This document shows, in pieces, positions 1 to 64,000 of a stretch of DNA of 64,000 nucleotides. The position numbers and the translations under genes were made by a program. This DNA comes from Thermoplasmata archaeon (GTDB lineage: Archaea > Thermoplasmatota > Thermoplasmata > Lutacidiplasmatales > UBA184). Under the pieces are notes generated by a model. It was given only the letters and a program-made list of their open reading frames with translations. It did no database searches and was not told where the DNA came from. The first letter of the stretch is position 1; each line of letters begins with the position of its first letter. The stretch spans positions 1 through 64,000 of the forward strand of contig JAKASQ010000005.1 in NCBI GenBank assembly GCA_021828195.1. The letters are read 5' to 3'.

Positions 1-104
1 CGGATGTGAACGCCGCACGGAACCTCCTCGATAGGTTCTACGGCCACGAGCCGAACCCCGCCCGAGCCTACGGTCCGGGCTTCCAACGGGAAGGCGTGGG
101 ATGA
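1..104 (+). CDS. tnpB: TnpB-family RNA-guided nuclease, C-terminal fragment
   Basis: Only the last 33 codons are in the window (frame from base 3, stop TGA at 102-104). The reading begins DVNAARNLL, which matches the D-x-N-A-A-x-N signature around the last RuvC catalytic aspartate of TnpB proteins from IS200/IS605-type elements. TnpB is an RNA-guided DNA nuclease whose guide RNA usually overlaps the 3' end of its own gene, so the structured sequence that follows may contain that RNA. The body of the gene lies upstream, so intactness cannot be judged. The call rests on one motif plus its position at the end of a reading frame. Confidence 0.7.
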   Translation, partial: DVNAARNLLDRFYGHEPNPARAYGPGFQREGVG

Positions 105-684
105 AAGACCATGCCGGAACGAACGGTATTACTTCCTCTATCGCGCGCGCCGAGCAACCATGAGGACCGAAACCAGTCCGAGCCACGAACCGGACTGTAG
201 TGGAGGGCAGGGTGTCGGGGGAAACCGCGAATCCGCAGGGCTCGACCCGCAAGCACGCAGGCCCGAGGAAAACGAACCGGCAACCAGCAGCCCCGCGGAA
301 GGGCGACCCTCTGCGAAATTGGGGAAGCCGTACGTAGCGAACGGTGGGGTTGTGTGTGAGGCGAGCATGTGTGTGTGGAGCCTTCATGGCGACCTCGGGA
401 AGCTCTCGGTCCTCCGGACCGTCCGGATGCGGGAAGCCCGGGGTGGGGACCCCCGTGGCGAATGGCCCAGGGGGCGGGAACGGTAGTCCTCGCGGCAACA
501 CGGGGACGAAGGGACCAGGGTGGCAGATGGGGCCGTAGTAGGGAGGACGGGCCGGGAAACCGGTGAGGACCGTAGGGCCCTTGGTCGACCGAAGGCAGAG
601 CGGAAGAGACCGGCAAGACGACCTCCGAAGGGCAGGAGCGGCATGGCGGGGCGACCTGACGTGTGCCCCGTACTTTCGTACACT
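105..684 (+). other. Structured non-coding stretch after tnpB, possible guide RNA and group II intron remnant
   Basis: No convincing protein is seen here on either strand. The plus strand is purine-rich and full of short inverted repeats, for example GTCCG/CGGAC at about 177-196 and a CCGG-GAAA-CCGG hairpin near 552-563. The first 100-250 bp are where a TnpB guide RNA and the element's right end would be expected. From about 350, a GTGTG start and a downstream GGCCGTAGTAGGG string recall the 5' non-coding part of group II introns, but no domain V and no reverse transcriptase are present. The IS3-like element begins at about 685, so it may have truncated whatever stood here. Both identities are inferences. 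Confidence 0.35.
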
Positions 685-1710
685 TGAGGGAGGGGTGGGG
701 GGAGGGTTGACTCGTTCGTTTTCCCTCTGCGTCATGCCTTCACCTCGCGGACTTTCTTCGCATACTGCACGGGCGTAAGATACCCGAGCGACGAGTGCGG
801 GCGCTCCTCGTTCCAGTAGCGGATCGCCTCGTCGACCCAGCCCCGAGTCTCGAGGAACGTTCCCGGCTCTCGGATCCAGAAGTAGTCGGCCTTCAGTTTT
901 CCATGGTAGCTCTCGATCATCCCGTTGTCCTCGGGCCGTCGCTTGCGGGTGGCCTCGAGCTCGATTCCGAGCTGCCGGGCGGCCTCCTGGAACCGATGGG
1001 GGGCGACTGGCTCCCTCCGTCGCTGCGCAGCACGAGGCCCGTGGCGCGCGCGGTCTTCGGGAAGCGCGAGAGGACCGCCTCGTCGAGGACTTCCGACGCC
1101 TCGGCGGCCCCGCACGAGGGGAGGAACCGCCACGCGACCACTTCGGGCGTGTAGCCGTTGAGGAACGAGATCAGCGGGCAGGGACCTCGGTCGGTCGTGT
1201 CGAGGTAGGTGAGGTCGGTGTACCACCGTTCGTTCGGGCGCTCGGCAGTGAGCCGTCCGGTCGGCGGGAGCCGCGGTCGTGGGAGATGGGCGGGCTGGAG
1301 CAGCCCCTCCGACGCCAGGATCCGTCGGACCCGCTTGCGGTTGATGGTGAGGCCCGCGCGGCGGGCCAGTGCCGTGACCCGACGGATGCCGTAGGTCCCG
1401 TGGCGGAGGGCGATCGCCCGAATCCGACGGCGGACAAGGAGCTCGTCGGCTCGGGGGCGTCGAGTCGAACGGTCGACGCTTGAGTCGTCCCTCGAAGAAG
1501 TGGAAGCCCGGCGGAAGTTCGGGATCACTTCCGGACGGCGGTAATGTTCTGCTGCGGCGAGGCACAGTTCTACCCGATGATCCACCAGAACGCCGGATGA
1601 AGCCTCTTCAGAGTATGGCTGCGCCCCTTGCACGCGGCCTCCAGCGGTACAGGCCAACCCGTCTTGAGGGTGTTCAATTCTCTGGGCCAGAACATGCTGA
1701 GACTACCTCA
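685..1710 (-). mobile_element. IS3-like insertion sequence, degenerate
   Basis: The span is set by the transposase remnant (732-1657, minus) and by weak terminal similarity: TGAGGGAG at 685-692 and CTACCTCA at 1703-1710 form an imperfect inverted pair (TGAGG-x-AG) with the TG...CA ends usual for this family. No clear target-site duplication was found, so the exact ends are uncertain. The element sits between the tnpB tail and the phosphate operon. The AT-rich sequence after its right end carries the promoter of the first phosphate gene. Confidence 0.45.
732..1657 (-). pseudogene. IS3-family transposase (OrfB-type, DDE), frameshifted
   Basis: Two overlapping minus-strand frames each hold part of one rve/DDE integrase. 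The upstream frame gives the helix-turn-helix-like region (HGTYGIRRVTAL), the first catalytic Asp (RWYTDLTYL) and the second (LRSDGGSQ). Straight after that motif the homology moves to another frame, which supplies FQEAARQLGIELEATRKR, the catalytic Glu (EDNGMIESYHGKLK) and the usual ending (WNEERPHSSLGYLTP). The shift lies near 1000-1010 in a run of Cs and is most simply a small deletion. The OrfA part near 1560-1657 is also hard to read in one frame. All three DDE residues survive, but a single product cannot be made without frameshifting, so I call it a recent pseudogene. Confidence 0.8.
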
Positions 1711-1758
1711 CATACCGGAGGCACTATATTCCTACTTACATAGCTATAGTCTTTATTG

Positions 1759-1772
1759 ATTTACTATATATC
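1759..1772 (+). promoter_or_regulatory. TATA-like box of the phosphate operon
   Basis: An AT-rich run containing ACTATATAT lies in a GC-rich neighbourhood, 14-24 bp before ATG 1783 and about 30 bp before ATG 1795. This fits an archaeal TATA element for a leaderless or very short-leader transcript. It also argues against the in-frame TTG start at 1756, which would put the promoter inside the gene. Confidence 0.6.
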
Positions 1773-1782
1773 GTATCCCTTC

Positions 1783-2778
1783 ATGGCAAAGTCAATGGTA
1801 AACGTCGACCAAGGTAGCGGAGTAGCCGAATACGCTCCGTCGTCAGGACGATTTCCGCCCGTGGCCCGCCATGAGATCGAGCTCGACTTGGAGGTTATCA
1901 ACGAACACCTCTTCAGGGAGCTCGTCGCGGCCTATCTCTCCGGAGCCGACGAGATCGCGATTCAGAGCCGGGCGAGGCTGCCCGGGGCCGCCCTTGCGGT
2001 GGTTCAGACATTCCTGAGCCGGATCGGGACCGGAGCCGTCCACGAGGAGCGCGCCGGTCAGATTGTAGTCCGCGGCATGGATACCTTCGACAGTCACGAA
2101 TTCTCTTCGATGACGTGCCATCTGGGTGAGGCAGTTCTGGAACGTCTCCGACTCGCGGGAAGCGATCCCGCCATTCCTATTGCCGAAGGGCAGTGGGAGG
2201 TCGAAGACGACCCGATCGACCGCTGGGCTTGGGCGGTACATCGTCAGGTGATCCGCTACTGGGAGGGACGGCGCCCCGAAGGATGGGCAGAAGAGGGTCG
2301 GATCGATCCCATCCGCTGGCTAGAAACCTCCCGGGCGCTCGAGCGGATCGGCGACCATGCCACCGCAATCGGAATCCACGCGGGCCGCTGGAAGGCGACA
2401 CAGCCTCCCGAGAGCGAGCGGACCCTCCTTGCGGCGTTCCATGGACAGGCGTGCGACTACCTCACGAGTACTCTAGGTCTACTCGGAGAGACCCGGATTT
2501 CGGTCACAAACTCCCAGTTGGACCAGGGTGAGGCGCTCCGGGAGACCGCCCGAACCTTGGTGGAGCGGTTGCTGGCATTGCGCGAAGGAAGCCCCGCTGC
2601 ATCCCCCGCTACGGTCGTGGCCTTGGGCTGGGTGCTCCACTCGTTAGAGCGCGTCATCGCCTATGCGATGGACATCGCAGAAGTGGGACTGGACCATGCC
2701 GTCGCCGTCCCTTCGCACGTCTCCTCAAAGACACCGTCCTTCTATCAAGGACACGAACGGAGGAAACCGAAACGATGA
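1783..2778 (+). CDS. PhoU-like phosphate regulator, first gene of the pst operon
   Basis: A protein of about 331 aa related to archaeal PhoU proteins. The N-terminal third looks like a small beta-rich regulatory region, and the C-terminal two thirds are helical with PhoU-type segments (ALERIGDHATAIGIHAG, HSLERVIAYAMDIAE) carrying the conserved acidic and Arg residues of PhoU bundles. PhoU proteins damp phosphate uptake by acting on the Pst transporter and on signalling partners. The start at ATG 1783 is chosen because the TATA-like box lies just upstream; ATG 1795 is possible. Its stop overlaps the pstS start (ATGA), so it is translationally coupled. A second, canonical PhoU closes the same operon, which suggests the two have different roles. 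Confidence 0.75.
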   Translation: MAKSMVNVDQGSGVAEYAPSSGRFPPVARHEIELDLEVINEHLFRELVAAYLSGADEIAIQSRARLPGAALAVVQTFLSRIGTGAVHEERAGQIVVRGMDTFDSHEFSSMTCHLGEAVLERLRLAGSDPAIPIAEGQWEVEDDPIDRWAWAVHRQVIRYWEGRRPEGWAEEGRIDPIRWLETSRALERIGDHATAIGIHAGRWKATQPPESERTLLAAFHGQACDYLTSTLGLLGETRISVTNSQLDQGEALRETARTLVERLLALREGSPAASPATVVALGWVLHSLERVIAYAMDIAEVGLDHAVAVPSHVSSKTPSFYQGHERRKPKR

Positions 2779-4025
2779 GCGGAAGAGTGAACGAGCCGCC
2801 AGCGACGAACGATTCCCTATCTGCCGCGGCACCGCGGCGCCCTCGACGGGCGATGATCGGGGCAGGATTGGCCATTGCGATCGGCGTGATCCTCCTGGTG
2901 GCGGGCCTAGGAGGAGGGTATCTAATCGGCAAGGGCGCGGGGGGAAGTTCTAACGGACCGAACACCGTGACCATCACGGAGACCGGATCGACTCTGATCT
3001 ATCCCTATCTGCTCGTGCTCGCCCCGAGCTTCGAGAGTGTCTACTCGAATGTGGTGCTTTCCCCTGCCGGGACAGGTAGTGGTACAGGCATCAGTTCGGC
3101 CGAGTCGGGCACGGTCGACCTGGGTGGGACCGACGCGTATCTGACTCCGAGCGTCGCAGCCCAGCACAACCTGATCAACTTCCCGGTTGCCATATCGTCG
3201 CAGCTCGCCGTCTACAACATCCCGGGGATCACCCAGCACCTCAACCTGAACGCGACGGTGCTTTCGATGATCTATCAGGGTGCCATCACTCAGTGGAACG
3301 ATCCCCTGATCCAAGCGGCGAATCCCGGGGTGAGCCTGCCGGCACACACCATCACCCCCATTCACCGGACGGACGGAAGCGGGGACACGTTCATGTGGAC
3401 ATCTCTATGCTACATGGCATGGTCCGGCTGGAAGCAAAGCTATGGGACCTCCATCACCTGGCCCGTGGGCCCGGGGGCCCAGGGTAACCCAGGGATGGTG
3501 CAGCTCCTATCGACCACGCCGTACGGATTGGCGTATATCGGGATTAGCTATCTGTCGGAGATCGAAGCAGCCAGCGGGCTTCAGTGGGCTGCCCTCGGAG
3601 ATAACAATGCCGACTACAACGGGATCGTAAGCGCATCGGGGGCCGGTCAGCAGAACTACATTCTCCCCACCGCGCAGAACATCAGCGAGGACGCGAACTT
3701 GGGGTTGCTGAATCTTCAGCCACCGAGCGTCGCCGTCAGCCTGATTCTCGGAGGGGTCCCGGGAGCTACCAACCTGGTGAACGGCAAGGGAGGGACAAAT
3801 GCCACGGCGGCCTACCCGACCCCCTACCCAGACACGAACCTGGAGTACCTTCTCGTCTCGAGCGCACCGGCGAGCCCATCCCATCAGACCTGGGTTCTCG
3901 CGTTCTTGGAGTGGGCCCTCGCATACGGAGGAACCTATGCGCCTAAGGTCTCGTTCCTGCCGCTGACGCCGGCGGTGATTGGATACGATATGCTGGCGCT
4001 AGACCAGGTTGCGATCGGCGGGTGA
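2775..4025 (+). CDS. pstS: Phosphate ABC transporter substrate-binding protein PstS
   Basis: A 416-aa periplasmic-binding-type protein. Residues about 24-50 form one hydrophobic helix (AGLAIAIGVILLVAGLGGGYL) and probably anchor the protein to the outer face of the membrane. The mature part starts with TITETGSTLIYPYL and contains GTGSGTGISSAESGTVDLGGTDAYL-type sequence, the phosphate-binding loops typical of PstS (TGSTL, SGSGxG, D-x-G-x-x-D). HRTDGSGDTFMWTSL matches the third phosphate-contacting segment. It captures inorganic phosphate for PstCAB. The gene overlaps the upstream phoU-like gene by 4 nt and the downstream pstC start (GTGA), so the operon is tightly coupled. Length is normal for archaeal PstS. 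Confidence 0.93.
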   Translation: MSGRVNEPPATNDSLSAAAPRRPRRAMIGAGLAIAIGVILLVAGLGGGYLIGKGAGGSSNGPNTVTITETGSTLIYPYLLVLAPSFESVYSNVVLSPAGTGSGTGISSAESGTVDLGGTDAYLTPSVAAQHNLINFPVAISSQLAVYNIPGITQHLNLNATVLSMIYQGAITQWNDPLIQAANPGVSLPAHTITPIHRTDGSGDTFMWTSLCYMAWSGWKQSYGTSITWPVGPGAQGNPGMVQLLSTTPYGLAYIGISYLSEIEAASGLQWAALGDNNADYNGIVSASGAGQQNYILPTAQNISEDANLGLLNLQPPSVAVSLILGGVPGATNLVNGKGGTNATAAYPTPYPDTNLEYLLVSSAPASPSHQTWVLAFLEWALAYGGTYAPKVSFLPLTPAVIGYDMLALDQVAIGG

Positions 4026-5101
4026 GCTACGAGAACCAAGTAGCACCCTTAATGCCGGATCCCGAACCCGACAGTGAACCCCTTCCCGCGGAGGCGGCAG
4101 GCAACCGGCCCGCCGCCCCCGCAAAATCTGCCCGGCTCGGAATCCCGCGGAGCTGGTGGGCGTGGATTGGGAGCCCGGTGGCGCTCCTTCCGTTCTTGGT
4201 CCTGGCGCTCATCACCGGCGTTCTCCTGAATGCGAGCGCCCTGCGAAACTTCGGCTGGTCATTCTGGAGCTTCAACTACAATTTCCTCCCGCAGACCCCG
4301 GACCAGTCCAGTTGGGGGATCGGGGTCTTCGTTCTCGGTACAGCCCTGACCGCGGGATTGGCCATCGTGTTCGCCACACTATTGAGCCTCGCCTTGGCGA
4401 TATCGGTAGTGGTCTACCTTCCGTCGGGCCCCAGCCGAGTGCTGAACATGCTCACGAACCTGCTCGCGGGGATCCCGAGCGTTGTCTACGGTATCTGGGG
4501 ATTCGTCATTCTCGCCCCGTACTTTGGGATTACGGTCGAACCGACGCTGCGAGCGTTCCTCTTCTGGCTCCCGGGATTTGGGGGCCCGGCATCGGAGATC
4601 GGGTCCTGGGGGATTCTGCTCGCCGTTTTCCTTCTGACGATCATGATCATACCTCTTACCACCGCGCTCATGCGCTCGGCCCTGCAGAGCGTGCCCCGCG
4701 ACCTGGTCGATTCGGCAGTCGCTCTCGGGGCCACCCGCTGGGAGGTCACCCGACGAGTGCGCTTTCGGGTGGCCCGACGGGGGCTCTCGAGCGCGATCTT
4801 GCTGGGCCTCGGCCGCGCCCTCGGGGAGAGCGTCGCTGTGGCCATGGTCATCGGCGGCGTGACCAGCATTCCCGTGAGCTTGTATTCGGCCTCGACGAGT
4901 CTCCCGTCCTTCATCTTTTTCCAGCTCGACAGTGCCTTCACGTATCCCGATCTCCTCGTGCTGCTCGTCGAGTTCGCGCTCGTTCTGTTGATCATCACGA
5001 TGGTGGTTAACATAGTTGCCCAGCGCCTCACTCAGACGGAGCTTGCGACCGCGACCACGGTCGGAACACTGTTGAGTGAGGAAGGGGAGCTCGAACGATG
5101 A
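4022..5101 (+). CDS. pstC: Phosphate ABC transporter permease PstC
   Basis: A 359-aa inner-membrane permease starting at GTG 4022, which overlaps the pstS stop. After a polar N-terminal tail of about 45 aa come six predicted membrane helices. The cytoplasmic EAA loop that docks onto PstB reads DLVDSAVALGATRWEVTRRV, followed by a helix with GLGRALGESVAVAMVIGG, which is highly typical of PstC/PstA. It forms the phosphate channel together with PstA. The gene ends in an ATGA overlap with pstA. The polar, Glu/Pro-rich N-terminal extension is longer than in many bacterial PstC proteins. Confidence 0.93.
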   Translation: MSYENQVAPLMPDPEPDSEPLPAEAAGNRPAAPAKSARLGIPRSWWAWIGSPVALLPFLVLALITGVLLNASALRNFGWSFWSFNYNFLPQTPDQSSWGIGVFVLGTALTAGLAIVFATLLSLALAISVVVYLPSGPSRVLNMLTNLLAGIPSVVYGIWGFVILAPYFGITVEPTLRAFLFWLPGFGGPASEIGSWGILLAVFLLTIMIIPLTTALMRSALQSVPRDLVDSAVALGATRWEVTRRVRFRVARRGLSSAILLGLGRALGESVAVAMVIGGVTSIPVSLYSASTSLPSFIFFQLDSAFTYPDLLVLLVEFALVLLIITMVVNIVAQRLTQTELATATTVGTLLSEEGELER

Positions 5102-6015
5102 CGGCGGGAGCGGAGGGCCGGGGGGAGCAAGCCACGACGCTGACCTACGCATCCGTCTCGGGAAGGACGCGCCGGCGGCTGGTCTTCGACCGATTGATCC
5201 CGTGGCTGCTTCCCCTCGCCTTCGTGGCAGTGCTCTTCCCGTTGTTCGATATGATCTTCTGGGTCGCTCAGAAAGCGGTGCCGACCTTCACCTTGGCTAC
5301 TTTGACCGAGACCCAGGTCGGGTTCGGAGGAGGACTCTACTCGATGATCCTCGGGACCTTGATCTTGATCGCTATCGGAACGGCGATCGCTACCGGAATC
5401 GGCATAGCCGCCGGGTTTTACACGGCCGAGTACGCGCCACCCGCCGTGGCCAGCTTCGGTCGGCTGGCCGGCAATATCCTAGCGGGCGTTCCTGCGATCG
5501 TCCTCGGCTACTTCGGATACTACCTGCTCGTTCTCTACACGAACTGGGGCTTCACGACGCTCGCCGGGGGAATCGTGCTCGGAATCTTCATGGTCCCATA
5601 CGTCTACCGCACCACGGACGTGGCCCTGACGGGCGTCCCGCCGACCCAGCGGGAAGCGGCGCTCGCGATGGGCGCAAGGCCGCGTCAATATCTCCTTCGG
5701 ATCGCGTTCCCGATTGCTCTCCCTACCATCCTAACGGGGATCTTCTTCGCCATGGCCCTCGGGCTCGGCGAGGCGGCTCCCATTGTCTATACTGCGGGGT
5801 GGAGTTCCACCCCGATCACCGGCCTGATGCAGCCCACCTCCTTCTTGACCGGAGCGATTTGGCTGTTCTATGACCTCCCCCCCTCCGAAGGAACGCTCCT
5901 CACCCTGGCGTTCCAGGCGGCGTTCCTGTTGATCCTCATCGTCCTGGCCCTCAATGTGATCGTTCAACTCCTTTCGGATCGCTACCGCCGGCGCCTGCAG
6001 GGGCTCTTCGAATGA
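5098..6015 (+). CDS. pstA: Phosphate ABC transporter permease PstA
   Basis: A 305-aa permease with six predicted membrane segments. The PstA signature is clear: LAGNILAGVPAIVLGYFGYY in the middle, the EAA loop PTQREAALAMGARPRQYLLR, and the following helix with GLGEAAPIVYTAG. It pairs with PstC to make the transmembrane channel of the high-affinity phosphate transporter and contacts PstB through the EAA loop. The gene overlaps pstC and pstB by 4 nt on each side, so equal translation of the subunits is expected. Confidence 0.93.
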   Translation: MTAGAEGRGEQATTLTYASVSGRTRRRLVFDRLIPWLLPLAFVAVLFPLFDMIFWVAQKAVPTFTLATLTETQVGFGGGLYSMILGTLILIAIGTAIATGIGIAAGFYTAEYAPPAVASFGRLAGNILAGVPAIVLGYFGYYLLVLYTNWGFTTLAGGIVLGIFMVPYVYRTTDVALTGVPPTQREAALAMGARPRQYLLRIAFPIALPTILTGIFFAMALGLGEAAPIVYTAGWSSTPITGLMQPTSFLTGAIWLFYDLPPSEGTLLTLAFQAAFLLILIVLALNVIVQLLSDRYRRRLQGLFE

Positions 6016-6794
6016 GCGCGGAAAGTGTTCCGAACCCCAACGGCGTGGCCCTCCGTGTTCGCCATCTCTCCGTCCGTGCACGAGACCGCGCAATCCTAAC
6101 GGACATTTCGATCGACATCCCCGACAAGGAAGTGACGGCGGTCATCGGACCGTCCGGCTGCGGCAAGACTACGTTCATCCGGTCGCTCAATCGGATGACC
6201 GAGACCACGCACGGGCTCACCGTCCAAGGCTCGGTCCTGTACCGTGGGCAGGAGGAGATCTATAGCCCGTCGGTCGCTCCGGTCCTCGTTCGTCAACGGA
6301 TCGGCATGGTCTTCCAGCGTCCGACCGTTTTCCCTATCAGCGTCTACGAGAACGTCGCCTTCGGCCTCCGGCTCGAGCACCAGCCCGAGGATCGGATCGA
6401 GCAGGAGGTCGAGTATTCGCTGGTACGCGCCGGGGTCTGGGAGGAAGTCAAGAAAGATCTCGACCGGCCGGCGCTCTCCCTCTCGGGCGGTCAGCAGCAG
6501 CGGATATGCATTGCGCGGGCCCTCGCGGTGCGGCCCCGGATACTGTTGATGGACGAGCCGACCGCGAGCCTGGACCCAGTCTCCACTCAGCGCGTCGAGG
6601 CAACGCTCGAGGAACTGAGCCGGGAGATTAGCATCGTCATGGTTACCCACAGCATTGCCCAGGCGGCTCGCGCTTCGACCCGAACGGCGTACTTCTACCA
6701 AGGACGGCTCATCGAGGAGGGCCCGACCGAGGAGTTGTTCGAACGTCCTAAACAAGAGTTAACGGAGGAGTACGTGACAGGGAGATTTGGATGA
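6012..6794 (+). CDS. pstB: Phosphate ABC transporter ATP-binding protein PstB
   Basis: A 260-aa ABC ATPase. Walker A is GPSGCGKTT (about residues 38-46), the Q-loop lies in GMVFQRPTVFP, the signature is LSGGQQQR, and Walker B is ILLMDEPTASLD, followed by the switch histidine in MVTHS. The segment RSLNRMTE after Walker A is characteristic of PstB. It hydrolyses ATP on the cytoplasmic face to drive phosphate import through PstCA. Overlapping starts and stops couple it to pstA and to the terminal phoU. Confidence 0.95.
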   Translation: MSAESVPNPNGVALRVRHLSVRARDRAILTDISIDIPDKEVTAVIGPSGCGKTTFIRSLNRMTETTHGLTVQGSVLYRGQEEIYSPSVAPVLVRQRIGMVFQRPTVFPISVYENVAFGLRLEHQPEDRIEQEVEYSLVRAGVWEEVKKDLDRPALSLSGGQQQRICIARALAVRPRILLMDEPTASLDPVSTQRVEATLEELSREISIVMVTHSIAQAARASTRTAYFYQGRLIEEGPTEELFERPKQELTEEYVTGRFG

Positions 6795-7534
6795 GCGGAA
6801 ATCCCACGCCGGGGGCGGAGCCTCCAGCCGGTATCGATCGGGAGTTGGAGCGGCTACGCGCGAGCGCGGTGGGGATGGGCCAGTGGTCGCTCGGCATGGT
6901 GCACGACGGCTGGGACGCGTTCGATCGGAGGGATCTCGCGCTCGCACAAGCAGTTCTGGATCGCGCCGATCGCCTCGATCAGCTCGATCAGGAGGTCGAG
7001 CACGAAACGATTGCCTTCCTCGTGACCCGGCGTCCGGCGGCGGTGGCGCTGCGGACGACCGTGGCCGTGCTGAAGGCCTCGACCCACCTCGACCGCATCG
7101 GTCGGCTCGGGTTCGACATCGCGCGGATGACGACGGGGGGGGCCCAGCACGGTAGTCCTGATGTTCGCACGATCCTCCAGTCGATGGACCAGGTCGCCGA
7201 ATCCATGGTGCAGGATTCGCTTGAGTCGCTCGCGCAGGGCCACTCCGAACTGGCTCGAGGGTTGTTCGTTCGGGACGACCAGATGGACCAGATGCATCGT
7301 CAGGCCATGCGGCTCGTTGTTCGGGAGCTCGAGCGCGATCCGCGCTCGGCCCCACGCCTTTCGAGCGAGCTGATGGTCGCACGACACTTTGAGCGCATCG
7401 CCGATAACGCGTGCAAGATCGGCGAGAAGACGATTTATGCGATCACTGGCCAACGTCGGTCGGAGTATCTTCCTCGACACCCGTACGTCCCGTATGCTCT
7501 CGAGCGGCGCGACGGATCTCCCCCGTACCCGTAG
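6791..7534 (+). CDS. phoU: PhoU phosphate-transport regulator
   Basis: A 247-aa all-helical protein of the PhoU family, normal in length, with two PhoU repeats. Conserved segments include HETIAFLVTRRPAA, the helix with LKASTHLDRIGRLGFDIARM, and the second repeat's HFERIADNACKIGEKTIY, where the E-R-I-x-D-N-A pattern is diagnostic of metal-binding PhoU helices. It probably restrains the Pst transporter when phosphate is plentiful. The gene closes the operon, overlapping pstB by 4 nt. It is shorter and more canonical than the PhoU-like protein that opens the operon. Confidence 0.9.
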   Translation: MSGNPTPGAEPPAGIDRELERLRASAVGMGQWSLGMVHDGWDAFDRRDLALAQAVLDRADRLDQLDQEVEHETIAFLVTRRPAAVALRTTVAVLKASTHLDRIGRLGFDIARMTTGGAQHGSPDVRTILQSMDQVAESMVQDSLESLAQGHSELARGLFVRDDQMDQMHRQAMRLVVRELERDPRSAPRLSSELMVARHFERIADNACKIGEKTIYAITGQRRSEYLPRHPYVPYALERRDGSPPYP

Positions 7535-7549
7535 ACTCCTCGAGGAGTC

Positions 7550-8446
7550 CTACAACACCGGACCAAAGGTTCGGCCCTCGGTATCGAGATGCTCCACGCG
7601 GACGTCCCGGAGCGTGATCCGCGGTCGATCGAGGGGCATCCGCGCGTAGATCACTCCGGCGAAGCGTTCGTACACTCGGGTCGTGTGTAGGGTGAGGCAA
7701 CGCTCGTGGAACAGGCGGCGGCCGGTGAGGTCCGGGTCGTGGCCGCGCAACATGAAGGTCAGCCCCGCGCGCGCGAGGAACTCGGTCAGACGCGCTTCGT
7801 CCAGCGGGTCCACGCCTCCCCGCCGATTGCGAGAGGCTGCGCAATCGGTCCACGTGATCTCGGCGACGAATCGCTCGTCCACCCGGTCGAAGTCGGCCTT
7901 CCAGTCCTTCCCGGCGACCGCCGTGGGAACGCCGGCGTGAGCCAGGTACGGTCCCGCCGGATGGTACGCCGCGAGGGGACCGCGTCCCATGAGGTCGATC
8001 AGCCGTGCGTAGCGTCGGAGGTCGTCTCCCCAGAGTTCGCGGATCTCTCCCCGGACGCATTCCGGGCTAAAGGGGATCGCTCGCACCGTCTCGTGGTTTC
8101 CCTGGATGAGCACGACCCGATCCGGGTCCCGCGCCGCGAGCTGGAGCAGATAAAGCGCGCTCGCGACGGATCCCGCTCCGCAATCCCCCATCGTGCGATC
8201 GAGGTAATCGCCGAGGCCGATCAGGAGCCGTCGCCGCGTCGGGTCCTCGTATCGGTCGACGACCCGTTCGACCGTGCGCCAGTCCCCATGGGAGTCCCCG
8301 AAGACGATCGCTTCATCTCCCCGGAGGGACGACAGATCGAACAGCGTCGGCCGGGTGGGCACGGTGGCCTCCAGGCGATCGAACAGACGGTCGGCGTGCT
8401 CGGCGGAGAGGCGAAGGATCTCGGCGGGGCCGACGACCCTCTCCAT
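7550..8446 (-). CDS. PPP-family metallophosphatase (serine/threonine phosphatase-like)
   Basis: A 298-aa calcineurin-fold phosphoesterase. The metal-binding motifs appear in order: GDSHGD (variant of GDxHG, about residue 50), GDYLDR (GDxxDR) and GNHE (GNHE/D), then late histidines in YLAHAG and LRGHD. This is the order found in PPP phosphatases, which remove phosphate from protein Ser/Thr or from small molecules using a two-metal centre. ATG 8446 is well placed, and the gene converges on phoU with only 15 bp between the stops. The physiological substrate cannot be told from sequence. It lies downstream of the two interrupted tRNA genes on the same strand. Confidence 0.85.
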   Translation of the reverse strand: MERVVGPAEILRLSAEHADRLFDRLEATVPTRPTLFDLSSLRGDEAIVFGDSHGDWRTVERVVDRYEDPTRRRLLIGLGDYLDRTMGDCGAGSVASALYLLQLAARDPDRVVLIQGNHETVRAIPFSPECVRGEIRELWGDDLRRYARLIDLMGRGPLAAYHPAGPYLAHAGVPTAVAGKDWKADFDRVDERFVAEITWTDCAASRNRRGGVDPLDEARLTEFLARAGLTFMLRGHDPDLTGRRLFHERCLTLHTTRVYERFAGVIYARMPLDRPRITLRDVRVEHLDTEGRTFGPVL

Positions 8447-8481
8447 CGAGCTTACCGGAACGGCGGCCGTGTGGGGTCGGA

Positions 8482-8632
8482 TGCGGGGGGCCGGAAGTTC
8501 CGGAGACCGGCGTCGCGCGTCGGACCTCCCTTTGAACCGGCGAATGCCCTAGGCAACAGGGTCCTAAGCCCTGCCTCGCGAGCCCCGTTCGAGATGGCCC
8601 CGAACGGATTGGCCGAACTGGAGCACCCCCGC
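8482..8632 (-). tRNA. tRNA-Leu(TAG) with two introns (D-loop and T-loop)
   Basis: Read on the minus strand, three exons join into an 85-nt class II tRNA: 8632-8609, 8577-8531 and 8495-8482. The acceptor GCGGGGG pairs perfectly with CCCCCGC, discriminator A. The D-stem is CTC/GAG with loop CAGTTCGGCCAA. The anticodon arm is CAGGG-CTTAGGA-CCCTG, giving anticodon TAG. A long variable arm follows, and the T-arm is GCCGG-TTCAAAT-CCGGC. Intron 1 (8608-8578, 31 nt) folds into a CCGTTCG/CGAACGG hairpin. Intron 2 (8530-8496, 35 nt) interrupts the T-loop between positions 59 and 60. Boundaries may slip by 1-2 nt. No CCA is encoded. It probably shares a transcript with the tRNA-Gln 27 nt upstream. Confidence 0.88.
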
Positions 8633-8659
8633 AACCATGGATGTCGTGAGCCGTCGGAG

Positions 8660-8766
8660 TAGCCCCGGCAGGATTTCCGGCGCGTGGATTCGCGGACCCA
8701 CTCGGCGTTCGAACCTGCGTCGCAGGATCCAGAGTCCCGCATGATTGGCCACTACACTACGGGGCT
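8660..8766 (-). tRNA. tRNA-Gln(CTG) with a T-loop intron
   Basis: On the minus strand the exons 8766-8708 and 8673-8660 make a 73-nt tRNA. Acceptor AGCCCCG pairs fully with CGGGGCT, discriminator A. The D-arm contains AGTGGCCAATC as in archaeal tRNA-Gln. The anticodon arm is CGGGA-CTCTGGA-TCCTG (anticodon CTG), and the T-arm GCAGG-TTCGAAT-CCTGC is completed only after a 34-nt insert (8707-8674) is removed. The insert lies at T-loop position 59/60, the same place as in the neighbouring tRNA-Leu, and contains a GTGGG/TCCAC hairpin. The junction can slide by up to two A residues. No CCA is encoded. Confidence 0.9.
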
Positions 8767-8790
8767 ACGGATATGCGAGTGGGGCCGCGT

Positions 8791-8800
8791 TGATAAGATT
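8791..8800 (-). promoter_or_regulatory. TATA-like box for the tRNA-Gln/tRNA-Leu unit
   Basis: On the minus strand AATCTTATCA lies 25-34 bp upstream of the first tRNA-Gln nucleotide (8766), a normal archaeal TATA distance. No comparable AT-rich element lies between the two tRNAs, so co-transcription from this site is likely. Confidence 0.5.
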
Positions 8801-8913
8801 GCCGTTCGCGAGGTTCGCGGCAGCGTCGGGTCGGCACCGTCCCGCCCCGGTTCGACCAAACCACACAAATACGCCGAGGGGCCTCCGATTTCGGGCTATG
8901 CCCGGGAGTTCCC

Positions 8914-10686
8914 ATGGTGCAACCCGAGACTTCCGGGCCGGGCGGCCTCCCGCCCCTCGGGACATCCACCCGTAACGACCCCACGCTCCGGCGAGCGGCG
9001 TTCCTCTACGTCGCGATGGCGGCCGGTGCGATCCCGCTCGCGGTCTATTCCTTCGGTCTGAACGGCACGACCTTTCTCTCGAATCTTCCGACCGCGTCGA
9101 TCGACCTGAGCTTCTCGTTCACCCGGATGCTCATCGCCTACCTCCTTTCCCTGGGCTTCGCGCTCGCGTACGGGTACTACGCATCGACGCACCGAACGGG
9201 CGAACGCGTGATGATCCCCGTGCTCGACATCCTGCAGTCCATCCCGATCCTGGGGTTCTTCCCGGTGGCGATCGTCTTCTTCGTCGCGCTCACCCCGGGG
9301 AGCCCGATCGGGGAGAACCTCGCCTCGATCTTCCTCATCTTCACCTCCATGGCCTGGAACATGGTCTTCGGCGTGTACGAGTCGCTGAAGACCCTGCCGA
9401 ACGAGCTCCGAGAATCGGCGGACTCCTTCGGCTCGCACGGATTCCAGCGGCTGCGTCGGGTGGTGCTCCCGGCGACGGTGAATCGGCTGGTGTACAATTC
9501 GGTGCTCTCGTGGACGGCCGGCTGGTTCTTCCTGGTCGAGGCCGAGATCTTCACGACGAGCGGCACGAGCCCTCTCCCCGGGATCGGGAGCTATCTCTCC
9601 CTCGCGGCCGCGAGCGGGGGAGCGGGGGCATTCCTCGCCGGGATCATCCCACTGATCGTCCTCATCGTAGTGCTGGACATCGGGGTCTGGCGCCCCCTTG
9701 GTCGCTGGGCGGAGCGGTTCCGGTACGATCAGGCGTCCGCCGGTGGAACGATCGCCGAGCACGCCACCGAGGGACCGCGACGGTTCCGGCGCGCCGCGGC
9801 GTACGTGACCCGCGGAGTCCGCACGGGGGTTGCGCGGGTGAGTTCTCCGTTCGTCCAGTTCGCCGCGTACACCTCCCGCCCGATCCGAGCCCGGGTGGGT
9901 AAGCCGTTCTTCCGGACGGCCGTCCATTACGTGGCCCTCGGAACGCTCTTGGTCGTCGTATGGCTGATGCTGATCGCGCTCGGAGTCGAGGTCTACGATG
10001 TGTTCTCGGGAACGATCCTCCCGAGCGTACGGGACCAGATCATCCTCCTGCCGGTCGCGATGGGAGCCTCCACCCTTCGCGTGGTGACCGCCTACCTCCT
10101 CTGCCTCGCGATCGCTCTACCGCTCGCGGCGTATCTCGCCCGGAGCCCCCGCGCAGCGCGCGCCGGGCTGCCGATGGTCGAGATCATCGCCTCCTTCCCC
10201 GCCACCGCGCTGTTCCCGGTGATCATCTTCCAGCTCGTGCCGTACATCACCCCGCAGGTCGCGGCGATCGTGATGCTGATGACGGGGATGATCTGGTATC
10301 TCTTCTTCAACCTGCTCTCGGGCATCCGATCCGTTCCCCCGGATCTCGAGGAGGCCGCGCGGTCGTTCGGTCTCGATCGTCGCAAGATGTTCCGCCGGGT
10401 CATCCTGCCCGGAACGTTCACGGCATTCGTGACCGGCTCGATCACCGCGTTCGGCGGCGGCTGGAACACGCTCATCGTAGCGGAGTACCTGCAGGGCGGG
10501 AGCCAACTGTTCCAGGTCTTCGGGATCGGGCAGCAGATCGATCTGGGCTACGTCGCGCAGAACGGGCAGGGGCTGCCGCTGATGGTCGCCGCCCTCCTCC
10601 TCCTCGTCGCGACCGTGATCGCCATCAACGAACTCATATGGAAACCGCTGTACCGAAAGTCGATCGACAAGTACCGATACGATTGA
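8914..10686 (+). CDS. ABC transporter permease with two fused membrane domains (NitT/TauT type)
   Basis: A 590-aa membrane protein made of two homologous permease domains, roughly residues 25-270 and 325-590, each with about six helices and its own EAA loop: ELRESADSFGSHGFQRLRRV in the first and DLEEAARSFGLDRRKMFRRV in the second. The segment after each loop (VLPATVNRL and ILPGTFTAF) also matches. Such fused permeases belong to the nitrate/sulfonate/bicarbonate group and work with one ATPase type. The next gene, 28 bp downstream, is that ATPase. No substrate-binding protein is encoded nearby, so the substrate is unknown. The start ATG 8914 follows an AT-rich stretch (ACACAAATAC) about 45 bp upstream. 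Confidence 0.88.
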   Translation: MVQPETSGPGGLPPLGTSTRNDPTLRRAAFLYVAMAAGAIPLAVYSFGLNGTTFLSNLPTASIDLSFSFTRMLIAYLLSLGFALAYGYYASTHRTGERVMIPVLDILQSIPILGFFPVAIVFFVALTPGSPIGENLASIFLIFTSMAWNMVFGVYESLKTLPNELRESADSFGSHGFQRLRRVVLPATVNRLVYNSVLSWTAGWFFLVEAEIFTTSGTSPLPGIGSYLSLAAASGGAGAFLAGIIPLIVLIVVLDIGVWRPLGRWAERFRYDQASAGGTIAEHATEGPRRFRRAAAYVTRGVRTGVARVSSPFVQFAAYTSRPIRARVGKPFFRTAVHYVALGTLLVVVWLMLIALGVEVYDVFSGTILPSVRDQIILLPVAMGASTLRVVTAYLLCLAIALPLAAYLARSPRAARAGLPMVEIIASFPATALFPVIIFQLVPYITPQVAAIVMLMTGMIWYLFFNLLSGIRSVPPDLEEAARSFGLDRRKMFRRVILPGTFTAFVTGSITAFGGGWNTLIVAEYLQGGSQLFQVFGIGQQIDLGYVAQNGQGLPLMVAALLLLVATVIAINELIWKPLYRKSIDKYRYD

Positions 10687-10714
10687 TGGCGGACGCGCGA
10701 CGAGGAGGGGACCA

Positions 10715-11539
10715 ATGGCGCTGATCGAGGTCCGGCATGTGGACAAGAGCTACCCCGGCCGGCACGGGATCATGATGATCATGCAGGACATCAGCTTCGA
10801 GGTCGCCGACTCCGATTTCCTCGCCATCGTGGGGCCATCCGGGTGTGGAAAGTCGACCCTCCTTCGGCTGATCCAGGGGCTCGATCACACCACGGCCGGC
10901 GAGATCCGCTTCCGGGATCGCCCCGTCGCCGGAGTGGTGCCCGGCATGGCGATGGTGTTCCAGAATTTTGCCTTGTATCCGTGGCTGACGGTCCAGCAGA
11001 ACGTCGCCTTCGGGGTCGAGGCGATGGGCTGGGACGCACCCCGCGTCCGTACGGCCGTCGAGCGGTACATCTCGGTGACGGGTCTCGTCGGGTTCGAGGA
11101 GGCCTACCCGCGGGAGCTCTCGGGGGGCATGCGCCAGCGGGTCGGGCTGGCACGCGCCCTCGCGGTGGAACCGGCCGTCCTGTTGATGGACGAACCGTTC
11201 AGCTCGCTCGACCCGCTCACCGCGGAGGGACTGCGCGAGGAGGTCCTCCAGCTCTGGAGGGAACCCCAACTCCCGCCGGACGCCGTGCTCCTGGTCACCC
11301 ATAACATCGAAGAGGCGATCCTCCTCGCCGACCGGGTCCTCGTCCTTTCGCACCGACCCGCGCACGTTCTCGCGGAGGTCCGGATCGACCTTCCTCGACC
11401 CCGCGATCGGAAGTCGGAGGCATTCTACGAGCTGACGGACCGAGTCTACTCCCTCATCACCGAGGGCCCGAATCCTCCCGCCGGAGCCCTGCCCAAGAGC
11501 GAGGCCCTCCCGAGCCCGCCGGGTTCGCGACCACCATAA
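10715..11539 (+). CDS. ABC transporter ATPase, NitT/TauT (nitrate/sulfonate) family
   Basis: A 274-aa ABC ATPase with Walker A GPSGCGKST, the Q-loop in MVFQNFALYPWLT, signature LSGGMRQR, Walker B VLLMDEPFSSLD and switch region LLVTHNIEEAILLADRV. The AlaSerGlu-type details (YPWLTVQQNV, EEAILLADRV) match the SsuB/TauB/NrtD group. It energises the two-domain permease encoded just upstream. Many archaeal members carry a C-terminal regulatory domain of about 150 aa. Here the protein ends soon after the ATPase core, and the missing domain is encoded by the next gene. Confidence 0.9.
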   Translation: MALIEVRHVDKSYPGRHGIMMIMQDISFEVADSDFLAIVGPSGCGKSTLLRLIQGLDHTTAGEIRFRDRPVAGVVPGMAMVFQNFALYPWLTVQQNVAFGVEAMGWDAPRVRTAVERYISVTGLVGFEEAYPRELSGGMRQRVGLARALAVEPAVLLMDEPFSSLDPLTAEGLREEVLQLWREPQLPPDAVLLVTHNIEEAILLADRVLVLSHRPAHVLAEVRIDLPRPRDRKSEAFYELTDRVYSLITEGPNPPAGALPKSEALPSPPGSRPP

Positions 11540-11593
11540 CGCGAATGCTTATAGACCGAATTTCCGTGAGTTAGCCACCCTCGGAGAAGTAGC

Positions 11594-12193
11594 GTGCCGA
11601 CGACCTACCCCAAGTGCTCTCCCAGCGAGATGACGGGCCTACTGGTCCTGCTCGATTCCCACAAGGGGGACGAAGATGTGGCCCGCCTCGCCGACGATCT
11701 CGACCTGGAGATCGACGAGATCCTCCCGTCGCTCGACTACGCCGAGGTCCTCGGCTTCGTCCAGGTCGACGACGGACGTGCGACCTTGACCGATACGGGA
11801 CGGCGCCTCCTCGCGGGCACAATCCGGGAGCGCAAGGCGGTCGTGCGCGAGCAGCTCCGCCGGACGACGCTGTTCCGAACCCTCATGCGCGCCCTCGAGA
11901 ACTCGCCGGAACACCGCCTTACCGATGCGCAGCTCATGCGTCTCGTGGAGTTCACGACCGCTCCGTCGGATGAGGTCGTCCAGAACATCGTGAACTGGGG
12001 GCGATACGCCGAGCTCTTCCGGTACGACTCGGACGACCATCTCGTGGTCGCGATCCGTCGGGCGGCTCCCCCGCGGTCTCCCCCCACGGCCGCGAGCTCC
12101 CCATCGAGCACCGGAACGGCCGCCTCCCCCGCGGCCCGGACGTCGGGCCGGACTCCCCCCCGGGCCGAGTCGCGGATGATCGCCGTCGCCTGA
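11594..12193 (+). CDS. Stand-alone AAA-associated C-terminal domain protein of the ABC transporter
   Basis: A 199-aa soluble protein starting at GTG 11594. Residues 1-150 match the AAA-associated domain (PF09821 type) normally found fused to the C-terminus of NitT/TauT ATPases: CSPSEMTGLLVLLDSHKG, then a helix-turn-helix-like segment (DLEIDEILPSLDYAEVLGFV) and TLTDTGRRLL. Residues 155-199 are a low-complexity Ser/Pro/Thr/Ala tail. It probably senses or regulates transporter activity, perhaps as a winged-helix-like partner of the ATPase. It has its own TATA-like GCTTATAG at about 11549-11556, roughly 40 bp before the start, so it may be expressed separately from the permease/ATPase pair. Confidence 0.75.
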   Translation: MPTTYPKCSPSEMTGLLVLLDSHKGDEDVARLADDLDLEIDEILPSLDYAEVLGFVQVDDGRATLTDTGRRLLAGTIRERKAVVREQLRRTTLFRTLMRALENSPEHRLTDAQLMRLVEFTTAPSDEVVQNIVNWGRYAELFRYDSDDHLVVAIRRAAPPRSPPTAASSPSSTGTAASPAARTSGRTPPRAESRMIAVA

Positions 12194-12248
12194 AATCGAC
12201 GCCGCGCCCCCGAAATCCAAGCTCCCTTTCGTAGAGGTGAGCGGGACG

Positions 12249-12256
12249 TTTATACC
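12249..12256 (+). promoter_or_regulatory. TATA-like box of the FMN reductase gene
   Basis: TTTATACC stands out in GC-rich sequence 33-40 bp upstream of ATG 12289, consistent with a short-leader archaeal promoter. Confidence 0.45.
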
Positions 12257-12288
12257 CGCCTCGCGCTCGTCTTCCCGAGGAATGCACC

Positions 12289-12873
12289 ATGCCGAACATC
12301 GTGAAGATCCTGGGGATCTCCGGAAGCCTCCGCAAGCGATCCACGAATACCGGGCTGCTGCGCGCCGCGGCCGGGGAGCTCCCCCCGGATACCGAACTCG
12401 AGATCGTCACCCTGCACGGGATTCCACCGTTCAATCCGGACGACGAGCTCGCTCCGGTCGAGCCGGTGCGTTCCTTCAAAGCCAAGGTCCGCGCCGCGGA
12501 CGCCCTCCTGTTTGCGGTTCCCGAGTACAACTACAGCGTGTCGGGCGTCCTCAAGAACGCCATCGACTACGGTTCGCGGCCTCCGGCCGATAACGTCTGG
12601 ACGGGCAAACCCGTCGCGATGATGGGGGCCTCGGTCGGGATGATGGGTACGGGTCGCGCCCAGCTGCATTTGCGCCAGTCGTTCGTCACTCTGAACATGC
12701 ACCCGCTTTCCCAACCCGAAGTGCAAGTGACGTTCAACGCGAAGAAGTTTGATGCGGACGGAAACCTCACCGACCCCGAGGTGCGCGCACGCCTACGACC
12801 GTTGCTGGCCGAGTTGGTCACGTGGACGCGCCTGCTCCGAGGCGACTCAGTTCGGCCGGTCGGACGGCCGTAG
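12289..12873 (+). CDS. NADPH-dependent FMN reductase-like flavoprotein
   Basis: A 194-aa flavodoxin-fold protein. The N-terminal ILGISGSLRKRSTNTGLLRAA is the phosphate-binding loop of the NADPH-dependent FMN reductase family (GS-x-R-x-x-S-x-N). PEYNYSVSGVLKNAIDYGSR is the second family hallmark, which packs over the flavin ring, and GKPVAMMGASVGMMGTGRAQ provides the third loop. Members reduce FMN, quinones, azo dyes or chromate with NAD(P)H; which applies here cannot be told, although a ChrB-like gene lies 5 kb away. It is monocistronic, with its own TATA-like box and tRNA-Ala downstream. Confidence 0.88.
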   Translation: MPNIVKILGISGSLRKRSTNTGLLRAAAGELPPDTELEIVTLHGIPPFNPDDELAPVEPVRSFKAKVRAADALLFAVPEYNYSVSGVLKNAIDYGSRPPADNVWTGKPVAMMGASVGMMGTGRAQLHLRQSFVTLNMHPLSQPEVQVTFNAKKFDADGNLTDPEVRARLRPLLAELVTWTRLLRGDSVRPVGRP

Positions 12874-12935
12874 TCCTGGTACGGCCTTCGCGGACGGGTA
12901 ATTCTTAAGGGGCCGGCAACCTCCTCCGCGGTCGC

Positions 12936-13007
12936 GGGCACGTAGATCAGCGGAAGATCGCTGCTTTCGCAAAGCAGAGGTCGGGGGTTCAAATCCCCCC
13001 GTGTCCA
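12936..13007 (+). tRNA. tRNA-Ala(CGC)
   Basis: A complete 72-nt cloverleaf without intron: acceptor GGGCACG/CGTGTCC with one G-U pair, D-stem GATC/GATC, anticodon arm CTGCT-TTCGCAA-AGCAG with anticodon CGC (Ala, codon GCG), T-arm GGGGG-TTCAAAT-CCCCC, discriminator A, no encoded CCA. An AATTCTTAAG TATA-like run lies at about 12900-12909. Confidence 0.96.
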
Positions 13008-13104
13008 TCAATCTCTCGACCCGAGCCGGTCCAAGCTCCTCGGCAACCACTTCCGTTCCGCGCGAGCTTGAGGCGACCCTCACGCCTCCCTCGCAACCCC
13101 CGTT

Positions 13105-13125
13105 CTCGGCAGGTTCAAATCCGAG
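13105..13125 (+). repeat. Hairpin with 11-nt loop, copy 1 of a pair
   Basis: CTCGG (13105-13109) and CCGAG (13121-13125) enclose the loop CAGGTTCAAAT. The same loop, closed by a different stem, occurs at 40389-40407. This copy ends 23 bp before the ABC ATPase start codon. Function is unknown; an RNA or DNA regulatory element is possible. Confidence 0.45.
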
Positions 13126-13148
13126 GAGGCCGTAGAACTCTGCGGCCG

Positions 13149-14060
13149 ATGCTCCGCTTCGCCGCGGTCGGAAAGACGTACCGAGGGGGCTCGAGCCCCG
13201 CGGTGGGGAACGTCACGTTTGACGTCCAACCGGGCGAGATCGTCGGATTGGTGGGCCTGAACGGAGCAGGTAAGACGACGCTGCTGCGTATGGCCGCGGG
13301 GCTCCTACTTCCCTCGCAGGGCACGGTGTACGTCGAGGGCCATGACGTGGCCCGTGACAAGCGCGCCGCGTCCCGACAGATCGGCTGGGTTCCCGAGCTT
13401 CCGATCTTCCCTCCTCGGACCCCGCTATTCGACACCCTCGGCTACCTCGCGGGCTACTACGCCGGAGAAGCGGGGAGCGCGAACGATCGTCGAGCCCTAT
13501 TGACGGCTGTCGGCCTTGGGCCGCAGGAGAGGGCCCTGTATTCGACCCTCTCCCAGGGGATGAAGAAGCGCTTTGCCGTCGCAACCTCCATGCTCGGCCA
13601 GCCTTCGAACTACCTGTTGGACGAACTCCTCAACGGTCTCGACCCCGAGTGGATCCGCTGGGCGCGGGACTGGATGGCCGGCCTACGGCAGCGGGGGGCG
13701 GCCATCCTGCTCTCCTCGCACCTTCTCGGCGAGCTCGAGGGGATCGCCGACCGCTATGCGTTCATCCACCAGGGTCAGCTGATCGGAGTCGTACCGCGGG
13801 GGGCGATCGGCCAGCACCTTCCTCCCCGCTTCCTCGTTCGACTCGCGAACCCGAACGACGCGGTGTTGGCGGTGCTCGCCGGCTTTGGCGAAGTGTTCCT
13901 GGACCAGCAGGTGATTCGCATCGAGGGGCCGAGAGTCCCCCCCGAGGCCGTAACGATCGAGCTCAACCGTCGAGGGTACATCATACAGGAGTTCCGCGTC
14001 GAAGAGCCCAATCTCGAGGAGTTCTTCTTCCACCTCATCGCTCAGGTCCGGGCGCAATGA
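13149..14060 (+). CDS. ABC-2 type exporter ATP-binding protein
   Basis: A protein of about 303 aa with Walker A GLNGAGKTT, signature LSQGMKKR, Walker B YLLDELLNGLDP and the switch LSSHLLGELEGIADRY. The Walker B ends D-E-L-L rather than the usual D-E-P, a mild departure, but the catalytic Glu is kept. The C-terminal 90 aa match the regulatory tail of CcmA/DrrA-like ATPases. The start ATG 13149 is chosen because homology starts at once (MLRFAAVGKTYRGG); the longer frame runs back into non-coding sequence. The stop overlaps the permease start (ATGA). Such pairs export drugs, lipids or other compounds; the substrate here is unknown. Confidence 0.88.
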   Translation: MLRFAAVGKTYRGGSSPAVGNVTFDVQPGEIVGLVGLNGAGKTTLLRMAAGLLLPSQGTVYVEGHDVARDKRAASRQIGWVPELPIFPPRTPLFDTLGYLAGYYAGEAGSANDRRALLTAVGLGPQERALYSTLSQGMKKRFAVATSMLGQPSNYLLDELLNGLDPEWIRWARDWMAGLRQRGAAILLSSHLLGELEGIADRYAFIHQGQLIGVVPRGAIGQHLPPRFLVRLANPNDAVLAVLAGFGEVFLDQQVIRIEGPRVPPEAVTIELNRRGYIIQEFRVEEPNLEEFFFHLIAQVRAQ

Positions 14061-14842
14061 ACTCCCAGGATGTGACGCGGGCACTGAAGAGCGGCTCGTT
14101 CATTTTCTGGATGATCGTGATCGTCTTCGCGAGCCTGCTCCTCGGATGGATCGTGGGAGGCGCGGACAGCGCGGAGCGCGCGGCGATGCCGGGGACGGCG
14201 GCGACTGCGATCGTAGCCTGGTTCACCACCTTCTTCCTCCTCGGCATGGCCCGCGGCATGTCGATCTCGAGCTTCGCAGAGGACAAGTTCTCCGGAGCTC
14301 TCGAGGCTTCCCTCGTCCGGCCGGTGAGCCGCGCCGGCCTCGTCTTCGGTAGGTTCATCGGGGTCGTCCTCGGCGTCCTGATCGCCGCCGTGGTCGCCGC
14401 CGTGCTCGTCAGCTCGGCGTACACCTACGGCCACGGGGGCCCGGCCTTCCCTCAGCTCGCGACGATCGACTTGGCGATCGGACTCGCGATCGCGGGCATC
14501 GTGATGACGGCGCTGTGCTTCCTCATCACCTACGCCACGGCTTCCGCCTCGGGCGCCCGCTGGGCCACGAGGGGGATCAATTGGCTCCTGTTCGTCGTCT
14601 TCGCTCCCGCCTTCTCCCTCGCCAATATTCCCGCGCTCCTGGTGGCGAACCCACTGATGCTCCCGCTGACCTTGACGAGCGGCGCGGTTCCCTATTCGGT
14701 CCCGCCCGGGCTCGCGACCGCCCTCCTCTTCGGCCCGCTCCAAGGCACCCGGATCGGCGATCCTGCGCTGATCGGAATCGGGATCGGCTGGATCGCCGCT
14801 ACGGTCCTAGGGCTGCTCGCAAAGGTCCGGGTCACCGACTGA
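14057..14842 (+). CDS. ABC-2 type membrane permease
   Basis: A 261-aa protein with about six predicted membrane helices. It starts at ATG 14057, overlapping the ATPase stop. The segment AEDKFSGALEASLVRPVSRAGLVFGR, between the second and third helices, is the cytoplasmic loop typical of ABC-2 permeases (x-x-G-x-L-E-x-L-L-x-x-P-x-S-R). The rest is hydrophobic, with GHGG and SANIPALLVANP loops outside. It forms the channel for the adjacent ATPase. No substrate can be named. Confidence 0.82.
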   Translation: MNSQDVTRALKSGSFIFWMIVIVFASLLLGWIVGGADSAERAAMPGTAATAIVAWFTTFFLLGMARGMSISSFAEDKFSGALEASLVRPVSRAGLVFGRFIGVVLGVLIAAVVAAVLVSSAYTYGHGGPAFPQLATIDLAIGLAIAGIVMTALCFLITYATASASGARWATRGINWLLFVVFAPAFSLANIPALLVANPLMLPLTLTSGAVPYSVPPGLATALLFGPLQGTRIGDPALIGIGIGWIAATVLGLLAKVRVTD

Positions 14843-15422
14843 CTCGACCCTCCACCGTCGTGGGCGCCCTCCTCGTCGATCCGCGGTCCAGCACCCGGCA
14901 CCCCCCCGTCGACCTCGGTCCACGCCCCCCGCTCCCCACTTGCGATCCCGGCTCCATCGGGGAAAAGGCGCGGAGCGGATCCGTAAGCACGGGGCTTGGA
15001 CCCATTTAGTTGCAGAACCCTCCGCGTCCATTCGCACAGTCGCCGGGACACTGTGTTCCGAAGTGGACCAGCTTGGGATCGCATGACTCCTTCGCCCCGA
15101 TAAGCGCTGGAGTCTGACCGACGACGGTCTGAGCTTTGTGACCATGCCGGCGCTCGGGATCCGGCTCGCGTTTGGATTCGACTCCGACTTTCGGCAGGCC
15201 GGATTCGACTGGCTCCCAAGGGCTGAGTGATCGCAAGGTACCGTGGAGGTAGTCTCTCCTTCCCGAGTACCCGACTCGAACTGGACGCCATCGATCCAAG
15301 TCGGCCGCGTCGGTCCCGGATTCGACACTGGCCGCCCTTGTGTCCATCCCTGCATCGACCTGACCCGCCGCGATTCCGCGCCGGACGATTCGCTTAAGCC
15401 CCCAACCGGACGTTGTCGGGCT
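14843..15422 (+). other. 580-bp intergenic region, no assured gene
   Basis: No tRNA or clear coding pattern on the plus strand. On the minus strand an open frame (15006-15440) ends in a strikingly cysteine-rich tail with five Cys in its last 25 residues (CDPKLVHFGTQ then CPGDC and GGFCN), but its upstream part looks non-coding and overlaps the next gene. The string GGATTCGACT occurs twice, 30-40 bp apart, near 15174-15212. A TATA-like CGCTTAAGC at 15390-15398 probably serves the CDF gene. Confidence 0.4.
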
Positions 15423-16379
15423 GTGACCGAGCACGCTCACGGCGAGTCGGAGGCCTCGCAGCGGATCCTGCGGGGCCTCTGGGTCGCGCTCGTCCTCGCC
15501 ATCGTCGTCCTAGGGTTCGAGGCGATTGGCGCCGTGTTGAGCCGGAGCCTCGCGGTGACCGTCGATGCGGTGCACGACATCCCGGACATCTTCGCGTTCA
15601 CAATCTCGTATCTCGCCCTTGCCGGGACCGCGCGGGGGCGGACGGACGCCCATACGTTCGGATCGCACCGCCTCGAAGTCTTCGCTGCGATCTTGAACGC
15701 GTTCATCATCCTGGCGGCGGGGGTCCTCTTCGCGTACCCCGCGATCCTCGAACTCGTCAATCGGGCGTCCCTGCTCGGCCCCATCGACCCGGTCTGGATC
15801 CTTTTCGCGGCCGTGCCGACCCTCGCACTGCGTTCGGCCTCCGCGGTCTACCTCGGACGGATCCCTCGCGCGGCCCGGGACCTCAACGTTCGGAGCGTGC
15901 TCGTCCATCTCGGCACCGATATCGCGATCACGGGCGCCTTGATCGCCGATGCGGGTCTCCTCGTGCTTTCCCCGGGGGCGGTATGGATCGATGGGGCGGT
16001 CACGCTCGTCGTCGCGGCGATCCTGATCTACGAGTCGATCCCGATTTTCCAGGGAGGTTGGGAGGTCCTTACCGAGCGCGTGCCCCGCGGGGTTTCCCTC
16101 CCGGCCGTTACCGAATCGATCCTCACGGCGCCGCGCGTTCGCGGAGTGCACGATGTCCACATCTGGGCCGTCTGCCCCACCCTCGTCTGCATGACCGCGC
16201 ACGTTCGGGTCGAGAACATGCCCATGGACGAGGCCTCCGAGGTCACGGCCGAGCTCCGGGACCGAGTGGAACGCGCGTTCGGAATCGTCCACTCCGTGTT
16301 CGAACTAGAGACGGAGTCTCCGGCTCGCGGGGACGCCGTGTCCGGTCCGGCCGGCGCTCTGCGCGGCGCCGTCGCGTAA
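15423..16379 (+). CDS. Cation diffusion facilitator (CDF/CzcD-like) metal efflux protein
   Basis: A protein of about 318 aa with six membrane helices followed by a cytoplasmic domain of about 80 aa. Helix 2 has AVTVDAVHDIPDIFAF, where the H-D-x-x-D arrangement is the CDF metal site (usually DxxHD). Helix 5 has LVHLGTDIAITGALI, supplying the second H-x-x-x-D pair. The C-terminal ferredoxin-like domain contains GVHDVHIWAVCP, the H-D-x-H-I-W-x-L hallmark. The start is placed at GTG 15423 because a TATA-like box lies about 30 bp upstream and family similarity begins there. It exports Zn2+, Co2+ or similar ions in exchange for protons. Confidence 0.88.
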   Translation: MTEHAHGESEASQRILRGLWVALVLAIVVLGFEAIGAVLSRSLAVTVDAVHDIPDIFAFTISYLALAGTARGRTDAHTFGSHRLEVFAAILNAFIILAAGVLFAYPAILELVNRASLLGPIDPVWILFAAVPTLALRSASAVYLGRIPRAARDLNVRSVLVHLGTDIAITGALIADAGLLVLSPGAVWIDGAVTLVVAAILIYESIPIFQGGWEVLTERVPRGVSLPAVTESILTAPRVRGVHDVHIWAVCPTLVCMTAHVRVENMPMDEASEVTAELRDRVERAFGIVHSVFELETESPARGDAVSGPAGALRGAVA

Positions 16380-16505
16380 CGCACGCCCCTTCCGTCCGAC
16401 GAGGCCCGAGACCGGGCGCCCAGGCGCGGGCGGATCGATGGATGGGTGAGAAGGCTCGTCGACCGCCCGCGGAATCGTGATTCCCGCGCAGAGCCAGCGA
16501 TGCCC

Positions 16506-17885
16506 CTAGGTTCCGGTCGCGCTCGGATTCGCACTCTCCACGCCGGACGCCCGTTGCGGGCGGCCGGGCGTTCCCGGCTCCTCCGCCGGTGGGTTCGCGT
16601 TCCCGGTGGGCGCTCGCGATCGATCCCCGGCCGGAGGGGAGCCCTCCTCGGGGGGCCGATGATGCCGGAATCGAGAGTAGAATGCGAGATCGTACCCGAT
16701 CTTTACCGACCCCGCGAGCGCAAAGGGAGCGCTGAGCCAGGGCCCACCGGCCGCGAGAAATGCCCCGGTGACGGGCGCGCCGAACGCTTGACAGCCCCGG
16801 GCCGCGGTGGTGTAACCCGCCGCCGCGGCGCGGTCCTCCTTCGGCACCACCGCCTGGACGTAGGATTGGCGCGTGGGTACATCCATCTGGGAGAGAGTCG
16901 CTCGAGCGATCCAAAGGATTGAGGCGACGAGGAACGTCGGAGCGAATACGACCGCGATGAGGAGAATGTTCGAAGGAATGTGGCTGAACACGATCGTGTT
17001 GACGAGCCCGATGCGTCGAGCGAGGGGAACCGCGAGGATCAGCGACGCCCCGGCGGCGAGGCTGCTCGCGAAGAAGACGAACCCGAGAGTGTCGATCGAG
17101 GGGTGGAACCGGGTCGAGAAGTAGAAGACGACGAGGCTGTTCACGATGAGCCCCCCACCGAACGCATCGACCGCGAACAGCGCCGAGAGCGAGTAGACGG
17201 TCGAGCGGCTGGACGGGGAAAGCGGGGAGGGTCGACCGATCGCCGCTTCGCGCTCGACCTCGCTCGAGAGGGCTTGGTAGGCGGGGACAAGGATGAGCCC
17301 GAGCAGACCGTAGAACAGGAACGTCGCGTCGTGAGGGCCCGAGGGAAGTCCAGGGAATACCGAGGTGTTCACGCCGTAGAGCGGGCCCGCGGCGAGCGCT
17401 CCCAAGGCAACCCCGACGTATCCCAGGAGGTTGTAGATGGCGAAGGTCCGCGTCCGCCGCCGATGTCCGGTGGTACCCGCGAGGGAGGCTTGCTCCAGCG
17501 CTCCGAGCGGGCTCACGTCGGCCCCACCGGCTACGATCCCGCCGAGCAGGAAGGCCGCGAGCACGATGACGGGGTTTCCGATGTCGATCCACAGGAGCAC
17601 TCCACCGGCGGCGAGGGCCGCGGCCGACAGCGCGAACACCCGGCGGCGCGGCCAACGCAGCTCGAGGCGCGGGACCAGGAGAGCCCAGCCGGCCGCGCCA
17701 CCCAGGGCGAGACCGAGCAGGAGCCCGATCGCAAAGGAGGAGTACCCCGCGCCGGCGAGGTCGAGGGCAATGACGATGGAAAGGGCCCCCGCACCGAACC
17801 CCCGCGCGGTCCGCGCCCCCATCAGAACGAGCTGGTCCCGCCCCGAAGAGGGCGGGTCTGGTTCCTCGGGTGCTTCGGATGGCAT
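16506..17885 (-). CDS. Major facilitator superfamily transporter
   Basis: A 459-aa membrane protein with about 12 predicted helices split by a charged central loop (SSEVEREAAIGRPSPLSPSSR, near residues 210-235). The loop between helices 2 and 3 is LVPRLELRWPRRRVF, a weak form of MFS motif A. Arg-rich cytoplasmic loops recur. The C-terminal 50 aa are polar and Pro-rich. It is probably a secondary exporter, but no substrate is suggested by sequence. It lies 65 bp downstream of the start-side of chrB in the opposite reading order: both are on the minus strand, with this gene upstream and the ChrB-like gene further upstream still, so they may share regulation. Confidence 0.78.
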   Translation of the reverse strand: MPSEAPEEPDPPSSGRDQLVLMGARTARGFGAGALSIVIALDLAGAGYSSFAIGLLLGLALGGAAGWALLVPRLELRWPRRRVFALSAAALAAGGVLLWIDIGNPVIVLAAFLLGGIVAGGADVSPLGALEQASLAGTTGHRRRTRTFAIYNLLGYVGVALGALAAGPLYGVNTSVFPGLPSGPHDATFLFYGLLGLILVPAYQALSSEVEREAAIGRPSPLSPSSRSTVYSLSALFAVDAFGGGLIVNSLVVFYFSTRFHPSIDTLGFVFFASSLAAGASLILAVPLARRIGLVNTIVFSHIPSNILLIAVVFAPTFLVASILWIARATLSQMDVPTRQSYVQAVVPKEDRAAAAGYTTAARGCQAFGAPVTGAFLAAGGPWLSAPFALAGSVKIGYDLAFYSRFRHHRPPEEGSPPAGDRSRAPTGNANPPAEEPGTPGRPQRASGVESANPSATGT

Positions 17886-17950
17886 CGACTTACTCCCGAC
17901 GACTCATGATCGGCCCCCCGGGAACGGCGCGAGGGAGGGCCCAACCCTCA

Positions 17951-18427
17951 TTACGCGGTCGACGGCGTGCCCGTATGCTCGAGCGTCCCGCCGTGGTCGA
18001 CCTTCCACTGACAGTAGGCGTAGAGGGCATCGTAGAGAGGGAACTGGAGCCGTTGGTTCTCCAGGTCGTCGCGAGCGAGCATGCGGAACCCCGTGGCCGC
18101 GGCCTCCAGTCCGGCCGCCTCGGGTTCCTGTCCAAAGCCCCCATCGGCCACCCGAACGATCTTGGCGAGTTCGAGCAGCGCCGGGTCCGTCAGCTTGTAT
18201 TTTCGGATGATCGCATCGAAGCTCACATACTCCCTTCCGCCCTCCTCGTAGTGGTGAAGCTCTGCTCCCGGCACGTCGAACGGGGTGGCTCCTTCCCTTG
18301 TAGCCACTTCCGCGACCTTCTCCTTCGGAACGTAGAGGAACTCCGCTCGAGGATCGATGAACTTTCGGATCAGCCAGGGGCACGCGATGCGATCAACTCG
18401 GGCCTTCTCTCGGGTCACCCACTTCAT
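17951..18427 (-). CDS. ChrB-type chromate resistance protein, C-terminal domain only
   Basis: A 158-aa protein beginning MKWVTREKARVDRIACPWLI, the typical start of the ChrB C-terminal domain (PF09828). The family motifs are RKFIDPRAEFLYVP, FDVPGAELHHYEEG, SFDAIIRKY and IVRVADGG. Full ChrB proteins carry an extra N-terminal half and act with the ChrA chromate pump or as a chromate-responsive regulator; this protein has only the C-terminal half, as in several archaeal and bacterial relatives. Its ATG overlaps a TGA at 18424-18426 in the frame upstream (ATGA), which hints at coupling to a preceding gene that is now hard to read. Confidence 0.85.
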   Translation of the reverse strand: MKWVTREKARVDRIACPWLIRKFIDPRAEFLYVPKEKVAEVATREGATPFDVPGAELHHYEEGGREYVSFDAIIRKYKLTDPALLELAKIVRVADGGFGQEPEAAGLEAAATGFRMLARDDLENQRLQFPLYDALYAYCQWKVDHGGTLEHTGTPSTA

Positions 18428-18677
18428 AGGAGTCCTCCGCGAAGCGGATGTCGAGCGGGCGGATAAGGGTGCGAAACCGACCCACACTTCCCAAGGAAAT
18501 CGGCGATCGCGCCGCGGTGCACGGGGAGGGGCCGGCAGAGCGACGGGACCGTACACCCCGAGGCAGATCTGTACGGGATCCCGTACGAAGAACAATTGCT
18601 CCGGCCCGTCGATGAAGCGGACCGTCGGCTTCGCACCGGCTTCCACGGCCGCGCGGAGCGTAGAATCGGAAGTCATT
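18428..18677 (-). pseudogene. Possible degraded gene upstream of chrB
   Basis: From ATG 18677 the minus strand gives MTSDSTLRAAVEAGAKPTVR and then FIDGPEQLFFVRDPVQICLG, which looks like real protein with normal composition. After about 45 codons this frame becomes Arg/Pro-rich, while a second frame reads SLCRPLPVHRGAIADFLGKC and ends in a TGA overlapping the chrB ATG. This is what a single gene with a frameshift near 18535-18550 would look like. I do not recognise the family. A sequencing error or a chance open frame are alternatives. Confidence 0.35.
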
Positions 18678-18807
18678 GAACTCGGCTCCGCGGTGGAACG
18701 GTTCGGCGAATCTCGAGCCTCACGGATAGTAGTTGAGTTCGGGGCGGCGGGGGAGAGCCCGGAGAGACGAGGTGGACGTGCTGGCCGCCGTGCGAGAACC
18801 ATCCTCG

Positions 18808-18912
18808 CTAGATGACCCGGAACCCGTCGGCCCGCAGGATCGCGTGGACCGGGCGAGGTTCCGCACTCGGATGCCGGAGTAGACGAACCGTACCCGAGGG
18901 CCCCGCCGACAT
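18808..18912 (-). CDS. Hypothetical 34-aa protein downstream of the GltD-like gene
   Basis: A short frame, MSAGPSGTVRLLRHPSAEPR followed by PVHAILRADGFRVI, begins 28 bp after the stop of the GltD-like gene on the same strand. Its composition (hydrophobic/basic alternation, ending in DGFRVI) looks more protein-like than the other frames, but nothing is recognised and it may be chance. The remaining sequence between 18678 and 18940 shows no other feature. Confidence 0.25.
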   Translation of the reverse strand: MSAGPSGTVRLLRHPSAEPRPVHAILRADGFRVI

Positions 18913-18939
18913 GTGGATTCCGGTGGGAACGGGCGGAGG

Positions 18940-20373
18940 CTACGGGGTCCAGGTCGGAGCCCCGTAGCCCCTCGGCAGGGCGGGAGGATCTCCCTTCCCG
19001 AAGGGATCCGGGCGCGGCGTCGGGGGCCGTCCGGCCTTGCGGCTCAGATAGGCATCGATGCCCTTCGCGGAGCGAGTCCCGGCCGCCATGGCGTGCACGA
19101 CCGACTTCCCTCCCGAGGCGAAGATCCCTTCGATCCCCGTCATCGAGTCCGGGTTCTTGCCCTCGGGCCAGCCCTGCGCGCCGAATCGGAGATCGAGAGC
19201 CTCGGGAAACCCTGCCAGGACGGGAGCTTCGCCGACCGCGACGATGACCATGTCGCACGGGACGGTCTCCTCCGAACCCGGAATCGGGACGACCGATGGT
19301 CGACCGGATGGGCCGGGCGCACTGAGCTTCGTCTTGCGGACGACGATCCCCTCCACGTGATCGGTTCCCAGGATCTCCACCGGGCTGAGCTCGTAGAGGA
19401 AGCGGACCCCTTCCTCCTCCGCCTCGTCGGATTCCTCGTGTCCCGCCGGCATCTTGTCCCGGGTCCGCCGGTAGACGACGGTCACGTCCTTCCGCGGCTG
19501 AAGCCTCAAGGCGGAGCGCACGGCGTCCATCGCGACATCCCCGCCTCCGATCACGACGACGTGCGCACCGACCGGGACCGGTGGGCCCTTGTTCACATCC
19601 TTGAGAAGATCGATGGCCCCGTACACCTCCGGGAGGGATTCACCGGGGATGCCGAGGGCCTTGTGGTCGGAAGTGCCGACCGCGAGATAGATCGCGGAGT
19701 ACCCTTCCGCCCTCAGGCTCTCGATCGTCACGTCCGTTCCGATCCTCCTCCCCATGACGAAGGTCACGGGGAGGTCTCGGAATCGCCCCGCGTCCACCTC
19801 GATCTCGTAACCGTCCATGTGGTACTTCGGGATCTCGCCGACCTGCCCGCCGATGTACGGCTGCTGCTCGAACACGGTGACGGGGTACCCACGCAGCCCA
19901 AGCTCCCATGCGGCCATCAGCCCCGCCGGTCCCGCGCCGATTATCGCGACCCGCTCCTCGCGCAGGGCACTGGGAGCGTAGTGAAGGTCGGACTTGCCCA
20001 GCTCCATAGCCGCCCGCTTGAGCTGCCGGATCGCGATCGGGACGCCCCGCTCGTGCATGATGCAGGCGTCCTCGCAGAAGTGATAGCAGACCTTGCACAG
20101 GGTCGTTCCGAGAGGGTTCTCCCGCAGGACCACGAGGGCGGCCTCGTCGAACTTGCGTTCGGCGATCCGCAAGATGTACCCCCGCGCATCTTGGTCGATG
20201 GGGCAGGCTTGCACACAGTACGGCATCGCGCATTGCAGGCAACGCTGGGCCTCGAGGACCGCATCGTCCGGGAGGTACGGGTGCCGGATCTCGATGAAGC
20301 TCGCGGCCCGGTCCCGCGCGGGTTCCTCGGGAATGGGCGTGCGTTCGTAGCGGGAGCGCTCGTCTGTCGGCAT
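18940..20373 (-). CDS. GltD-like NADPH:ferredoxin-type flavoprotein oxidoreductase
   Basis: A 477-aa protein of the glutamate synthase small-subunit family. The N-terminal domain carries cysteines for two [4Fe-4S] clusters: CLQCAMPYCVQACPID, then LCKVCYHFCEDACIM. It is followed by the FAD motif GAGPAGLMAAWELGLRG, the NADPH motif VVIGGGDVAMDAV, and the C-terminal FAD loop MTGIEGIFASGG. The ATG at 20373 has a strong AGGAGG just upstream (spacing 4), so the longer frame is rejected. No glutamate synthase large subunit is nearby. Stand-alone GltD-like proteins pass electrons from NADPH to other partners, such as NfnB or sulfur-metabolism enzymes, so the acceptor here is open; the membrane ferredoxin protein at 23053 is a speculative candidate. 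Confidence 0.88.
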   Translation of the reverse strand: MPTDERSRYERTPIPEEPARDRAASFIEIRHPYLPDDAVLEAQRCLQCAMPYCVQACPIDQDARGYILRIAERKFDEAALVVLRENPLGTTLCKVCYHFCEDACIMHERGVPIAIRQLKRAAMELGKSDLHYAPSALREERVAIIGAGPAGLMAAWELGLRGYPVTVFEQQPYIGGQVGEIPKYHMDGYEIEVDAGRFRDLPVTFVMGRRIGTDVTIESLRAEGYSAIYLAVGTSDHKALGIPGESLPEVYGAIDLLKDVNKGPPVPVGAHVVVIGGGDVAMDAVRSALRLQPRKDVTVVYRRTRDKMPAGHEESDEAEEEGVRFLYELSPVEILGTDHVEGIVVRKTKLSAPGPSGRPSVVPIPGSEETVPCDMVIVAVGEAPVLAGFPEALDLRFGAQGWPEGKNPDSMTGIEGIFASGGKSVVHAMAAGTRSAKGIDAYLSRKAGRPPTPRPDPFGKGDPPALPRGYGAPTWTP

Positions 20374-20599
20374 CGGTCCTCCTCTGCGCTCGACCTCGGC
20401 GGCCCGGCGGGCCGTGGTCTCGGCGCGGGAGCCGAGGGGCTTGCCGCACTTAGCCTCCGCCGGCGGCTCAACCCCCTCCGCCGTCCTCCGTCGGGCCGGC
20501 CCGCTCTGAGCTTGGCTCCCCACGATGCGACTTGGGCGATCCGCAGGTGTCGCGCCGGGTTCGGTGAGCTATATGGCCGCCCGTCCTACTCCGGGTCCC

Positions 20600-21589
20600 A
20601 TGCTGGGCGACGCCTTCGGACGCGAGGTCACCGATATCCGGATTAGCGTCACGAAGCGGTGCAATTTCGCCTGCGTGTACTGTCACGACGAGGGCCAGGG
20701 CCCGACCACCCGCGCCGGGCATCGGGATCCGGAGGAGATGACCGTGGAGGAGATCGAGCGACTGGTGCGCCTCTCCCGGGAGCTCGGGATCCGTTCCGTC
20801 AAGTTCACCGGTGGAGAGCCGTTGGTCCGGCCGGACATGGAGGCCATCGTCGATCGGACGGTCCGGCACATTCCCGACGTCTCTTTGACGACGAACGGCG
20901 CGATGCTCGAGCGCCGCGCGGAGTACCTGCGGGACGCGGGACTCAAGCGGGTGAACGTCTCCGTCGATTCGCTCGATCCGGATCAGTTCCGGTCGATCCG
21001 AGGGGGGGGTCTCGCCCCGGTGCTTCGGGGCGTCCGCGAGGCGCTGCGCGTGGGGCTCACGCCGGTGAAGCTCAACATGGTGGTCTTCCGGTCGACCCTG
21101 GAGAACATTCCGGCGATGATCGACTACGTCGGGTCCGAGGACGGGCTTCGGCTCCAGCTCATAGAGTTCATGCCGGAACTCGTCGCCCACCGCGAGTGGA
21201 TGAGCGATATCGCGGCCGTGAAGAGCTGGCTCGAGACCCATGCGAGCCGAGTGCTCGTCCGCGAGATGCACCACCGACGCGTGTATCTGTTCCAGGGCGC
21301 GGAGGTCGAGCTGGTCGATCCGGTGGGGAACGCCGAGTTCTGCGCGAACTGCCACCGGATCCGCGTGACCCACCGCGGGGAGCTGAAGGGCTGCCTCAAC
21401 CGGAACGACGATCTGATCCCGACCCGCGGTCTTGGAGATGACGCGGTCCGGGACGCGCTTCGCCGGGTCATCACCCACCGGATCCCCTACTACGGTGCCT
21501 ACCGACCGGCCGGACGGGCGGGGCTTCCGGCCGCCGAGCAGGAGCTCCCGATGCTCTCGGCCCCGATGGGCCCGCGGCGGAGCCGCTGA
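20600..21589 (+). CDS. moaA: GTP 3',8-cyclase MoaA (molybdenum cofactor synthesis)
   Basis: A radical SAM enzyme of about 329 aa that converts GTP to 3',8-cyclo-GTP, the first step of molybdopterin synthesis. The SAM-cluster motif is CNFACVYC (C-x3-C-x2-C), followed by KFTGGEPLVRPD. The C-terminal cluster motif is CANCHRIRVTHRGELKGC (C-x2-C-x13-C). The start at ATG 20600 is preferred because MLGDAFGREVTDIRISVT matches family N-termini and a TATA-like GCTATATGG lies about 27 bp upstream; ATG 20573 is the alternative. The C-terminus ends PRRSR and lacks the Gly-Gly tail of many MoaA proteins. Its gene is divergent from the GltD-like gene. Confidence 0.92.
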   Translation: MLGDAFGREVTDIRISVTKRCNFACVYCHDEGQGPTTRAGHRDPEEMTVEEIERLVRLSRELGIRSVKFTGGEPLVRPDMEAIVDRTVRHIPDVSLTTNGAMLERRAEYLRDAGLKRVNVSVDSLDPDQFRSIRGGGLAPVLRGVREALRVGLTPVKLNMVVFRSTLENIPAMIDYVGSEDGLRLQLIEFMPELVAHREWMSDIAAVKSWLETHASRVLVREMHHRRVYLFQGAEVELVDPVGNAEFCANCHRIRVTHRGELKGCLNRNDDLIPTRGLGDDAVRDALRRVITHRIPYYGAYRPAGRAGLPAAEQELPMLSAPMGPRRSR

Positions 21590-21693
21590 CTCGCCATCTT
21601 CCTCTTCCCGGTAGAAAACGGCCGGTCGCCGGAGGGACACCGGACCGAGTCCGGACCGGGGTCTCTTAAGCGATTCCCCAGTCCGATAAGGGA

Positions 21694-22998
21694 ATGGTAG
21701 TCGAGGCTCCATCCCATGGCCTGCTTGCCATCCTGACCCTGCGCGAGACCCGCCGATTCGTGCGCGAACGCCACGGTCGAATGATGGCCGCGTTCTTCGC
21801 GGTCGTGTTCGCGCTGGTCTCCATGTGGGTCGGGGAGATGTTGATTCTCACCCCGCTCCACGTGACGCCGTACGCCGGGATCTTGTGGAGCCCCGGCACG
21901 AACCCGCAGTGGTGGAACTACCCCGGGATCCTGGTCGTGGGAGGCTGGGGGGTGCTCGACCTCCCGTTCCTGCCGACCTGGACGATGATCTTCGTCTCGA
22001 TCGGGGTGGGGATCGGCATCTCGGCCGCGGTCCTCTTGGCCATCGAACTGGTCCGAATGCGCCGAAGTGGGGCCGCGCGTTCCACGGCCATCGGTTCGGG
22101 AGTCGGGCTCACTCCCGCCATGATCGCCCTGGTGACCTTGGGAGCCTGTTGCTCCACCGGTGCGGCGGCGGCCGCGGGGATCGGGGCCGTCGCCCAGACA
22201 ACCGGCAGTACCACCTACACCCTGGTCGCGAACAGCTGGTACCTGAGCCTGTTCCAGGTGGTGGTCATGGGGATCGCGCTGATCGCCCAAGAGCAGCTCT
22301 TGTTCGTTACGCGGGGGATCTTCGCGCGCGCCGGGGTCGACCGGGATTCCCCTGCGCTCGCCGCACCCGCGCCGCTCGATCGTAGGTTCCTCGTCGGAGC
22401 GATCCTGCGGGTCGCGCTGCTCGTAGGCGGCATCACCTGGTCGCTCGCGATGGTCGCGGATTGGATCACGATCCCACCACAGAGCGCCTCCGCGGCCATC
22501 TGGTTCTCCTGGGGGATCCAGTACCAGCTCCCCGCCCTCCTCGCGATCTTGGTCGCGCTGTTCCCCTCGGCGATCCACCGCGGCTTCACGACGCTCGCTC
22601 GCTCCTGGTCGCTCGTGCTGCGGTCGGCCCTCCTCGTCGCCGGGCTCAGTCTGGTCACGTGGGTTCCCCCGCCGATCTCGAGCTGGGGGATCTACGGTAT
22701 CGGCAACGAGATCCTCGGGATGCTCGGGCTCCCGGCCGGCTGGGGTGCGGTCGTTCCCCTGACGACCGACGGCCTCACCGTCGCCTTGCGCTGGGGATTC
22801 CAGTATCTCCTCGTGGGCGGCTTCGCGATCGCGTTCGCCCTCCTCGCCGCTCGCGCCCTCCTACCCCTCGAGTGGTCCGCCGGCTGGGTGGGTGCCGGAT
22901 CGCCCTCCTCGCCCGAGCCCTCCGCTCGCCTCGTCGTCATCGACTCCCCGGCGAGCCCGCCCTCCGCTGCCTCGGCGGGTGGGGTGCGGACCCCGTAG
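21694..22998 (+). CDS. Uncharacterised polytopic membrane protein with a CCSTG motif
   Basis: A 434-aa protein with about eight to ten predicted membrane helices. I do not recognise the family. Residues about 147-170 read TLGACCSTGAAAAAGIGA, a small-residue helix with adjacent cysteines that could bind a metal or accept electrons. The two halves resemble each other in layout, each with a WG-rich extracellular loop and a long hydrophobic pair. The C-terminal 45 aa are polar. It starts 30 bp after a TCTTAAGCG TATA-like element (21664-21672), ends 55 bp before the polyferredoxin membrane gene and is on the same strand, so the two probably form one unit. Confidence 0.6.
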   Translation: MVVEAPSHGLLAILTLRETRRFVRERHGRMMAAFFAVVFALVSMWVGEMLILTPLHVTPYAGILWSPGTNPQWWNYPGILVVGGWGVLDLPFLPTWTMIFVSIGVGIGISAAVLLAIELVRMRRSGAARSTAIGSGVGLTPAMIALVTLGACCSTGAAAAAGIGAVAQTTGSTTYTLVANSWYLSLFQVVVMGIALIAQEQLLFVTRGIFARAGVDRDSPALAAPAPLDRRFLVGAILRVALLVGGITWSLAMVADWITIPPQSASAAIWFSWGIQYQLPALLAILVALFPSAIHRGFTTLARSWSLVLRSALLVAGLSLVTWVPPPISSWGIYGIGNEILGMLGLPAGWGAVVPLTTDGLTVALRWGFQYLLVGGFAIAFALLAARALLPLEWSAGWVGAGSPSSPEPSARLVVIDSPASPPSAASAGGVRTP

Positions 22999-23052
22999 CC
23001 CGACGAGGATGAACGGAGTGGCCCGAAGGAACGGCGCCCGGAGCGGATCCCG

Positions 23053-25197
23053 ATGATCGCCGCGTATGCGATCCTCGCAGGGATCGGCGCGTTGATGGCC
23101 TACGTGACGGCGGTCCTCATCAAGTGGGCCTCGGAGGCCAAGACCCCCGTCAACGCGTCGGTCGTGACGTTCCTCCTCGCGATGATGGTGGCGATGTTCG
23201 CCGGAGCGCTGCTCTACGTTGTCGCGCCGGGCCCCTCGTCGATCATCGAAGGTCTCTGGCTCGGGAGCGCGTTGATGTCGATCAGCGTCATCCCGTTCTT
23301 CCTCACCTACCTCCACGAGGTCAAGCAACGCGTCGCGGAGGGCGACCAGTTCGTGGCCCGGCCAATCGCCCATCCCTACCGATTCATCGCCGCCGTCGTG
23401 GCCCTCGTTCTGGGCAACGAACTCGTGATGGGAGCCACGTTCCAACTGGCCGTGGGGCCCGCACTGAGCGGCGGGATCCTCGACGTGCTGACGAGCGTCG
23501 CGACTTCCCCTTGGTTCCTGTTCACGATGTCGGCCGAGATGGCCCTGACGACGTACTTCCTGCGGGATCGGATCTCTGCCGGGATGTACCGCGTGCTGCT
23601 CCTCCAGTCCCTCATCATGTTCCTTTCCCCCACGGCGCTCGCGCTCGGAGGGTGGGTCGCGTTCAGCGTCTATCTCTCGAGCGCGACGATGATCGTGCTG
23701 TTCATCTATCTCATGGAGTTCATCTACCGGCATCGCCAACTCGATGCCGCCTTCTCCCACTACGTGGGCGCTCTGCTGGGGATCTACGGGCTCATGATGG
23801 CGGGCCAGTTCATCTGGCGGTACTACGGCGGCTGGGCCGACGTCTTTGCGCTCGGCATCGTCGCCGAGATGGTCCTGTTCTTCGCCGCGATCGTCGGCAT
23901 CGAGCGATTCGGCAAAGAGATGGGCACGCCCTGGCAGCTCGATGCGAACTGGACGTTCGGGGTGCTCGCGTCCATCTTCGTCGCCGAGATCTTCATGGGC
24001 GCCCTGCTCGCGGTCCAGATCGACCCCGCGCACTACGCGGGGGCGTTCTTCCCGCTCCCGCTGAGCGGGAGTGCCGGCACGGTCGCGTACAACGCGATCT
24101 ACAACGGATTCTGGTTCCTCGCGGGCGTGACGGCATCGACCTGGTTCCTCACGATGATGGGGATCGAGATGGGGGCCCTCGTCTACTTCAAGATCCGAGA
24201 GACTCCGAACCGGGAGAACCGGATCCGGATGGCCCTCATGATGTTCTGCTACGCCGTCTTCGCGGTGTTCTTCCCGAGCATCTACTACCACTCCGCGTTT
24301 CCGAACGCGCCGGCCCAGGCGACCGTGCCCGTCCTTGGTTGGTCGATGGGGATCGGATCGGCCGTGCTCGCGGCGAGCACGCTCACGGTCGTGATCCTCA
24401 CCTACGCGATCCTGGGAACGCTGACGGCACTCTTCGGCCGTCGGGTCGTCTGCTCCACGTTCTGCACGGCCGCGCTGATGTACCAGGGAACGACGCTCGA
24501 CGCGATGAAATCGTTCAATCGCTCCGGGCCGGTGGGGCGCAAGTACCTCGGCAGCCGGTTCTCCTCCGCCTACTCGATCTCTACCGGCGCCATCCTGGGC
24601 TCGCTGCTCTTCGCATCCGTCGCGTCGTATCTCGACTCGACCGGGGTCTGGAACGTGACGGTCCTCGGCGCGGACCCGACCATCTTCCTGTTCTCGATCT
24701 CTTTCGGGATCCTCTGGTACGTGATGTTCGTCACCGTCCCCTACGTCGGGACCTACAACTGCGTCACGATGGGCTGGTGCTACACGGGGGCGATCTCCCA
24801 GGCGTTCCACAAGATCGGATTGTTCAAGCTCCGGGTCCGGAGCAAGGACGTCTGCAAGGCGTGCACGACGCTCGACTGCGCCAAGGCCTGCCCCATCGGG
24901 CTCGTCAACATGCCCGGCTCCTTCCGCACCAAGGGCGAGTTCCGGAGCACGAAGTGCTGCGGCGTCGGGGATTGCGTCAGCGCGTGCCCCTACGGAAACA
25001 TGTACATCTACGACGTTCGCCACTGGGTCCGCGGGAAGCTCGGTCTCCCGCTCCCGACTCCCCGGGGCACGAAGCTTCCCATGGTCGGCGCGTCCGCACC
25101 CCCGTCGGCGACGACCGCTACGCGGACGGCGAATACCCCGACCCCGGCTCCCTCCGTGCGGACCGGCCCTGGCGGGGATTCGGTTCCCGGTCTATAG
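23053..25197 (+). CDS. Polytopic membrane protein with C-terminal two-cluster ferredoxin domain
   Basis: A 714-aa protein. Residues 1-590 contain about 12-14 membrane helices. Two membrane-edge cysteine pairs follow: C467-x3-C471 (VVCSTFCTAALMYQG) and C570-x5-C576 (NCVTMGWCYTG), an arrangement like NapH/NosR/CcoG proteins. The soluble tail has CKACTTLDCAKACPIG (C601, C604, C609, C613) and KCCGVGDCVSACPYG, enough for two [4Fe-4S] clusters. The hydrophobic part shows an internal duplication around LGNELVMGATFQLA and VAEIFMGALLAVQ. It probably moves electrons between a quinone or an outside donor and cytoplasmic ferredoxin clusters, but no known complex matches. Neighbours are two more unknown membrane proteins. 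Confidence 0.7.
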   Translation: MIAAYAILAGIGALMAYVTAVLIKWASEAKTPVNASVVTFLLAMMVAMFAGALLYVVAPGPSSIIEGLWLGSALMSISVIPFFLTYLHEVKQRVAEGDQFVARPIAHPYRFIAAVVALVLGNELVMGATFQLAVGPALSGGILDVLTSVATSPWFLFTMSAEMALTTYFLRDRISAGMYRVLLLQSLIMFLSPTALALGGWVAFSVYLSSATMIVLFIYLMEFIYRHRQLDAAFSHYVGALLGIYGLMMAGQFIWRYYGGWADVFALGIVAEMVLFFAAIVGIERFGKEMGTPWQLDANWTFGVLASIFVAEIFMGALLAVQIDPAHYAGAFFPLPLSGSAGTVAYNAIYNGFWFLAGVTASTWFLTMMGIEMGALVYFKIRETPNRENRIRMALMMFCYAVFAVFFPSIYYHSAFPNAPAQATVPVLGWSMGIGSAVLAASTLTVVILTYAILGTLTALFGRRVVCSTFCTAALMYQGTTLDAMKSFNRSGPVGRKYLGSRFSSAYSISTGAILGSLLFASVASYLDSTGVWNVTVLGADPTIFLFSISFGILWYVMFVTVPYVGTYNCVTMGWCYTGAISQAFHKIGLFKLRVRSKDVCKACTTLDCAKACPIGLVNMPGSFRTKGEFRSTKCCGVGDCVSACPYGNMYIYDVRHWVRGKLGLPLPTPRGTKLPMVGASAPPSATTATRTANTPTPAPSVRTGPGGDSVPGL

Positions 25198-26154
25198 GCC
25201 CGGATCCGGGCGCTCTCGCGTCTCGGCGACGGCCGTTGGGAGAGGGCTCCGCATCGAGTCCGGCCGGGGAATCTCTCCCGTCGGTGCGAGGAGGCTGCGG
25301 AGGAGGTAGACGGTCTCGCCGACCATGACCACGGTGGTGACGCACGCGAACGGGAGTATGTGCCCGGGCCCGGAGGCCACCAGCATCGACGAGAACGCGC
25401 CGGCCGACATCAAGACGAAAGCCGCGGCGGCCCCGAGCCGCAGGTGCGCGGAATGGACGCTCGGGCGCCGATCCGCGATGGATGCTCGCAGGAGCAGCAC
25501 CATTCCGACCCCCATCACGAGGACCATTGCGAGCGCTCCGGCGAGGGGGGATTCGGGGACCCACGGCGCCACGAACGCGGTCGCGGTCAGGGCGCCGACC
25601 GCCCGGGCATCGGCCACGGGCAGGCGGGTCCACCACAGGAGGGCGGCCATGGTCGCTCCCATCGGCCAGCAGTACCAGAGCGTGACCAGAGGGGCGGCGA
25701 GGAACTCGACGGGACTCCCTGTGAACCCGATCGTCCCGGCGAACGCCGGCGGCGCGAGCGGAAGGAAGGCAATGCTCATGAGATACTCGTTCGCGAACAA
25801 GAGCAACCCCATGCCGACCGCGATGGGAAGGCTCGCGGGCGCGATCGCTTTCCGCGACTGCTTCAAGATCAGCGCGACGAACCAGATCCCGATCGGGACC
25901 ATCATGAACTGAGCGGCGATGGCGAACAGAAAGAACCCTCCCACGGTCGGGACGAAGAGGTAGTACGCCACCCCGGCCCAAAGGACGAGCTGGGCGAGCA
26001 GGACCCCCGCACCCAGCACGAAGGCCGAGACCGCGTGGCGAGGCCGGTCGAGGAGAAGTCGATGCAGGACGTACAGGTTGAGCCCGATCATCGCAATCGC
26101 GATCAGGCCGACCGGCAGGGTCGCTAGGGTGAGGTCGCTCAGGCCCGCGACCAT
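25192..26154 (-). CDS. Uncharacterised membrane protein related to the polyferredoxin membrane domain
   Basis: A protein of about 320 aa with eight to nine predicted helices and a polar C-terminus. ATG 26154 is preferred over the in-frame GTG at 26184. The stretch LLLFANEYLMSIAFLPLAP resembles LVLGNELVMGATFQLAVGP of the convergent 714-aa protein in spacing and in the N-E-x-[VL]-M core, and is followed in both by a W/F-containing helix ending in a Met-rich segment. It therefore looks like a single-module relative of that protein's membrane domain. The stops of the two genes overlap by 6 bp. Function is unknown. Confidence 0.55.
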   Translation of the reverse strand: MVAGLSDLTLATLPVGLIAIAMIGLNLYVLHRLLLDRPRHAVSAFVLGAGVLLAQLVLWAGVAYYLFVPTVGGFFLFAIAAQFMMVPIGIWFVALILKQSRKAIAPASLPIAVGMGLLLFANEYLMSIAFLPLAPPAFAGTIGFTGSPVEFLAAPLVTLWYCWPMGATMAALLWWTRLPVADARAVGALTATAFVAPWVPESPLAGALAMVLVMGVGMVLLLRASIADRRPSVHSAHLRLGAAAAFVLMSAGAFSSMLVASGPGHILPFACVTTVVMVGETVYLLRSLLAPTGEIPRPDSMRSPLPTAVAETRERPDPGL

Positions 26155-26250
26155 GGTCCCCGCGGCGGCCGGCGAGCGAGCCACCGAGCCCGTAGACGCA
26201 CCACGGAGGAGGACGGGGTGCCGGGTTTATCGTGCGTGCGTACCGACCCG

Positions 26251-27990
26251 CTACCAGCCGACCGGCTGGCCCCGGTTCTGCTCGTCCAGCCAGCGCTGGA
26301 GGGGCGCAAAGTACTCGAGGAGCCCGGCGGCCTCCATGCGACGGTCGCCGCCGATCGCCTCGAGGGCGTCCGGCCACTCTCGGCTCGAGCCCATCTCGAG
26401 CATCGCCCGGAGGCGCTTGCCCGCCTTGCGCTGTCCGTAGATCGAGCACCGGTGCAACGGCCCGGTCCAGTCGATTTCCCGGGCGAGCGCCCGATGGAGT
26501 TGGAACTGGAGGATGTGGGCGAGGAAGTAGCGCATGTACGGTACGTTCGCCGGAACGTGGAACTTCGCTCCGGCGTCGAAGGCATCCTCGCCGCGCGCGA
26601 CGGGAGGACGGATCCCCTGGTATCGCTCGCGCAGCTCCCACCACGTCCGGTTGTACGAGTCCGGGCCGTACTCTCCGGAGAACACGGACCAGCGCCACCG
26701 ATCGATCAGGAGCCCGAACGGGAGGAACGCGATCTTCTGTAGCGCGGTGTAGAGCAGGAGGCCGATGTCGCCCTCGGGAGGCGGGGCGCGGTCCAAGAGC
26801 CCCACCTGCACCAGGTACTCGGGGGTCACGGACAGCCCGATCGTGTCGCCGACGGCCTCGTGGAACCCGTCGTGCGCGCTCTCCCGGAACAGGAACGGCT
26901 GCCGGGCATAGGCCCGCTGATAGTAGTTGTGCCCGAGCTCGTGGTGGATCGTGTGGAAGTCCTCCGCCGTGATCTCGATGCACATCTTGATCCGGAGATC
27001 CTCGACCGCGTCCACGTCCCAGGCGCTCGCGTGGCAGACGACCTCGCGGTCCCGCGGTCGGGCGAACATCGATCGTTCCCAGAACGTGCTCGGAAGGGGG
27101 TCCAGGCCCAGGGAGACGAAGAACCGCTCCGCGAAGCGGACCATGTCGGTCGGGCTCGTGTGCCGCCCCTGGAGGATCTTCGTCAGGTCGTACGTCGCTC
27201 CGCCGCCCGGGGGTGCGAGATCCGGGTAGAGGTTCTCCCAGGACTGGGCCCACATGTTGCCGAGCAGGTGGCCCGGGATCGGACCCCGCTCCGGGACGAG
27301 CTCGGGGCCGTACCGCTCGACCAGGCGGCGACGCACATAGGCGTGCAGGGACCGGTACAGCGGCCGCACCTGGGCCCAGAGCCGGTCGGCCTCAAGGGCG
27401 AACGAATCCGGGTCCATGTCGTACTTCGACCGCCACATCGCGCCCGTGTCGGCGAAATCGAGCTCCCGCGCGCCTCGGTTGGCGAGCTCGACGTAGCGCG
27501 TGAACTGAGGACGCATCGGCCGAGCGATGTCGTGCCAGCCGATCCAGACGTTCTGGAGCTCGACCGGGTTTCGGCTCTGCCCCAAGATGCGGGAGAGCTC
27601 CTGGAGGTCCACCGCTTCCGCCCGCCCGGGAGGGGCGTGGCGTCCCGTGGCGTACGTGGTCTGCATCGCGGCTACCGTGCGGACCAGTTCGTCCGCCTCG
27701 GCCAGGTCGGGCGGAGCGATCAGTGGGAGGGAAAGGCGGAGGAGCCGGGTCTTCCGGGCGAGGTCTCCGGGGAGCGGCACGGTTCGGAACCGATTCGCCT
27801 CCTTGGCCCTGTGAACGGTCGCCGCGATGAGTCGCGTGCTCGCTTTCGAGGCGAGTTCCTCGGTGTCGGGGGTGATGAACGTGTTGAAGACCCAGTCGGC
27901 GCGCGACGATTCGATCGCTAGGGCGAGGAGCTCGGACTCCGTTCGGTCGAAGAACGCGCGCGCCTCGCTCTCGTTCCCTGTCGCAGACAT
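26251..27990 (-). CDS. M2-family peptidyl-dipeptidase (angiotensin-converting-enzyme-like)
   Basis: A 579-aa protein, the size of one ACE catalytic domain. The zinc site is HHELGHNYY (HExxH), with the third ligand in GFHEAVGDTIGLSVTPEYL, nearly the ACE consensus (FHEAIGDTIxLSV). Other family segments are ADWVFNTFITPDT at the N-terminus (compare W-x-Y-N-T-N-I-T in ACE) and ANVPYMRYFLAHILQFQ near the C-terminus. The enzyme should remove dipeptides from peptide C-termini. No signal peptide or anchor is seen, so it is probably cytoplasmic. M2 peptidases are common in animals and scattered in bacteria, so a bacterial origin is likely (inference). Confidence 0.9.
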   Translation of the reverse strand: MSATGNESEARAFFDRTESELLALAIESSRADWVFNTFITPDTEELASKASTRLIAATVHRAKEANRFRTVPLPGDLARKTRLLRLSLPLIAPPDLAEADELVRTVAAMQTTYATGRHAPPGRAEAVDLQELSRILGQSRNPVELQNVWIGWHDIARPMRPQFTRYVELANRGARELDFADTGAMWRSKYDMDPDSFALEADRLWAQVRPLYRSLHAYVRRRLVERYGPELVPERGPIPGHLLGNMWAQSWENLYPDLAPPGGGATYDLTKILQGRHTSPTDMVRFAERFFVSLGLDPLPSTFWERSMFARPRDREVVCHASAWDVDAVEDLRIKMCIEITAEDFHTIHHELGHNYYQRAYARQPFLFRESAHDGFHEAVGDTIGLSVTPEYLVQVGLLDRAPPPEGDIGLLLYTALQKIAFLPFGLLIDRWRWSVFSGEYGPDSYNRTWWELRERYQGIRPPVARGEDAFDAGAKFHVPANVPYMRYFLAHILQFQLHRALAREIDWTGPLHRCSIYGQRKAGKRLRAMLEMGSSREWPDALEAIGGDRRMEAAGLLEYFAPLQRWLDEQNRGQPVGW

Positions 27991-28109
27991 CGCGGCGGCT
28001 AGGACCGCCGGCTCTTATCAGGCGTCGCCGGCCGCGCCCCTCCCGGCGCGAGAGGTGCGGGTCGAACTTCGTCTTTATCAAGCAGAATGGGGTCGATGCT
28101 CAACGAACA

Positions 28110-28328
28110 ATGGCGACCTCGATGGGCTCGAGGGTGGGTTCCCGATCGACCGCCGCACCGGCGCGCGAGGACGATCGCTCCGGGCCGCTTCGATCCTGGC
28201 CCCCGATCCGCGGGCACCACCGCCTCAGCCTGGAGGCCGCTGCGACCGTGGCCACGTCGCTCGACGCGGCCCGCGCTCAGGCCGCGGCCGAGGGGCGGAC
28301 CCTCGTCTACACCGTACGCTACGTCTAA
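28110..28328 (+). CDS. Hypothetical 72-aa protein
   Basis: A short frame starting at ATG 28110 and ending TAA just before the convergent RNase HI stop. The last 35 residues (HHRLSLEAAATVATSLDAAR and on to TLVYTVRYV) look like a helix followed by a strand and have a natural composition; the first 35 residues are low-complexity. A TATA-like TCTTTATCAA at 28071-28080 supports transcription on this strand. No family is recognised. Confidence 0.4.
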   Translation: MATSMGSRVGSRSTAAPAREDDRSGPLRSWPPIRGHHRLSLEAAATVATSLDAARAQAAAEGRTLVYTVRYV

Positions 28329-28329
28329 G

Positions 28330-28872
28330 TCAGAGGTCGTCCGGGACCGGATCGACGTAGACCCCAGTTTCCCGGAGCCGGCGCCCCGCTCGAGACTGGC
28401 TCGCCTGAGCGGCGTGCTCGGCGACCGCTTGCTTGGAGAGCTCATCGGCCCGCGAGTTCTGGGCTCTCGGAATCCACTCGAAGCGCACCTCCGAGAAGCC
28501 CTTCGAGAGTGTCGTGAGCCACCGGTGGTACTCCTTGAGATGGGCCTTGCGAACGGCGTACTCGCCCGAGATCTGACGGATCACGAGCTGACTGTCTCCG
28601 AAGAGGAGGACCCGACCGTGGAAGCGACGGGAGCTCAGCCACTCCAAGGCCCGGATCGCGCCCACGTACTCCCCCACGTTGTTCGTGGCATGCTCGGAGA
28701 AGGGAGGGACGGCGAGCCCGCACTCCTCGTAGAAGAGCCCCGCTCCCTCGATCACGAACCCGTACGTGGAGACGCCCCCTCCTCGAGGAGGCTGGCAGGC
28801 GCCGTCAAAGTGGACCTGAACCTCCTGGGTTTCAGGGATGGCAACGCCGCGAGGCACACCGAGATCCTCCAT
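28330..28872 (-). CDS. rnhA: Ribonuclease HI
   Basis: A 180-aa RNase HI. The four catalytic acids are visible: Asp in VQVHFDGAC, Glu in NNVGEYVGAIRAL, Asp in LLFGDSQLVI and Asp in NSRADELSKQA. The core spans residues 18-150, with a short N-terminal extension and a C-terminal tail of about 30 aa. It cleaves the RNA strand of RNA-DNA hybrids, for example R-loops and primers. The type matches archaeal/bacterial RNase HI of the RnhA_like subgroup without an HBD domain. The gene stands alone. Confidence 0.93.
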   Translation of the reverse strand: MEDLGVPRGVAIPETQEVQVHFDGACQPPRGGGVSTYGFVIEGAGLFYEECGLAVPPFSEHATNNVGEYVGAIRALEWLSSRRFHGRVLLFGDSQLVIRQISGEYAVRKAHLKEYHRWLTTLSKGFSEVRFEWIPRAQNSRADELSKQAVAEHAAQASQSRAGRRLRETGVYVDPVPDDL

Positions 28873-29000
28873 CGACTCCTTCCGCGCTCCGAGTGCGTTG
28901 CTGGGGGCGCCCGGCGACGGAGAACGGCCAGATAAGGACGGGCTCTCGGGCGCGAAAGACGAGTGGTTAAGTAGGACGCGCAGGCATATATCCGTCCTCG

Positions 29001-29432
29001 ATGACGGACCGATACGGCACCCCCGGATTGCCCCTCGGCGTCGCGGTCATCGCGATCCTGGTCGGCATCGTCGGAGCTTTCCTGTTCGTGGGCGGGATCA
29101 TCGTGGTCCTGGCGAACCTCGTCCACGCGCTCTCCTCCGGTCAGTTCGCTACGTGGTTCGGCCCGACCCTCCTCGCGGGGATCGTGACCCTCGTCTTCGG
29201 GCTGATCCTCCTCGCGGTCGCCTTCGGCCTGTGGGACCAGGCGCTGTGGGCCTACGCGCTCGCGATCTTGGTGCTGATCGTCTCCTTCCTGTTCGACGTG
29301 GGGCGTCCAATCTACAACAGCCGGGCGAACATCACGGGGAATGTGCTCGCCTCCGCCTTCTTCACGGTCCCGGTGATCGTGACGATCGTGATCCTGGTCT
29401 ATCTCCTGCTCGTCCACGAGCACTTCTACTAG
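29001..29432 (+). CDS. Small four-helix membrane protein
   Basis: A 143-aa protein with four evident hydrophobic helices (residues about 11-38, 55-80, 84-104 and 114-138) joined by short loops. No conserved catalytic residues are seen and the family is not recognised. Start ATG 29001 is preceded by GGTTAAGTAGG about 32 bp upstream and by a CATATATCC closer in, either of which could be the TATA element. The cyclophilin gene follows 71 bp downstream with a good ribosome-binding site. Confidence 0.6.
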   Translation: MTDRYGTPGLPLGVAVIAILVGIVGAFLFVGGIIVVLANLVHALSSGQFATWFGPTLLAGIVTLVFGLILLAVAFGLWDQALWAYALAILVLIVSFLFDVGRPIYNSRANITGNVLASAFFTVPVIVTIVILVYLLLVHEHFY

Positions 29433-29503
29433 CCGTCGCTCCCGCGCCCCTCAAGTACGGCTCCGCGCTCTCGCGTCCTGCCCCCACGGGGGAGGGAAGA
29501 ACC

Positions 29504-29971
29504 ATGGCGAATCCGACCGTACGGTTTCAGACGACGATGGGCGACATCCGCATCGAAGTGTTCCGCGACAAGGCGCCGAAGACCGCTGAGAATTTCATCG
29601 GTCTGGTCAAGAAGGGATTCTATGACGGACTCTCCTTCCACCGGGTGATCCCGGGGTTCATGATCCAGGGAGGCGACCCGAAGGGAGATGGTACGGGCGG
29701 GCCGGGGTACTCCATCCCGGACGAGTTCCACCGCGAACTGCGTCACGATGGGCCCGGGGTTCTCTCCATGGCGAATGCCGGGCCGAACACTGGCGGGAGC
29801 CAGTTCTTCATCACGCTCGGACCGGCCGCTTGGCTGGACAACCGCCACGCGATCTTCGGTCGCGTTCGCTCCGGCCAGCAGGTCGTCGAGCAGATTGCTG
29901 CGGTCCCTCGGGACTCGAACGACCGGCCGAAGGCGCCGGTCCGCATCGTTCAGGCGACGGTCAGCGGCTGA
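29504..29971 (+). CDS. Cyclophilin-type peptidyl-prolyl cis-trans isomerase
   Basis: A 155-aa single-domain cyclophilin. The catalytic Arg lies in SFHRVIPGFMIQGGDP, the hydrophobic pocket in SQFFITLGPAAWLDNRHAIFGRV, and GVLSMANAGPNTGGS is the central loop. It speeds prolyl isomerisation during protein folding in the cytoplasm; no signal peptide is present. GGAGGG lies 8 nt before ATG 29504, one of the clearer ribosome-binding sites in the window. A strong hairpin follows 21 bp after the stop. Confidence 0.94.
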   Translation: MANPTVRFQTTMGDIRIEVFRDKAPKTAENFIGLVKKGFYDGLSFHRVIPGFMIQGGDPKGDGTGGPGYSIPDEFHRELRHDGPGVLSMANAGPNTGGSQFFITLGPAAWLDNRHAIFGRVRSGQQVVEQIAAVPRDSNDRPKAPVRIVQATVSG

Positions 29972-29992
29972 CGCGCATCTCCGTCCACGTCC

Positions 29993-30015
29993 CGGCCGCC
30001 CTGCGAGGGCGGCCG
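29993..30015 (+). terminator. Strong GC hairpin after the cyclophilin gene
   Basis: CGGCCGCCCT and AGGGCGGCCG form a perfect 10-bp stem with a GCG loop. No T-run follows, so it may be an RNA-stabilising 3' structure rather than a classical terminator. Confidence 0.45.
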
Positions 30016-30159
30016 CTCCCCGCTCGCCGGGCCCAGGTCGCCCCGGACGCCGTCGAGAGGATCATGGCGGGGCCCCTCACCCCGGGCCGGGGAACGGCAC
30101 CGGAGGCTGTGGGACGGGCCACGGAGCCGGCCCGCTCGGGGTGGGGAATGGCATGCCGT

Positions 30160-30411
30160 TCACTCCGAGAGGAGCTTGTCGAGCTTGGCCGCGATCTCCG
30201 CTTCGTCCCGCTCGCCCTTGCGCCCGCCTTCCCAGCGGGCATTGACGAGCTCGACGAGCAGCTTCGCGAGCTGGTCCATCCACGGTCCCTCCTGGGCTTC
30301 GAACTGCTTCTTGATCTTCTCTCGAAGCAGCTCGTTGTAGGCTCGATAGGCGCTCCAAGCCCACGGTCCGTGCGCGGGCCCCCCTCCAGACTCTTCGTTT
30401 CCTTCTCCCAT
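30160..30411 (-). CDS. Hypothetical 83-aa helical protein
   Basis: A small charged protein starting at ATG 30411 after an AGGAAC ribosome-binding-like site; the longer frame from 30450 is not favoured. After a Gly-rich start it is almost wholly helical (YNELLREKIKKQFEAQEGPW, then DQLAKLLVELVNARWEGG and a Lys/Glu-rich end with AEIAAKLDKLLSE). There is no membrane segment and no cysteine. The family is not recognised. It lies 97 bp downstream of the winged-helix regulator gene's stop on the same strand and might be co-transcribed with it. Confidence 0.55.
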   Translation of the reverse strand: MGEGNEESGGGPAHGPWAWSAYRAYNELLREKIKKQFEAQEGPWMDQLAKLLVELVNARWEGGRKGERDEAEIAAKLDKLLSE

Positions 30412-30507
30412 GGTGTTCCTTCCGATCGCACGGGGCGATCGGGAATCCATAGCGCGAGCTCGAGGATATTGAGCAGAGAGGGCCGGACCCGGTCACAGGA
30501 TGGAGTG

Positions 30508-31107
30508 TCAGCTGGCGTACGGAGGCGACGGGAGCGTTTCCGCCTCAAGCGTGAGCACGGACGGATCGCTCCGGGGAGCCACGGCCCGGATGCGGTCCAC
30601 GGCTTGAGCGAGAAGTTCGTACGCCGCGCCGTCCTCGGTCCCGGCTCCACCGGCCGGTACACTGGTCAGGACGCGGAGCGAGCCGCGGCGAATCGTCAGC
30701 ATGAAGTGAGCACGCCCGCGCTCGGTGGACCAGACGAGCCACGGGTCCCCCGGGTGCTCATGGATTCCCACCCAGCGCAGGCTGCCGAACCAGCGACCCG
30801 CGAGGCGGCCGAGAATGTCCTCGGCCTGGGCGCCGGGGGGGAGCTGGATCGACGCGACCGTTCGAGGATGGGAAGCTCCCTCCGATCCGCCAAGTCCCGA
30901 TTCCGCCAGGGCGTATCCGCCCTCGGTGTGAGTGACCGTGCCGGCCCGCTCGAGACGACGCAGGGCGCGAGTGAGGGACTCGGGGTGAACACCGAGGGCG
31001 CGGCGGAGCCCGCTAAACGCGATCCGGCTCGCGCGTTCGGAGAGCATCTCGAGGACCCGGTCGTCGACCCGGGCGCCGCGAGAGGGCTCGTCCTCCCAGC
31101 CCGTCAT
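30508..31107 (-). CDS. Winged-helix transcriptional regulator
   Basis: A 199-aa protein. Residues 18-70 form a winged helix-turn-helix: LEMLSERASRIAFSGLRRAL, then GVHPESLTRALRRLERAGTV and a hairpin ending GGYALAESG. The remaining 120 aa form an alpha/beta domain with WFGSLRWVGIHEHPGDPWLVW, whose ligand is unknown. The ATG at 31107 is the first one fitting the HTH start; longer frames run into the nickel regulator region. It resembles archaeal HTH regulators that respond to small molecules. The target genes are unknown; adjacent genes are the nickel regulator upstream and a small helical protein downstream. Confidence 0.65.
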   Translation of the reverse strand: MTGWEDEPSRGARVDDRVLEMLSERASRIAFSGLRRALGVHPESLTRALRRLERAGTVTHTEGGYALAESGLGGSEGASHPRTVASIQLPPGAQAEDILGRLAGRWFGSLRWVGIHEHPGDPWLVWSTERGRAHFMLTIRRGSLRVLTSVPAGGAGTEDGAAYELLAQAVDRIRAVAPRSDPSVLTLEAETLPSPPYAS

Positions 31108-31163
31108 CAGATAGAAATGCGCAGAGCCGCAGATAGTCTCGAGGTTACATGGGGGTAGTCTTG

Positions 31164-31682
31164 TCACCGCCCACGAGCGCGGTTCCGCGGGGGACCGGGC
31201 CCCGCGTGGGGGTGGCGATGCCCCGTTCGGCCACCGATGATGCTCGGGCTTGTGAGGGAATAGTCGCCGAACGCCACCCCCTTGATCCCTCGGAGGTCCT
31301 CGGCGGCTTGGATGACCTCGCGACGTTTCCCGAGCAACGCGAGGATCTCCATGCACGAGCCTCCCTGGAGGTGGACGTGGCCGGAGAATCGGATGTGGTC
31401 CCCCCAGCGATGTTCCTCGGCGGTGAGCCGACGCAGAACGTTGGGCGCATCGTGCCGGTACAGGAGGGTGACGCAGGCGACCGCGTCCGCCTCGGGATCC
31501 CCGAGCTTCTCCTCGGTCAGCTCCTTTCGGATCAGGGCGCGGATTGCATCCGATCGGCTGGGCGAGTTGCGTTCGTGGACCCAGCGGTCCAGGAGCCCCA
31601 AGAGCTCCGGCTCGAGCGAGGCGCTCAGGCGAACGACCGGGGCCCGTCGGCGATTCGTCAACGAAGGGGCGGAACGCGGCAT
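31164..31682 (-). CDS. nikR: Nickel-responsive regulator NikR
   Basis: A 172-aa NikR. The N-terminal ribbon-helix-helix is VVRLSASLEPELLGLLDRWV followed by SRSDAIRALIRKEL. The ACT-like C-terminal domain holds the nickel ligands: a His in LYRHD, H-x-H in FSGHVHLQ, and Cys in GGSCMEIL, matching H76/H87/H89/C95 of the E. coli protein. The C-terminal 25 aa are a basic, Gly/Pro-rich extension. It should bind DNA when nickel is bound and repress uptake. The gene lies 6 bp downstream of the NiCoT transporter stop, forming a transporter-regulator operon. A candidate operator is at 32876-32895. Confidence 0.9.
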   Translation of the reverse strand: MPRSAPSLTNRRRAPVVRLSASLEPELLGLLDRWVHERNSPSRSDAIRALIRKELTEEKLGDPEADAVACVTLLYRHDAPNVLRRLTAEEHRWGDHIRFSGHVHLQGGSCMEILALLGKRREVIQAAEDLRGIKGVAFGDYSLTSPSIIGGRTGHRHPHAGPGPPRNRARGR

Positions 31683-31688
31683 CGACCT

Positions 31689-32849
31689 TTAGGTTGGCTC
31701 GGGAGGCGTCGCGGCCTCGATCGAGTCGTACCGATTGATCCGATAGATCGCCGTGGCGATCGCCCAAGTGACCACGAAGGTGCCGATCACGAAGTAGCCC
31801 AGGGTCTCGAACTCGAGATTCACCAACGCGGACCAGAACGGTCCCGACCAGCCGAACTCGATCGCCAAGACCTGCAGGAGCTCGACCGTCCCAATGACGA
31901 ACGCGACAAGGACGGAGATGATCGTGACCGTGAGGTTGTAGAAGATCTTCCGCACGGGTCGATGGAACGCCCAGCCGTAGGCGTAGCGCATCGTGGCTCC
32001 GTCCGCGGTGTCCACGAGGACCATCCCGCACGTGAACAGCAGCGGCAGCACGAGGACGACGTAGACCGGGGCCCCGGCAAGCCCCAGGACTGCCACCGTC
32101 CCGAGCAGGAAGATCTCGCTCGCCGTGTCGAACCCGAGCCCGAAGAGCACACCGACGGGGTAGACCTGGCGAGGGGTCTGGACGATGTTGAACATCTTTC
32201 CGAAGTACCGATTCATGAAGCCGCGGTTCCGGAGGTGATCCTCCAGCTCGGCATCGTTCATCCGGCCGGTTCGGAGCTTCTTGAAGATCCGATAGACCTC
32301 GACCACGATGATCAAGTTGATGATCCCGATGAGGTAGAGGAATCCACCCGAGATCGCGGTCCCGAGGATCTGGCCGATGCTCTGGATCGCGCCGATGTGG
32401 CTGTTGACGTAGTTGGCCGCGAGGACGATCGCGATCGACAGCACGAAGACGATGGTCGAGTGTCCGAGGGAGAACCAGGTTCCGACCGTGAGCGGGCGCT
32501 TCCCGTCCGCCATCAGCTTGCGCGTGGTGTTGTCGATGGCGGCGATGTGGTCCGCATCGACCCCGTGGCGCAGCCCGAAGGTGTAAGCGAGGATTCCCGC
32601 TCCGAAGAAGGTCACACTCCCCGCGGCGAGGTTCGAGGTCACCGGGGCGCTGTAGTAGGTGTTGGCAACGACCCCGAGGAGGATGAACGCAACCCCCGTC
32701 ACGATGGCGATGGCGGTGAACAGGATCAGGAGGAAGATCTTCTCCTCCCCGTCGAGCGGGGGAGGCGCGAGCACCCTCCGGGTCGGGTGGGGGGAGGGAA
32801 ATGGGACGCTCGATGCACTCGCGGGAACTGCTCCCACGACCTCTCCCAA
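31689..32849 (-). CDS. NiCoT-family nickel/cobalt transporter
   Basis: A 386-aa membrane protein with eight predicted helices. The NiCoT signature in helix 2 is FGLRHGVDADHIAAIDNTTR (H-x4-D-H). Further motifs are FSLGHSTIVF and GLGFDTASEIFLL. It imports Ni2+ (or Co2+), probably for a nickel enzyme such as urease or hydrogenase, neither of which lies in this window. The first codon is uncertain: TTG 32849 opens the frame, but GTG 32837 fits better a TATA-like GGCTTATC at 32861-32868. It is followed by nikR, so nickel-dependent control is expected. Confidence 0.92.
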   Translation of the reverse strand: MGEVVGAVPASASSVPFPSPHPTRRVLAPPPLDGEEKIFLLILFTAIAIVTGVAFILLGVVANTYYSAPVTSNLAAGSVTFFGAGILAYTFGLRHGVDADHIAAIDNTTRKLMADGKRPLTVGTWFSLGHSTIVFVLSIAIVLAANYVNSHIGAIQSIGQILGTAISGGFLYLIGIINLIIVVEVYRIFKKLRTGRMNDAELEDHLRNRGFMNRYFGKMFNIVQTPRQVYPVGVLFGLGFDTASEIFLLGTVAVLGLAGAPVYVVLVLPLLFTCGMVLVDTADGATMRYAYGWAFHRPVRKIFYNLTVTIISVLVAFVIGTVELLQVLAIEFGWSGPFWSALVNLEFETLGYFVIGTFVVTWAIATAIYRINRYDSIEAATPPEPT

Positions 32850-32875
32850 AGGAGGAGCCAGATAAGCCTTGGGAC

Positions 32876-32895
32876 GTATTGCAAAATGGTAATAC
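32876..32895 (-). promoter_or_regulatory. Candidate NikR operator upstream of the nickel transporter
   Basis: GTATT-10 nt-AATAC is a perfect 5-bp inverted repeat directly upstream of the TATA-like box (32861-32868) of the NiCoT gene. Known NikR operators are long-spaced palindromes (GTATGA-N16-TCATAC in E. coli), so shape and place fit, although spacing and half-site differ. Confidence 0.45.
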
Positions 32896-32927
32896 CGGAC
32901 CGTCCGATCTCGGAGGTGCAGGCGGTC

Positions 32928-33440
32928 CTAGCGCTGGTACTGCTGGATGAAGCTTGGGGACCGAGTGACGTTGATCAGCGGGCCGTTGAACAGGCTCGTG
33001 TTGCCCACGACGACGACGTCCCCCGTCTCCGTGTGGATCCAGGTGTTCCGCAACGCGACGCGGATCACCCGGCCCTTCACCGCGTTGTAGACGACGACAT
33101 CGCCCACGCGGATCAGCCCTTCTCGCATGAGGTAGTAACCCGAGATCATGTTCGACAGCGTCGGCTGGAGGGCCAGCGAGATGAGCAGACCGGCGACTCC
33201 GCTCAGGGTCAGGACGGTCAGGCTGTTGGCGATCCCGGTGTACGAGGCCACCGCGATAGCCGCGATGAGTACGTAGACGATCCGGATCACTTCCGTGATC
33301 GTCCGGATGCTGGACTCGGTGCCCCCGCTCCGGCGGACTACCTTGCAGATGAGCCGGAGGAACAGCTCGAAGACGATGACGACAACGACGACGATCCCCG
33401 CCGAGATCGCGATCAATCTCAGAACTTGGTCGACGTCCAT
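32928..33440 (-). CDS. Small MscS-type mechanosensitive channel
   Basis: A protein of about 170 aa, much shorter than the 286 aa of E. coli MscS. Two or three helices are followed by the pore helix segment VAGLLISLALQPTLSNMISG and the start of the beta domain (VGDVVVYNAVKGRVIRVALR, then NTWIHTETGDVVVVGN). The C-terminal alpha/beta domain of MscS is lacking. ATG 33440 is preferred, as the longer frame adds only a polar stretch. It is probably a tension-gated osmotic release channel or a related ion conduit. It ends 79 bp before the nickel gene start region. Confidence 0.8.
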   Translation of the reverse strand: MDVDQVLRLIAISAGIVVVVVIVFELFLRLICKVVRRSGGTESSIRTITEVIRIVYVLIAAIAVASYTGIANSLTVLTLSGVAGLLISLALQPTLSNMISGYYLMREGLIRVGDVVVYNAVKGRVIRVALRNTWIHTETGDVVVVGNTSLFNGPLINVTRSPSFIQQYQR

Positions 33441-33506
33441 GGGAGGGTTCCCGCGGTGGGCAATTCCACTGATAGGTAAAGATGACGGAGCCGAGCGTGG
33501 GCCTTC

Positions 33507-33580
33507 AGCCACCGGAGGGACTTGAACCCTCGACCTGCTGATTACGAATCAGCCGCTCTGCCAAACTGAGCTACGGTGGC
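33507..33580 (-). tRNA. tRNA-Thr(CGT)
   Basis: The minus strand gives a full cloverleaf without intron: acceptor GCCACCG/CGGTGGC, D-stem GCTC/GAGC, anticodon arm GCTGA-TTCGTAA-TCAGC with anticodon CGT (Thr, codon ACG), T-arm GAGGG-TTCAAGT-CCCTC, discriminator T, no encoded CCA. Confidence 0.95.
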
Positions 33581-33711
33581 ACCGTCGGTGTGACGAAAGG
33601 GCTCGGACTATAATCTTGCTGGTCGGGCCCTTGATGGAGCGGTCGCGCGACAAAGTCGGAGCGGTCGCTTGATCGCGCGAGACCCGTCCAAGCTCGGTCG
33701 GGATCGTTCGC

Positions 33712-34929
33712 TCAGTGGAGTGTATCGAGCGCCTCGGTCAGGTCGCGAATCAGGTCCTCCGCGTCCTCGATTCCGAGGCTGACCCGGATGAGCCCGTCAT
33801 CGATCCCTCGCGCCCGTCGCTCGGCGGCGGAGAGGTGCCGGTGCGAGGTCTCGCCGGGGACGCTCGCAAGGCTCTCGACACCGCCGAGGCTCGCGGCCAC
33901 ATGCACGAATCGCAGCCGACCGAGGAACTTCGGGATGGCCGAGGCGCCCCGGGCGAGGGAAAGCGAGACGACGCCCGAGCGCCCCTGCATCTGCCGCTGC
34001 GCGATCGCTTCCTCCTTCGGGCTCGCGCGGCCGGGGTAATGGACCCGGGCCAGCTCGGGATGAGTGGCCAGGGCCCCCGCGACCCGTTGGCCGTTCTCGT
34101 TGTGGCGAGCCATGCGCAGGGAGAGGGTCTTGAGGCTCCGATCCAGAAGAAAGGCCGCGAACGGGTCCAGAGTGGATCCAAGGTTGGCGCTCGGATCGAT
34201 GGGGTCCACGAGTTCCTTCGAGCCCACGAGCACGCCCCCGATGAGGTCCGAATGCCCGCCCAGGTACTTCGTGACGGAGTGCACCACGAGATCCGCGCCC
34301 AGGGGAATCGGCCGCTGGTTGATGGGAGTCGCGAAGGTATTGTCGACGAGCAGGAGAGCTCCTGCGCGATGCGTGGCCTCCGCCCAGCGCACGATATCAT
34401 GGACCCGGAGCAATGGATTGGTGGGGGACTCAATGAAGACTAGACGGGCCGCGGGCCCGATCGCCTCTTCGGGCTCGTGAGCCGCCTCTTCCGAGACCCA
34501 GCGGACACGGACCCCGAACTTCGGTAGCAGCGTCCGGAGGATCCCGAGCGAACCGCCGTAGAGGCCCTCGAGCGCCACGACCTCGTCCCCCGGCCGGAGC
34601 AGCGAGAGGAGCGTGGTGGTGATCGCTCCCATGCCGGAACCGAAGAGCCGCGCGGTCTCTGCGCCTTCCAGCTGGCGGATGATCTCCGCCGGTCCCTCGT
34701 GGCTCGGGTTCAGGTTCCGAGTGTACATGTAGACCGATCCATGCTCGGCCGCCTCGGAGTGGGACGCGGGGTAGTGGAAGGTGCTCGTCTGGTAGATCGG
34801 GGGCACCACGGCGCCCGCGTTCAGCTCCGGTCGACGGGCGCCGTGGATGAGGCGGGTGGTGGGGCCGACCCATTCCGGGAGGGGCTCGAACTCCCGACGA
34901 GGGGGAGGACGCGAGGGCTCCGGGCTCAT
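33712..34929 (-). CDS. Cys/Met-metabolism PLP enzyme (cystathionine gamma-synthase/lyase family)
   Basis: A 405-aa fold-type I PLP enzyme. TRLIHGARRPELNAGAVVPPIYQTSTF is the typical N-terminus (trans-sulfuration family), YTRNLNPSHEGPAEIIRQLEG carries substrate and cofactor contacts, and the Schiff-base lysine lies in SVTKYLGGHSDLIGG. The end (LIRVSLGIEDAEDLIRDL) is the family signature. It could be cystathionine gamma-synthase, gamma-lyase, methionine gamma-lyase or O-acetylhomoserine sulfhydrylase; sequence alone does not decide. It is the last gene of a four-gene minus-strand unit and overlaps nadM by 4 nt. Confidence 0.9.
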   Translation of the reverse strand: MSPEPSRPPPRREFEPLPEWVGPTTRLIHGARRPELNAGAVVPPIYQTSTFHYPASHSEAAEHGSVYMYTRNLNPSHEGPAEIIRQLEGAETARLFGSGMGAITTTLLSLLRPGDEVVALEGLYGGSLGILRTLLPKFGVRVRWVSEEAAHEPEEAIGPAARLVFIESPTNPLLRVHDIVRWAEATHRAGALLLVDNTFATPINQRPIPLGADLVVHSVTKYLGGHSDLIGGVLVGSKELVDPIDPSANLGSTLDPFAAFLLDRSLKTLSLRMARHNENGQRVAGALATHPELARVHYPGRASPKEEAIAQRQMQGRSGVVSLSLARGASAIPKFLGRLRFVHVAASLGGVESLASVPGETSHRHLSAAERRARGIDDGLIRVSLGIEDAEDLIRDLTEALDTLH

Positions 34930-35468
34930 GGGCGGCCGCTCTGGGGCGGCGCGTTTCGGTCCACTCGCAAGAGCGCGAGCCGGGCCCGTGCGTTCAGCTG
35001 GTCGAGGTACCGTACCACCGCGGGAGGGAGCTCGGCGCTGACATCCTGGCCCTCGGCGATCCGGGCTCGGATGCGCGTGCCCTCGAGCTGATCCCGTTCG
35101 ATGAGCGGGGTGTCGGTCACCGTGTAGCCGGACTGCTCAAACAGCAGCCGTGTCAGAGGATTGTTCGTGTAGATCCGGTCGAAGACGGGCAACAGCCCCT
35201 CGAGATACGCCACCCACTCGGCATGGCGGTGGATGTCGATGATGGGGACGAGCATGCAGCCGCCGATGCGCGCCTCGTCGAGCGCGCGGCCGATCATCTC
35301 GACCCGCTCGCCCGCGGTGAACGGATTGTTCCACTGGTAGGAGTCTTGCGCACTGCCCACTCCCACGATCAGGTCTTCCCGAGCCTCGTCGGCGCGGAGG
35401 GCGCGGATCGTCTCGAGGTGGCCCCGGTGGAATGGCTGGAAGCGCCCCACGTACAGTCCACGCGCCAT
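34926..35468 (-). CDS. nadM: Archaeal nicotinamide-nucleotide adenylyltransferase NadM
   Basis: A 180-aa nucleotidyltransferase that joins NMN and ATP into NAD+. The N-terminal GLYVGRFQPFHRGHLETIRA holds the H-x-x-H motif, GVGSAQDSYQWNNPFTAGER is the archaeal NMN-binding segment, and EGTRIRARIAEG corresponds to the I-S-x-T-x-x-R motif (here E-G-T-R-I-R). Length and motif order match archaeal NMNATs. It is co-transcribed with lonB, a small cysteine protein and the PLP enzyme, with 6-bp and 4-bp junctions. Confidence 0.93.
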   Translation of the reverse strand: MARGLYVGRFQPFHRGHLETIRALRADEAREDLIVGVGSAQDSYQWNNPFTAGERVEMIGRALDEARIGGCMLVPIIDIHRHAEWVAYLEGLLPVFDRIYTNNPLTRLLFEQSGYTVTDTPLIERDQLEGTRIRARIAEGQDVSAELPPAVVRYLDQLNARARLALLRVDRNAPPQSGRP

Positions 35469-35474
35469 GGATCC

Positions 35475-35720
35475 TCACTCCGGGCTGAGCTCTTCCACGT
35501 TGTCGAGGAACTCCTCGATGGAGGGACAGCGTGGGGTAAGGTAGTGAGCGCAGTGTTCGCACCGTCGATCGTTCATCGTGAGCCGGAGGCGCGGGTTGAA
35601 CACGTAGCAGGGCCGGTCGATGAACGGCGCCACCTCCTCTTCGTCCGTGTCCGATAGGCTCGTCGGCGTGCGCGCGAGCGGCACGGGGTGCCGCGGGACC
35701 GGATGGGTTTGCGCTCTCAC
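35475..35720 (-). CDS. Small cysteine-containing protein between lonB and nadM
   Basis: An 81-aa protein starting at GTG 35720, which overlaps the lonB stop (GTGA). The C-terminal half contains four or five cysteines: [12 protein letters not shown], then [20 protein letters not shown]. The C-x2-C...C spacing suggests a zinc knuckle or Fe-S site. The end is acidic (DNVEELSPE). It is tightly placed in an operon with lonB and nadM, so it is probably expressed. No family is recognised with certainty. Confidence 0.6.
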
Positions 35721-37879
35721 GAGTTTACCGTCGGCCGGGGCGGGCCATCCGAGGGAGTCCGGCTCGTCGCATGGACCATCGCGGCGAGGCGTTCCAAGAG
35801 CGACTCCTTCTGAGCGGTCTGGCCCACGAGGGCATACTTCAGCACGTCGCGCAGGGTTCGGACCGGGATGACCTCGATCATGCCGCGGTAGCGTGCCTCG
35901 AGAACGAGGTCGTCGATGTTGTCCTCGGGCACGAGGACCCGCTTGATGCCCGAGTCGGCGGCGGCCTCGACCTTGGCCGTCACTCCGCCCACCGGCAGGA
36001 CCGTTCCACGGACGCTCAGCGAGCCGGTCATGGCGAGGGCCTGGTCCACGGGGACTCCTTCGAGGGCACTGATCACGGCGGTGGCGATCGACACCGAGGC
36101 CGAGTCGCCCTCTACGCCGTCGGAGGTTCCGACGAACTGGATGTGGATATCGTAGCGCGAGATGTCGGCGCCCGTGTACTTCTTGATGAGGGCGCTGACG
36201 TTCTGGACGGCTTCCTTCGCGATGTCGCCGAGCTTGCCCGTCGCCACGACAACGCCTCCATCGCGGGTCTGGGCCGGCGTCACTTCCGCAACGATCGGGA
36301 GCACGATACCGGAGAACTCGGACATTCCGGTCTGGGCACTGATCGCGGCGAGACCGTTGACCACACCGACCGCCGCGCCGTCCACGGAGAACATGCGGTA
36401 CTCCTTGCGCCGCTCGATGTATCGGTCGGCGATCTGCTGTTCGAGCGAGCGGCTGGAGCGCTTGGCTCGTACGACGTGCTCGGCCCGTACGACTGGCGCG
36501 CTCTCCGCGTTCGCCACATCGCCGGCCACGCGCACGAGTCCCCCGAGCTCGCGCAGGCGCAGCGTCAACTGGCCCGAGCGTCCCGAGCGGCGTTGGGCCT
36601 CCCGGACCACCTCGACGACGGCGCCCATGTCGAAGTGGGGGATCTTCTTGTCCTTGACCACTTCCTGGGCCACGAACCGCACGAGCTTCATGCGGTTCTC
36701 GGGGATATCGGCCATCGTGGTCTTGACGTAGAGTTCGTACCCGTAGCCGCGGATCCTCGAGCGCAGCGCCGGGTGCATGGTCTGGACGCTGTCGACGTTC
36801 CCCGCGGCGACCAGGATGAAGTCGGCCGGCACCGGCTCGGTCTTCACCATCGCTCCCGCCGAGCGCTCCGACTGGCCCACGATCGAGAAGCGGCGCTCCT
36901 GGAGGGCGGTCAACAGCGAGTGCTGGCTCTCGATCTTGAGCAGGTTGATCTCGTCCAGGAACAGCACGCCGCCGTTTGCACGGTGGATCGCACCGACCTC
37001 CACCCGCTCATGGGGCGGGGTCTCGAGACCGCCGGACTGGAACGGGTCGTGCTTGACGTCCCCGAGAAGCGCGCCGGCGTGGGCGCCCGTCGCGTCGATG
37101 AACGGAGGCTTCTCGTCCGGTGTGTGGGAGACGAGCAGCTTCGCGACCGAGCCACCGCCCTCCGAGCGTCCCGCGGAGAAGCGGAAGATCGCATAGAGGA
37201 TGAAGATCAGGAGCAGGCCGATCAGGATCGCCGTCAGGTTCCCGGTCGTGAGCGCGATGTAAACGGTGAAGCCGACGATGAGGAGTGCGATGATCACCAT
37301 CAGGTTCATGCGCTGACCACGCCGCTGGGCGGCCTCGAGCTTCTGCGCCGCGACGATCTCCTTGCCCTTCCCCGCAGGCACGACGCGGATCTTCGGCTCG
37401 TTGGGATCGTCCGCGTTCGGGTACGCGAGAATGTCCTGCAGCTGCTCCTTGGGCAGGAAATCGACCATGGCGCGGGCGAGCATGCTCTTGCCCGTTCCGG
37501 GTTCGCCGATCAGCATCATGTGCCGCTTCTGGTTCGCGGCCTTCTTGGCGATCTCTACCGCATCGTCCTGACCGATCACCTGATCGAGGAGTCGAGCCGG
37601 CACCTCGACCTGGGCGGTGGTCGTGAAGGGCAAGGACTTGCCCCAGTCATCGAGAGGCGTTGGCAGCGGAGCCGGTGAGGGGGCCGTCGGTGGGGGAGGT
37701 GTGGGCGGTTCCGACGGAGGGGGCGTTGCCGCGGGTTGGGTGGCGCCTTCGGCTGGTGTGGACGTACGTTCCCTCGGACGGGTGCGGCCGTGGACGCCAC
37801 GGGCTCCGTCAGTGAAAACAAAGCGGGGAGGTGTATTAACGCCTTTCCGCAGTCCTCCGCATCCGGTACGGTCAAGCAA
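35717..37879 (-). CDS. Archaeal membrane-bound Lon protease (LonB)
   Basis: A protein of up to 720 aa. A Pro/Ala/Thr-rich N-terminus (residues 40-78) is followed by the AAA+ domain, with Walker A GEPGTGKS and Walker [12 protein letters not shown]. Two membrane helices are inserted after Walker A ([20 protein letters not shown] and [17 protein letters not shown]), the archaeal LonB hallmark. The C-terminal protease has the Ser in [12 protein letters not shown] and the Lys in [12 protein letters not shown], forming a Ser-Lys dyad. It degrades misfolded and membrane-near proteins. The start is unclear: the frame opens with TTG 37879 and contains no ATG or GTG before the folded part. The gene heads an operon with the small Cys protein, nadM and the PLP enzyme. 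Confidence 0.93.
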
Positions 37880-38043
37880 CTGAGGCTCACCCCGAACCGG
37901 GCCCCCTGGATCCTAGAGCCCCCCGTGCCCGGGGCGTACGCACCGCGCCGAGGAAGCCACCGAACTTGCCCGGTGGAGGAGGTCCCTTGGTGGACTCCTC
38001 GGCGGTAGGAGCGCGTCGAGGCGGGCCCACCTCCCACCGCCCC

Positions 38044-38050
38044 TTATTTA
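38044..38050 (+). promoter_or_regulatory. TATA-like box of folD
   Basis: TTATTTA lies 32-38 bp before GTG 38082, in otherwise GC-rich sequence. Confidence 0.45.
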
Positions 38051-38081
38051 CCGCACGGAACTTGGTCCGTCGAGAGCTCCT

Positions 38082-38972
38082 GTGCAGACCCAGCGCCTCG
38101 AGGGAAAGCCCGTCGCGGAAGCCGTGGATGTCGAGGTCCGGGCCGCGCTCCGCAGCGGGCCGGCCTCCACGCGCCCCCCCACGCTCGCGAGCGTCCACCG
38201 GGGGGTGGACGGTCCCTTCCGATTCTACCTCAAACGGCAGCGCCAATCGGCCGAATCTCTCGGGATCCGCTTCCGCGAGGAGGCCCTCGCGCCCGGGGAG
38301 GGACCGGAGGAGCTCGTGGATCGCGTTCGAACGCTCTCCAACGATCGCGCGATCGATGCCGTCCTGCTCGAGCATCCTCTCCCAGCGCCGTTCGACTTCA
38401 TCCGCGCGGTGAGCGGCCTATCTCCGGTCAAGGATGTAGACGGGGTCAGTCCGTTGAGTCTCGGGCTCCTAGCCGCCCAGCGCCCTCTGCACGCTCCGGC
38501 AGTAGCGCGCGCGGCCATCGCCATCGCGCGACACTACGGCCTCCCGATGGCCCGACACCGAGTCGCGGTAATCGGACGCAGCGAGACCGTGGGGATTCCC
38601 CTCTCGATGCTCCTCTTGGCACGCGGGATCGACGCGACCGTCACCATCGCGCACTCCAAGACGGACGCGCTCGCGGAGGCCCTGAAGGGAGCGAGCGTGA
38701 TCTTCAGTTGTGCCGGTCGTCCGGGGTTGTTGACCCGGGCGAACGTTCCGCAGGGTGCCGCTATCATCGACGTGGGCCTCTCCCGAGTCGAGGACCCTTC
38801 CGCGCCGGCCGGCGGGCGGGCGGTCGGGGACGCCGATGCCGCGGACCTCGAAGGCTGGGCGGGAGCGCTCACCCCGGTCCCGGGGGGAGTCGGTCCGGTG
38901 ACGGTGGCGGAGCTCATGGGCAACACCGTTCGGGCGTGGCAACTGGCGGAGCTGGGGGAGGTTCGAGGGTGA
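38082..38972 (+). CDS. folD: FolD: methylene-tetrahydrofolate dehydrogenase/cyclohydrolase
   Basis: A 296-aa bifunctional enzyme that interconverts methylene-, methenyl- and formyl-tetrahydrofolate. It has FYLKRQRQSAESLGI (the catalytic Lys of the family is in the Y-x3-K pattern; here Y-L-K-R), VLLEHPLPAPFD (substrate loop, usually Q-L-P-L-P; here E-H-P-L-P), SPVKDVDGVSP, the NADP site AVIGRSETVGIPLSMLLL and the end TPVPGGVGPVTVAELMGNT. The Q-to-E/H change in the LPLP loop is unusual. It starts at GTG 38082 and overlaps the next small gene (GTGA). Confidence 0.92.
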   Translation: MQTQRLEGKPVAEAVDVEVRAALRSGPASTRPPTLASVHRGVDGPFRFYLKRQRQSAESLGIRFREEALAPGEGPEELVDRVRTLSNDRAIDAVLLEHPLPAPFDFIRAVSGLSPVKDVDGVSPLSLGLLAAQRPLHAPAVARAAIAIARHYGLPMARHRVAVIGRSETVGIPLSMLLLARGIDATVTIAHSKTDALAEALKGASVIFSCAGRPGLLTRANVPQGAAIIDVGLSRVEDPSAPAGGRAVGDADAADLEGWAGALTPVPGGVGPVTVAELMGNTVRAWQLAELGEVRG

Positions 38973-39313
38973 CCCCCCCGCGTCCCACGGCGGCCGAGCC
39001 CGTGCTCCACTGCAAGGATTGCCCCATGTGGTACGGGGCCGAGAACGAGGGCTGGGGACCCTGCTCCATCAAGCACCGCCGCGGGGACATCCGCTACCTC
39101 ACGTGGGGCGGGCACGAATGCGACGAGCACTATGTGCCGCCGAGGGGAGTTCCGGGGAACGCGGCGCGGTTGAGCGGCTCTCGCTCGACCTCCAAGCGCT
39201 CGGAGGTCGGGTGCTCTTCGACCTCGAACGCCGGCCAGGGCAAGCGGGCCGCCACTCCGCGCAAGGCCCGCGCATTGAGCTCCACCCGACGGCGGCCGAA
39301 GTCCAGCCGGTAG
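38969..39313 (+). CDS. Small Cys/His-rich protein following folD
   Basis: A 114-aa protein starting at GTG 38969, overlapping the folD stop. Residues 13-55 look like a zinc- or iron-binding knuckle: LHCKDCPMWYGAENEGWGPC, then SIKHRRGDIRYLTWGG and HECDEHY, giving C-x2-C...C...H...C-x2-H. The last 55 residues are Ser/Arg-rich and overlap the convergent radical SAM gene by 184 bp, so they are probably an unstructured tail. Coupling to folD suggests a role in one-carbon metabolism, but no function is known to me. Confidence 0.6.
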   Translation: MTPPRPTAAEPVLHCKDCPMWYGAENEGWGPCSIKHRRGDIRYLTWGGHECDEHYVPPRGVPGNAARLSGSRSTSKRSEVGCSSTSNAGQGKRAATPRKARALSSTRRRPKSSR

Positions 39314-40263
39314 TCCGTGGGCCGGAGGCGCGCGACGGTCTCGAGTCGAGCGCCGATGCGCTCGAGATGGATGGTCCCCGGCGCCTCCACGATGCCGTAC
39401 ACGATCGTGCCCTCCCCGGTGGGTCGGGCGAACGGCGGTGCCGTGATCTCGGCGCGGCGCTGGAGCCGGTGGCGCAACTGGACCGCGTCCTTGAACCGGG
39501 ACGAACAGTAGTGGACGGGTATCGATAGGCGGCTCTCCCGGACGATCCGCTCCGCGATCGTTCGGCTACCGTGGACCCCGTAGCCGTTGCGCTCGTCGGT
39601 CCGGTACCCCCGATCGCGCAGGATGCGTTCGTTCGTCTCCGAGAACTCGAGCTCGTTGAGGTTGACGAAGTCGACCCCGATCTCCTCCAAGGTCTGGAGC
39701 AGCCGCTTGAGCTCGGCCTCCTTCTCGGGCAGGACGGGGATCTCCACGCCTCGACGGATCCCCCAGGAGGGCGCCTCCTCCAGCACGGAACGGTACGCCC
39801 CGCCCGAGGCGGAGAGCGGGCCCCACAGGTAGTGGGGGATGTGGAGGCGGAACTCGTCGAGGCCCGCGCGGGCGAGCTGCTGGAGCTTCGCCGCATTCGG
39901 TTCGTGCGTGTAGAGGTGAATGTTGTGCCCGCCCCCGAACTCGGACTTGAGGAGACGGACGTAGTGCTCGACGCGATCCACGACTCCGAGCGGATCGCCT
40001 CCCGTGATCCCGGTGCCCGCGGCGCCGATCGCGCGGGCCTCCGCGAGGACGTCCGCGTCGCACGTGATGGGGCGCTCGTTCGCGTACGCGACGTCCATCT
40101 GATTGCGATTCGGAGAGACCGGGCAGTAGAAGCAGCGGAACCGGCAGACCCCCGTGACGAAGAGCACCATCTTGCGCCCCTCGGCGCACTGCGCGCAGGC
40201 GGGGCTGAGGGCTCCTCGATAGCTCGAGGCCATCGGAAGCAGCTGCAGCTCATCGGTCGCCAT
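39130..40263 (-). CDS. Archaeal radical SAM protein (COG2108-like, PFL-activase-related)
   Basis: A 377-aa protein. The [4Fe-4S]-SAM motif is VCRFRCFYCPVSPNR (C-x3-C-x2-C), preceded by CAQCAEGRKMVLFVTG with an additional C-x2-C. GTGITGGDPLG is the SAM-binding GGE-like loop (here G-G-D), and VDFVNLNELEFSETNE is typical of the uncharacterised archaeal group related to pyruvate-formate-lyase activators. The reaction is unknown. The minus-strand promoter GGTAATAATC lies about 26 bp upstream of ATG 40263, consistent with a leaderless transcript. Confidence 0.85.
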   Translation of the reverse strand: MATDELQLLPMASSYRGALSPACAQCAEGRKMVLFVTGVCRFRCFYCPVSPNRNQMDVAYANERPITCDADVLAEARAIGAAGTGITGGDPLGVVDRVEHYVRLLKSEFGGGHNIHLYTHEPNAAKLQQLARAGLDEFRLHIPHYLWGPLSASGGAYRSVLEEAPSWGIRRGVEIPVLPEKEAELKRLLQTLEEIGVDFVNLNELEFSETNERILRDRGYRTDERNGYGVHGSRTIAERIVRESRLSIPVHYCSSRFKDAVQLRHRLQRRAEITAPPFARPTGEGTIVYGIVEAPGTIHLERIGARLETVARLRPTDYRLDFGRRRVELNARALRGVAARLPWPAFEVEEHPTSERLEVEREPLNRAAFPGTPLGGT

Positions 40264-40388
40264 CGTCTCGGAGGAAGGCCCGGGCCGAGATTATTACCAT
40301 TTCCCGAGGGGCCGGAGGGTCTCCCCGCGCTCCGGCGCGCCCGAGCTACGGGTGGCGAGGTAACTTGATGGACCAACGTCCCGACCGA

Positions 40389-40407
40389 GGGGCAGGTTCA
40401 AATCCCC
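40389..40407 (+). repeat. Hairpin with 11-nt loop, copy 2 of a pair
   Basis: GGGG (40389-40392) and CCCC (40404-40407) close the loop CAGGTTCAAAT, identical to the loop at 13110-13120 although the stems differ. It ends 38 bp before the proteasome alpha start codon. The loop resembles a tRNA T-loop, but no tRNA can be folded here. Confidence 0.45.
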
Positions 40408-40444
40408 CGCTCGACTGGGCGGCCCGATTCCAGAGGCACGATCG

Positions 40445-41203
40445 ATGGAGATGCAACCCGGCCAGATGGCGTACGACCGCGCGAGCACCGTCTTCTCGCC
40501 GGACGGCCGATTGTTCCAGGTCGAGTACGCCCTGCAGGCGATCCAGATGGGGGGGACCGCCGTCGCGGTCACCTACGACACGGGCATCGTGTTCGTGGCG
40601 TACCGCAACCTGCCCGTCAGTAGCCTCGCCGAGGCGAGCTCGGTCGAGAAGAGCTTCGCCATCGACGCCGGGCTCGGCTGCGTCACGGCCGGTCTCATCG
40701 CCGACTCCCGCGTCCTCGTCGAGTTCCTGCGGGTCGAAGCCCAGCGCCACCGCATCGCCTACTCCGAGCCTGCCCCCTTCGCGATGCTCGGCCACTCCCT
40801 CGGCACGCTCCTCCAGCAGTTCACGCAGTTCGGCGGGACCCGGCCGTTCGCGGTCTCCCTGCTACTCGGCGGGTTCATCAACGGCCAGGCCGGACTGGTC
40901 GAGCTCGATCCGAGCGGCGCCACGATCGGTTGGAAGGCCTATGCGATCGGTCGGAACCGCCGTGCGGTCGCCGACTACCTCGAGGAGAAGATCGGGGAGC
41001 ACCGGGATGAAGCCATGGCGTTCGAGCTCGCGGTGAAGGCCGTGGCCGAAGGTTCCCCGTCCCCGTTCCCTCCCGAGGCGCTCGACGTCGCCATCCTCGA
41101 GCCGGAGTCGGAATTGCGCCGGCTCACGCCAGCCGATATCGCCAAGCGCGTCCAGGGCCTGCCGTTCATCGGCGCGCCGGAGCGCAAGGCGAACGGGCGC
41201 TGA
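40445..41203 (+). CDS. psmA: Proteasome alpha subunit
   Basis: A 252-aa alpha subunit of the archaeal 20S proteasome. The N-terminal gate region MAYDRASTVFSPDGRLFQVEYALQAI is the alpha-type signature, with the YDR gate residues and the H0 helix. The body keeps the fold but departs from usual alphas (AVAVTYDTGIVFVAYRNLPV instead of a K-D-G-V-V-L-A-x-D-K-R-type stretch). The C-terminus is polar. Alpha rings gate entry and dock the AAA unfoldase PAN. The beta subunit is not in this window. The twin hairpin lies in its 5' region. Confidence 0.92.
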   Translation: MEMQPGQMAYDRASTVFSPDGRLFQVEYALQAIQMGGTAVAVTYDTGIVFVAYRNLPVSSLAEASSVEKSFAIDAGLGCVTAGLIADSRVLVEFLRVEAQRHRIAYSEPAPFAMLGHSLGTLLQQFTQFGGTRPFAVSLLLGGFINGQAGLVELDPSGATIGWKAYAIGRNRRAVADYLEEKIGEHRDEAMAFELAVKAVAEGSPSPFPPEALDVAILEPESELRRLTPADIAKRVQGLPFIGAPERKANGR

Positions 41204-41286
41204 ATGAGATCCCCAGCGCGGCTCGCATCTTGAAGGCCCGGCACCGGCCAGCTCGGGGGCCCAGGGCGTCTCGCGCATCGGCTTCG

Positions 41287-41802
41287 GTGCTCGAAGTGGG
41301 CGCTCTCCTCGGCTACGATCGCGCGCTGTTCGACGCATTCGTCCGCCGGATCCGCCGCCTTCCGAAGAAGGTTACGCACCGGGACCTCGGGATCGGTCAC
41401 GGCTCGATGATCGCGACCCTCACCCACATCCTGAACGTCCAGGAGTCCTGGCTCCTGTACATCGTCCCCCGCCGCCAGCGAGCGATCGACGCCCTGTGGA
41501 AGGATCCCACGCGCAAGCCGAAGGACTGGAAGGAGTTCGACGCCTACGCCGCGCGCGTCTGGGACGGGATCGAGGCGCGCCTGGCGACGCTCACGGACCC
41601 GGAGCTCGGCCGCCGAGTGAAGGCGTTCTGGATGCCGGGCCGCTACACCGTGCGCGATGCGGTCCTCCAGATCTCCTTCGAAGAGGCCCACCACATCGGC
41701 GAACTCATCGGGGCGATGTGGCGACTGAACATCCGACCGCCCACGATGACGTGGATCGAGCTGCGGCCCGGCTCCCGGAATCCGAAGCGTCCCCGCACGT
41801 AG
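41287..41802 (+). CDS. DinB/YfiT-like four-helix metal-binding protein
   Basis: A protein of about 171 aa of the DinB fold. Three His for metal binding are seen: GHGSMIATLTHILNVQESWL (helix 2) and EEAHHIGELIGAMWRL (helix 4), with the W-x-x-Y in between. Members include thiol-dependent transferases and proteins of unknown role. The start is placed at GTG 41287 (VLEVGALLGYD); an upstream TTG at 41230 would add 19 basic residues. It is downstream of psmA by 83 bp and converges on uvrC. Confidence 0.72.
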   Translation: MLEVGALLGYDRALFDAFVRRIRRLPKKVTHRDLGIGHGSMIATLTHILNVQESWLLYIVPRRQRAIDALWKDPTRKPKDWKEFDAYAARVWDGIEARLATLTDPELGRRVKAFWMPGRYTVRDAVLQISFEEAHHIGELIGAMWRLNIRPPTMTWIELRPGSRNPKRPRT

Positions 41803-41811
41803 GCGTTCGGC

Positions 41812-43512
41812 TCACCGATCGGCGCGATCGAACTCTTCGCGCAGGCGGATCCGCCGCCGGGTCCGGTGGTACGTCACGGCGAACCGGTGGGCCTCATCGC
41901 GGACCGCCCGCAATAGGAGCATCGGCGGGGAGTTCGGGTTGGGACGCCGCGGCTCCGCGCGATCCGGCTCGTAGATCTCCTCCTCCCGCTTGGCGAGGCC
42001 GATCGTCGGGATCTGCTCCGCGAGTCCGAGCGCGGCGAGCGAGCTGAGCGCGCTCCCGAGCTGCCCGCGCCCGCCATCGATGAGGAGGAGGTCCGGCAGG
42101 ATCTCCTGCTCGGCCACGCGTCGGAGGAAGCGCCGGCGCACGACCTCGGCGACCATCGCAAAATCGTTCGTTCCCTCCACGGACCGGATGCGGAAGCGCC
42201 GGTACTCCGACTTCTTCGGCGCGCCCCGCTCGAAGACGACGAGCGATCCCACCGCATTCGATCCTTGGAAGATCGAGATGTCGATCCCCTCGATGCGGTT
42301 CGGGATCGTGGGCAGCTCGAGCAGGCTCTGCAGCGCGAGGAGGACCTCGCGCGGCGCGGGGCGCGCCACCACCTGATCGACACTCGCCCGCGCGAGGCGC
42401 TCCGCGAGCCTCCCGAGGGAGGCATGCCGGCCCGTGGGATGGAACTGGACCTCGATGCCCCGGCTCGCGAACAGTTCGTCCACGGTCGCGTCGATGCCGG
42501 CCGGCCTCGGACCGTGGATGTAGATGCGGTGCGGGAGCTCGAGACGGCCACCGTAGTACTGCGCCAGGAACTGGCGCAGGGTCTCGCCCGGATCGGGCAG
42601 ATCGTCCGCCGGGATCTCGAGAAGGTGCGGCTCGGTGCCGCGAACCTCGCCGTCCACGACGTGCAACAGGCCGACGGCGACCCGGAGCGTGGCGGGGTCT
42701 TGGGAGAACGCGAGGGCGAGGACGTCCGCGCGCCCCGTCCCCGGTCCGATCACGCTCTGCCGTTCGCCGAGCGCGCCGAGGCCCGCGAGCGCGTCCCGCA
42801 GGAGCGCCGCCCGCTCGAACTCCTGGCGGTCGGCGGCGGCCCGCATCTCTCCTTCGATGGTCGGTCCCACGGGCTCTCCCCGGCCCCGGAGGATCTCTCC
42901 GACCCGGTCGAGCGTGGCTCGATACTCGGCCGGTTCGATCGCCCCGATGCACGGGGCGCTGCAGACCTGGAGGTGGTAGTACAAGCAGGCCTCCTTTGGG
43001 AGGCGGGCGCAGCGCCGGAGGCGGAAGGTGTCGGCGAGCAGGTGTTGGACGCTGCGCGCTTCGCGGGCGCTCGTGTACGGTCCGAACAGGATCGACCGAC
43101 CATCCCGGCGCGGCCGACGCACGATCAACAGGCGAGGGAACTCCTCGCGGGTGGAGATCGAGAGGTACGGGAAGCTCTTGTCGTCCTTGAGCAGCGTGTT
43201 CATCGGAGGCTGGTACTGCTTGACCAGGTTGGCCTCGAGCAGGAGCGCCTCGCGCTCGCTCGAGGTGGGAACGAACTCAACGCTCGCACTCTGGGCGAGG
43301 ATCGTGCCGTCCTTCTCGATCTTGGCGCGGAGGTGGTCGAGCACCCGACGGCGCAGGCTGCGGGCCTTCCCCACGTAGACCACCGCCCCCCGCGCCGATC
43401 GGAAGAGGTAGACGCCCGGAGCGTCCGGACCCCGGCGAAACCCGTCTCCGCTCGCGACCGCGAGCTCGCTCGCGGGGACGAAGGAGCGGGGGTCGCCCGG
43501 GGCTCCCGTCAT
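41812..43512 (-). CDS. uvrC: Excinuclease ABC subunit UvrC, lacking the C-terminal HhH domain
   Basis: A 566-aa protein. The N-terminal GIY-YIG nuclease reads GVYLFRSARGAVVYVGKARSLRRRV. Cysteines in CARLPKEACLYYHLQVCSAPC match the Fe-S-like cluster of UvrC. The UVR segment is FERAALLRDALAGLGAL, and the RNase H-like 5' nuclease contains EGIDISIFQG and LLIDGGRGQL. It makes both incisions in nucleotide excision repair. The protein stops at RIRLREEFDRADR, where other UvrCs continue into a double helix-hairpin-helix of about 60 aa, so that DNA-binding tail is absent. ATG 43512 overlaps the uvrA stop, placing both in one operon. Bacterial origin is likely. Confidence 0.93.
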   Translation of the reverse strand: MTGAPGDPRSFVPASELAVASGDGFRRGPDAPGVYLFRSARGAVVYVGKARSLRRRVLDHLRAKIEKDGTILAQSASVEFVPTSSEREALLLEANLVKQYQPPMNTLLKDDKSFPYLSISTREEFPRLLIVRRPRRDGRSILFGPYTSAREARSVQHLLADTFRLRRCARLPKEACLYYHLQVCSAPCIGAIEPAEYRATLDRVGEILRGRGEPVGPTIEGEMRAAADRQEFERAALLRDALAGLGALGERQSVIGPGTGRADVLALAFSQDPATLRVAVGLLHVVDGEVRGTEPHLLEIPADDLPDPGETLRQFLAQYYGGRLELPHRIYIHGPRPAGIDATVDELFASRGIEVQFHPTGRHASLGRLAERLARASVDQVVARPAPREVLLALQSLLELPTIPNRIEGIDISIFQGSNAVGSLVVFERGAPKKSEYRRFRIRSVEGTNDFAMVAEVVRRRFLRRVAEQEILPDLLLIDGGRGQLGSALSSLAALGLAEQIPTIGLAKREEEIYEPDRAEPRRPNPNSPPMLLLRAVRDEAHRFAVTYHRTRRRIRLREEFDRADR

Positions 43513-46355
43513 GCCCGCGCTACCGGGAGCCGTGGAGCGGCCCGTCGGCCCAGGAGAGGCTTGAGAAAGTGTCCGGTATGGGACGCCGCGACCCCGACGA
43601 TCGCCTCGGGGGGCCCTTGGGCGACGACACGGCCTCCGGCGTTGCCGCCTTCGGGACCGAGGTCGATGATCCAATCGGCGGCCTTGAGAACGTCCAGGTG
43701 GTGCTCGATCACGACCACCGTGTTCCCGCCTCCGCGCAACCGGAACAGCACATCGAGCAGACGCTCGACGTCCGCGAAATGCAAGCCCGTCGTCGGTTCG
43801 TCCAGAAGATAGAGCGTCCGGCCCGTGGGCGGCTTCGCGAGCTCGAAGGCGATCTTGATCCGCTGGGCCTCTCCTCCGGAAAGGGTCGTCGAGCTCTGGC
43901 CCAGCGAGACGTAGCCGAGGCCCACGTCGGAGAGGAGCGCGAGGCGTCCGGCGATCCGGCGGTGGGTGGAGAAGAACGCTGCCGCCTCATCGACCGTCAT
44001 CTCGAGGACGTCGGCGATCGACTTTCCCTTGAACTTCACTTCGAGCGTTTCCGAATTGAACCGTCGGCCGTGGCATTCTTCGCAGGCGACGTAGACCGCG
44101 GGGAGGAAGTGCATCTCGTAGCGCAGGACCCCATCGCCCTCGCACGCTTCGCAGCGGCCGCCGGCGACGTTGAAGCTGAAACGTCCCGGCGCGAAACCGC
44201 GCGCCTTCGCGTCGGGCAGACCGGCGAACAATTCGCGGATCGGGGTCCAGACGCCCGTGTACGTGGCCGGGTTGCTCCGCGGGGTGCGGCCGATCGGGGC
44301 CTGGTCGATGAGAAGGACCCGGTCGATGGCATCGATCCCCTCGATGAAATCGTGCTTGCCGGGCGACTCCCGGCCGAGCCCGAGGTGGCGCCGGACGGCC
44401 TTGTACAATATCTCCTGTACCGCGGTCGATTTCCCGCTGCCCGAGACCCCGGAGAAGGCGACGAGGAGACCGAGCGGGATGCGGATCGGGTCGCCCTTGA
44501 GATTGTTCTCGTGGGGGCCGTGGATCGTGAGCCACCGCTCCGTCGGGGCCGGGCGCTTCTCGGGGACCGCGATGCTCCGACGACCCGCGAGGAAGTCCGC
44601 CGTGGCCGACCGCGGGGTGTTGCCGATGCCGGAGGGGATGCCCGAGTAGAGGACCTCTCCGCCGTGCACCCCCGCGCCGGGGCCCAGATCGACCAGCCAG
44701 TCGGCTTCGCGCATCGTCATCTCGTCGTGCTCGACGACGAGGAGGGTATTGCCGAGATCCCGGAGCGTCTTGAGGGTCGCCAGGAGCCGGGCGTGGTCCC
44801 GCGGGTGAAGGCCGATCGACGGCTCGTCCAGGATGTACAGCACTCCGACGAGCCCCGAGCCGATCTGAGTGGCGAGGGCGATGCGCTCGGCCTCTCCGCC
44901 GGAGAGAGTAGCGCTCGCGCGGTCGAGCGAGAGATAGGCCAGGCCCACGTTCTGCAGGAACCCGAGTCGCGCGCGGACCTCCTTGACGACCTGGCCGACG
45001 ATCTGCTCGTCGTGATCCGTCAACGTCAGGGTCCGGAACATCGGGACGAGCTCGCCGACGGTCATCCCGACGATCTCCGAAATCGATTTTCCGAGGACCG
45101 TGACCGCGAGGCTCTCCGGCTTGAGACGCCGACCCTCGCACTTGCGGCATGGGTGGAACGTCATGAAGCCGAGATAGTACTCCTTGGCGCCCTCGCTCTT
45201 GGTCGACTTCCACCGGCGTTCGACCGCCGGAACGAGGCCCTCCCGCAGCCAGCCTCCAAGCCACCAGTGGGACGCCCGACCCGCACCGACATCGGGCCCC
45301 CGCTCGGTCCCGTACATGAGGGCCTGCCAGCCCTTCTCGGTGAGCTCTCGCACCGGTCGGCGCGGCTCGTAGCCGAACATCGCTCCGAACCGCGTGATCG
45401 CGCTCGAGCTCGGCGTGAGACCCCAGACCGAGATGGCCCGCGAGAGTGGCTTGTCCTTGTCCGGGACGATCAGGTCCGGGTCCGCATGCAGCGTCGCTCC
45501 GATACCGGAGCACTCCGTGCACGCCCCGAACGGGCTGTTGAACGAGAACATCCGAGGCGTCAATTCCTCGATCGAGAAGCCGCACTTCGGGCACGCGCGG
45601 CGGCTCGAGAACATCTGCCGGACCCCGCCCGGTCGACGGACCACCACGAGTCCATCCGCCATCTTCCGAGCGAGCTCGACCGCCTCGGCGATCCGGGCGC
45701 CCTCCTCCGGGGCGACCTCGAAGGTGTCGATGACGACCTCGATCGTATGCTGCTTGTTCTTGGCGAGTCGGATCTCCGGACCGGGCCGGCGGACGTCGAC
45801 ACCGTCGATCGCGAAGCGCCGGTAACCCTGGCTGCGGAGCGCATCGAGGACGTCCCGGTGCTCGCCCTTCTTCGAGCGGACGACCGGGGCGACGAGGTCG
45901 ATCTTCTCTCCCTTCGCCTGGGACTGGATCGATTCAACGATCTTGTCGACCGACTGCGGAGCGATCTCCTCCCCGTCGTTCGGACAGTGGGGGACCCCGA
46001 TCCGTGCGAACAAGAGACGGAGATAGTCGTAGATCTCGGTCACCGTACCGACGGTCGAGCGGGGGTTGCGGCTTCCCGCCCGCTGCTCGATGGCGATCGC
46101 CGGCGAGAGTCCCTCGATCGAGTCCACATCCGGCTTGTCCATCTGGCCGAGGAACTGGCGGGCGTACGCCGATAGGCTCTCGATGTAACGTCGCTGGCCC
46201 TCGGCGTAGAGGGTATCGAACGCGAGGGAGGACTTGCCCGAACCGCTGACCCCCGTGATCACGATGAACCGGTTGCGCGGGAGATCGATCGAGACGTCCT
46301 TGAGGTTGTGCTGACGCGCGCCGCGGATTCGGATGGCATCAAAGGGCTCGGGCAT
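43509..46355 (-). CDS. uvrA: Excinuclease ABC subunit UvrA
   Basis: A 948-aa protein of normal length with two ABC cassettes: Walker A GVSGSGKSSLAFDTL near residue 32 and GVSGSGKSTAVQEIL in the second half; signatures LSGGEAERIALA and LSGGEAQRIKIA. The second-cassette zinc finger is CEACEGDG...CEEC, and a first-cassette module has CPKCGFS...CTEC. It finds bulky DNA damage and loads UvrB. UvrB is not encoded in this window. The gene heads a uvrA-uvrC operon, 14 bp after the creatininase-family gene stop. Confidence 0.96.
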   Translation of the reverse strand: MPEPFDAIRIRGARQHNLKDVSIDLPRNRFIVITGVSGSGKSSLAFDTLYAEGQRRYIESLSAYARQFLGQMDKPDVDSIEGLSPAIAIEQRAGSRNPRSTVGTVTEIYDYLRLLFARIGVPHCPNDGEEIAPQSVDKIVESIQSQAKGEKIDLVAPVVRSKKGEHRDVLDALRSQGYRRFAIDGVDVRRPGPEIRLAKNKQHTIEVVIDTFEVAPEEGARIAEAVELARKMADGLVVVRRPGGVRQMFSSRRACPKCGFSIEELTPRMFSFNSPFGACTECSGIGATLHADPDLIVPDKDKPLSRAISVWGLTPSSSAITRFGAMFGYEPRRPVRELTEKGWQALMYGTERGPDVGAGRASHWWLGGWLREGLVPAVERRWKSTKSEGAKEYYLGFMTFHPCRKCEGRRLKPESLAVTVLGKSISEIVGMTVGELVPMFRTLTLTDHDEQIVGQVVKEVRARLGFLQNVGLAYLSLDRASATLSGGEAERIALATQIGSGLVGVLYILDEPSIGLHPRDHARLLATLKTLRDLGNTLLVVEHDEMTMREADWLVDLGPGAGVHGGEVLYSGIPSGIGNTPRSATADFLAGRRSIAVPEKRPAPTERWLTIHGPHENNLKGDPIRIPLGLLVAFSGVSGSGKSTAVQEILYKAVRRHLGLGRESPGKHDFIEGIDAIDRVLLIDQAPIGRTPRSNPATYTGVWTPIRELFAGLPDAKARGFAPGRFSFNVAGGRCEACEGDGVLRYEMHFLPAVYVACEECHGRRFNSETLEVKFKGKSIADVLEMTVDEAAAFFSTHRRIAGRLALLSDVGLGYVSLGQSSTTLSGGEAQRIKIAFELAKPPTGRTLYLLDEPTTGLHFADVERLLDVLFRLRGGGNTVVVIEHHLDVLKAADWIIDLGPEGGNAGGRVVAQGPPEAIVGVAASHTGHFLKPLLGRRAAPRLPVARA

Positions 46356-46369
46356 AGTGTGCGCGATAC

Positions 46370-47089
46370 CTAGCGGGGAAGGAGCTCACCAACGGTCGCT
46401 TCCAGTCGTTCGAGGACGTGCTTCTGGATCCGGCTTCCCAGCTCGGCCGAAGCGGGACGGGTATCGCCCACGACGCTCTCGGGCCACTCCTCCAGCGATC
46501 GAGTGCCGGGGACGAACGGACTCCCACGGTGTGGGACGACCGGTCGCGCCGGGCCCACGGTCTGAGGGGCGAGGAAGAGCACGCGGGAGGTCTCCAGGAG
46601 TCCGGCGTGTCCGTCCGTCGCCGGGGAATCCTTTCCGCGGAGCTCGTAGACGAAGTCGTAGTCCGATAGGACGACGATCCGCACATTCGGATACGCCCGC
46701 ATCGTCTCCCCGGCGGCCTCGCGGAGCGCGGCCATGTGACCGCGCTCCGCGTGCCCGGACAGGACCAAGATCCGCCGCACGCCCATCCGGGCGAACTCAA
46801 GGAGCGCGCCTTGCGCCGATCGCTGGAGATCCACGATCGACATCGACACGGTCCCCGGGAACGGTCGTGCTTCCGGACAGGCCCCGTACGGGAGGGTAGG
46901 AGCGATGATTCCATCCACCCGATCCGCGAGGGAAGCGGCCGTAGATTCGGCCTGGATCTGATCGGCGCCGAGTGGCAAGTGCGGTCCGTGGGCTTCGAGC
47001 GCTCCGACCGGCAGGATGAGGAGCGGGTTCGTCTCCATCCGCGCCTCCCACGTCCGGGAGTCAATCTCGATCAACCGATGGCTAGCCAT
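46370..47089 (-). CDS. Creatininase-family amidohydrolase
   Basis: A 239-aa protein. Metal ligands typical of the family are in VGALEAHGPHLPLGADQ (E-x-H-G-x-H-L-P-x-x-x-D), LSGHAERGHMAAL (variant of N-G-H-G-G-N) and DGHAGLLETSRVLFL (H-A-G-x-x-E-T-S). The N-G-H-G-G-N loop is changed to S-G-H-A-E-R, so substrate preference may differ. Relatives include creatininase, archaeal FAPy deformylase ArfB of riboflavin/F420 synthesis, and mycofactocin MftE. ArfB-like activity is a reasonable guess for an archaeon but unproven. A TATA-like box lies 22-31 bp upstream, indicating a leaderless transcript that may continue into uvrA and uvrC. Confidence 0.87.
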   Translation of the reverse strand: MASHRLIEIDSRTWEARMETNPLLILPVGALEAHGPHLPLGADQIQAESTAASLADRVDGIIAPTLPYGACPEARPFPGTVSMSIVDLQRSAQGALLEFARMGVRRILVLSGHAERGHMAALREAAGETMRAYPNVRIVVLSDYDFVYELRGKDSPATDGHAGLLETSRVLFLAPQTVGPARPVVPHRGSPFVPGTRSLEEWPESVVGDTRPASAELGSRIQKHVLERLEATVGELLPR

Positions 47090-47110
47090 AGAGTGAACGA
47101 CATGTCATGG

Positions 47111-47120
47111 CTATTTAAGT
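47111..47120 (-). promoter_or_regulatory. TATA-like box of the creatininase-family gene
   Basis: The minus strand reads ACTTAAATAG, 22-31 bp before ATG 47089. It is one of the clearest archaeal-type promoters here and may drive the whole amidohydrolase-uvrA-uvrC unit. Confidence 0.6.
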
Positions 47121-47167
47121 CGGGACGAGAGCCGGTGAAACAGGGGCCCACCCGGGCAGCTCAATCC

Positions 47168-49678
47168 CTACGGGGGAGCCGGACCGGTGTCGACGGGGGC
47201 CGCGGCGGTCTCGGTCGACGCGGCGGCCTTGCGCGGGCGCGGGACCGCCGCGCGTGCCGGGGCCCGGGCGCTCGCCGTGCGTTTCGAGCCCTTCTTCGCG
47301 GCGATCTTCCCTTTCGCCCGGGCCGCGCTCTTCTTCGCCTTGGCCACGACGGCCTTCGCCTCCGCGCGGGCCTCGGCCCGCTCCTTCTTCGCCTTCTCCG
47401 CCTCGGCGCGCGACGGACAGTTTGGGTTGATGCACAGCGTCCACGGCGGGCGCCCGGCTTCGATGGCCGTGACGACCGGGGCGTGGCAGACGGGACACGG
47501 AGGCTGGTCCTTCTCGAGCTTGCCTCGTTGCGGCAGTGGGTACGTGGTCCGGCACTCCGGATAGCCCGTGCAGCCGACGAACCGCTTCCCGAGGAAGGAG
47601 TAGCGGATCTCGAGCGGCTTGGAGCACGTGGGGCAGACCCCGATTCGGAACGCCTTGTCGTGCTCGGTGCACTCCGGATTGATACAGTACAGGTCCGGCC
47701 GTTGCCCCCGGAAGACGATCTTCACCCGGGGCACTTTGCACGCGCCGCACAGGAACTCCGGGGCCGGTTCGATGAAGCCGGCCGATGGGAGGGAGTAGCT
47801 CGCGGTGCAGTTCCCCGGGTTGTTCGAGCACTGGACCCAGCGCGTGCCACGCGGGCTCCGCTGGATCCGCAGCGCACCGCCGCACTTGATGCACGGTCCG
47901 ACGAAATGCTGGCGGTCGAGCGCCCCGGTGAGCGTTCCGCGGACCCCTTCGGTGTTTGCGGCCAGCAGCAGATACGCTTCGCGCAGCATCTCGCGCGATT
48001 CGGAGAGGACCTCCGCCTTCGGCTTCTTCGACTCGGCCACCCGCTGCATGTCCTCCTCCAGCTGGTGGGTCATCTCCGGCCGCGTGACGAGCGGCGCGTA
48101 GGCCTTCAGCGCCTCCGTGACCGCAATCCCCGTCGTGGTGGGTTCGAGACCCCGCTGGTTGATGTAGTGCCGATCGAACAGCTTCTGCAGCACGTCGTGG
48201 CGCGTGCTCTTCGTGCCGAGCCCCAGGCGCTCCATCTCCTGAATGAGCGTCCCTTGGGTGTAGCGGCGGGGCGGTTTGGTCTCCTCTTGCTGGAGCTTGA
48301 TCTCATCGAGGTCGACCTTCTCACCCACGACGAGCGCGGGCACGACCGTCTCCTCCGGCTGGTAGTACGGATAGATCCGATACCACCCGGGATCGGTGAT
48401 CGTCTGCCCATGGACATCGAACTTCTCGCCCTGGACGTCGATCTTCCCGGTGCGTTTCAGCCCGAGGGCATCGGGGCCCACGGTCGCGAGGAAGCGGCGA
48501 ACCACGAGCTCGTAGATCCGGGCCGCGTCCGGTTTCAACTTCTTGGGATCGATCGCCGCGGTGGGATAGATCGGAGGATGATCGGTCGTTTCGACCCGTC
48601 CGCGAGTGGCGCGGAAGGACGGTTGTGCGAGGACGAAGTCGGCGGCCTCCTTGAATGGGGTCTCGCGGAACTTCTCGGCGAGCGTGCGCAGACCGAGCCC
48701 GCGCGGGTAGACGGTGTTGTCCGTACGCGGGTAGCTGATGATCCCCTGGGTGTAGAGATCCTCCGCGATCCGCATGACCATCGAGGCACCGAGCCCCATG
48801 CGGGTCGCTTCGGCGACGAAGAGCGTGGTGGAAAACGGGATCGGGGGACGGCGCCTCGTCTCCTCTTCCTTGAACTCTGCGACGGAGCCTTCCGAGGCGT
48901 TCGCGACCTTCGCGAAGATCCGATCGGCCTCGGCCTGCACATCCCAGGTCCCGTGCTCGTGCGTGATCCGGAACGTCTCCGGGCCCTGGCGCGCGGTCGC
49001 GACGAGCTGCCAGAACGGGGTCGGCTTGAACTCCTTGATCGCCTGGTCGCGTTCCACGAGCAGCGCGAGCGTCGGGGTCTGCACCCGGCCGACGGAGAGG
49101 AAGCCCTTCCCTCGTTGGTTCGCGGTCAGCGAGATGTAGCGCGTGAGGAGCGCTCCCCAGACGAGATCGATCTCCTGCCGAGCCTCGGCGGCCTCGGCGA
49201 GCGCCCGGTCGAGCAGTTCGAGATGTTCGAAGCTCTGCTCGATGGCGTCGCGGGTGAGCGCGCTGTAGCGGGCTCGCTGGACCTTGATCTCGGGGTGGAC
49301 CTGCTGGAGGAGCTCGAGGCACTCGAGCCCGATGAGCTCCCCTTCGCGATCGAAGTCGGTCGCGAGGATGACGCGGTCGAACTCCCGCACGATCGATTGG
49401 AGCGTGCCGACGATCGAGCCTTCGGTCACGCGCTTGAGGGGCGCGGCCTCCAAGAGCTTCGGCAGCGACTCGAGCGACCACTCCGCGAGCTCCTTTGGGT
49501 AATCGAGCTCGACGATGTGCCCGCGCAACCCCACGACCGCGTACGGTCCGTCCGGCCGCTCGAATCGGAAGACGTTCGTGCCCTCGACCCGGGACCGTTG
49601 CAGGTGGCCATCGGAGAGCACAACGGCGATGCGGAGCGCTGTGTTGAACTTCTCCGCGACGACGAGCGAGCGTTGCAT
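47168..49678 (-). CDS. topA: DNA topoisomerase I (type IA)
   Basis: An 836-aa enzyme. The TOPRIM domain begins SLVVAEKFNTALRIA and contains ILATDFDREGELIG (acidic triad). The active-site tyrosine is in GIISYPRTDN. Around residues 590-760 come four tetra-cysteine zinc fingers (CIKCGG...CSNNPGNC, CGACKV...CINPEC, CPTCSK...CTGYPEC, CPVCHA...CINPNC). The last 70 residues are a Lys/Ala/Arg-rich tail likely to bind DNA non-specifically. It relaxes negative supercoils by a 5'-phosphotyrosine link. Four fingers plus the basic tail make it longer than minimal archaeal TopA. Confidence 0.95.
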   Translation of the reverse strand: MQRSLVVAEKFNTALRIAVVLSDGHLQRSRVEGTNVFRFERPDGPYAVVGLRGHIVELDYPKELAEWSLESLPKLLEAAPLKRVTEGSIVGTLQSIVREFDRVILATDFDREGELIGLECLELLQQVHPEIKVQRARYSALTRDAIEQSFEHLELLDRALAEAAEARQEIDLVWGALLTRYISLTANQRGKGFLSVGRVQTPTLALLVERDQAIKEFKPTPFWQLVATARQGPETFRITHEHGTWDVQAEADRIFAKVANASEGSVAEFKEEETRRRPPIPFSTTLFVAEATRMGLGASMVMRIAEDLYTQGIISYPRTDNTVYPRGLGLRTLAEKFRETPFKEAADFVLAQPSFRATRGRVETTDHPPIYPTAAIDPKKLKPDAARIYELVVRRFLATVGPDALGLKRTGKIDVQGEKFDVHGQTITDPGWYRIYPYYQPEETVVPALVVGEKVDLDEIKLQQEETKPPRRYTQGTLIQEMERLGLGTKSTRHDVLQKLFDRHYINQRGLEPTTTGIAVTEALKAYAPLVTRPEMTHQLEEDMQRVAESKKPKAEVLSESREMLREAYLLLAANTEGVRGTLTGALDRQHFVGPCIKCGGALRIQRSPRGTRWVQCSNNPGNCTASYSLPSAGFIEPAPEFLCGACKVPRVKIVFRGQRPDLYCINPECTEHDKAFRIGVCPTCSKPLEIRYSFLGKRFVGCTGYPECRTTYPLPQRGKLEKDQPPCPVCHAPVVTAIEAGRPPWTLCINPNCPSRAEAEKAKKERAEARAEAKAVVAKAKKSAARAKGKIAAKKGSKRTASARAPARAAVPRPRKAAASTETAAAPVDTGPAPP

Positions 49679-49818
49679 GGGACGACCCGCGCAACTAGTT
49701 CAGCGCCGGTAGATAAGGCGATGGGCGGAATCCTGACGGAGAACGTCTTCGAACGCGTGCGCACGCGTCCGGAGAACGCACTTCGGCCCGTCGGGTCCCG
49801 GGGCCCCTCCGACCCGCG

Positions 49819-49828
49819 CTATTATAAC
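49819..49828 (+). promoter_or_regulatory. TATA-like box of tRNA-Phe
   Basis: CTATTATAAC lies 27-36 bp before the first tRNA nucleotide. Confidence 0.55.
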
Positions 49829-49854
49829 CGGGTGATTGAGTGGGCTCGCCCACT

Positions 49855-49928
49855 GCCGCGGTAACTCAGTTTGGGAGAGTGCAAGACTGAAGATCTTGAA
49901 GCCGCCGGTTCAAGCCCGGCCCGCGGCA
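49855..49928 (+). tRNA. tRNA-Phe(GAA)
   Basis: A 74-nt cloverleaf without intron: acceptor GCCGCGG/CCGCGGC, D-stem ACTC/GAGT, anticodon arm CAAGA-CTGAAGA-TCTTG with anticodon GAA, T-arm GCCGG-TTCAAGC-CCGGC, discriminator A, no encoded CCA. Confidence 0.96.
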
Positions 49929-49956
49929 CTCCTCCGGTCCGGCGCGATCGAACCGC

Positions 49957-50487
49957 TCAGCTGCGCTTCGGCACGAACCACACGTCCGTGATCGAGTACT
50001 TCGGTTCGGGATCGAAGCGCGCCTCGACCGGCATGCCGATGTAGATCTCCGACTCGACGCACTCTTTCAGGCGGACGAACAGCAGGCTGTCGGCGCCCTC
50101 GAACTCGACCATCGCGAGGTTGTACGGCGTCTCCTTCAGGAACGCCTCACTGCCGTAGTGGCATGTGGTCCAGGAGTGGAGGCGGCCCCGGGGCGGAAGA
50201 TCGATCCACTCGGTGGGCGCGCCGCACGCCATGCAGTGGCCGCGCGGGGTCGCGTAGACCGTCCCGCAGGACTTGCGCGTGCACTTCGAACCCTTGAGCT
50301 TCCCATCGGCGAGCGCGAGGAAGAACTCGGTATCCTCGGCGTAGCTGTGGATGTAGTTGATCGAGTACGGGTAGCGGATGATCAGGCTGTCGATGCCGTT
50401 CGCGTCCCGATAGATCGCGCGGCCGCTGCGGCCGAGCTCCTCCTGGACCTCTCGGAACTTCGAGAAGACCGGCGGGCGCGTCGTCAC
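49957..50487 (-). CDS. DUF35 OB-fold/zinc-ribbon protein, thiolase partner
   Basis: A 176-aa protein starting at GTG 50487, overlapping the thiolase stop. The rubredoxin-like zinc knuckle is GSKCTRKSCGTVYATPRGHCMACG, followed by an OB-fold (LHSWTTCHYGSEAF, then YNLAMVEFEGADSLLFVRL). In archaea, DUF35 proteins bridge acetoacetyl-CoA thiolase and HMG-CoA synthase in the mevalonate pathway, or act as acyl-CoA carriers for SCP-x-type thiolases. Only the thiolase is adjacent; HMG-CoA synthase is not in the window. The N-terminal 50 aa, rich in Tyr, are longer than in many DUF35 proteins. Confidence 0.88.
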   Translation of the reverse strand: MTTRPPVFSKFREVQEELGRSGRAIYRDANGIDSLIIRYPYSINYIHSYAEDTEFFLALADGKLKGSKCTRKSCGTVYATPRGHCMACGAPTEWIDLPPRGRLHSWTTCHYGSEAFLKETPYNLAMVEFEGADSLLFVRLKECVESEIYIGMPVEARFDPEPKYSITDVWFVPKRS

Positions 50488-51821
50488 GGGCGGTACCCCC
50501 GCTCGAGGATCGAGACCGTCACGGCCGACCCCGTTCCCGCGTGACTGTGGATCGCGCCTCGGTGCGCGTTGGGGATCTGGAGCGTCTTGTTCCCAAAGTG
50601 CTTCGCGATCCGCCCCTGCAGCTGCCAGAACGCGAAGACCGCCTGCATCAGACCGGTCGCTCCGACCGGGTGGCCGCAGGCGATGAGCCCTCCGGAGGGG
50701 TTGACCGGGAGGGCCCCCGCGTTCGGCGTAGGGAAGGGGTACTGGATGTTGGACATGAACGGATCTCCGCGCTCGGCGAAATCGTACCCCTCACCGTACC
50801 GACAGAGCCCGAGGTCCTCGTACGTCTGGATCTCGCTCGAAGCGTAGGCGTCGTGGAGCTCGACGAAGTCGAGCTCGCGGCGGGGATCGGTGATCCCGGC
50901 CATCCGGTACGCCTCGATGCCGGCGGCTCGGCCCGCGCGGAAGGAGTGGATTCCCGGATAGTCGAGGTTGGCGTAGTCGCTGGCCCTCTCGGTGGGGAGG
51001 AGCGGCACCTTCCCGAACGGGCGGTCGGCGAGACGCATCGTGTCGGTGCCGGTGCCGACCCCGGTGATGCGGATGGGTCGATCCGTGAACTCGCGCGCCC
51101 GGCGCTCGTCGCAGAGGATCGCGACCGCCGCTCCATCGCTCATGGTGCAGATCATCTCGCGCACGAGAGGGTAGCTGATCATCTCGCTCTGGAGGACCTG
51201 ATCGACCGTCAGCGGCTTCGGATACTGCGCGTACGGGTTGTGCAGCGCGTTCTGGTGGTTCTTGACGGACACGAGCGCCATGATCCGGCTGCCCTCGGCC
51301 GTCGCCAAGCGCTGGGCCTCGCGCTCGTCGGGGATGTGCGCGAACTTCGTCCGTCGGAGATACTCGTAGATGTGCCGCTGGACCATGAGGGCGTAGTAGC
51401 CCGTGTAGAACCCACCGAGCGGGAAGTCGAAGTTCGTGTCGGAGGCGAGCGCGATGAACTCGTTGCCTTTCCACGTCTCGACGCGACTCATCGTCTCGAA
51501 ACCCGCCGCGAGGCAGACGTCCATCCGTCCACTCGCCACCGCCTCGTACGCCGCCTGGAAGCACTCGCCACCCGTGGCGCCTCCCCACTCGATGCGAACG
51601 GAGCCCTTGGGGTTCAGGCCGAGATAATCCTGGACCATGCTCGACGCCTTGAGCTGGCGGGTGAAGTGGTCGGAGAAGTAGGAGATGCGCGAGCCGTCGA
51701 TCCGGTCCCTCGTTAGGTTCGGGATGCCCTTCAGCGCGTAGTCGTACGCCCGACGGACCATGAGGCGGAAATCCATCGCCGGATGAGCCTTCGCGAACTT
51801 CGTTACGCCTCCCGTGACCAT
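50484..51821 (-). CDS. Thiolase (SCP-x-like acetyl-CoA acyltransferase)
   Basis: A 445-aa thiolase beginning MVTGGVTKFAKAHPAMDFRL. The nucleophilic Cys is in WGGATGGECFQAAYEAV, and the C-terminal catalytic His is in GGLIACGHPVGATGLMQ. ELHDAYASSEIQTYEDLGLC is the loop typical of SCP-x-type archaeal thiolases. It joins or cleaves acyl-CoA chains and works with the overlapping DUF35 gene. ATG 51821 is chosen; the longer open frame runs through the promoter region of the divergent argF. The alternatives are a mevalonate-pathway acetoacetyl-CoA thiolase or a degradative ketothiolase. Confidence 0.9.
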   Translation of the reverse strand: MVTGGVTKFAKAHPAMDFRLMVRRAYDYALKGIPNLTRDRIDGSRISYFSDHFTRQLKASSMVQDYLGLNPKGSVRIEWGGATGGECFQAAYEAVASGRMDVCLAAGFETMSRVETWKGNEFIALASDTNFDFPLGGFYTGYYALMVQRHIYEYLRRTKFAHIPDEREAQRLATAEGSRIMALVSVKNHQNALHNPYAQYPKPLTVDQVLQSEMISYPLVREMICTMSDGAAVAILCDERRAREFTDRPIRITGVGTGTDTMRLADRPFGKVPLLPTERASDYANLDYPGIHSFRAGRAAGIEAYRMAGITDPRRELDFVELHDAYASSEIQTYEDLGLCRYGEGYDFAERGDPFMSNIQYPFPTPNAGALPVNPSGGLIACGHPVGATGLMQAVFAFWQLQGRIAKHFGNKTLQIPNAHRGAIHSHAGTGSAVTVSILERGYRP

Positions 51822-52059
51822 GTACACGCGCCGTGCCGAGGAGCGGGAGGTCCGTGCGGGAGGACGCGTGGCTTTCGGCGCCTTCTGGTTGGATTTCGAA
51901 CGAGCGGGCACGATCGGTTCCCTCGTTTGGGGCGAGTTCGGTCCGGTTCTTAGCGATGCCGTCGCCTTCCCCGTCGACCCTCCCGCGAACCCGCCCGAGA
52001 CGCCTCCGAGGAAGAGTACGAGAGCCAACGCCATTACCTGCTACCCGCGTACCCGGAGC

Positions 52060-53031
52060 ATGCCGACCCGCGCGCCCGGACGTGACATCCTCTCGGTCAT
52101 GGACTACGCCCCCGACGTCGACCACCTGCTGCGCCGGGCATTCGCCCTGAAGCGCGACCGGCGACGGGGGCGGCGGCTGCGGTCCCTTCGCGACCGCACA
52201 CTCGCCCTCGTCTTTGAGAAACCCTCCACGCGAACCCGCACGAGCTTCGAGGTGGGGGTTCGCGACTTGGGAGGCGCACCGATGTACCTTTCCTCTCACG
52301 ATCTCCAGTTGGGTCGAGGAGAGACCATCGCGGACACCGCGCGCGTCCTCTCCCGCTACGTCGACGGGATCGTTTACCGGGCGTTCCACCATGCCGACGA
52401 GGTCGAGCTCGCGAAGTGGGCCTCGGTGCCGGTGATCAACGCGCTCGATGACCTCGAGCATCCCTGTCAGGTCGCGGCGGACCTGCTCACGATGTACGAG
52501 CGCTGGAAGGGAAAGTTCTCCGGCCGCCGGCTCGCGTACATCGGGGACGGCAACAACGTCCTCAACTCGCTCCTGCTCGGCGCCGCCGCCGTCGGGTTGG
52601 ACATCACAGCGGCAAGCCCCAACGGGTACGGCCCGAACGCCGGGATCGTGCGGCACGCCGAGACGCTCGCGCGCGCCCACCACAGTTCGATCACGCTGAC
52701 CGATTCCATCGAGGAGGCCGTCCGCGGGGCCGACGCCGTGTACACCGATGTCTGGGTTTCGATGGGAGAGGAAGCGGAGACGGCCGCACGCACCGCCGCC
52801 TTCCAAGGCTACCAGGTCAACGACGCGCTCCTTGCCCGGGCGCGCCCGGACGCATTCGTACTCCACGATCTGCCAGCGCATCGCGGGCTCGAGATCACTG
52901 ATGAGGTGATGGATGGCCCCCGCGCCGCCGTCTGGGACCAGGCGGAGAACCGCCTGCACGCCCAGAAGGCGCTGTTGGAGTGGGCGCTCCTCGCGCCCAA
53001 GGCCTCCCGCGGGCGTGGGACATCGCGCTGA
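52060..53031 (+). CDS. argF: Ornithine carbamoyltransferase
   Basis: A 323-aa transcarbamoylase. The carbamoyl-phosphate loop is EKPSTRTRTSFEVGVRDLGG, with LEHPCQVAADLLT as the second phosphate-site motif. VWVSMGEEAE holds the S-M-G loop that recognises ornithine. The usual H-C-L-P motif reads FVLHDLPAHRG, with Cys replaced by Asp, which is odd because that Cys contacts the ornithine amine. It makes citrulline from ornithine and carbamoyl phosphate. ATG 52060 is chosen, with a CCATTACC TATA-like run 23-30 bp upstream. Another transcarbamoylase specificity cannot be ruled out. Confidence 0.9.
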   Translation: MPTRAPGRDILSVMDYAPDVDHLLRRAFALKRDRRRGRRLRSLRDRTLALVFEKPSTRTRTSFEVGVRDLGGAPMYLSSHDLQLGRGETIADTARVLSRYVDGIVYRAFHHADEVELAKWASVPVINALDDLEHPCQVAADLLTMYERWKGKFSGRRLAYIGDGNNVLNSLLLGAAAVGLDITAASPNGYGPNAGIVRHAETLARAHHSSITLTDSIEEAVRGADAVYTDVWVSMGEEAETAARTAAFQGYQVNDALLARARPDAFVLHDLPAHRGLEITDEVMDGPRAAVWDQAENRLHAQKALLEWALLAPKASRGRGTSR

Positions 53032-53044
53032 GCACCGCTCGAGC

Positions 53045-53500
53045 TCACGCCGTGGGACTCGCTTCAGGGTCGGCCCGCAAGCGGATCCCGAGCTGGTGTT
53101 CGATCTTGCGGATCAGCGCGTCCGGAGGGCGGAAGCTCCCGGACTCGATCTTGAGGACGACCGATTTCTTCTCGTTGAGCTTCTTGCCGAAATCCTCCGG
53201 GGTCCACGCACGGCGCTCGCGCGCGATGCGGATGCGCTGGAACCAGTCCGGGGCCAGCTCCATCTCGGGCATCTCGAGGTAGACGTCCCGCTCCTCGAAC
53301 CGCCGCGAGGCCGAGGGCCGGACCGGCCCGACGCGGATCCGGCTCGGGACCGAGGAGGGAGCGGCCGCCGCGGGAGGGGGATCGACCGGGGTCCCGAACT
53401 TCACGCAGTTCGGGCACAACTGCAGCACCGATCGCTCGATCTTGATGCGACTCGTCGACTCCACTTCCGTCCCGCACATTTCACACAACATCGGATTCAC
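53045..53500 (-). CDS. Archaeal multiprotein bridging factor aMBF1
   Basis: A 151-aa protein. The N-terminal zinc ribbon is MLCEMCGTEVESTSRIKIE...LCPNCVKFG (C-x2-C...C-x2-C), a flexible Pro/Ala linker follows, then a cro-type HTH (RIRIARERRAWTPEDFGKKL, LNEKKSVVLKIESGSF and IRKIEHQLGI). This is the standard aMBF1 layout; aMBF1 contacts the small ribosomal subunit in Archaea. The start is GTG 53500 overlapping the thioesterase stop; ATG 53491 is the alternative. Confidence 0.92.
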   Translation of the reverse strand: MNPMLCEMCGTEVESTSRIKIERSVLQLCPNCVKFGTPVDPPPAAAAPSSVPSRIRVGPVRPSASRRFEERDVYLEMPEMELAPDWFQRIRIARERRAWTPEDFGKKLNEKKSVVLKIESGSFRPPDALIRKIEHQLGIRLRADPEASPTA

Positions 53501-54012
53501 TCCTTCCTACCGGGTCCCGCCCGGGTCTTTCGCCGTTCGTCCATCCGCCGTCGGCCCTCCTCGAAACGAAGGCGCTCCTCCTCCGAGGTCAGCACGAGCT
53601 CCGGGACCGGGATCGGGCGGCCGCTCGCGTCGATCGCCACCATGGTCACGAAGGCATTCCCGACGAGCTGAGCTCGTTCCGCGTCGATGCGCTCGGCGGA
53701 GACCTGGATCCAGATCTCCATGGAGGTGCGACGGACGAACGTGACCTGGGCATCGAGCTGAACGATGTCCCCGACGTGGACCGGGGCAATGAAGTCGACC
53801 CGGTCGAACGAGGCCGTGAGGCACGGGGCAAAGGCGTGCCGGCTCGCCGTGATGTAGGCGACCCGGTCGATCTCCGCGAGGATGATCCCTCCGAAGACGC
53901 TGCCCAGATTGTTCGCCTCGACGGGCAGCATGAGCCGAACGGTGTGGGTCCGACTCGCGGACACCGGCTTCGGCGGCCTCGCGGACAATTCGATCCCACT
54001 CCGACGAGGCAT
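53497..54012 (-). CDS. Hotdog-fold acyl-CoA thioesterase
   Basis: A 171-aa protein with one hotdog domain. LPVEANNLGSVFGGIILAEIDRVAYI matches the N-x-x-G-x-x-x-G-G-x-x-L-x-x-x-D active-site region of BACH/YciA-type thioesterases, and FIAPVHVGDIVQLDAQVTFV the following strands. The C-terminal 35 aa are charged and helical. It hydrolyses acyl-CoA to free acid and CoA in the cytoplasm. Its stop overlaps the start of the aMBF1 gene. Upstream lies a broken methyltransferase gene. Confidence 0.88.
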   Translation of the reverse strand: MPRRSGIELSARPPKPVSASRTHTVRLMLPVEANNLGSVFGGIILAEIDRVAYITASRHAFAPCLTASFDRVDFIAPVHVGDIVQLDAQVTFVRRTSMEIWIQVSAERIDAERAQLVGNAFVTMVAIDASGRPIPVPELVLTSEEERLRFEEGRRRMDERRKTRAGPGRKE

Positions 54013-54017
54013 CCCGC

Positions 54018-54600
54018 GAAGAGACCGGGGCCCCAGACAAGGAAGCGGTGGGGCGGTTTAGCCTTTCTTGAAGAGAGTCCGATTCCGCCCAACCGCTCGA
54101 TGGGTTCCAGTCCCTCGGCGAGGAGGAGCGGCTCGATGAGCGCGATGCGGCGGCGTGGCACAGCGAAGGCGAGTCGACCGTCCGGGCGGAGCACGCGCTC
54201 GATCTCGCGGATCGCGCGAGGGACGGCCGCGGGTGCCGTGCCGCCCAGGGCTCCCAGCGGCCGGACGAGGTCCACGGAAGCGTCCCGGAACGGGAGCGCG
54301 ACCCGGTCCGCCTGAACTCGCCCGATCTCCTCATTGCCCCGGACGACGGTGCCCGACGGGCACGAACGAGCATTCCTCTCGGCGGTTCCGCCAGAACGTA
54401 GGTCCGGCCATGGCCCTCGCGGTCCCCGGCGAGGAAGAGTTGCAACGGGGTTCCGGTTCGGCATCCAACGTCATAGACCACCGCGGGGGGGACGAAGCCC
54501 ACACCGTGAAGCAGAGAGCTAGCCCGCGAGACGGATCCGAGAGCCGGGAGTCGTTGGAGCCATGCCAACCTCGGCCGGCTCGACCACGCCGCCGGCCACC
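54018..54600 (-). pseudogene. Class I SAM-dependent methyltransferase, frameshifted remnant
   Basis: One minus-strand frame encodes AWLQRLPALGSVSRASSLLH, then GVGFVPPAVVYDVGCRTGTP with SAM motif I, continuing to EPPRGMLVRARRA near 54350. Homology then jumps frame to TVVRGNEEIGRVQADRVALP, FRDASVDLVRPLGALGG and EIERVLRPDGRLAFAVPR, the motifs after the SAM site. The second frame has no stop before it runs into the thioesterase gene. There is no usable start codon at the N-terminal end either. The simplest reading is a decayed methyltransferase; a sequencing error near 54345 is possible. Confidence 0.7.
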
Positions 54601-55350
54601 GGATCGTGGAGGCCGGACGGGATGGCACCGGGCGATCGGACGCGCGGCGTTCGGCTCCGGCCCCTGGGGTGGGCTCCGGCTGGGACGCCGTGCTTCGATC
54701 CGTCATTCATTCCCAGATGCGGTAGGGCGGCGGGTCGATTTAGTACGCCTGTACGAGTCGATCCCCGCGAGTCCGTACGGATTCGGGCGATCGCCGTTCC
54801 GATCGATTCGCACTCGACCGCAGCGTTCCAAACACGCCGCGGCTCGACTCTCCAGTACTCACTTAGAGAAGGAGGCGAAGCCGCGTATCGCTCTCCACGG
54901 CACTTCCGGATGACTCCCTTGGACGCGCGAGGAAACACTCCCGGCCGCCTCTCTGATCACTTCCAACTCGCGAATCACCGCGTCCTGAGCCATCGTAGAG
55001 CCGAGGAACTTTTCCTCGCCGCCGACGCTGTACGAAGCGATCAGGCGGGTCGCCGCGACGATGTAAGAAACGTAACTCAGTTTATGGTCCCATCTCCCTC
55101 GGTCTCGGAGTCGTCACGGCCGGATCCCGAGCCGGGCGGGCGGGAGGCACGATGCGCTCCCGGGAGTGTTCGCCCCGCCCCGGACCCCGCGCAGTGCGAG
55201 CCCTTTCCCGGAGATCGAAGGGGAGCCGCTACGTTCGTGAGCTGGACCGAAAGGTGGGCCCGAGCAACTCTTTCCTCCGAACTCCGGATCGACCGTGCGC
55301 CCACCGCTCCTGCACGGCGCAACCGGGGCGCCCCACGACAGGGGCGCAAG
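54601..55350 (+). other. 750-bp intergenic region upstream of the EF-1A gene
   Basis: I see no tRNA, no repeat array and no recognisable protein. A plus-strand frame (54562-55365) is open for 267 codons, but its composition (Arg, Pro, Ser and Gly rich) is typical of an out-of-frame GC-rich reading. The base composition is slightly less GC-rich around 54780-55090. It may hold an unrecognised RNA or be decayed sequence continuing from the methyltransferase remnant. Confidence 0.4.
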
Positions 55351-55356
55351 ACAACT

Positions 55357-55364
55357 CATAAATA
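55357..55364 (+). promoter_or_regulatory. TATA-like box of the EF-1A operon
   Basis: CATAAATA lies 37-44 bp before ATG 55401, giving a leader of about 15-20 nt that contains a CAGGA ribosome-binding-like site. Confidence 0.55.
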
Positions 55365-55400
55365 GTGGCGCCATGTGGGCGCGGCCGGAGCCCTCAGGAA

Positions 55401-56681
55401 ATGGCGAACAAGCCCCACCTCAACATCGTCTTCATCGGACACGTGGACCACGGTAAGTCGACCACCGTCGGCCGACTGCTGCTCGACACCGGCGTCATCC
55501 GGCAGGAAGAGATCGACAAGTTCCGGGCCGAGGCCGAAGCGAAGGGCAAGGCGACGTTCGAGTTCGCTTGGGTCATGGACGACCTCAAGGAGGAGCGCGA
55601 GCGTGGGGTCACGATCGATATCGCCCACCGCCGCTTTGACAGCCAGAAGTACTACTTCACCATCATTGATGCGCCCGGTCACCGGGACTTCGTCAAGAAC
55701 ATGATCACCGGGACCAGCCAGGCCGACGCCGCGGTCCTGGTCGTCTCCGCCGCCGAAGGGATCCAGGAGCAGACGCGGGAGCACATCTTCCTGTCGCGCA
55801 CGCTCGGCGTCTCGCAACTCATCTGCGCGATCAACAAGATGGACCGACAAGAGGTCGCCTACTCCGAGGCCAAGTACAACGCCGTGAAGGAGGAGCTGAC
55901 GAAGCTCCTGAAGAACGTCGGGTTCAAGGTGGATACGCAGGTCGTCTTCCTTCCGATCTCCGCCTTCAAGGACGACAACATCATCAAGGCGAGCCCGAAC
56001 ATGGCCTGGTTCAAGGGCCCGTTCCTGCTCCAGGCGCTCGACAACCTCGTGGTGCCGGCGAAGCCCACCGACAAGCCGCTGCGCCTCCCCGTCCAGGATG
56101 TCTACACCATCACGGGGATCGGCACCGTGCCCGTCGGCCGGGTCGAGACCGGGCGCCTCAAGGTCGGCGAGAAGATCACCTTCATGCCGAGCGGCAAGAC
56201 CGGCGAAGTGAAGACGATCGAGATGCACCACGAAGCGGTCCAGGTCGCCGAGCCCGGGGACAACGTCGGGTTCAACGTGCGCGGGATCGATAAGAACGAC
56301 ATCCGCCGCGGGGATGTCGCCGGTCCAGCTTCCGCGCCTCCGACGGTCGTGGAAAGCTTCACCGCGAACATCCAGGTCCTCAACCATCCGAGCGTCATCA
56401 CCGCCGGCTACGCGCCGGTCTTCCACGCGCACACGGCCCAGGTCGCCTGCGAGTTCACCGAGCTGTTGAAGCGCCTGGACCCGAAGACGGGCCAGACCGC
56501 CGAAGAGAACCCCCCGACGCTCAAGACCGGGGACGCCGCGCTCGTTCGCATCACTCCGAAACGCCCGCTCGTGCTGGAGAAGTACAAGGAGTTCCCCCAG
56601 CTGGGCCGCTTCGCCGTGCGGGACATGGGCCAGACGGTCGCCGCCGGCGTCGTCGTGGACGTCAAGAAGCGCGAGGGCTAA
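55401..56681 (+). CDS. tuf: Translation elongation factor 1-alpha (aEF1A)
   Basis: A 426-aa GTPase that brings aminoacyl-tRNA to the ribosome. The G motifs are [17 protein letters not shown] and [20 protein letters not shown] is switch I, and the C-terminal beta-barrels are complete. The start at [16 protein letters not shown] matches archaeal/eukaryotic-type EF-1A, so the in-frame GTG-like upstream extension is rejected. The region [13 protein letters not shown] is of the archaeal type. uS10 follows 37 bp downstream, the usual archaeal order. Confidence 0.98.
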
Positions 56682-56718
56682 GGCGACCGTCGCCTCGGCC
56701 CGAAGAAGAACGGATCTC

Positions 56719-57030
56719 ATGGTGCAGAAGGCTCGGATCTCGCTCACGGGCCGCGACGCCCAGAGGGTCGACCAGATCTGCAAGCAGATCCGCGAGATCG
56801 GCCAGAAGACCGGTGTGAAGATCGCCGGGCCGATCCCGCTGCCGACGAAGAAGCTGCGCGTTCCCGTCCGCAAGGGCCCCGACGGCGGCGGATCGAGCAC
56901 GATCGACCACTGGGAGATGCGGATCCACAAGCGCCTGATCGATATCGACGCCGACGAACGTGCGCTCCGCCAGGTGATGCGCATCCAAGTCCCCGACGGC
57001 GTCAACATCGAGATCGTCCTGACGAGCTGA
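56719..57030 (+). CDS. rpsJ: Small-subunit ribosomal protein uS10
   Basis: A 103-aa S10 protein with [60 protein letters not shown] and the end [13 protein letters not shown]. It sits in the head of the 30S subunit. Following EF-1A is the conserved archaeal arrangement. Length is normal. Confidence 0.97.
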
Positions 57031-57037
57031 CCTGAAC

Positions 57038-57655
57038 GTGTTCGCCCCGGGGGCGAGCCGGTACCTCGGCGCGAGCCTGATCGCGGTCGTCATCCTGGGC
57101 GCGCTCGTCGCGTTCATCGCGTGGTGGCCCCTGTGGGTCCTCCTCGCCGCGGTCGCGGCGGGCTGGATCTTCTTCGCCGTGTTCCTACGTGACCCCGACC
57201 GAGTGGCCGGGGAGGGGATCGTATCCGCGGCGGACGGACGCGTGCGCGAGGTGGTTCGAGAGGGCCCGCGCTGGCGGATCTCCGTGTTCATGAACGTGAC
57301 GAACGTCCACGTGAACCGGTTTCCCGTGGACGGCCGTGTCGAGTCGGTCACCACGAGCGGCGAAGGCTTCCGGCCGGCCTACCGGGTGGACGCGGCACAC
57401 AATCTCCAGCGTTCCTACGTGCTCGCCACGGCGATCGGTCCGGTGGAGGTGGTCCAAATGACCGGGATCGTCGCCCGTCGGCTCGTGTCGCTGGTCGAGG
57501 TCGGTGAAGAGCGCCCGAAGGGGAGTCGCCTCGGGATGATCGTCCTCGGTTCGCGGGTGGATGTGCTGGTGCCGGCGGACCGGGCCCTGCCCCGCGTCGA
57601 GGTAGGCGAGACCGTTCGAGCGGGTGCTTCCACCATCGCTCAGGTGATCGGGTGA
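57038..57655 (+). CDS. Archaetidylserine/phosphatidylserine decarboxylase-type protein
   Basis: A 205-aa pyruvoyl-enzyme precursor starting at GTG 57038. Two N-terminal helices anchor it in the membrane (residues 10-50). Then come GIVSAADGRVREV, SVFMNVTNVHVNRFPVDGRV and GSRLGMIVLGSRVDVLVP; the L-G-S-R is the self-cleavage site where Ser becomes the pyruvoyl group (LGST in bacteria, F/LGSR in the short archaeal form). It turns archaetidylserine into archaetidylethanolamine. The next gene encodes the CDP-alcohol transferase that would make its substrate; start and stop overlap (GTGA). Confidence 0.92.
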   Translation: MFAPGASRYLGASLIAVVILGALVAFIAWWPLWVLLAAVAAGWIFFAVFLRDPDRVAGEGIVSAADGRVREVVREGPRWRISVFMNVTNVHVNRFPVDGRVESVTTSGEGFRPAYRVDAAHNLQRSYVLATAIGPVEVVQMTGIVARRLVSLVEVGEERPKGSRLGMIVLGSRVDVLVPADRALPRVEVGETVRAGASTIAQVIG

Positions 57656-58410
57656 CGGATCGCTGGCGCGCCGCGGCGAACGTGGCGACCCTGGGCAACC
57701 TGCTCCTGGGCATCGGAGCGATCGCGTACATCGTGCTCGCCAACCCGTACTTCGCGATGCTCCTGATCGCGCTTGGGGTTGCGTTCGATGGGATGGACGG
57801 GCTCCTCGCGCGGCGCAGCCACACCCCCGGCGGTTGGTTCGGCCGGATCGCGGACTCCGTCGCGGACGCCGTGACCTTCGGGGTCGCCCCCGCGTTCCTC
57901 GTCGGGTGGCACGCCGGCCAGGGGTCCCCGTGGGCCACGATCGGCTTCGCGACCTTCGCCGTCGCCGCCGCGGTGGCGATTCTCGCGGTCGCCCGGCTCT
58001 GCTACTTCACGCTGCGCGGCTTCCAGCACCACGACTTCGTCGGCGTGCCCACCCCGCAGACCGCGCTCGCGATCGTGCTGTTCTCGCTGTGGTGGTACCT
58101 TCCCGGGTTCCTCGGGGCCGCACCGCCGCCGTTCCTCATCGCGGTCGGCCTCGTGTCGCTGGCGATGGTGCTCCCGGTGAGGTACCCGAAGATCCGACGA
58201 GGCTCCCTGCTGCGCCCGGCGATGGCCTTCACCGCGATCGTCGCCGCGCTCGCCCTCGTCCCGGTCCAGTTCCGGCCCGCTGCGGGCACGCCGTTCTACC
58301 TGTTCGCCTCCGCGATGAGCTACGCGATGGCCGCCGGCCTTTTCCTGTATTACTTCCTGGGGCCGTTCACGGTGAAGCGGTCGATCGGCCCTTCCGCGAA
58401 GGGGTTCTAA
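57652..58410 (+). CDS. CDP-alcohol phosphatidyltransferase (archaetidylserine synthase-like)
   Basis: A 252-aa membrane enzyme with about seven helices, starting at GTG 57652. The catalytic motif D-G-x2-A-R-x8-G-x3-D-x3-D is complete: DGMDGLLARRSHTPGGWFGR followed by IADSVADAVTFG. FGVAPAFLVGW is the following signature. It joins a CDP-lipid to serine; coupling to the decarboxylase supports archaetidylserine synthase rather than an inositol enzyme. The gene ends 9 bp before the structured RNA candidate region. Confidence 0.92.
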   Translation: MTDRWRAAANVATLGNLLLGIGAIAYIVLANPYFAMLLIALGVAFDGMDGLLARRSHTPGGWFGRIADSVADAVTFGVAPAFLVGWHAGQGSPWATIGFATFAVAAAVAILAVARLCYFTLRGFQHHDFVGVPTPQTALAIVLFSLWWYLPGFLGAAPPPFLIAVGLVSLAMVLPVRYPKIRRGSLLRPAMAFTAIVAALALVPVQFRPAAGTPFYLFASAMSYAMAAGLFLYYFLGPFTVKRSIGPSAKGF

Positions 58411-58419
58411 CTGCTAATG

Positions 58420-58735
58420 GGAAAACACATGTATCGGCGCAAGGACATGTCGAGAACAATCCCTGGAAACGGGGAGGTGCGCCCGAGCCACCGAGTGAAC
58501 TCGGGTGTAGATGGGCGGTATCCGGTTGTGCGCCCAGCACGTAAAACCGCAAGGAATCTGGGCCGCAACAGGGCCGACGAAAACCAAGTCGGCCCGATGA
58601 AGCTCCTCGACAACGAAGAGCGTCGCGGCCAGTTCGGCCGAGACGGAAAACGCCTGCGGAGGAAGGAGGTTCATGCCGGCAACGGCAGGTGCCTTCCAAG
58701 GAACCAGGAACCCAGCATCATCGGTGCTTGTCACC
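58420..58735 (+). ncRNA. Candidate structured RNA of unknown class upstream of mptD
   Basis: Six hairpins can be drawn on the plus strand: ACATGT 58427-58432/58445-58450; TCCCTG-GAAA-CGGGGA 58460-58475; CCGAG-TGAA-CTCGG 58491-58504; GGGCCGAC/GTCGGCCC 58571-58595; CGTC-CGGCC/GGCCG-GACG 58621-58645; and GGAAGG/CCTTCC (58661-58697) enclosing TGCCG-GCAA-CGGCA. Two have GNRA loops (GAAA, GCAA), which would be TTTC and TTGC on the other strand, so the plus strand is the RNA. It does not match tRNA, 5S, the SRP core or RNase P conserved sequences as I know them. Weak open frames exist on both strands (58417-58761 plus; 58414 to about 58674 minus) and are alternatives. Confidence 0.5.
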
Positions 58736-58767
58736 CATGGATAGGTATGGGAGAACGGTGAGAGGCG

Positions 58768-59229
58768 ATGCCCCGAGCCCGCTCGATCCATCGCGCGCAC
58801 CTCACCCGGCGGGAGGCCCTGCTCTTCGAGGCCGGCATCAAGCTCGGAGGGCTCTTCCACCAGTACCTCGGGACCCCCGTGGACCGGCGGACCGCTCGCT
58901 CGCTCGCGCTCGCGATCGAAGAGGCGGTGGGGCTGCAGCCCTACGTGCGCTCGGTCCGTGTCCGCATCGATCCCGAGCGCGGCCGCCCCGCCGGACGGGG
59001 CCGATTTGCCTATCGGTATCTCGTCGCCGAGATGATCCATGTCCGGCTCGAGCTCGCGGACGGCGATCTCCTGGTGGCGGCGCGCCTCGAGTGGCGGCCG
59101 GACCTCGCCTACCCGTTGATGAGCGTCGATCGGGTGCGGGACACGCGCGCGCGTCGGCTCACGCACGTCCGGCGATCGGCGAGTACTTTAGGTCGGTCGG
59201 GCCGACGTAGGCCGCGGTCGGGCGGATGA
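58768..59229 (+). CDS. mptD: Archaeal dihydroneopterin aldolase MptD
   Basis: A 153-aa protein of the DUF372/MptD family. LTRREALLFEAGIKLGGLFH begins the conserved part, followed by QYLGTPV and LALAIEEAVGLQPYVRSVRV, which carry the family's Glu and other active-site residues. It cleaves 7,8-dihydroneopterin to 6-hydroxymethyl-dihydropterin and glycolaldehyde in archaeal pterin synthesis. This fits FolD and MoaA as other pterin or folate users in the window. The last 25 residues are Arg-rich and overlap the convergent citrate synthase gene by 71 bp. Confidence 0.9.
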   Translation: MPRARSIHRAHLTRREALLFEAGIKLGGLFHQYLGTPVDRRTARSLALAIEEAVGLQPYVRSVRVRIDPERGRPAGRGRFAYRYLVAEMIHVRLELADGDLLVAARLEWRPDLAYPLMSVDRVRDTRARRLTHVRRSASTLGRSGRRRPRSGG

Positions 59230-60289
59230 GCCGCAGATCGGTGTACTCCTCAAGGACGTGCGCGGTCCAACCGGCGATCCGGCTCGCCGCGAAGAGCGGG
59301 GTGAAGAGATCGTGCGGGATCCCGATGAGCGAGTAGACGGATCCCGAGTATAGGTCGACGTTCGGGTAGAGTCCCTTCTCCCGGTGGACGACCTCCTCCA
59401 ATTTGCGCAGGAGGTCGTAGTAGGTCAGGTTCTTGCGCTCCTCTCCGACGCGGCGGGACCACTCGCGCAGGATCGTCGCCCGCGGGTCTTCTACCTTGTA
59501 GACCCGGTGTCCGAAACCCATGATCCGCTCGTGAGCGGCGAGCTTCGCCTGAACCACGCTCTCGACCCGGTCGACGCTCGCCATCTCGTCGAGCAGCTCC
59601 ATGACGCGCTCGTTGGCACCGCCGTGGAGCGGTCCCTTGAGCGTGCCGATCGCGCTGGTGATCGCGCTGTAGAGATCGCTCAGGGTCGATGCCGTCACGC
59701 GCGCGGCGAAGGTCGATGCGTTCAGCTCGTGGTCGGCATGGAGGATGAAGGCGACGTCCATCGCCCGCGCATCGAGCGGGGAGGGGTCGCGGTCGAGAAT
59801 GGCGTAGAGGAGGTAGGCCGCGTGCGAGAGCTCCGGGCGGGGGCGGAGCGGGGGAAGCTTCGCGCGGCGGCGATGGAACTGGGCGATGATCGTCGGGAGC
59901 GCCGCGGTCAGTCGCTGGGCCCCGCCGATCGACGTGGGTCCGGGCTTCGTCTCCCCCGGCTCGAACAGCGCGAGTGCGCTCACCGCGGTGCGGAGCACGT
60001 CCATCGGAGAGCTGTCGAGCGGCATCGCGTCGATGAGCGCAACGAGTTCCGGAGGAAGCGAGCGGAGCGCCACCAGCTGCCGGCAAAGGTCGTCCAGCCG
60101 GGCGGGCGTCGGGAGCGTTCCGTACCAGAGCAGGTAGGCCACCTCTTCGAAGGTCGAGTTCGCGGCGAGGTCGCGGATGTCGTAGCCGTCGTAGATGAGC
60201 CGTCCCTGGAGGCCGTCGATGAAGCAGATCCGCGACTGCAGCGCGACGACATCCTGCAGTCCCTTCTGGACTTCCATCGGTTCGGGCAT
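59159..60289 (-). CDS. gltA: Citrate synthase
   Basis: A 376-aa short-type citrate synthase. The catalytic residues lie in FILHADHELNASTF (His), GPLHGGANERVMEL (His, in the G-P-L-H-G-G-A-N motif) and near the Asp of the later VDLYSGSVYSLIGIP segment. The opening ICFIDGLQGRLIYDGYDIRD is the family start. It condenses oxaloacetate and acetyl-CoA. Methylcitrate synthase activity cannot be excluded. The gene stands alone, with the MFS gene 46 bp upstream on the same strand. Confidence 0.95.
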   Translation of the reverse strand: MPEPMEVQKGLQDVVALQSRICFIDGLQGRLIYDGYDIRDLAANSTFEEVAYLLWYGTLPTPARLDDLCRQLVALRSLPPELVALIDAMPLDSSPMDVLRTAVSALALFEPGETKPGPTSIGGAQRLTAALPTIIAQFHRRRAKLPPLRPRPELSHAAYLLYAILDRDPSPLDARAMDVAFILHADHELNASTFAARVTASTLSDLYSAITSAIGTLKGPLHGGANERVMELLDEMASVDRVESVVQAKLAAHERIMGFGHRVYKVEDPRATILREWSRRVGEERKNLTYYDLLRKLEEVVHREKGLYPNVDLYSGSVYSLIGIPHDLFTPLFAASRIAGWTAHVLEEYTDLRLIRPTAAYVGPTDLKYSPIAGRA

Positions 60290-60335
60290 GATCGGCGGTC
60301 ACCTCCTGCGAACGTGGGCGCGAGGAGACGGAGGT

Positions 60336-61745
60336 TTATGCGGTTTCGGTGCCCCGGGGCGCGTCCACCGTGCTCGGTGCTCCCGAGCTCGGCGGCGGGA
60401 GCGCGGTCTCGACCGGCTTCGGCCGCGTGCGGCGCTCGTACGCGACGGTGGCCGCGGCCCAGATGGGGAGCGAGGCGAGCAGCCCGCCGGCCGCCACGAG
60501 GAAGACGAGCTGGAAGCTCCCGAAGATCGCGATGACCCCCGAGAGTCCCGCCCCGGCGACCGCGGCGACGCCTCCGAGGGCGCTGTTGACCCCCAGGAGT
60601 CGGCCCGCGTCTCGGTCGTGGAGGCCCCGGAACAGCATCATCGAGCTCGAGATCGTGAAGAAGGCCACCGCCGCGCCGAGAATGCCGTAGACGATCGCGT
60701 TCGCACCGAACGCCCCGGGGACCGTCCACGCAATGAGCGGGAAGGCGGCGGTAGCGAGATACCCCAGGCTCCGCAGATACGTGGAGCTGCGGACGAGGCG
60801 ATCCGGACCGATCCGGGTCGTGAGCGCTCCGGTGAACGGAAAGAGGAGACCCTGGGCGGCGCTGTTGGACAGGTTGATGAGGAAGATCGAGGACGCCGCG
60901 ATCCCGATCGAGGTCAGGTACGGCGTGAACGAGATGTTGTACAGGTTGGCGGACAGGTTGAACAGGAACATCGCCAAGAAGATCAACGGGATCTCGTGAC
61001 GGATCTCCTCCCGGGCCCACCGTCCGAAACGATCGAAGGGACGGGGCGAGATCGGCGGCCGGACCGGAAAGAACGGGAAGGCGTTGTGCGTGGTCGAAGC
61101 GCGGCGCATGCGCGAAAAGAGGCTCTCCGGGTGCAGCGCCATGTCGGAGGTACGGTGAGGACGCGCCCCTTCCGAGACGCCGAACCAGATCCAGACGGCG
61201 GAGACGGCCGCGAGGGCGCCGAGGACGTACAAGACCGAGCTCAGCGCGAGCGCGTTCGTGGTCCAGACGAAGCCGATCAGAAGCCCGACGATGCTGCCGA
61301 TGATCGACATCTCCTGAAAGGAGGAGTACGCGTTCGCTCGCTCCTTTCCCGGGAACTTCTCGAGCAGGAGCAGGTTCGATGCGCTCGCCCCGGCCGGCGC
61401 GATCAGACCGATCACCGCGTAGATCGCGTACAGCGTGCCGAGCGATTGGACCTGCGTCAGGGCGATGTACAGGAGGGCAAAGCCGCCGTAGTTGATCGCG
61501 AGGAAGGCCCGGCGCAGATGAAAGCGGTCGGAGAGATGCCCCCACAGCACGCTCGAGAGGATCACCGCGGAGTTGTACAGCGTGGCGGAGAGCGCAACCG
61601 CGGACCAGGACCCGTGCAGCGGGATTAGGATCAACAGAGGAAGGACGACCCCGAAACCGGCCGTCGCGGCGTTGATCGGAACGAACGAGAGCAACCAGGG
61701 GCGGGCGAGAAGTCGGGAGGGCCAGGTCGGCAACGAGATCGCCAT
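60336..61745 (-). CDS. Major facilitator superfamily transporter
   Basis: A 469-aa membrane protein with about 12 helices. MFS motif A is clear: VLWGHLSDRFHLRRAFLAIN between helices 2 and 3. A long charged central loop (residues about 190-245) divides the halves. A second motif-A-like loop (ALTTRIGPDRLVRSS) lies in the C-terminal half. It is probably a multidrug-type or metabolite exporter. The promoter ACTTAAGTAGG lies about 35 bp upstream. It precedes citrate synthase and might share a transcript with it, which would suggest an organic acid, but this is speculation. Confidence 0.82.
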   Translation of the reverse strand: MAISLPTWPSRLLARPWLLSFVPINAATAGFGVVLPLLILIPLHGSWSAVALSATLYNSAVILSSVLWGHLSDRFHLRRAFLAINYGGFALLYIALTQVQSLGTLYAIYAVIGLIAPAGASASNLLLLEKFPGKERANAYSSFQEMSIIGSIVGLLIGFVWTTNALALSSVLYVLGALAAVSAVWIWFGVSEGARPHRTSDMALHPESLFSRMRRASTTHNAFPFFPVRPPISPRPFDRFGRWAREEIRHEIPLIFLAMFLFNLSANLYNISFTPYLTSIGIAASSIFLINLSNSAAQGLLFPFTGALTTRIGPDRLVRSSTYLRSLGYLATAAFPLIAWTVPGAFGANAIVYGILGAAVAFFTISSSMMLFRGLHDRDAGRLLGVNSALGGVAAVAGAGLSGVIAIFGSFQLVFLVAAGGLLASLPIWAAATVAYERRTRPKPVETALPPPSSGAPSTVDAPRGTETA

Positions 61746-62059
61746 TCTAGGAAGAGGACGCTGCTCCTTCCGAGGGAAGGCCTACTTAAGTCGCCATGGC
61801 CGCAGTGGAACGGGCTCGGGTCTCTCGAGATCCGTCGGGAAGCCCCCGAGCGCGCGCAACGCGCTTCAGGACGCGTCGGCGTGGTGTTCGAGCCCGGGCG
61901 GCCGTTCGGAGGGTCGCCGGAACCCGGGCCCTACGGTCGAGCCCCTGAACGAAGGCGACGCGAAGCCCGCGAACCTTCCGGAGCATCCTCCGGGGTTTTC
62001 GGATAGGTAGTACATCCTTATTAGGCGGGCCGATGTCGGCGCTCCGTCAGGGCGAGGGA
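61746..62059 (+). other. Intergenic region with a terminator-like hairpin
   Basis: No gene is recognised. CCGGAG (61978-61983) and CTCCGG (61988-61993) form a perfect stem with a CATC loop followed by GGTTTTC, a terminator-like layout on the plus strand, although no plus-strand gene precedes it. A TATA-like CTTATTA at 62011-62017 probably serves the RAM-domain gene. Confidence 0.4.
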
Positions 62060-62299
62060 ATGGACGTGGCGATCGGATTCGTGCTCATCAGTACGGCCCC
62101 GGCCAAGGAGCACGATGTCTACAACGACCTCCTTCGGGTGAAGGGGATCGTCGAGCTCCACCCGTTGTTCGGGGAGTACGATCTGATCGCGAAAGTGGAG
62201 GCCGAGGACTTCAACGCGCTCGGCCAGCTCGTCGTCGACCGTATCCGCTCCGTGCCGGGTGTTATCGATACCAAGACCTTGACGGGCATCCGTTTCTGA
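62060..62299 (+). CDS. Stand-alone Lrp/AsnC-type RAM domain protein
   Basis: A 79-aa protein formed only by the ligand-binding RAM (ACT-like) domain of Lrp/AsnC regulators: GFVLISTAPAKEHDVYNDLL, then GIVELHPLFGEYDLIAKVEA and SVPGVIDTKTLTGI. It has no DNA-binding helix-turn-helix. Such proteins may bind amino acids or partner with full Lrp proteins. ATG 62060 is chosen, with a GGGCGAGG sequence just upstream and the TATA-like box 43-49 bp away; ATG 62033 would add nine residues. It lies 25 bp from the next small membrane gene. Confidence 0.87.
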   Translation: MDVAIGFVLISTAPAKEHDVYNDLLRVKGIVELHPLFGEYDLIAKVEAEDFNALGQLVVDRIRSVPGVIDTKTLTGIRF

Positions 62300-62324
62300 A
62301 CCAGAGGAAATCGAGGAAACACAC

Positions 62325-62642
62325 ATGGTAGGAAGTCTGATGGCGGCCACATTGAGCGTCGGCGGATGGGAGTTCCTTACGATCCTATTGCTGATCTTTG
62401 GTCTGTTCATGATCCTCGCCGGCGCCTTCACCTCGTATTTCGGTAGCGGCCGGAGCCGGATGATCGGGGTCGGCCTCGTCGTGATCGGCCTCGTCGTCGG
62501 GATCCTGTCGGCCTACTTCTACAGCGCCGGGACCCACCAGCTGGGCGGCCTCATCTGGGAGTCGTTCCTCGTCATCATCGCCGCGGTCATCGGGGCGCTC
62601 GTCGCGATCGGGATCTTCCTGGTCGCGATCATGAAGTCCTGA
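62325..62642 (+). CDS. Small three-helix membrane protein
   Basis: A 105-aa protein with three hydrophobic helices (residues about 15-37, 47-66 and 78-103). A short loop between the first two contains FGSGRSRM. It is not recognised. It lies 25 bp after the RAM-domain gene and 22 bp before the SAM hydrolase gene, all on the plus strand, so the three probably form one transcript. Confidence 0.6.
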   Translation: MVGSLMAATLSVGGWEFLTILLLIFGLFMILAGAFTSYFGSGRSRMIGVGLVVIGLVVGILSAYFYSAGTHQLGGLIWESFLVIIAAVIGALVAIGIFLVAIMKS

Positions 62643-62664
62643 GCGCACCGCGCGGAGCCCGCGG

Positions 62665-63513
62665 ATGCCTCGCCCTCGCTCGAGGGCGCCCCGCACGCCG
62701 GCACTCGTTACTCTGACGAGCGATCTCGGGGCGGCGTACGCCGCCCAGATGAAAGCGGTGCTCGCCCGCACCCTCCCGCCCGGTCACGTCATCGACCTCA
62801 CGCACGAGCTCCCCGCGCACCGCATTGCAGAGGCGGCCTTCCTCCTCCGCGCGATGGCACGCGCCTTCCCCGCGGGCACGGTGCACGTAGCGGTCGTCGA
62901 CCCGGGCGTCGGCGGCCGACGCGCCCCGATCGTGATCCGGTGCCGGGACGGCTCTCGGCTCGTCGGGCCCGACAACGGCGTGCTGGCCCCACTCGCGGCG
63001 GCGCTCGGAGGCGCCCGCGCGTGGAGGATCGAACCCGCCGCCGGATCCGGGCCGCGCGTGGGCTCGACCTTCGAGGGGCGGGACCTCTTCGCGCCGACGG
63101 CCGCCCGCCTCGCTCTCGGAGCCGCTCCGAGCTCGATCGGCCGACCCCATCGGTTCCATCGTCTTCGGCTCCCGCAAGCGGAGCGTCGGTCCGGGGGAGC
63201 TCGGGGAGAGATCGTGCACATCGATCGGTTCGGGAACCTCATCACGAACGTGCCGAGCGACTGGATCCCGGTGGGGAGCACGCAGCTCTCGGTGCGGTGG
63301 GGCCGTCGGCGTGCGCGCGCATTGCCCTGGGCGATCACGTACGAGCACCTGCCTCGACAGACGCTCGGGGCCGTGCCGTCGAGCTTCGGCCTGGTCGAGG
63401 TCGCCCGGCGGGAAGGTCGCGCATCGGCGGCAGGCCCGAGTCGCGTCGGAATGCCGATCGAGATGCGTTGGCCGAAGGCCGTTTCGATCCGTCCCGCTCG
63501 CGTGAGAGCGTAA
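62665..63513 (+). CDS. S-adenosyl-L-methionine hydrolase (adenosine-forming), DUF62 family
   Basis: A 282-aa protein. Family motifs are [57 protein letters not shown] and [16 protein letters not shown]62 enzymes (SAM hydroxide adenosyltransferases, relatives of fluorinase and chlorinase) split SAM to adenosine and methionine. No halide-specific feature can be claimed from sequence. Start ATG 62665 leaves a basic stretch of 12 residues before the fold. Confidence 0.93.
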
Positions 63514-63575
63514 ATAGCGCCGCTCGTAGTCGATGTGGCAGGCGGGGGCGCGTAGCGCCCGGTCCACGTTCGATC

Positions 63576-64000
63576 ATGGCGAAGCGCGATTACTACGAGG
63601 TCCTCGGGGTCGCTCGCACGGCGAACCCCGATGAGATCAAGTCGGCGTACCGGCGCCTCGCCCGCCAGCATCACCCGGACATGAACCGCGACAATCCGAA
63701 AGCCGCGGAGGAGAAGTTCAAGGAGCTGAGCGAGGCGTACGAGGTGCTCGCGGATCCCACGAAGCGCGAGCGGTACGACCAAGAGGGTTTCCGGGGCGTC
63801 GAGAAGGACTTCGGCCCGGCCGGGTTCACCTGGCAGAACTTCACGCATCAAGGCGACCTGGAGGACATGCTGGCCAACAACCCGTTCCTCCAGCAGTTCA
63901 TGGCCAGCATGTTTGGAGGTTCCAGCGGCTTCACCGGCCGCGCTCCGAGCGTGGGCCAGCACATCGAGGTCGCCCTGCGACTGCCCCTCGCCAGTGCGGT
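63576..64000 (+). CDS. dnaJ: Chaperone DnaJ (Hsp40), N-terminal part
   Basis: 141 codons are visible before the window ends. The J domain is complete ([20 protein letters not shown], then [17 protein letters not shown] with the HPD motif, ending RYDQEG). It is followed by a region with [14 protein letters not shown] in place of the usual long Gly/Phe stretch. The end of the visible part ([13 protein letters not shown]) is the start of the substrate-binding domain. It stimulates DnaK ATPase. GTAAATAGC at 63511-63519 may be its TATA element, overlapping the stop of the SAM hydrolase gene. Confidence 0.93.

Follow-up and report, generated by a model that had tools for sequence, protein, structure and literature searches.

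A tRNA-Leu(UAG) gene interrupted by two introns lies on the minus strand of the window, by which we mean the whole 64,000-nt stretch of Thermoplasmata contig JAKASQ010000005.1 (GCA_021828195.1) that was analysed, next to a tRNA-Gln(CUG) gene that carries an intron of its own (Table 1). The Leu gene has the acceptor GCGGGGG/CCCCCGC followed by A73, a U8, the anticodon loop CUUAGGA, a class II variable arm and the T-stem GCCGG/CCGGC. Its D-loop intron is inserted after GGCCAA, and its T-loop intron follows UUCAAA at the boundary of positions 59 and 60. In the raw window ARAGORN calls no Leu tRNA at this locus; with both introns removed, the joined exons form a full cloverleaf that it calls as an 86-nt tRNA-Leu(tag). 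For the Gln gene the raw call is 8694-8765, with the 3' end wrong. The original prediction of a tRNA-Leu(UAG) with D-loop and T-loop introns in a Thermoplasmata genome is supported by the sequence and by the spliced call, and its remark that such genes are often missed by annotation agrees with the raw one. Its coordinates were exact, with no strand given. Of its lengths (introns of 31 and 35 nt, mature tRNA of 85 nt) the T-loop value stands, whereas the other two are one base off, the correct lengths being 30 nt for the D-loop intron and 86 nt for the mature tRNA. The observation is real and well supported as a gene structure, from which we infer splicing.

Table 1 Features of the tRNA-Gln(CUG) and tRNA-Leu(UAG) locus in window coordinates. 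BHB, bulge-helix-bulge; R1 and R2, covariance models described in the text.
Feature	Position	Strand	Description	Support
tRNA-Gln(CUG) gene	8660..8766	-	107 nt, mature 73 nt; 27 nt upstream of tRNA-Leu	
Gln T-loop intron	8674..8707	-	site 59/60, 34 nt	R1 E 1.6e-5; R2 E 4.5e-5
tRNA-Leu(UAG) gene	8482..8632	-	151 nt, mature 86 nt	sequence; ARAGORN tRNA-Leu(tag) once spliced
Leu exon 1	8609..8632	-	acceptor 5' strand, U8, D-arm to A21	
Leu D-loop intron	8579..8608	-	30 nt	BHB
Leu exon 2	8531..8578	-	D-stem 3' strand, anticodon arm with UAG, variable arm, T-stem 5' strand, UUCAAA	
Leu T-loop intron	8496..8530	-	site 59/60, 35 nt	R1 E 3.6e-7; R2 E 1.8e-7; BHB covariation of the set
Leu exon 3	8482..8495	-	U60, T-stem 3' strand, acceptor 3' strand, A73	
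Leu T-arm				matched by R1 and R2

The length of the D-loop intron follows from a scan of 17 candidate cuts, 10 of which were accepted by ARAGORN. The 30-nt cut gives the best BHB among those accepted (H 4/4, h 3/3, h' 4/4), and the D-arm it leaves is as long as that of the orthologous intronless Leu gene in a related genome (G003). The 3' end of the intron pairs with the exon stretch GGCC, which, by our own homology numbering, would include G18-G19. This central helix is complete (4/4) in 6/6 intron-bearing genomes of the family and in 4/4 named MAGs, one of which (L043) hardly differs from the window. When tRNA-bearing loci totalling 90 kb, which partly overlap so that one gene may count twice, were scanned under strict criteria, there were five matches, compared with none in each of five Markov-shuffled copies.

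Other readings of the locus were set aside. Rfam gives only sub-threshold matches there, to tRNA-Gln and to a togavirus frameshift element, the latter taken as chance. It has no group I or group II intron match in the window or at the locus, and the T-loop introns of the 115 genes described below measure 13-47 nt (median 32 nt in this genome). A split or permuted tRNA is ruled out, as the Leu parts follow one another in the normal order over 151 nt. A plus-strand reading of the tRNA was rejected (C33 in the anticodon loop, no U8), and because the gene is on the minus strand the plus-strand fold is not evidence. Elsewhere in the window, translations inspected by eye suggest a phosphate-uptake operon with two PhoU-like genes at 1756-7534, and overlapping frames at 732-1657 (minus strand) resemble, by eye, an IS3-type transposase.

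The neighbouring phosphatase gene led to four related Thermoplasmata MAGs, all of which (4/4) have the Gln-Leu tandem with two T-loop-intron matches and the Leu D-loop intron; the tandem is also kept in six fetched relatives. The MAG AcS11-62 is listed as Candidatus Lutacidiplasmatales, from pine-forest soil and with 67% GC (PMC9287336), and the GC content of the window is 65-68%. The genome thus probably belongs to this order or lies close to it. Among four genomes from three genera that have both Leu introns, the Leu exons are 97-99% identical, compared with 53-63% for the D-loop introns, 54-77% for the T-loop introns and 53-68% for the flanks; the exons were extracted with a pattern typed from sequences already seen, which matched all four genomes tried. 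In genera without the Leu T-loop intron the Leu exons are more divergent.

The Leu T-loop intron has many counterparts in the same genome (G000; a 1.62-Mb assembly, 93.6% complete). A search with the tRNA family RF00005 gives 41 matches, many of them weak or truncated, and on reading these contain T-loop introns at one site. We built a covariance model of T-arm plus intron from 11 genes (R1) and a broader one from the R1 matches (R2). R1 finds 12 genes at E < 2e-5, then Lys UUU (E 0.004) and His GUG (E 0.03), with the next best match at 1.8; R2 finds the same 14 genes at E <= 4e-4. These are Leu UAG, Gln CUG, Asn GUU, Arg UCU, Arg UCG, Gly UCC, Ser GCU, Ser GGA, Ser CGA, Ala GGC, Asp GUC, Glu CUC, Lys UUU and His GUG. 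Hence the two introns in one tRNA that the original prediction singled out are real, yet the main point is the presence of T-loop introns at site 59/60 in 14 tRNA genes; nor is Leu alone in having two, given that tRNA-Lys(UUU) also combines extra D-loop sequence with a T-loop intron.

Adding Leu, Lys and His to the 41 matches gives 44 places, and leaving out one odd match (L030) gives 43 tRNA genes, 20 of which are interrupted in our reading by a total of 22 introns: 14 in the T-loop, four in the D-loop and four at 37/38. The D-loop introns are those of Leu and Lys and, by eye, of one CAT tRNA (L038) and Arg GCG (L040); the Lys cut was likewise placed by eye, and an automatic cut scan did not recover it and did not settle the introns of L038 and L040. 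The 37/38 introns, also read by eye, are in Met, Tyr, Trp and Leu UAA. The Trp gene (L026, G000:C2:261169-261331, plus strand) has a long 37/38 intron, of a kind that nests a box C/D RNA elsewhere (PMC4090602). The odd match (G000:C1:85313-85385, plus strand) is a tRNA-like sequence scoring 27 bits whose D-arm is poor and whose acceptor resembles that of Gly; it is a pseudo or odd tRNA gene. Neither tRNA-Pro(UGG) nor tRNA-Pro(GGG) was found in this genome or in its relative G004 (rated 100% complete), and both may be hidden behind further introns.

Across 14 genomes, the R2 matches comprise 115 T-loop-intron genes, and all 115, the Leu gene of the window among them, have a 5/5 T-stem and a 7/7 acceptor with U8. 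ARAGORN, run with anticodon-loop introns allowed, places the right 3' end in 112/115 once the T-loop intron is removed and in 0/115 unspliced, with some overlapping unspliced call in 28/115; the tRNA counts of such genomes may thus be wrong. Its isotypes are often wrong for genes with further insertions, and isotypes were set from the anticodon arm where readable. Since R2 was built from R1 matches, the match counts depend on a single design; neither model enters into the acceptor and ARAGORN tests.

R1 has matches in 101/101 sampled family genomes from 7/7 genera, at 3 to 15 per genome, and in 163/300 genomes of the class with the own family included (E 0.001); R2 has matches in 60/292 genomes of the phylum, again with the own family included (E 1e-4). 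Searches of more than 40 genomes used stricter filters. Outside the family, the class search gave 1 to 5 R1 matches in genomes having any. Of 30 fetched matches from outside the family (L109-L138), the 25 read by script all have a 7-pair acceptor, and the other five lie near contig ends. One genome of family f3 (G218) has eight R2 matches (L131, L173, L184, L249-L253), Arg UCU, Arg UCG, Asp and Glu among them; in seven of the eight the intron measures 13-14 nt. The T-loop intron of tRNA-Lys(UUU) occurs in families f1, f2, f3 and f22. A further tRNA-Lys(UUU) in family f25 (L169, G154:C25:87270-87326, minus strand), mislabelled Ala CGC by the script, apparently has D-loop, anticodon-loop and T-loop introns, as judged by eye.

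Read gene by gene, eight genomes of the family have a T-loop intron in 8 to 14 tRNA genes, always at 59/60. The same 14 tRNAs carry it in G000 and G004 (genus g1), G005 (g5) and G006 (g6), and the number is 11 in G007, 10 in G001, 9 in G002 and 8 in G003. At the orthologous tandem, the Leu gene itself has no intron in G003, while G007 and G001 have the D-loop intron alone and G000, G004, G005 and G006 have both introns; this series covers seven of the eight genomes, all but G002. In a tree of 21 EndA rows, the genera with both Leu introns form one clade (support 100/98) and the other four genera another (95/96). The best reading is that the Leu T-loop intron was probably gained once in the first clade and that the D-loop intron would either have arisen before the two clades separated, with a later loss in G003, or have arisen on two occasions. 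This direction of change, running by gain, rests on one gene tree with long outgroup branches and on absences at the sensitivity of the models. An orthologous Leu gene with zero, one or two introns makes intron gain directly testable.

All T-loop introns can be drawn on one plan. The T-stem would serve as the outer helix, U54-U55-C56-R57 would pair with four bases close to the intron's 3' end, 3-nt bulges would lie on both sides and an intron hairpin would follow, each bulge being cut after its second base. For the 11 genes, 90.9% of the pairs in this structure are standard and the covariation score is 0.696, compared with 0.194 when shuffled. For 53 distinct rows from several families it has 95.1% standard pairs and a score of 0.675 versus 0.169, part of this excess being built in because that alignment was fitted to the structure; sliding the partner by one base lowers the covariation of the same alignment to <=0.15. 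R57 covaries with its partner (G57-C in 45/47; A57-G in 51/68 and A57-U in 15/68). Among the 115 genes the central helix has 4/4 pairs in 57, 3/4 in 56 and 2/4 in 2. The fourth pair is an A-G mismatch in 51/115, Leu included, so the Leu T-loop BHB is near-canonical and not strict.

Free folding gives another picture. When the Leu precursor is folded in full, its minimum-energy structure differs from a cloverleaf (z -1.94, with 8/200 shuffles as stable), as does that of the Gln precursor (z -0.36), and the BHB was not the favoured free fold in either precursor, which is not a usual defining feature of the motif. Of 11 isolated T-arms, 9 fold into T-stem plus intron hairpin and 2 show the central helix, with the Gln and Ser GGA arms taking another fold. 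The folding program may well miss the native fold in such G+C-rich RNA, and the case for the predicted motif rests on conservation and covariation, not on energy.

Archaeal splicing cuts after the second base of each 3-nt bulge, and U54-U55-C56 is invariant across tRNAs while R57 varies. Because of this invariance one T-loop intron design fits every tRNA, and any tRNA would be able to accommodate an intron that has the matching 3' end. The Leu D-loop intron would use the same trick on the GGCC stretch holding G18-G19. In the mature tRNA, G18-U55 and G19-C56 make the elbow. As both introns pair with these D-loop and T-loop elbow bases, splicing would precede elbow formation, and the unspliced precursor probably cannot reach the mature shape. 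A special enzyme would be unneeded, with the T-stem and the intron hairpin acting as flanking helices and U54-U55-C56-R57 as the central helix. A motif so close to the standard one suits a narrow enzyme more readily than the label 'non-canonical' would imply.

The splicing endonuclease of this genome, EndA, is encoded by one gene (L031:718-1782 on G000:C6; 354 aa, order N-C-N-C). The original prediction had proposed looking for a second subunit; a PF01974 search of the genome at E up to 10 matches this one gene only, with two repeats, and gives no separate beta subunit. Both repeats lie in one open frame in 21/21 genomes, and no third PF01974 match was found in the 21 genomes at E 0.001. EndA aligns with the A. 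fulgidus alpha'2 enzyme. Compared with the alignment reference 3p1y, an A. fulgidus enzyme with a grafted crenarchaeal loop, it has no insert at the place of the CSL/ASL loop, and by eye none is present in 21/21 aligned rows. A single-sequence model (pLDDT 38) was replaced by one made from the alignment (pLDDT 93.7), whose best structural match is the fused Methanopyrus enzyme 5x89 (TM 0.87/0.91), followed by A. fulgidus 2gjw (TM 0.77/0.87). The fused Methanopyrus type is listed as constrained broad (PMC6379350). By alignment and model, EndA is predicted to be a two-repeat, alpha'2-like single chain without the loop tied to broad specificity. A single RtcB (PF01139) accompanies it, and RtcB is present in 5/5 genomes searched.

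We regard the locus as very probably a working Gln(CUG)-Leu(UAG) tandem, with small archaeal introns that would be cut at the BHB by the splicing endonuclease and sealed by RtcB. A pseudogene or decaying tRNA gene with no more than the appearance of being spliceable, with the true tRNA-Leu(UAG) elsewhere, could account for ARAGORN finding no unspliced Leu, for RF00005 missing the gene and for a free fold of the precursor that is not a cloverleaf, but it is extremely improbable given that introns and flanks have drifted among three genera whose exons stay conserved, and that the tandem is kept in the four named MAGs and six relatives. In addition, no other tRNA-Leu(UAG) is found among the 41 RF00005 matches of the genome, in a search that misses genes with such introns.

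Three readings were weighed of why so many tRNAs have the same kind of intron. Copying of one intron into many tRNAs, proposed before for Thermoproteales and perhaps still under way here, would suit the common site, like ends and like length (median 32 nt) in 14 different tRNAs, the zero, one and two introns of the Leu orthologues, and a few alike interiors across genomes and tRNAs (0.913 for the best pair, Gln in G001 with Ala in G002, and 0.87 for the next). However, within a genome the interiors of different tRNAs have a mean identity of 0.577 (528 pairs, best 0.79), compared with 0.561 (best 0.78) when shuffled, and interiors of the same tRNA across genomes reach only 0.615. The high-identity pairs are G+C-rich hairpins, and the 0.913 and 0.87 pairs are tentatively taken as chance or convergence. 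Three scans of IMG/VR viral contigs gave no match to intron-bearing 3' halves of the Ser, Arg/Asp or Leu type. The interiors thus lend no support to recent copying, an old spread followed by drift would be consistent with them, and we rate spread by copying as somewhat unlikely overall. An ancestral origin in many tRNAs with loss in sister genera and families, which we consider unlikely, is favoured by the eight matches of G218 in f3; the Lys(UUU) intron shared by f1, f2, f3 and f22 makes at least one intron old. On the other hand, the T-loop introns of Leu(UAG) and Ser(CGA) are present in 4/4 genomes of g1/g5/g6 and in 0/4 of g2/g3/g4/g7 and 0/3 of f2/f3, and Glu(CUC) has the same pattern within the family, yet is also found in G218. 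Introns might also be kept since they break the integration site of a virus or plasmid, a proposal of Randau and Soell (as related in PMC3293823 and PMC4390854): integration often takes place at tRNA genes, and it would be blocked where an intron interrupts the attachment site. We hold this to be quite improbable as the explanation here.

A bolder account, which we hold to be somewhat less likely than not, is that in this family the T-loop became a universal landing site, at which introns with a 3' end complementary to U54-U55-C56 and adjusted to R57 would have been gained repeatedly at 59/60 alongside a two-repeat endonuclease without the broad-specificity loop, since the site can provide a near-canonical BHB whatever the tRNA. 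Along with the D-loop introns that pair with G18-G19, they would mask the elbow and force splicing to come before folding, T-loop modification and end-processing.

Non-canonical tRNA introns are already known (673 in 217 archaeal genomes; PMC8450103), and a single T-loop intron is of a known kind. In Euryarchaeota, fewer than 10% of tRNA genes are reported to have introns, one each and at the canonical position (PMC4090602), whereas in three Asgard genomes 92-95% of tRNA genes bear introns (PMC11291895). The alpha'2 enzymes are listed as narrow (PMC6379350), a narrowness tied in a 2025 structural paper to the missing loop (PMC12397907), and the Ferroplasma homodimer cuts minimal BHB substrates (PMC8707768). 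The main text of the Lutacidiplasmatales paper (PMC9287336) does not contain the word 'intron', and no paper on T-loop introns in Thermoplasmata was found by title and start of abstract, although cases in cultured Thermoplasmatales may be in print. The lineage-wide filling of one T-loop site in the presence of a two-repeat enzyme is absent from the literature consulted. A whole family with such an enzyme here has many interrupted tRNA genes, where reviews describe few, all canonical, for Euryarchaeota of this type. This contrast probably resolves once position is told apart from motif, the place being odd and the motif nearly standard, and the finding separates the two in the story of enzyme-intron co-evolution.

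The closest known systems each share part of this arrangement. Thermoproteales, Caldiarchaeum and the Asgard Atabeyarchaeia and Freyarchaeia also have small BHB introns, several per tRNA and in the D- and T-arms as well (PMC4033280, PMC3293823, PMC11291895); their introns are at various positions, whereas here one T-loop site dominates. Non-canonical introns have been tied to heterotetrameric enzymes (PMC4090602), in contrast to the single two-repeat chain without the broad-specificity loop found here. The transposed introns of the Thermoproteales type likewise place one kind of intron in many tRNAs but are very similar between them, whereas the interiors here are near the shuffled level within a genome. 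Canonical 37/38 introns, of which this genome has four in our reading, use the same kind of motif; they pair with anticodon-loop bases, and the T-loop introns with U54-U55-C56-R57. Finally, the alpha'2 EndA of A. fulgidus and Thermoplasma acidophilum is, as here, a single chain with N-C-N-C repeats, although shorter (305 and 289 aa; PMC6379350), and the substrates of the enzyme described here are, unlike theirs, predicted to lie mostly in the T-loop.
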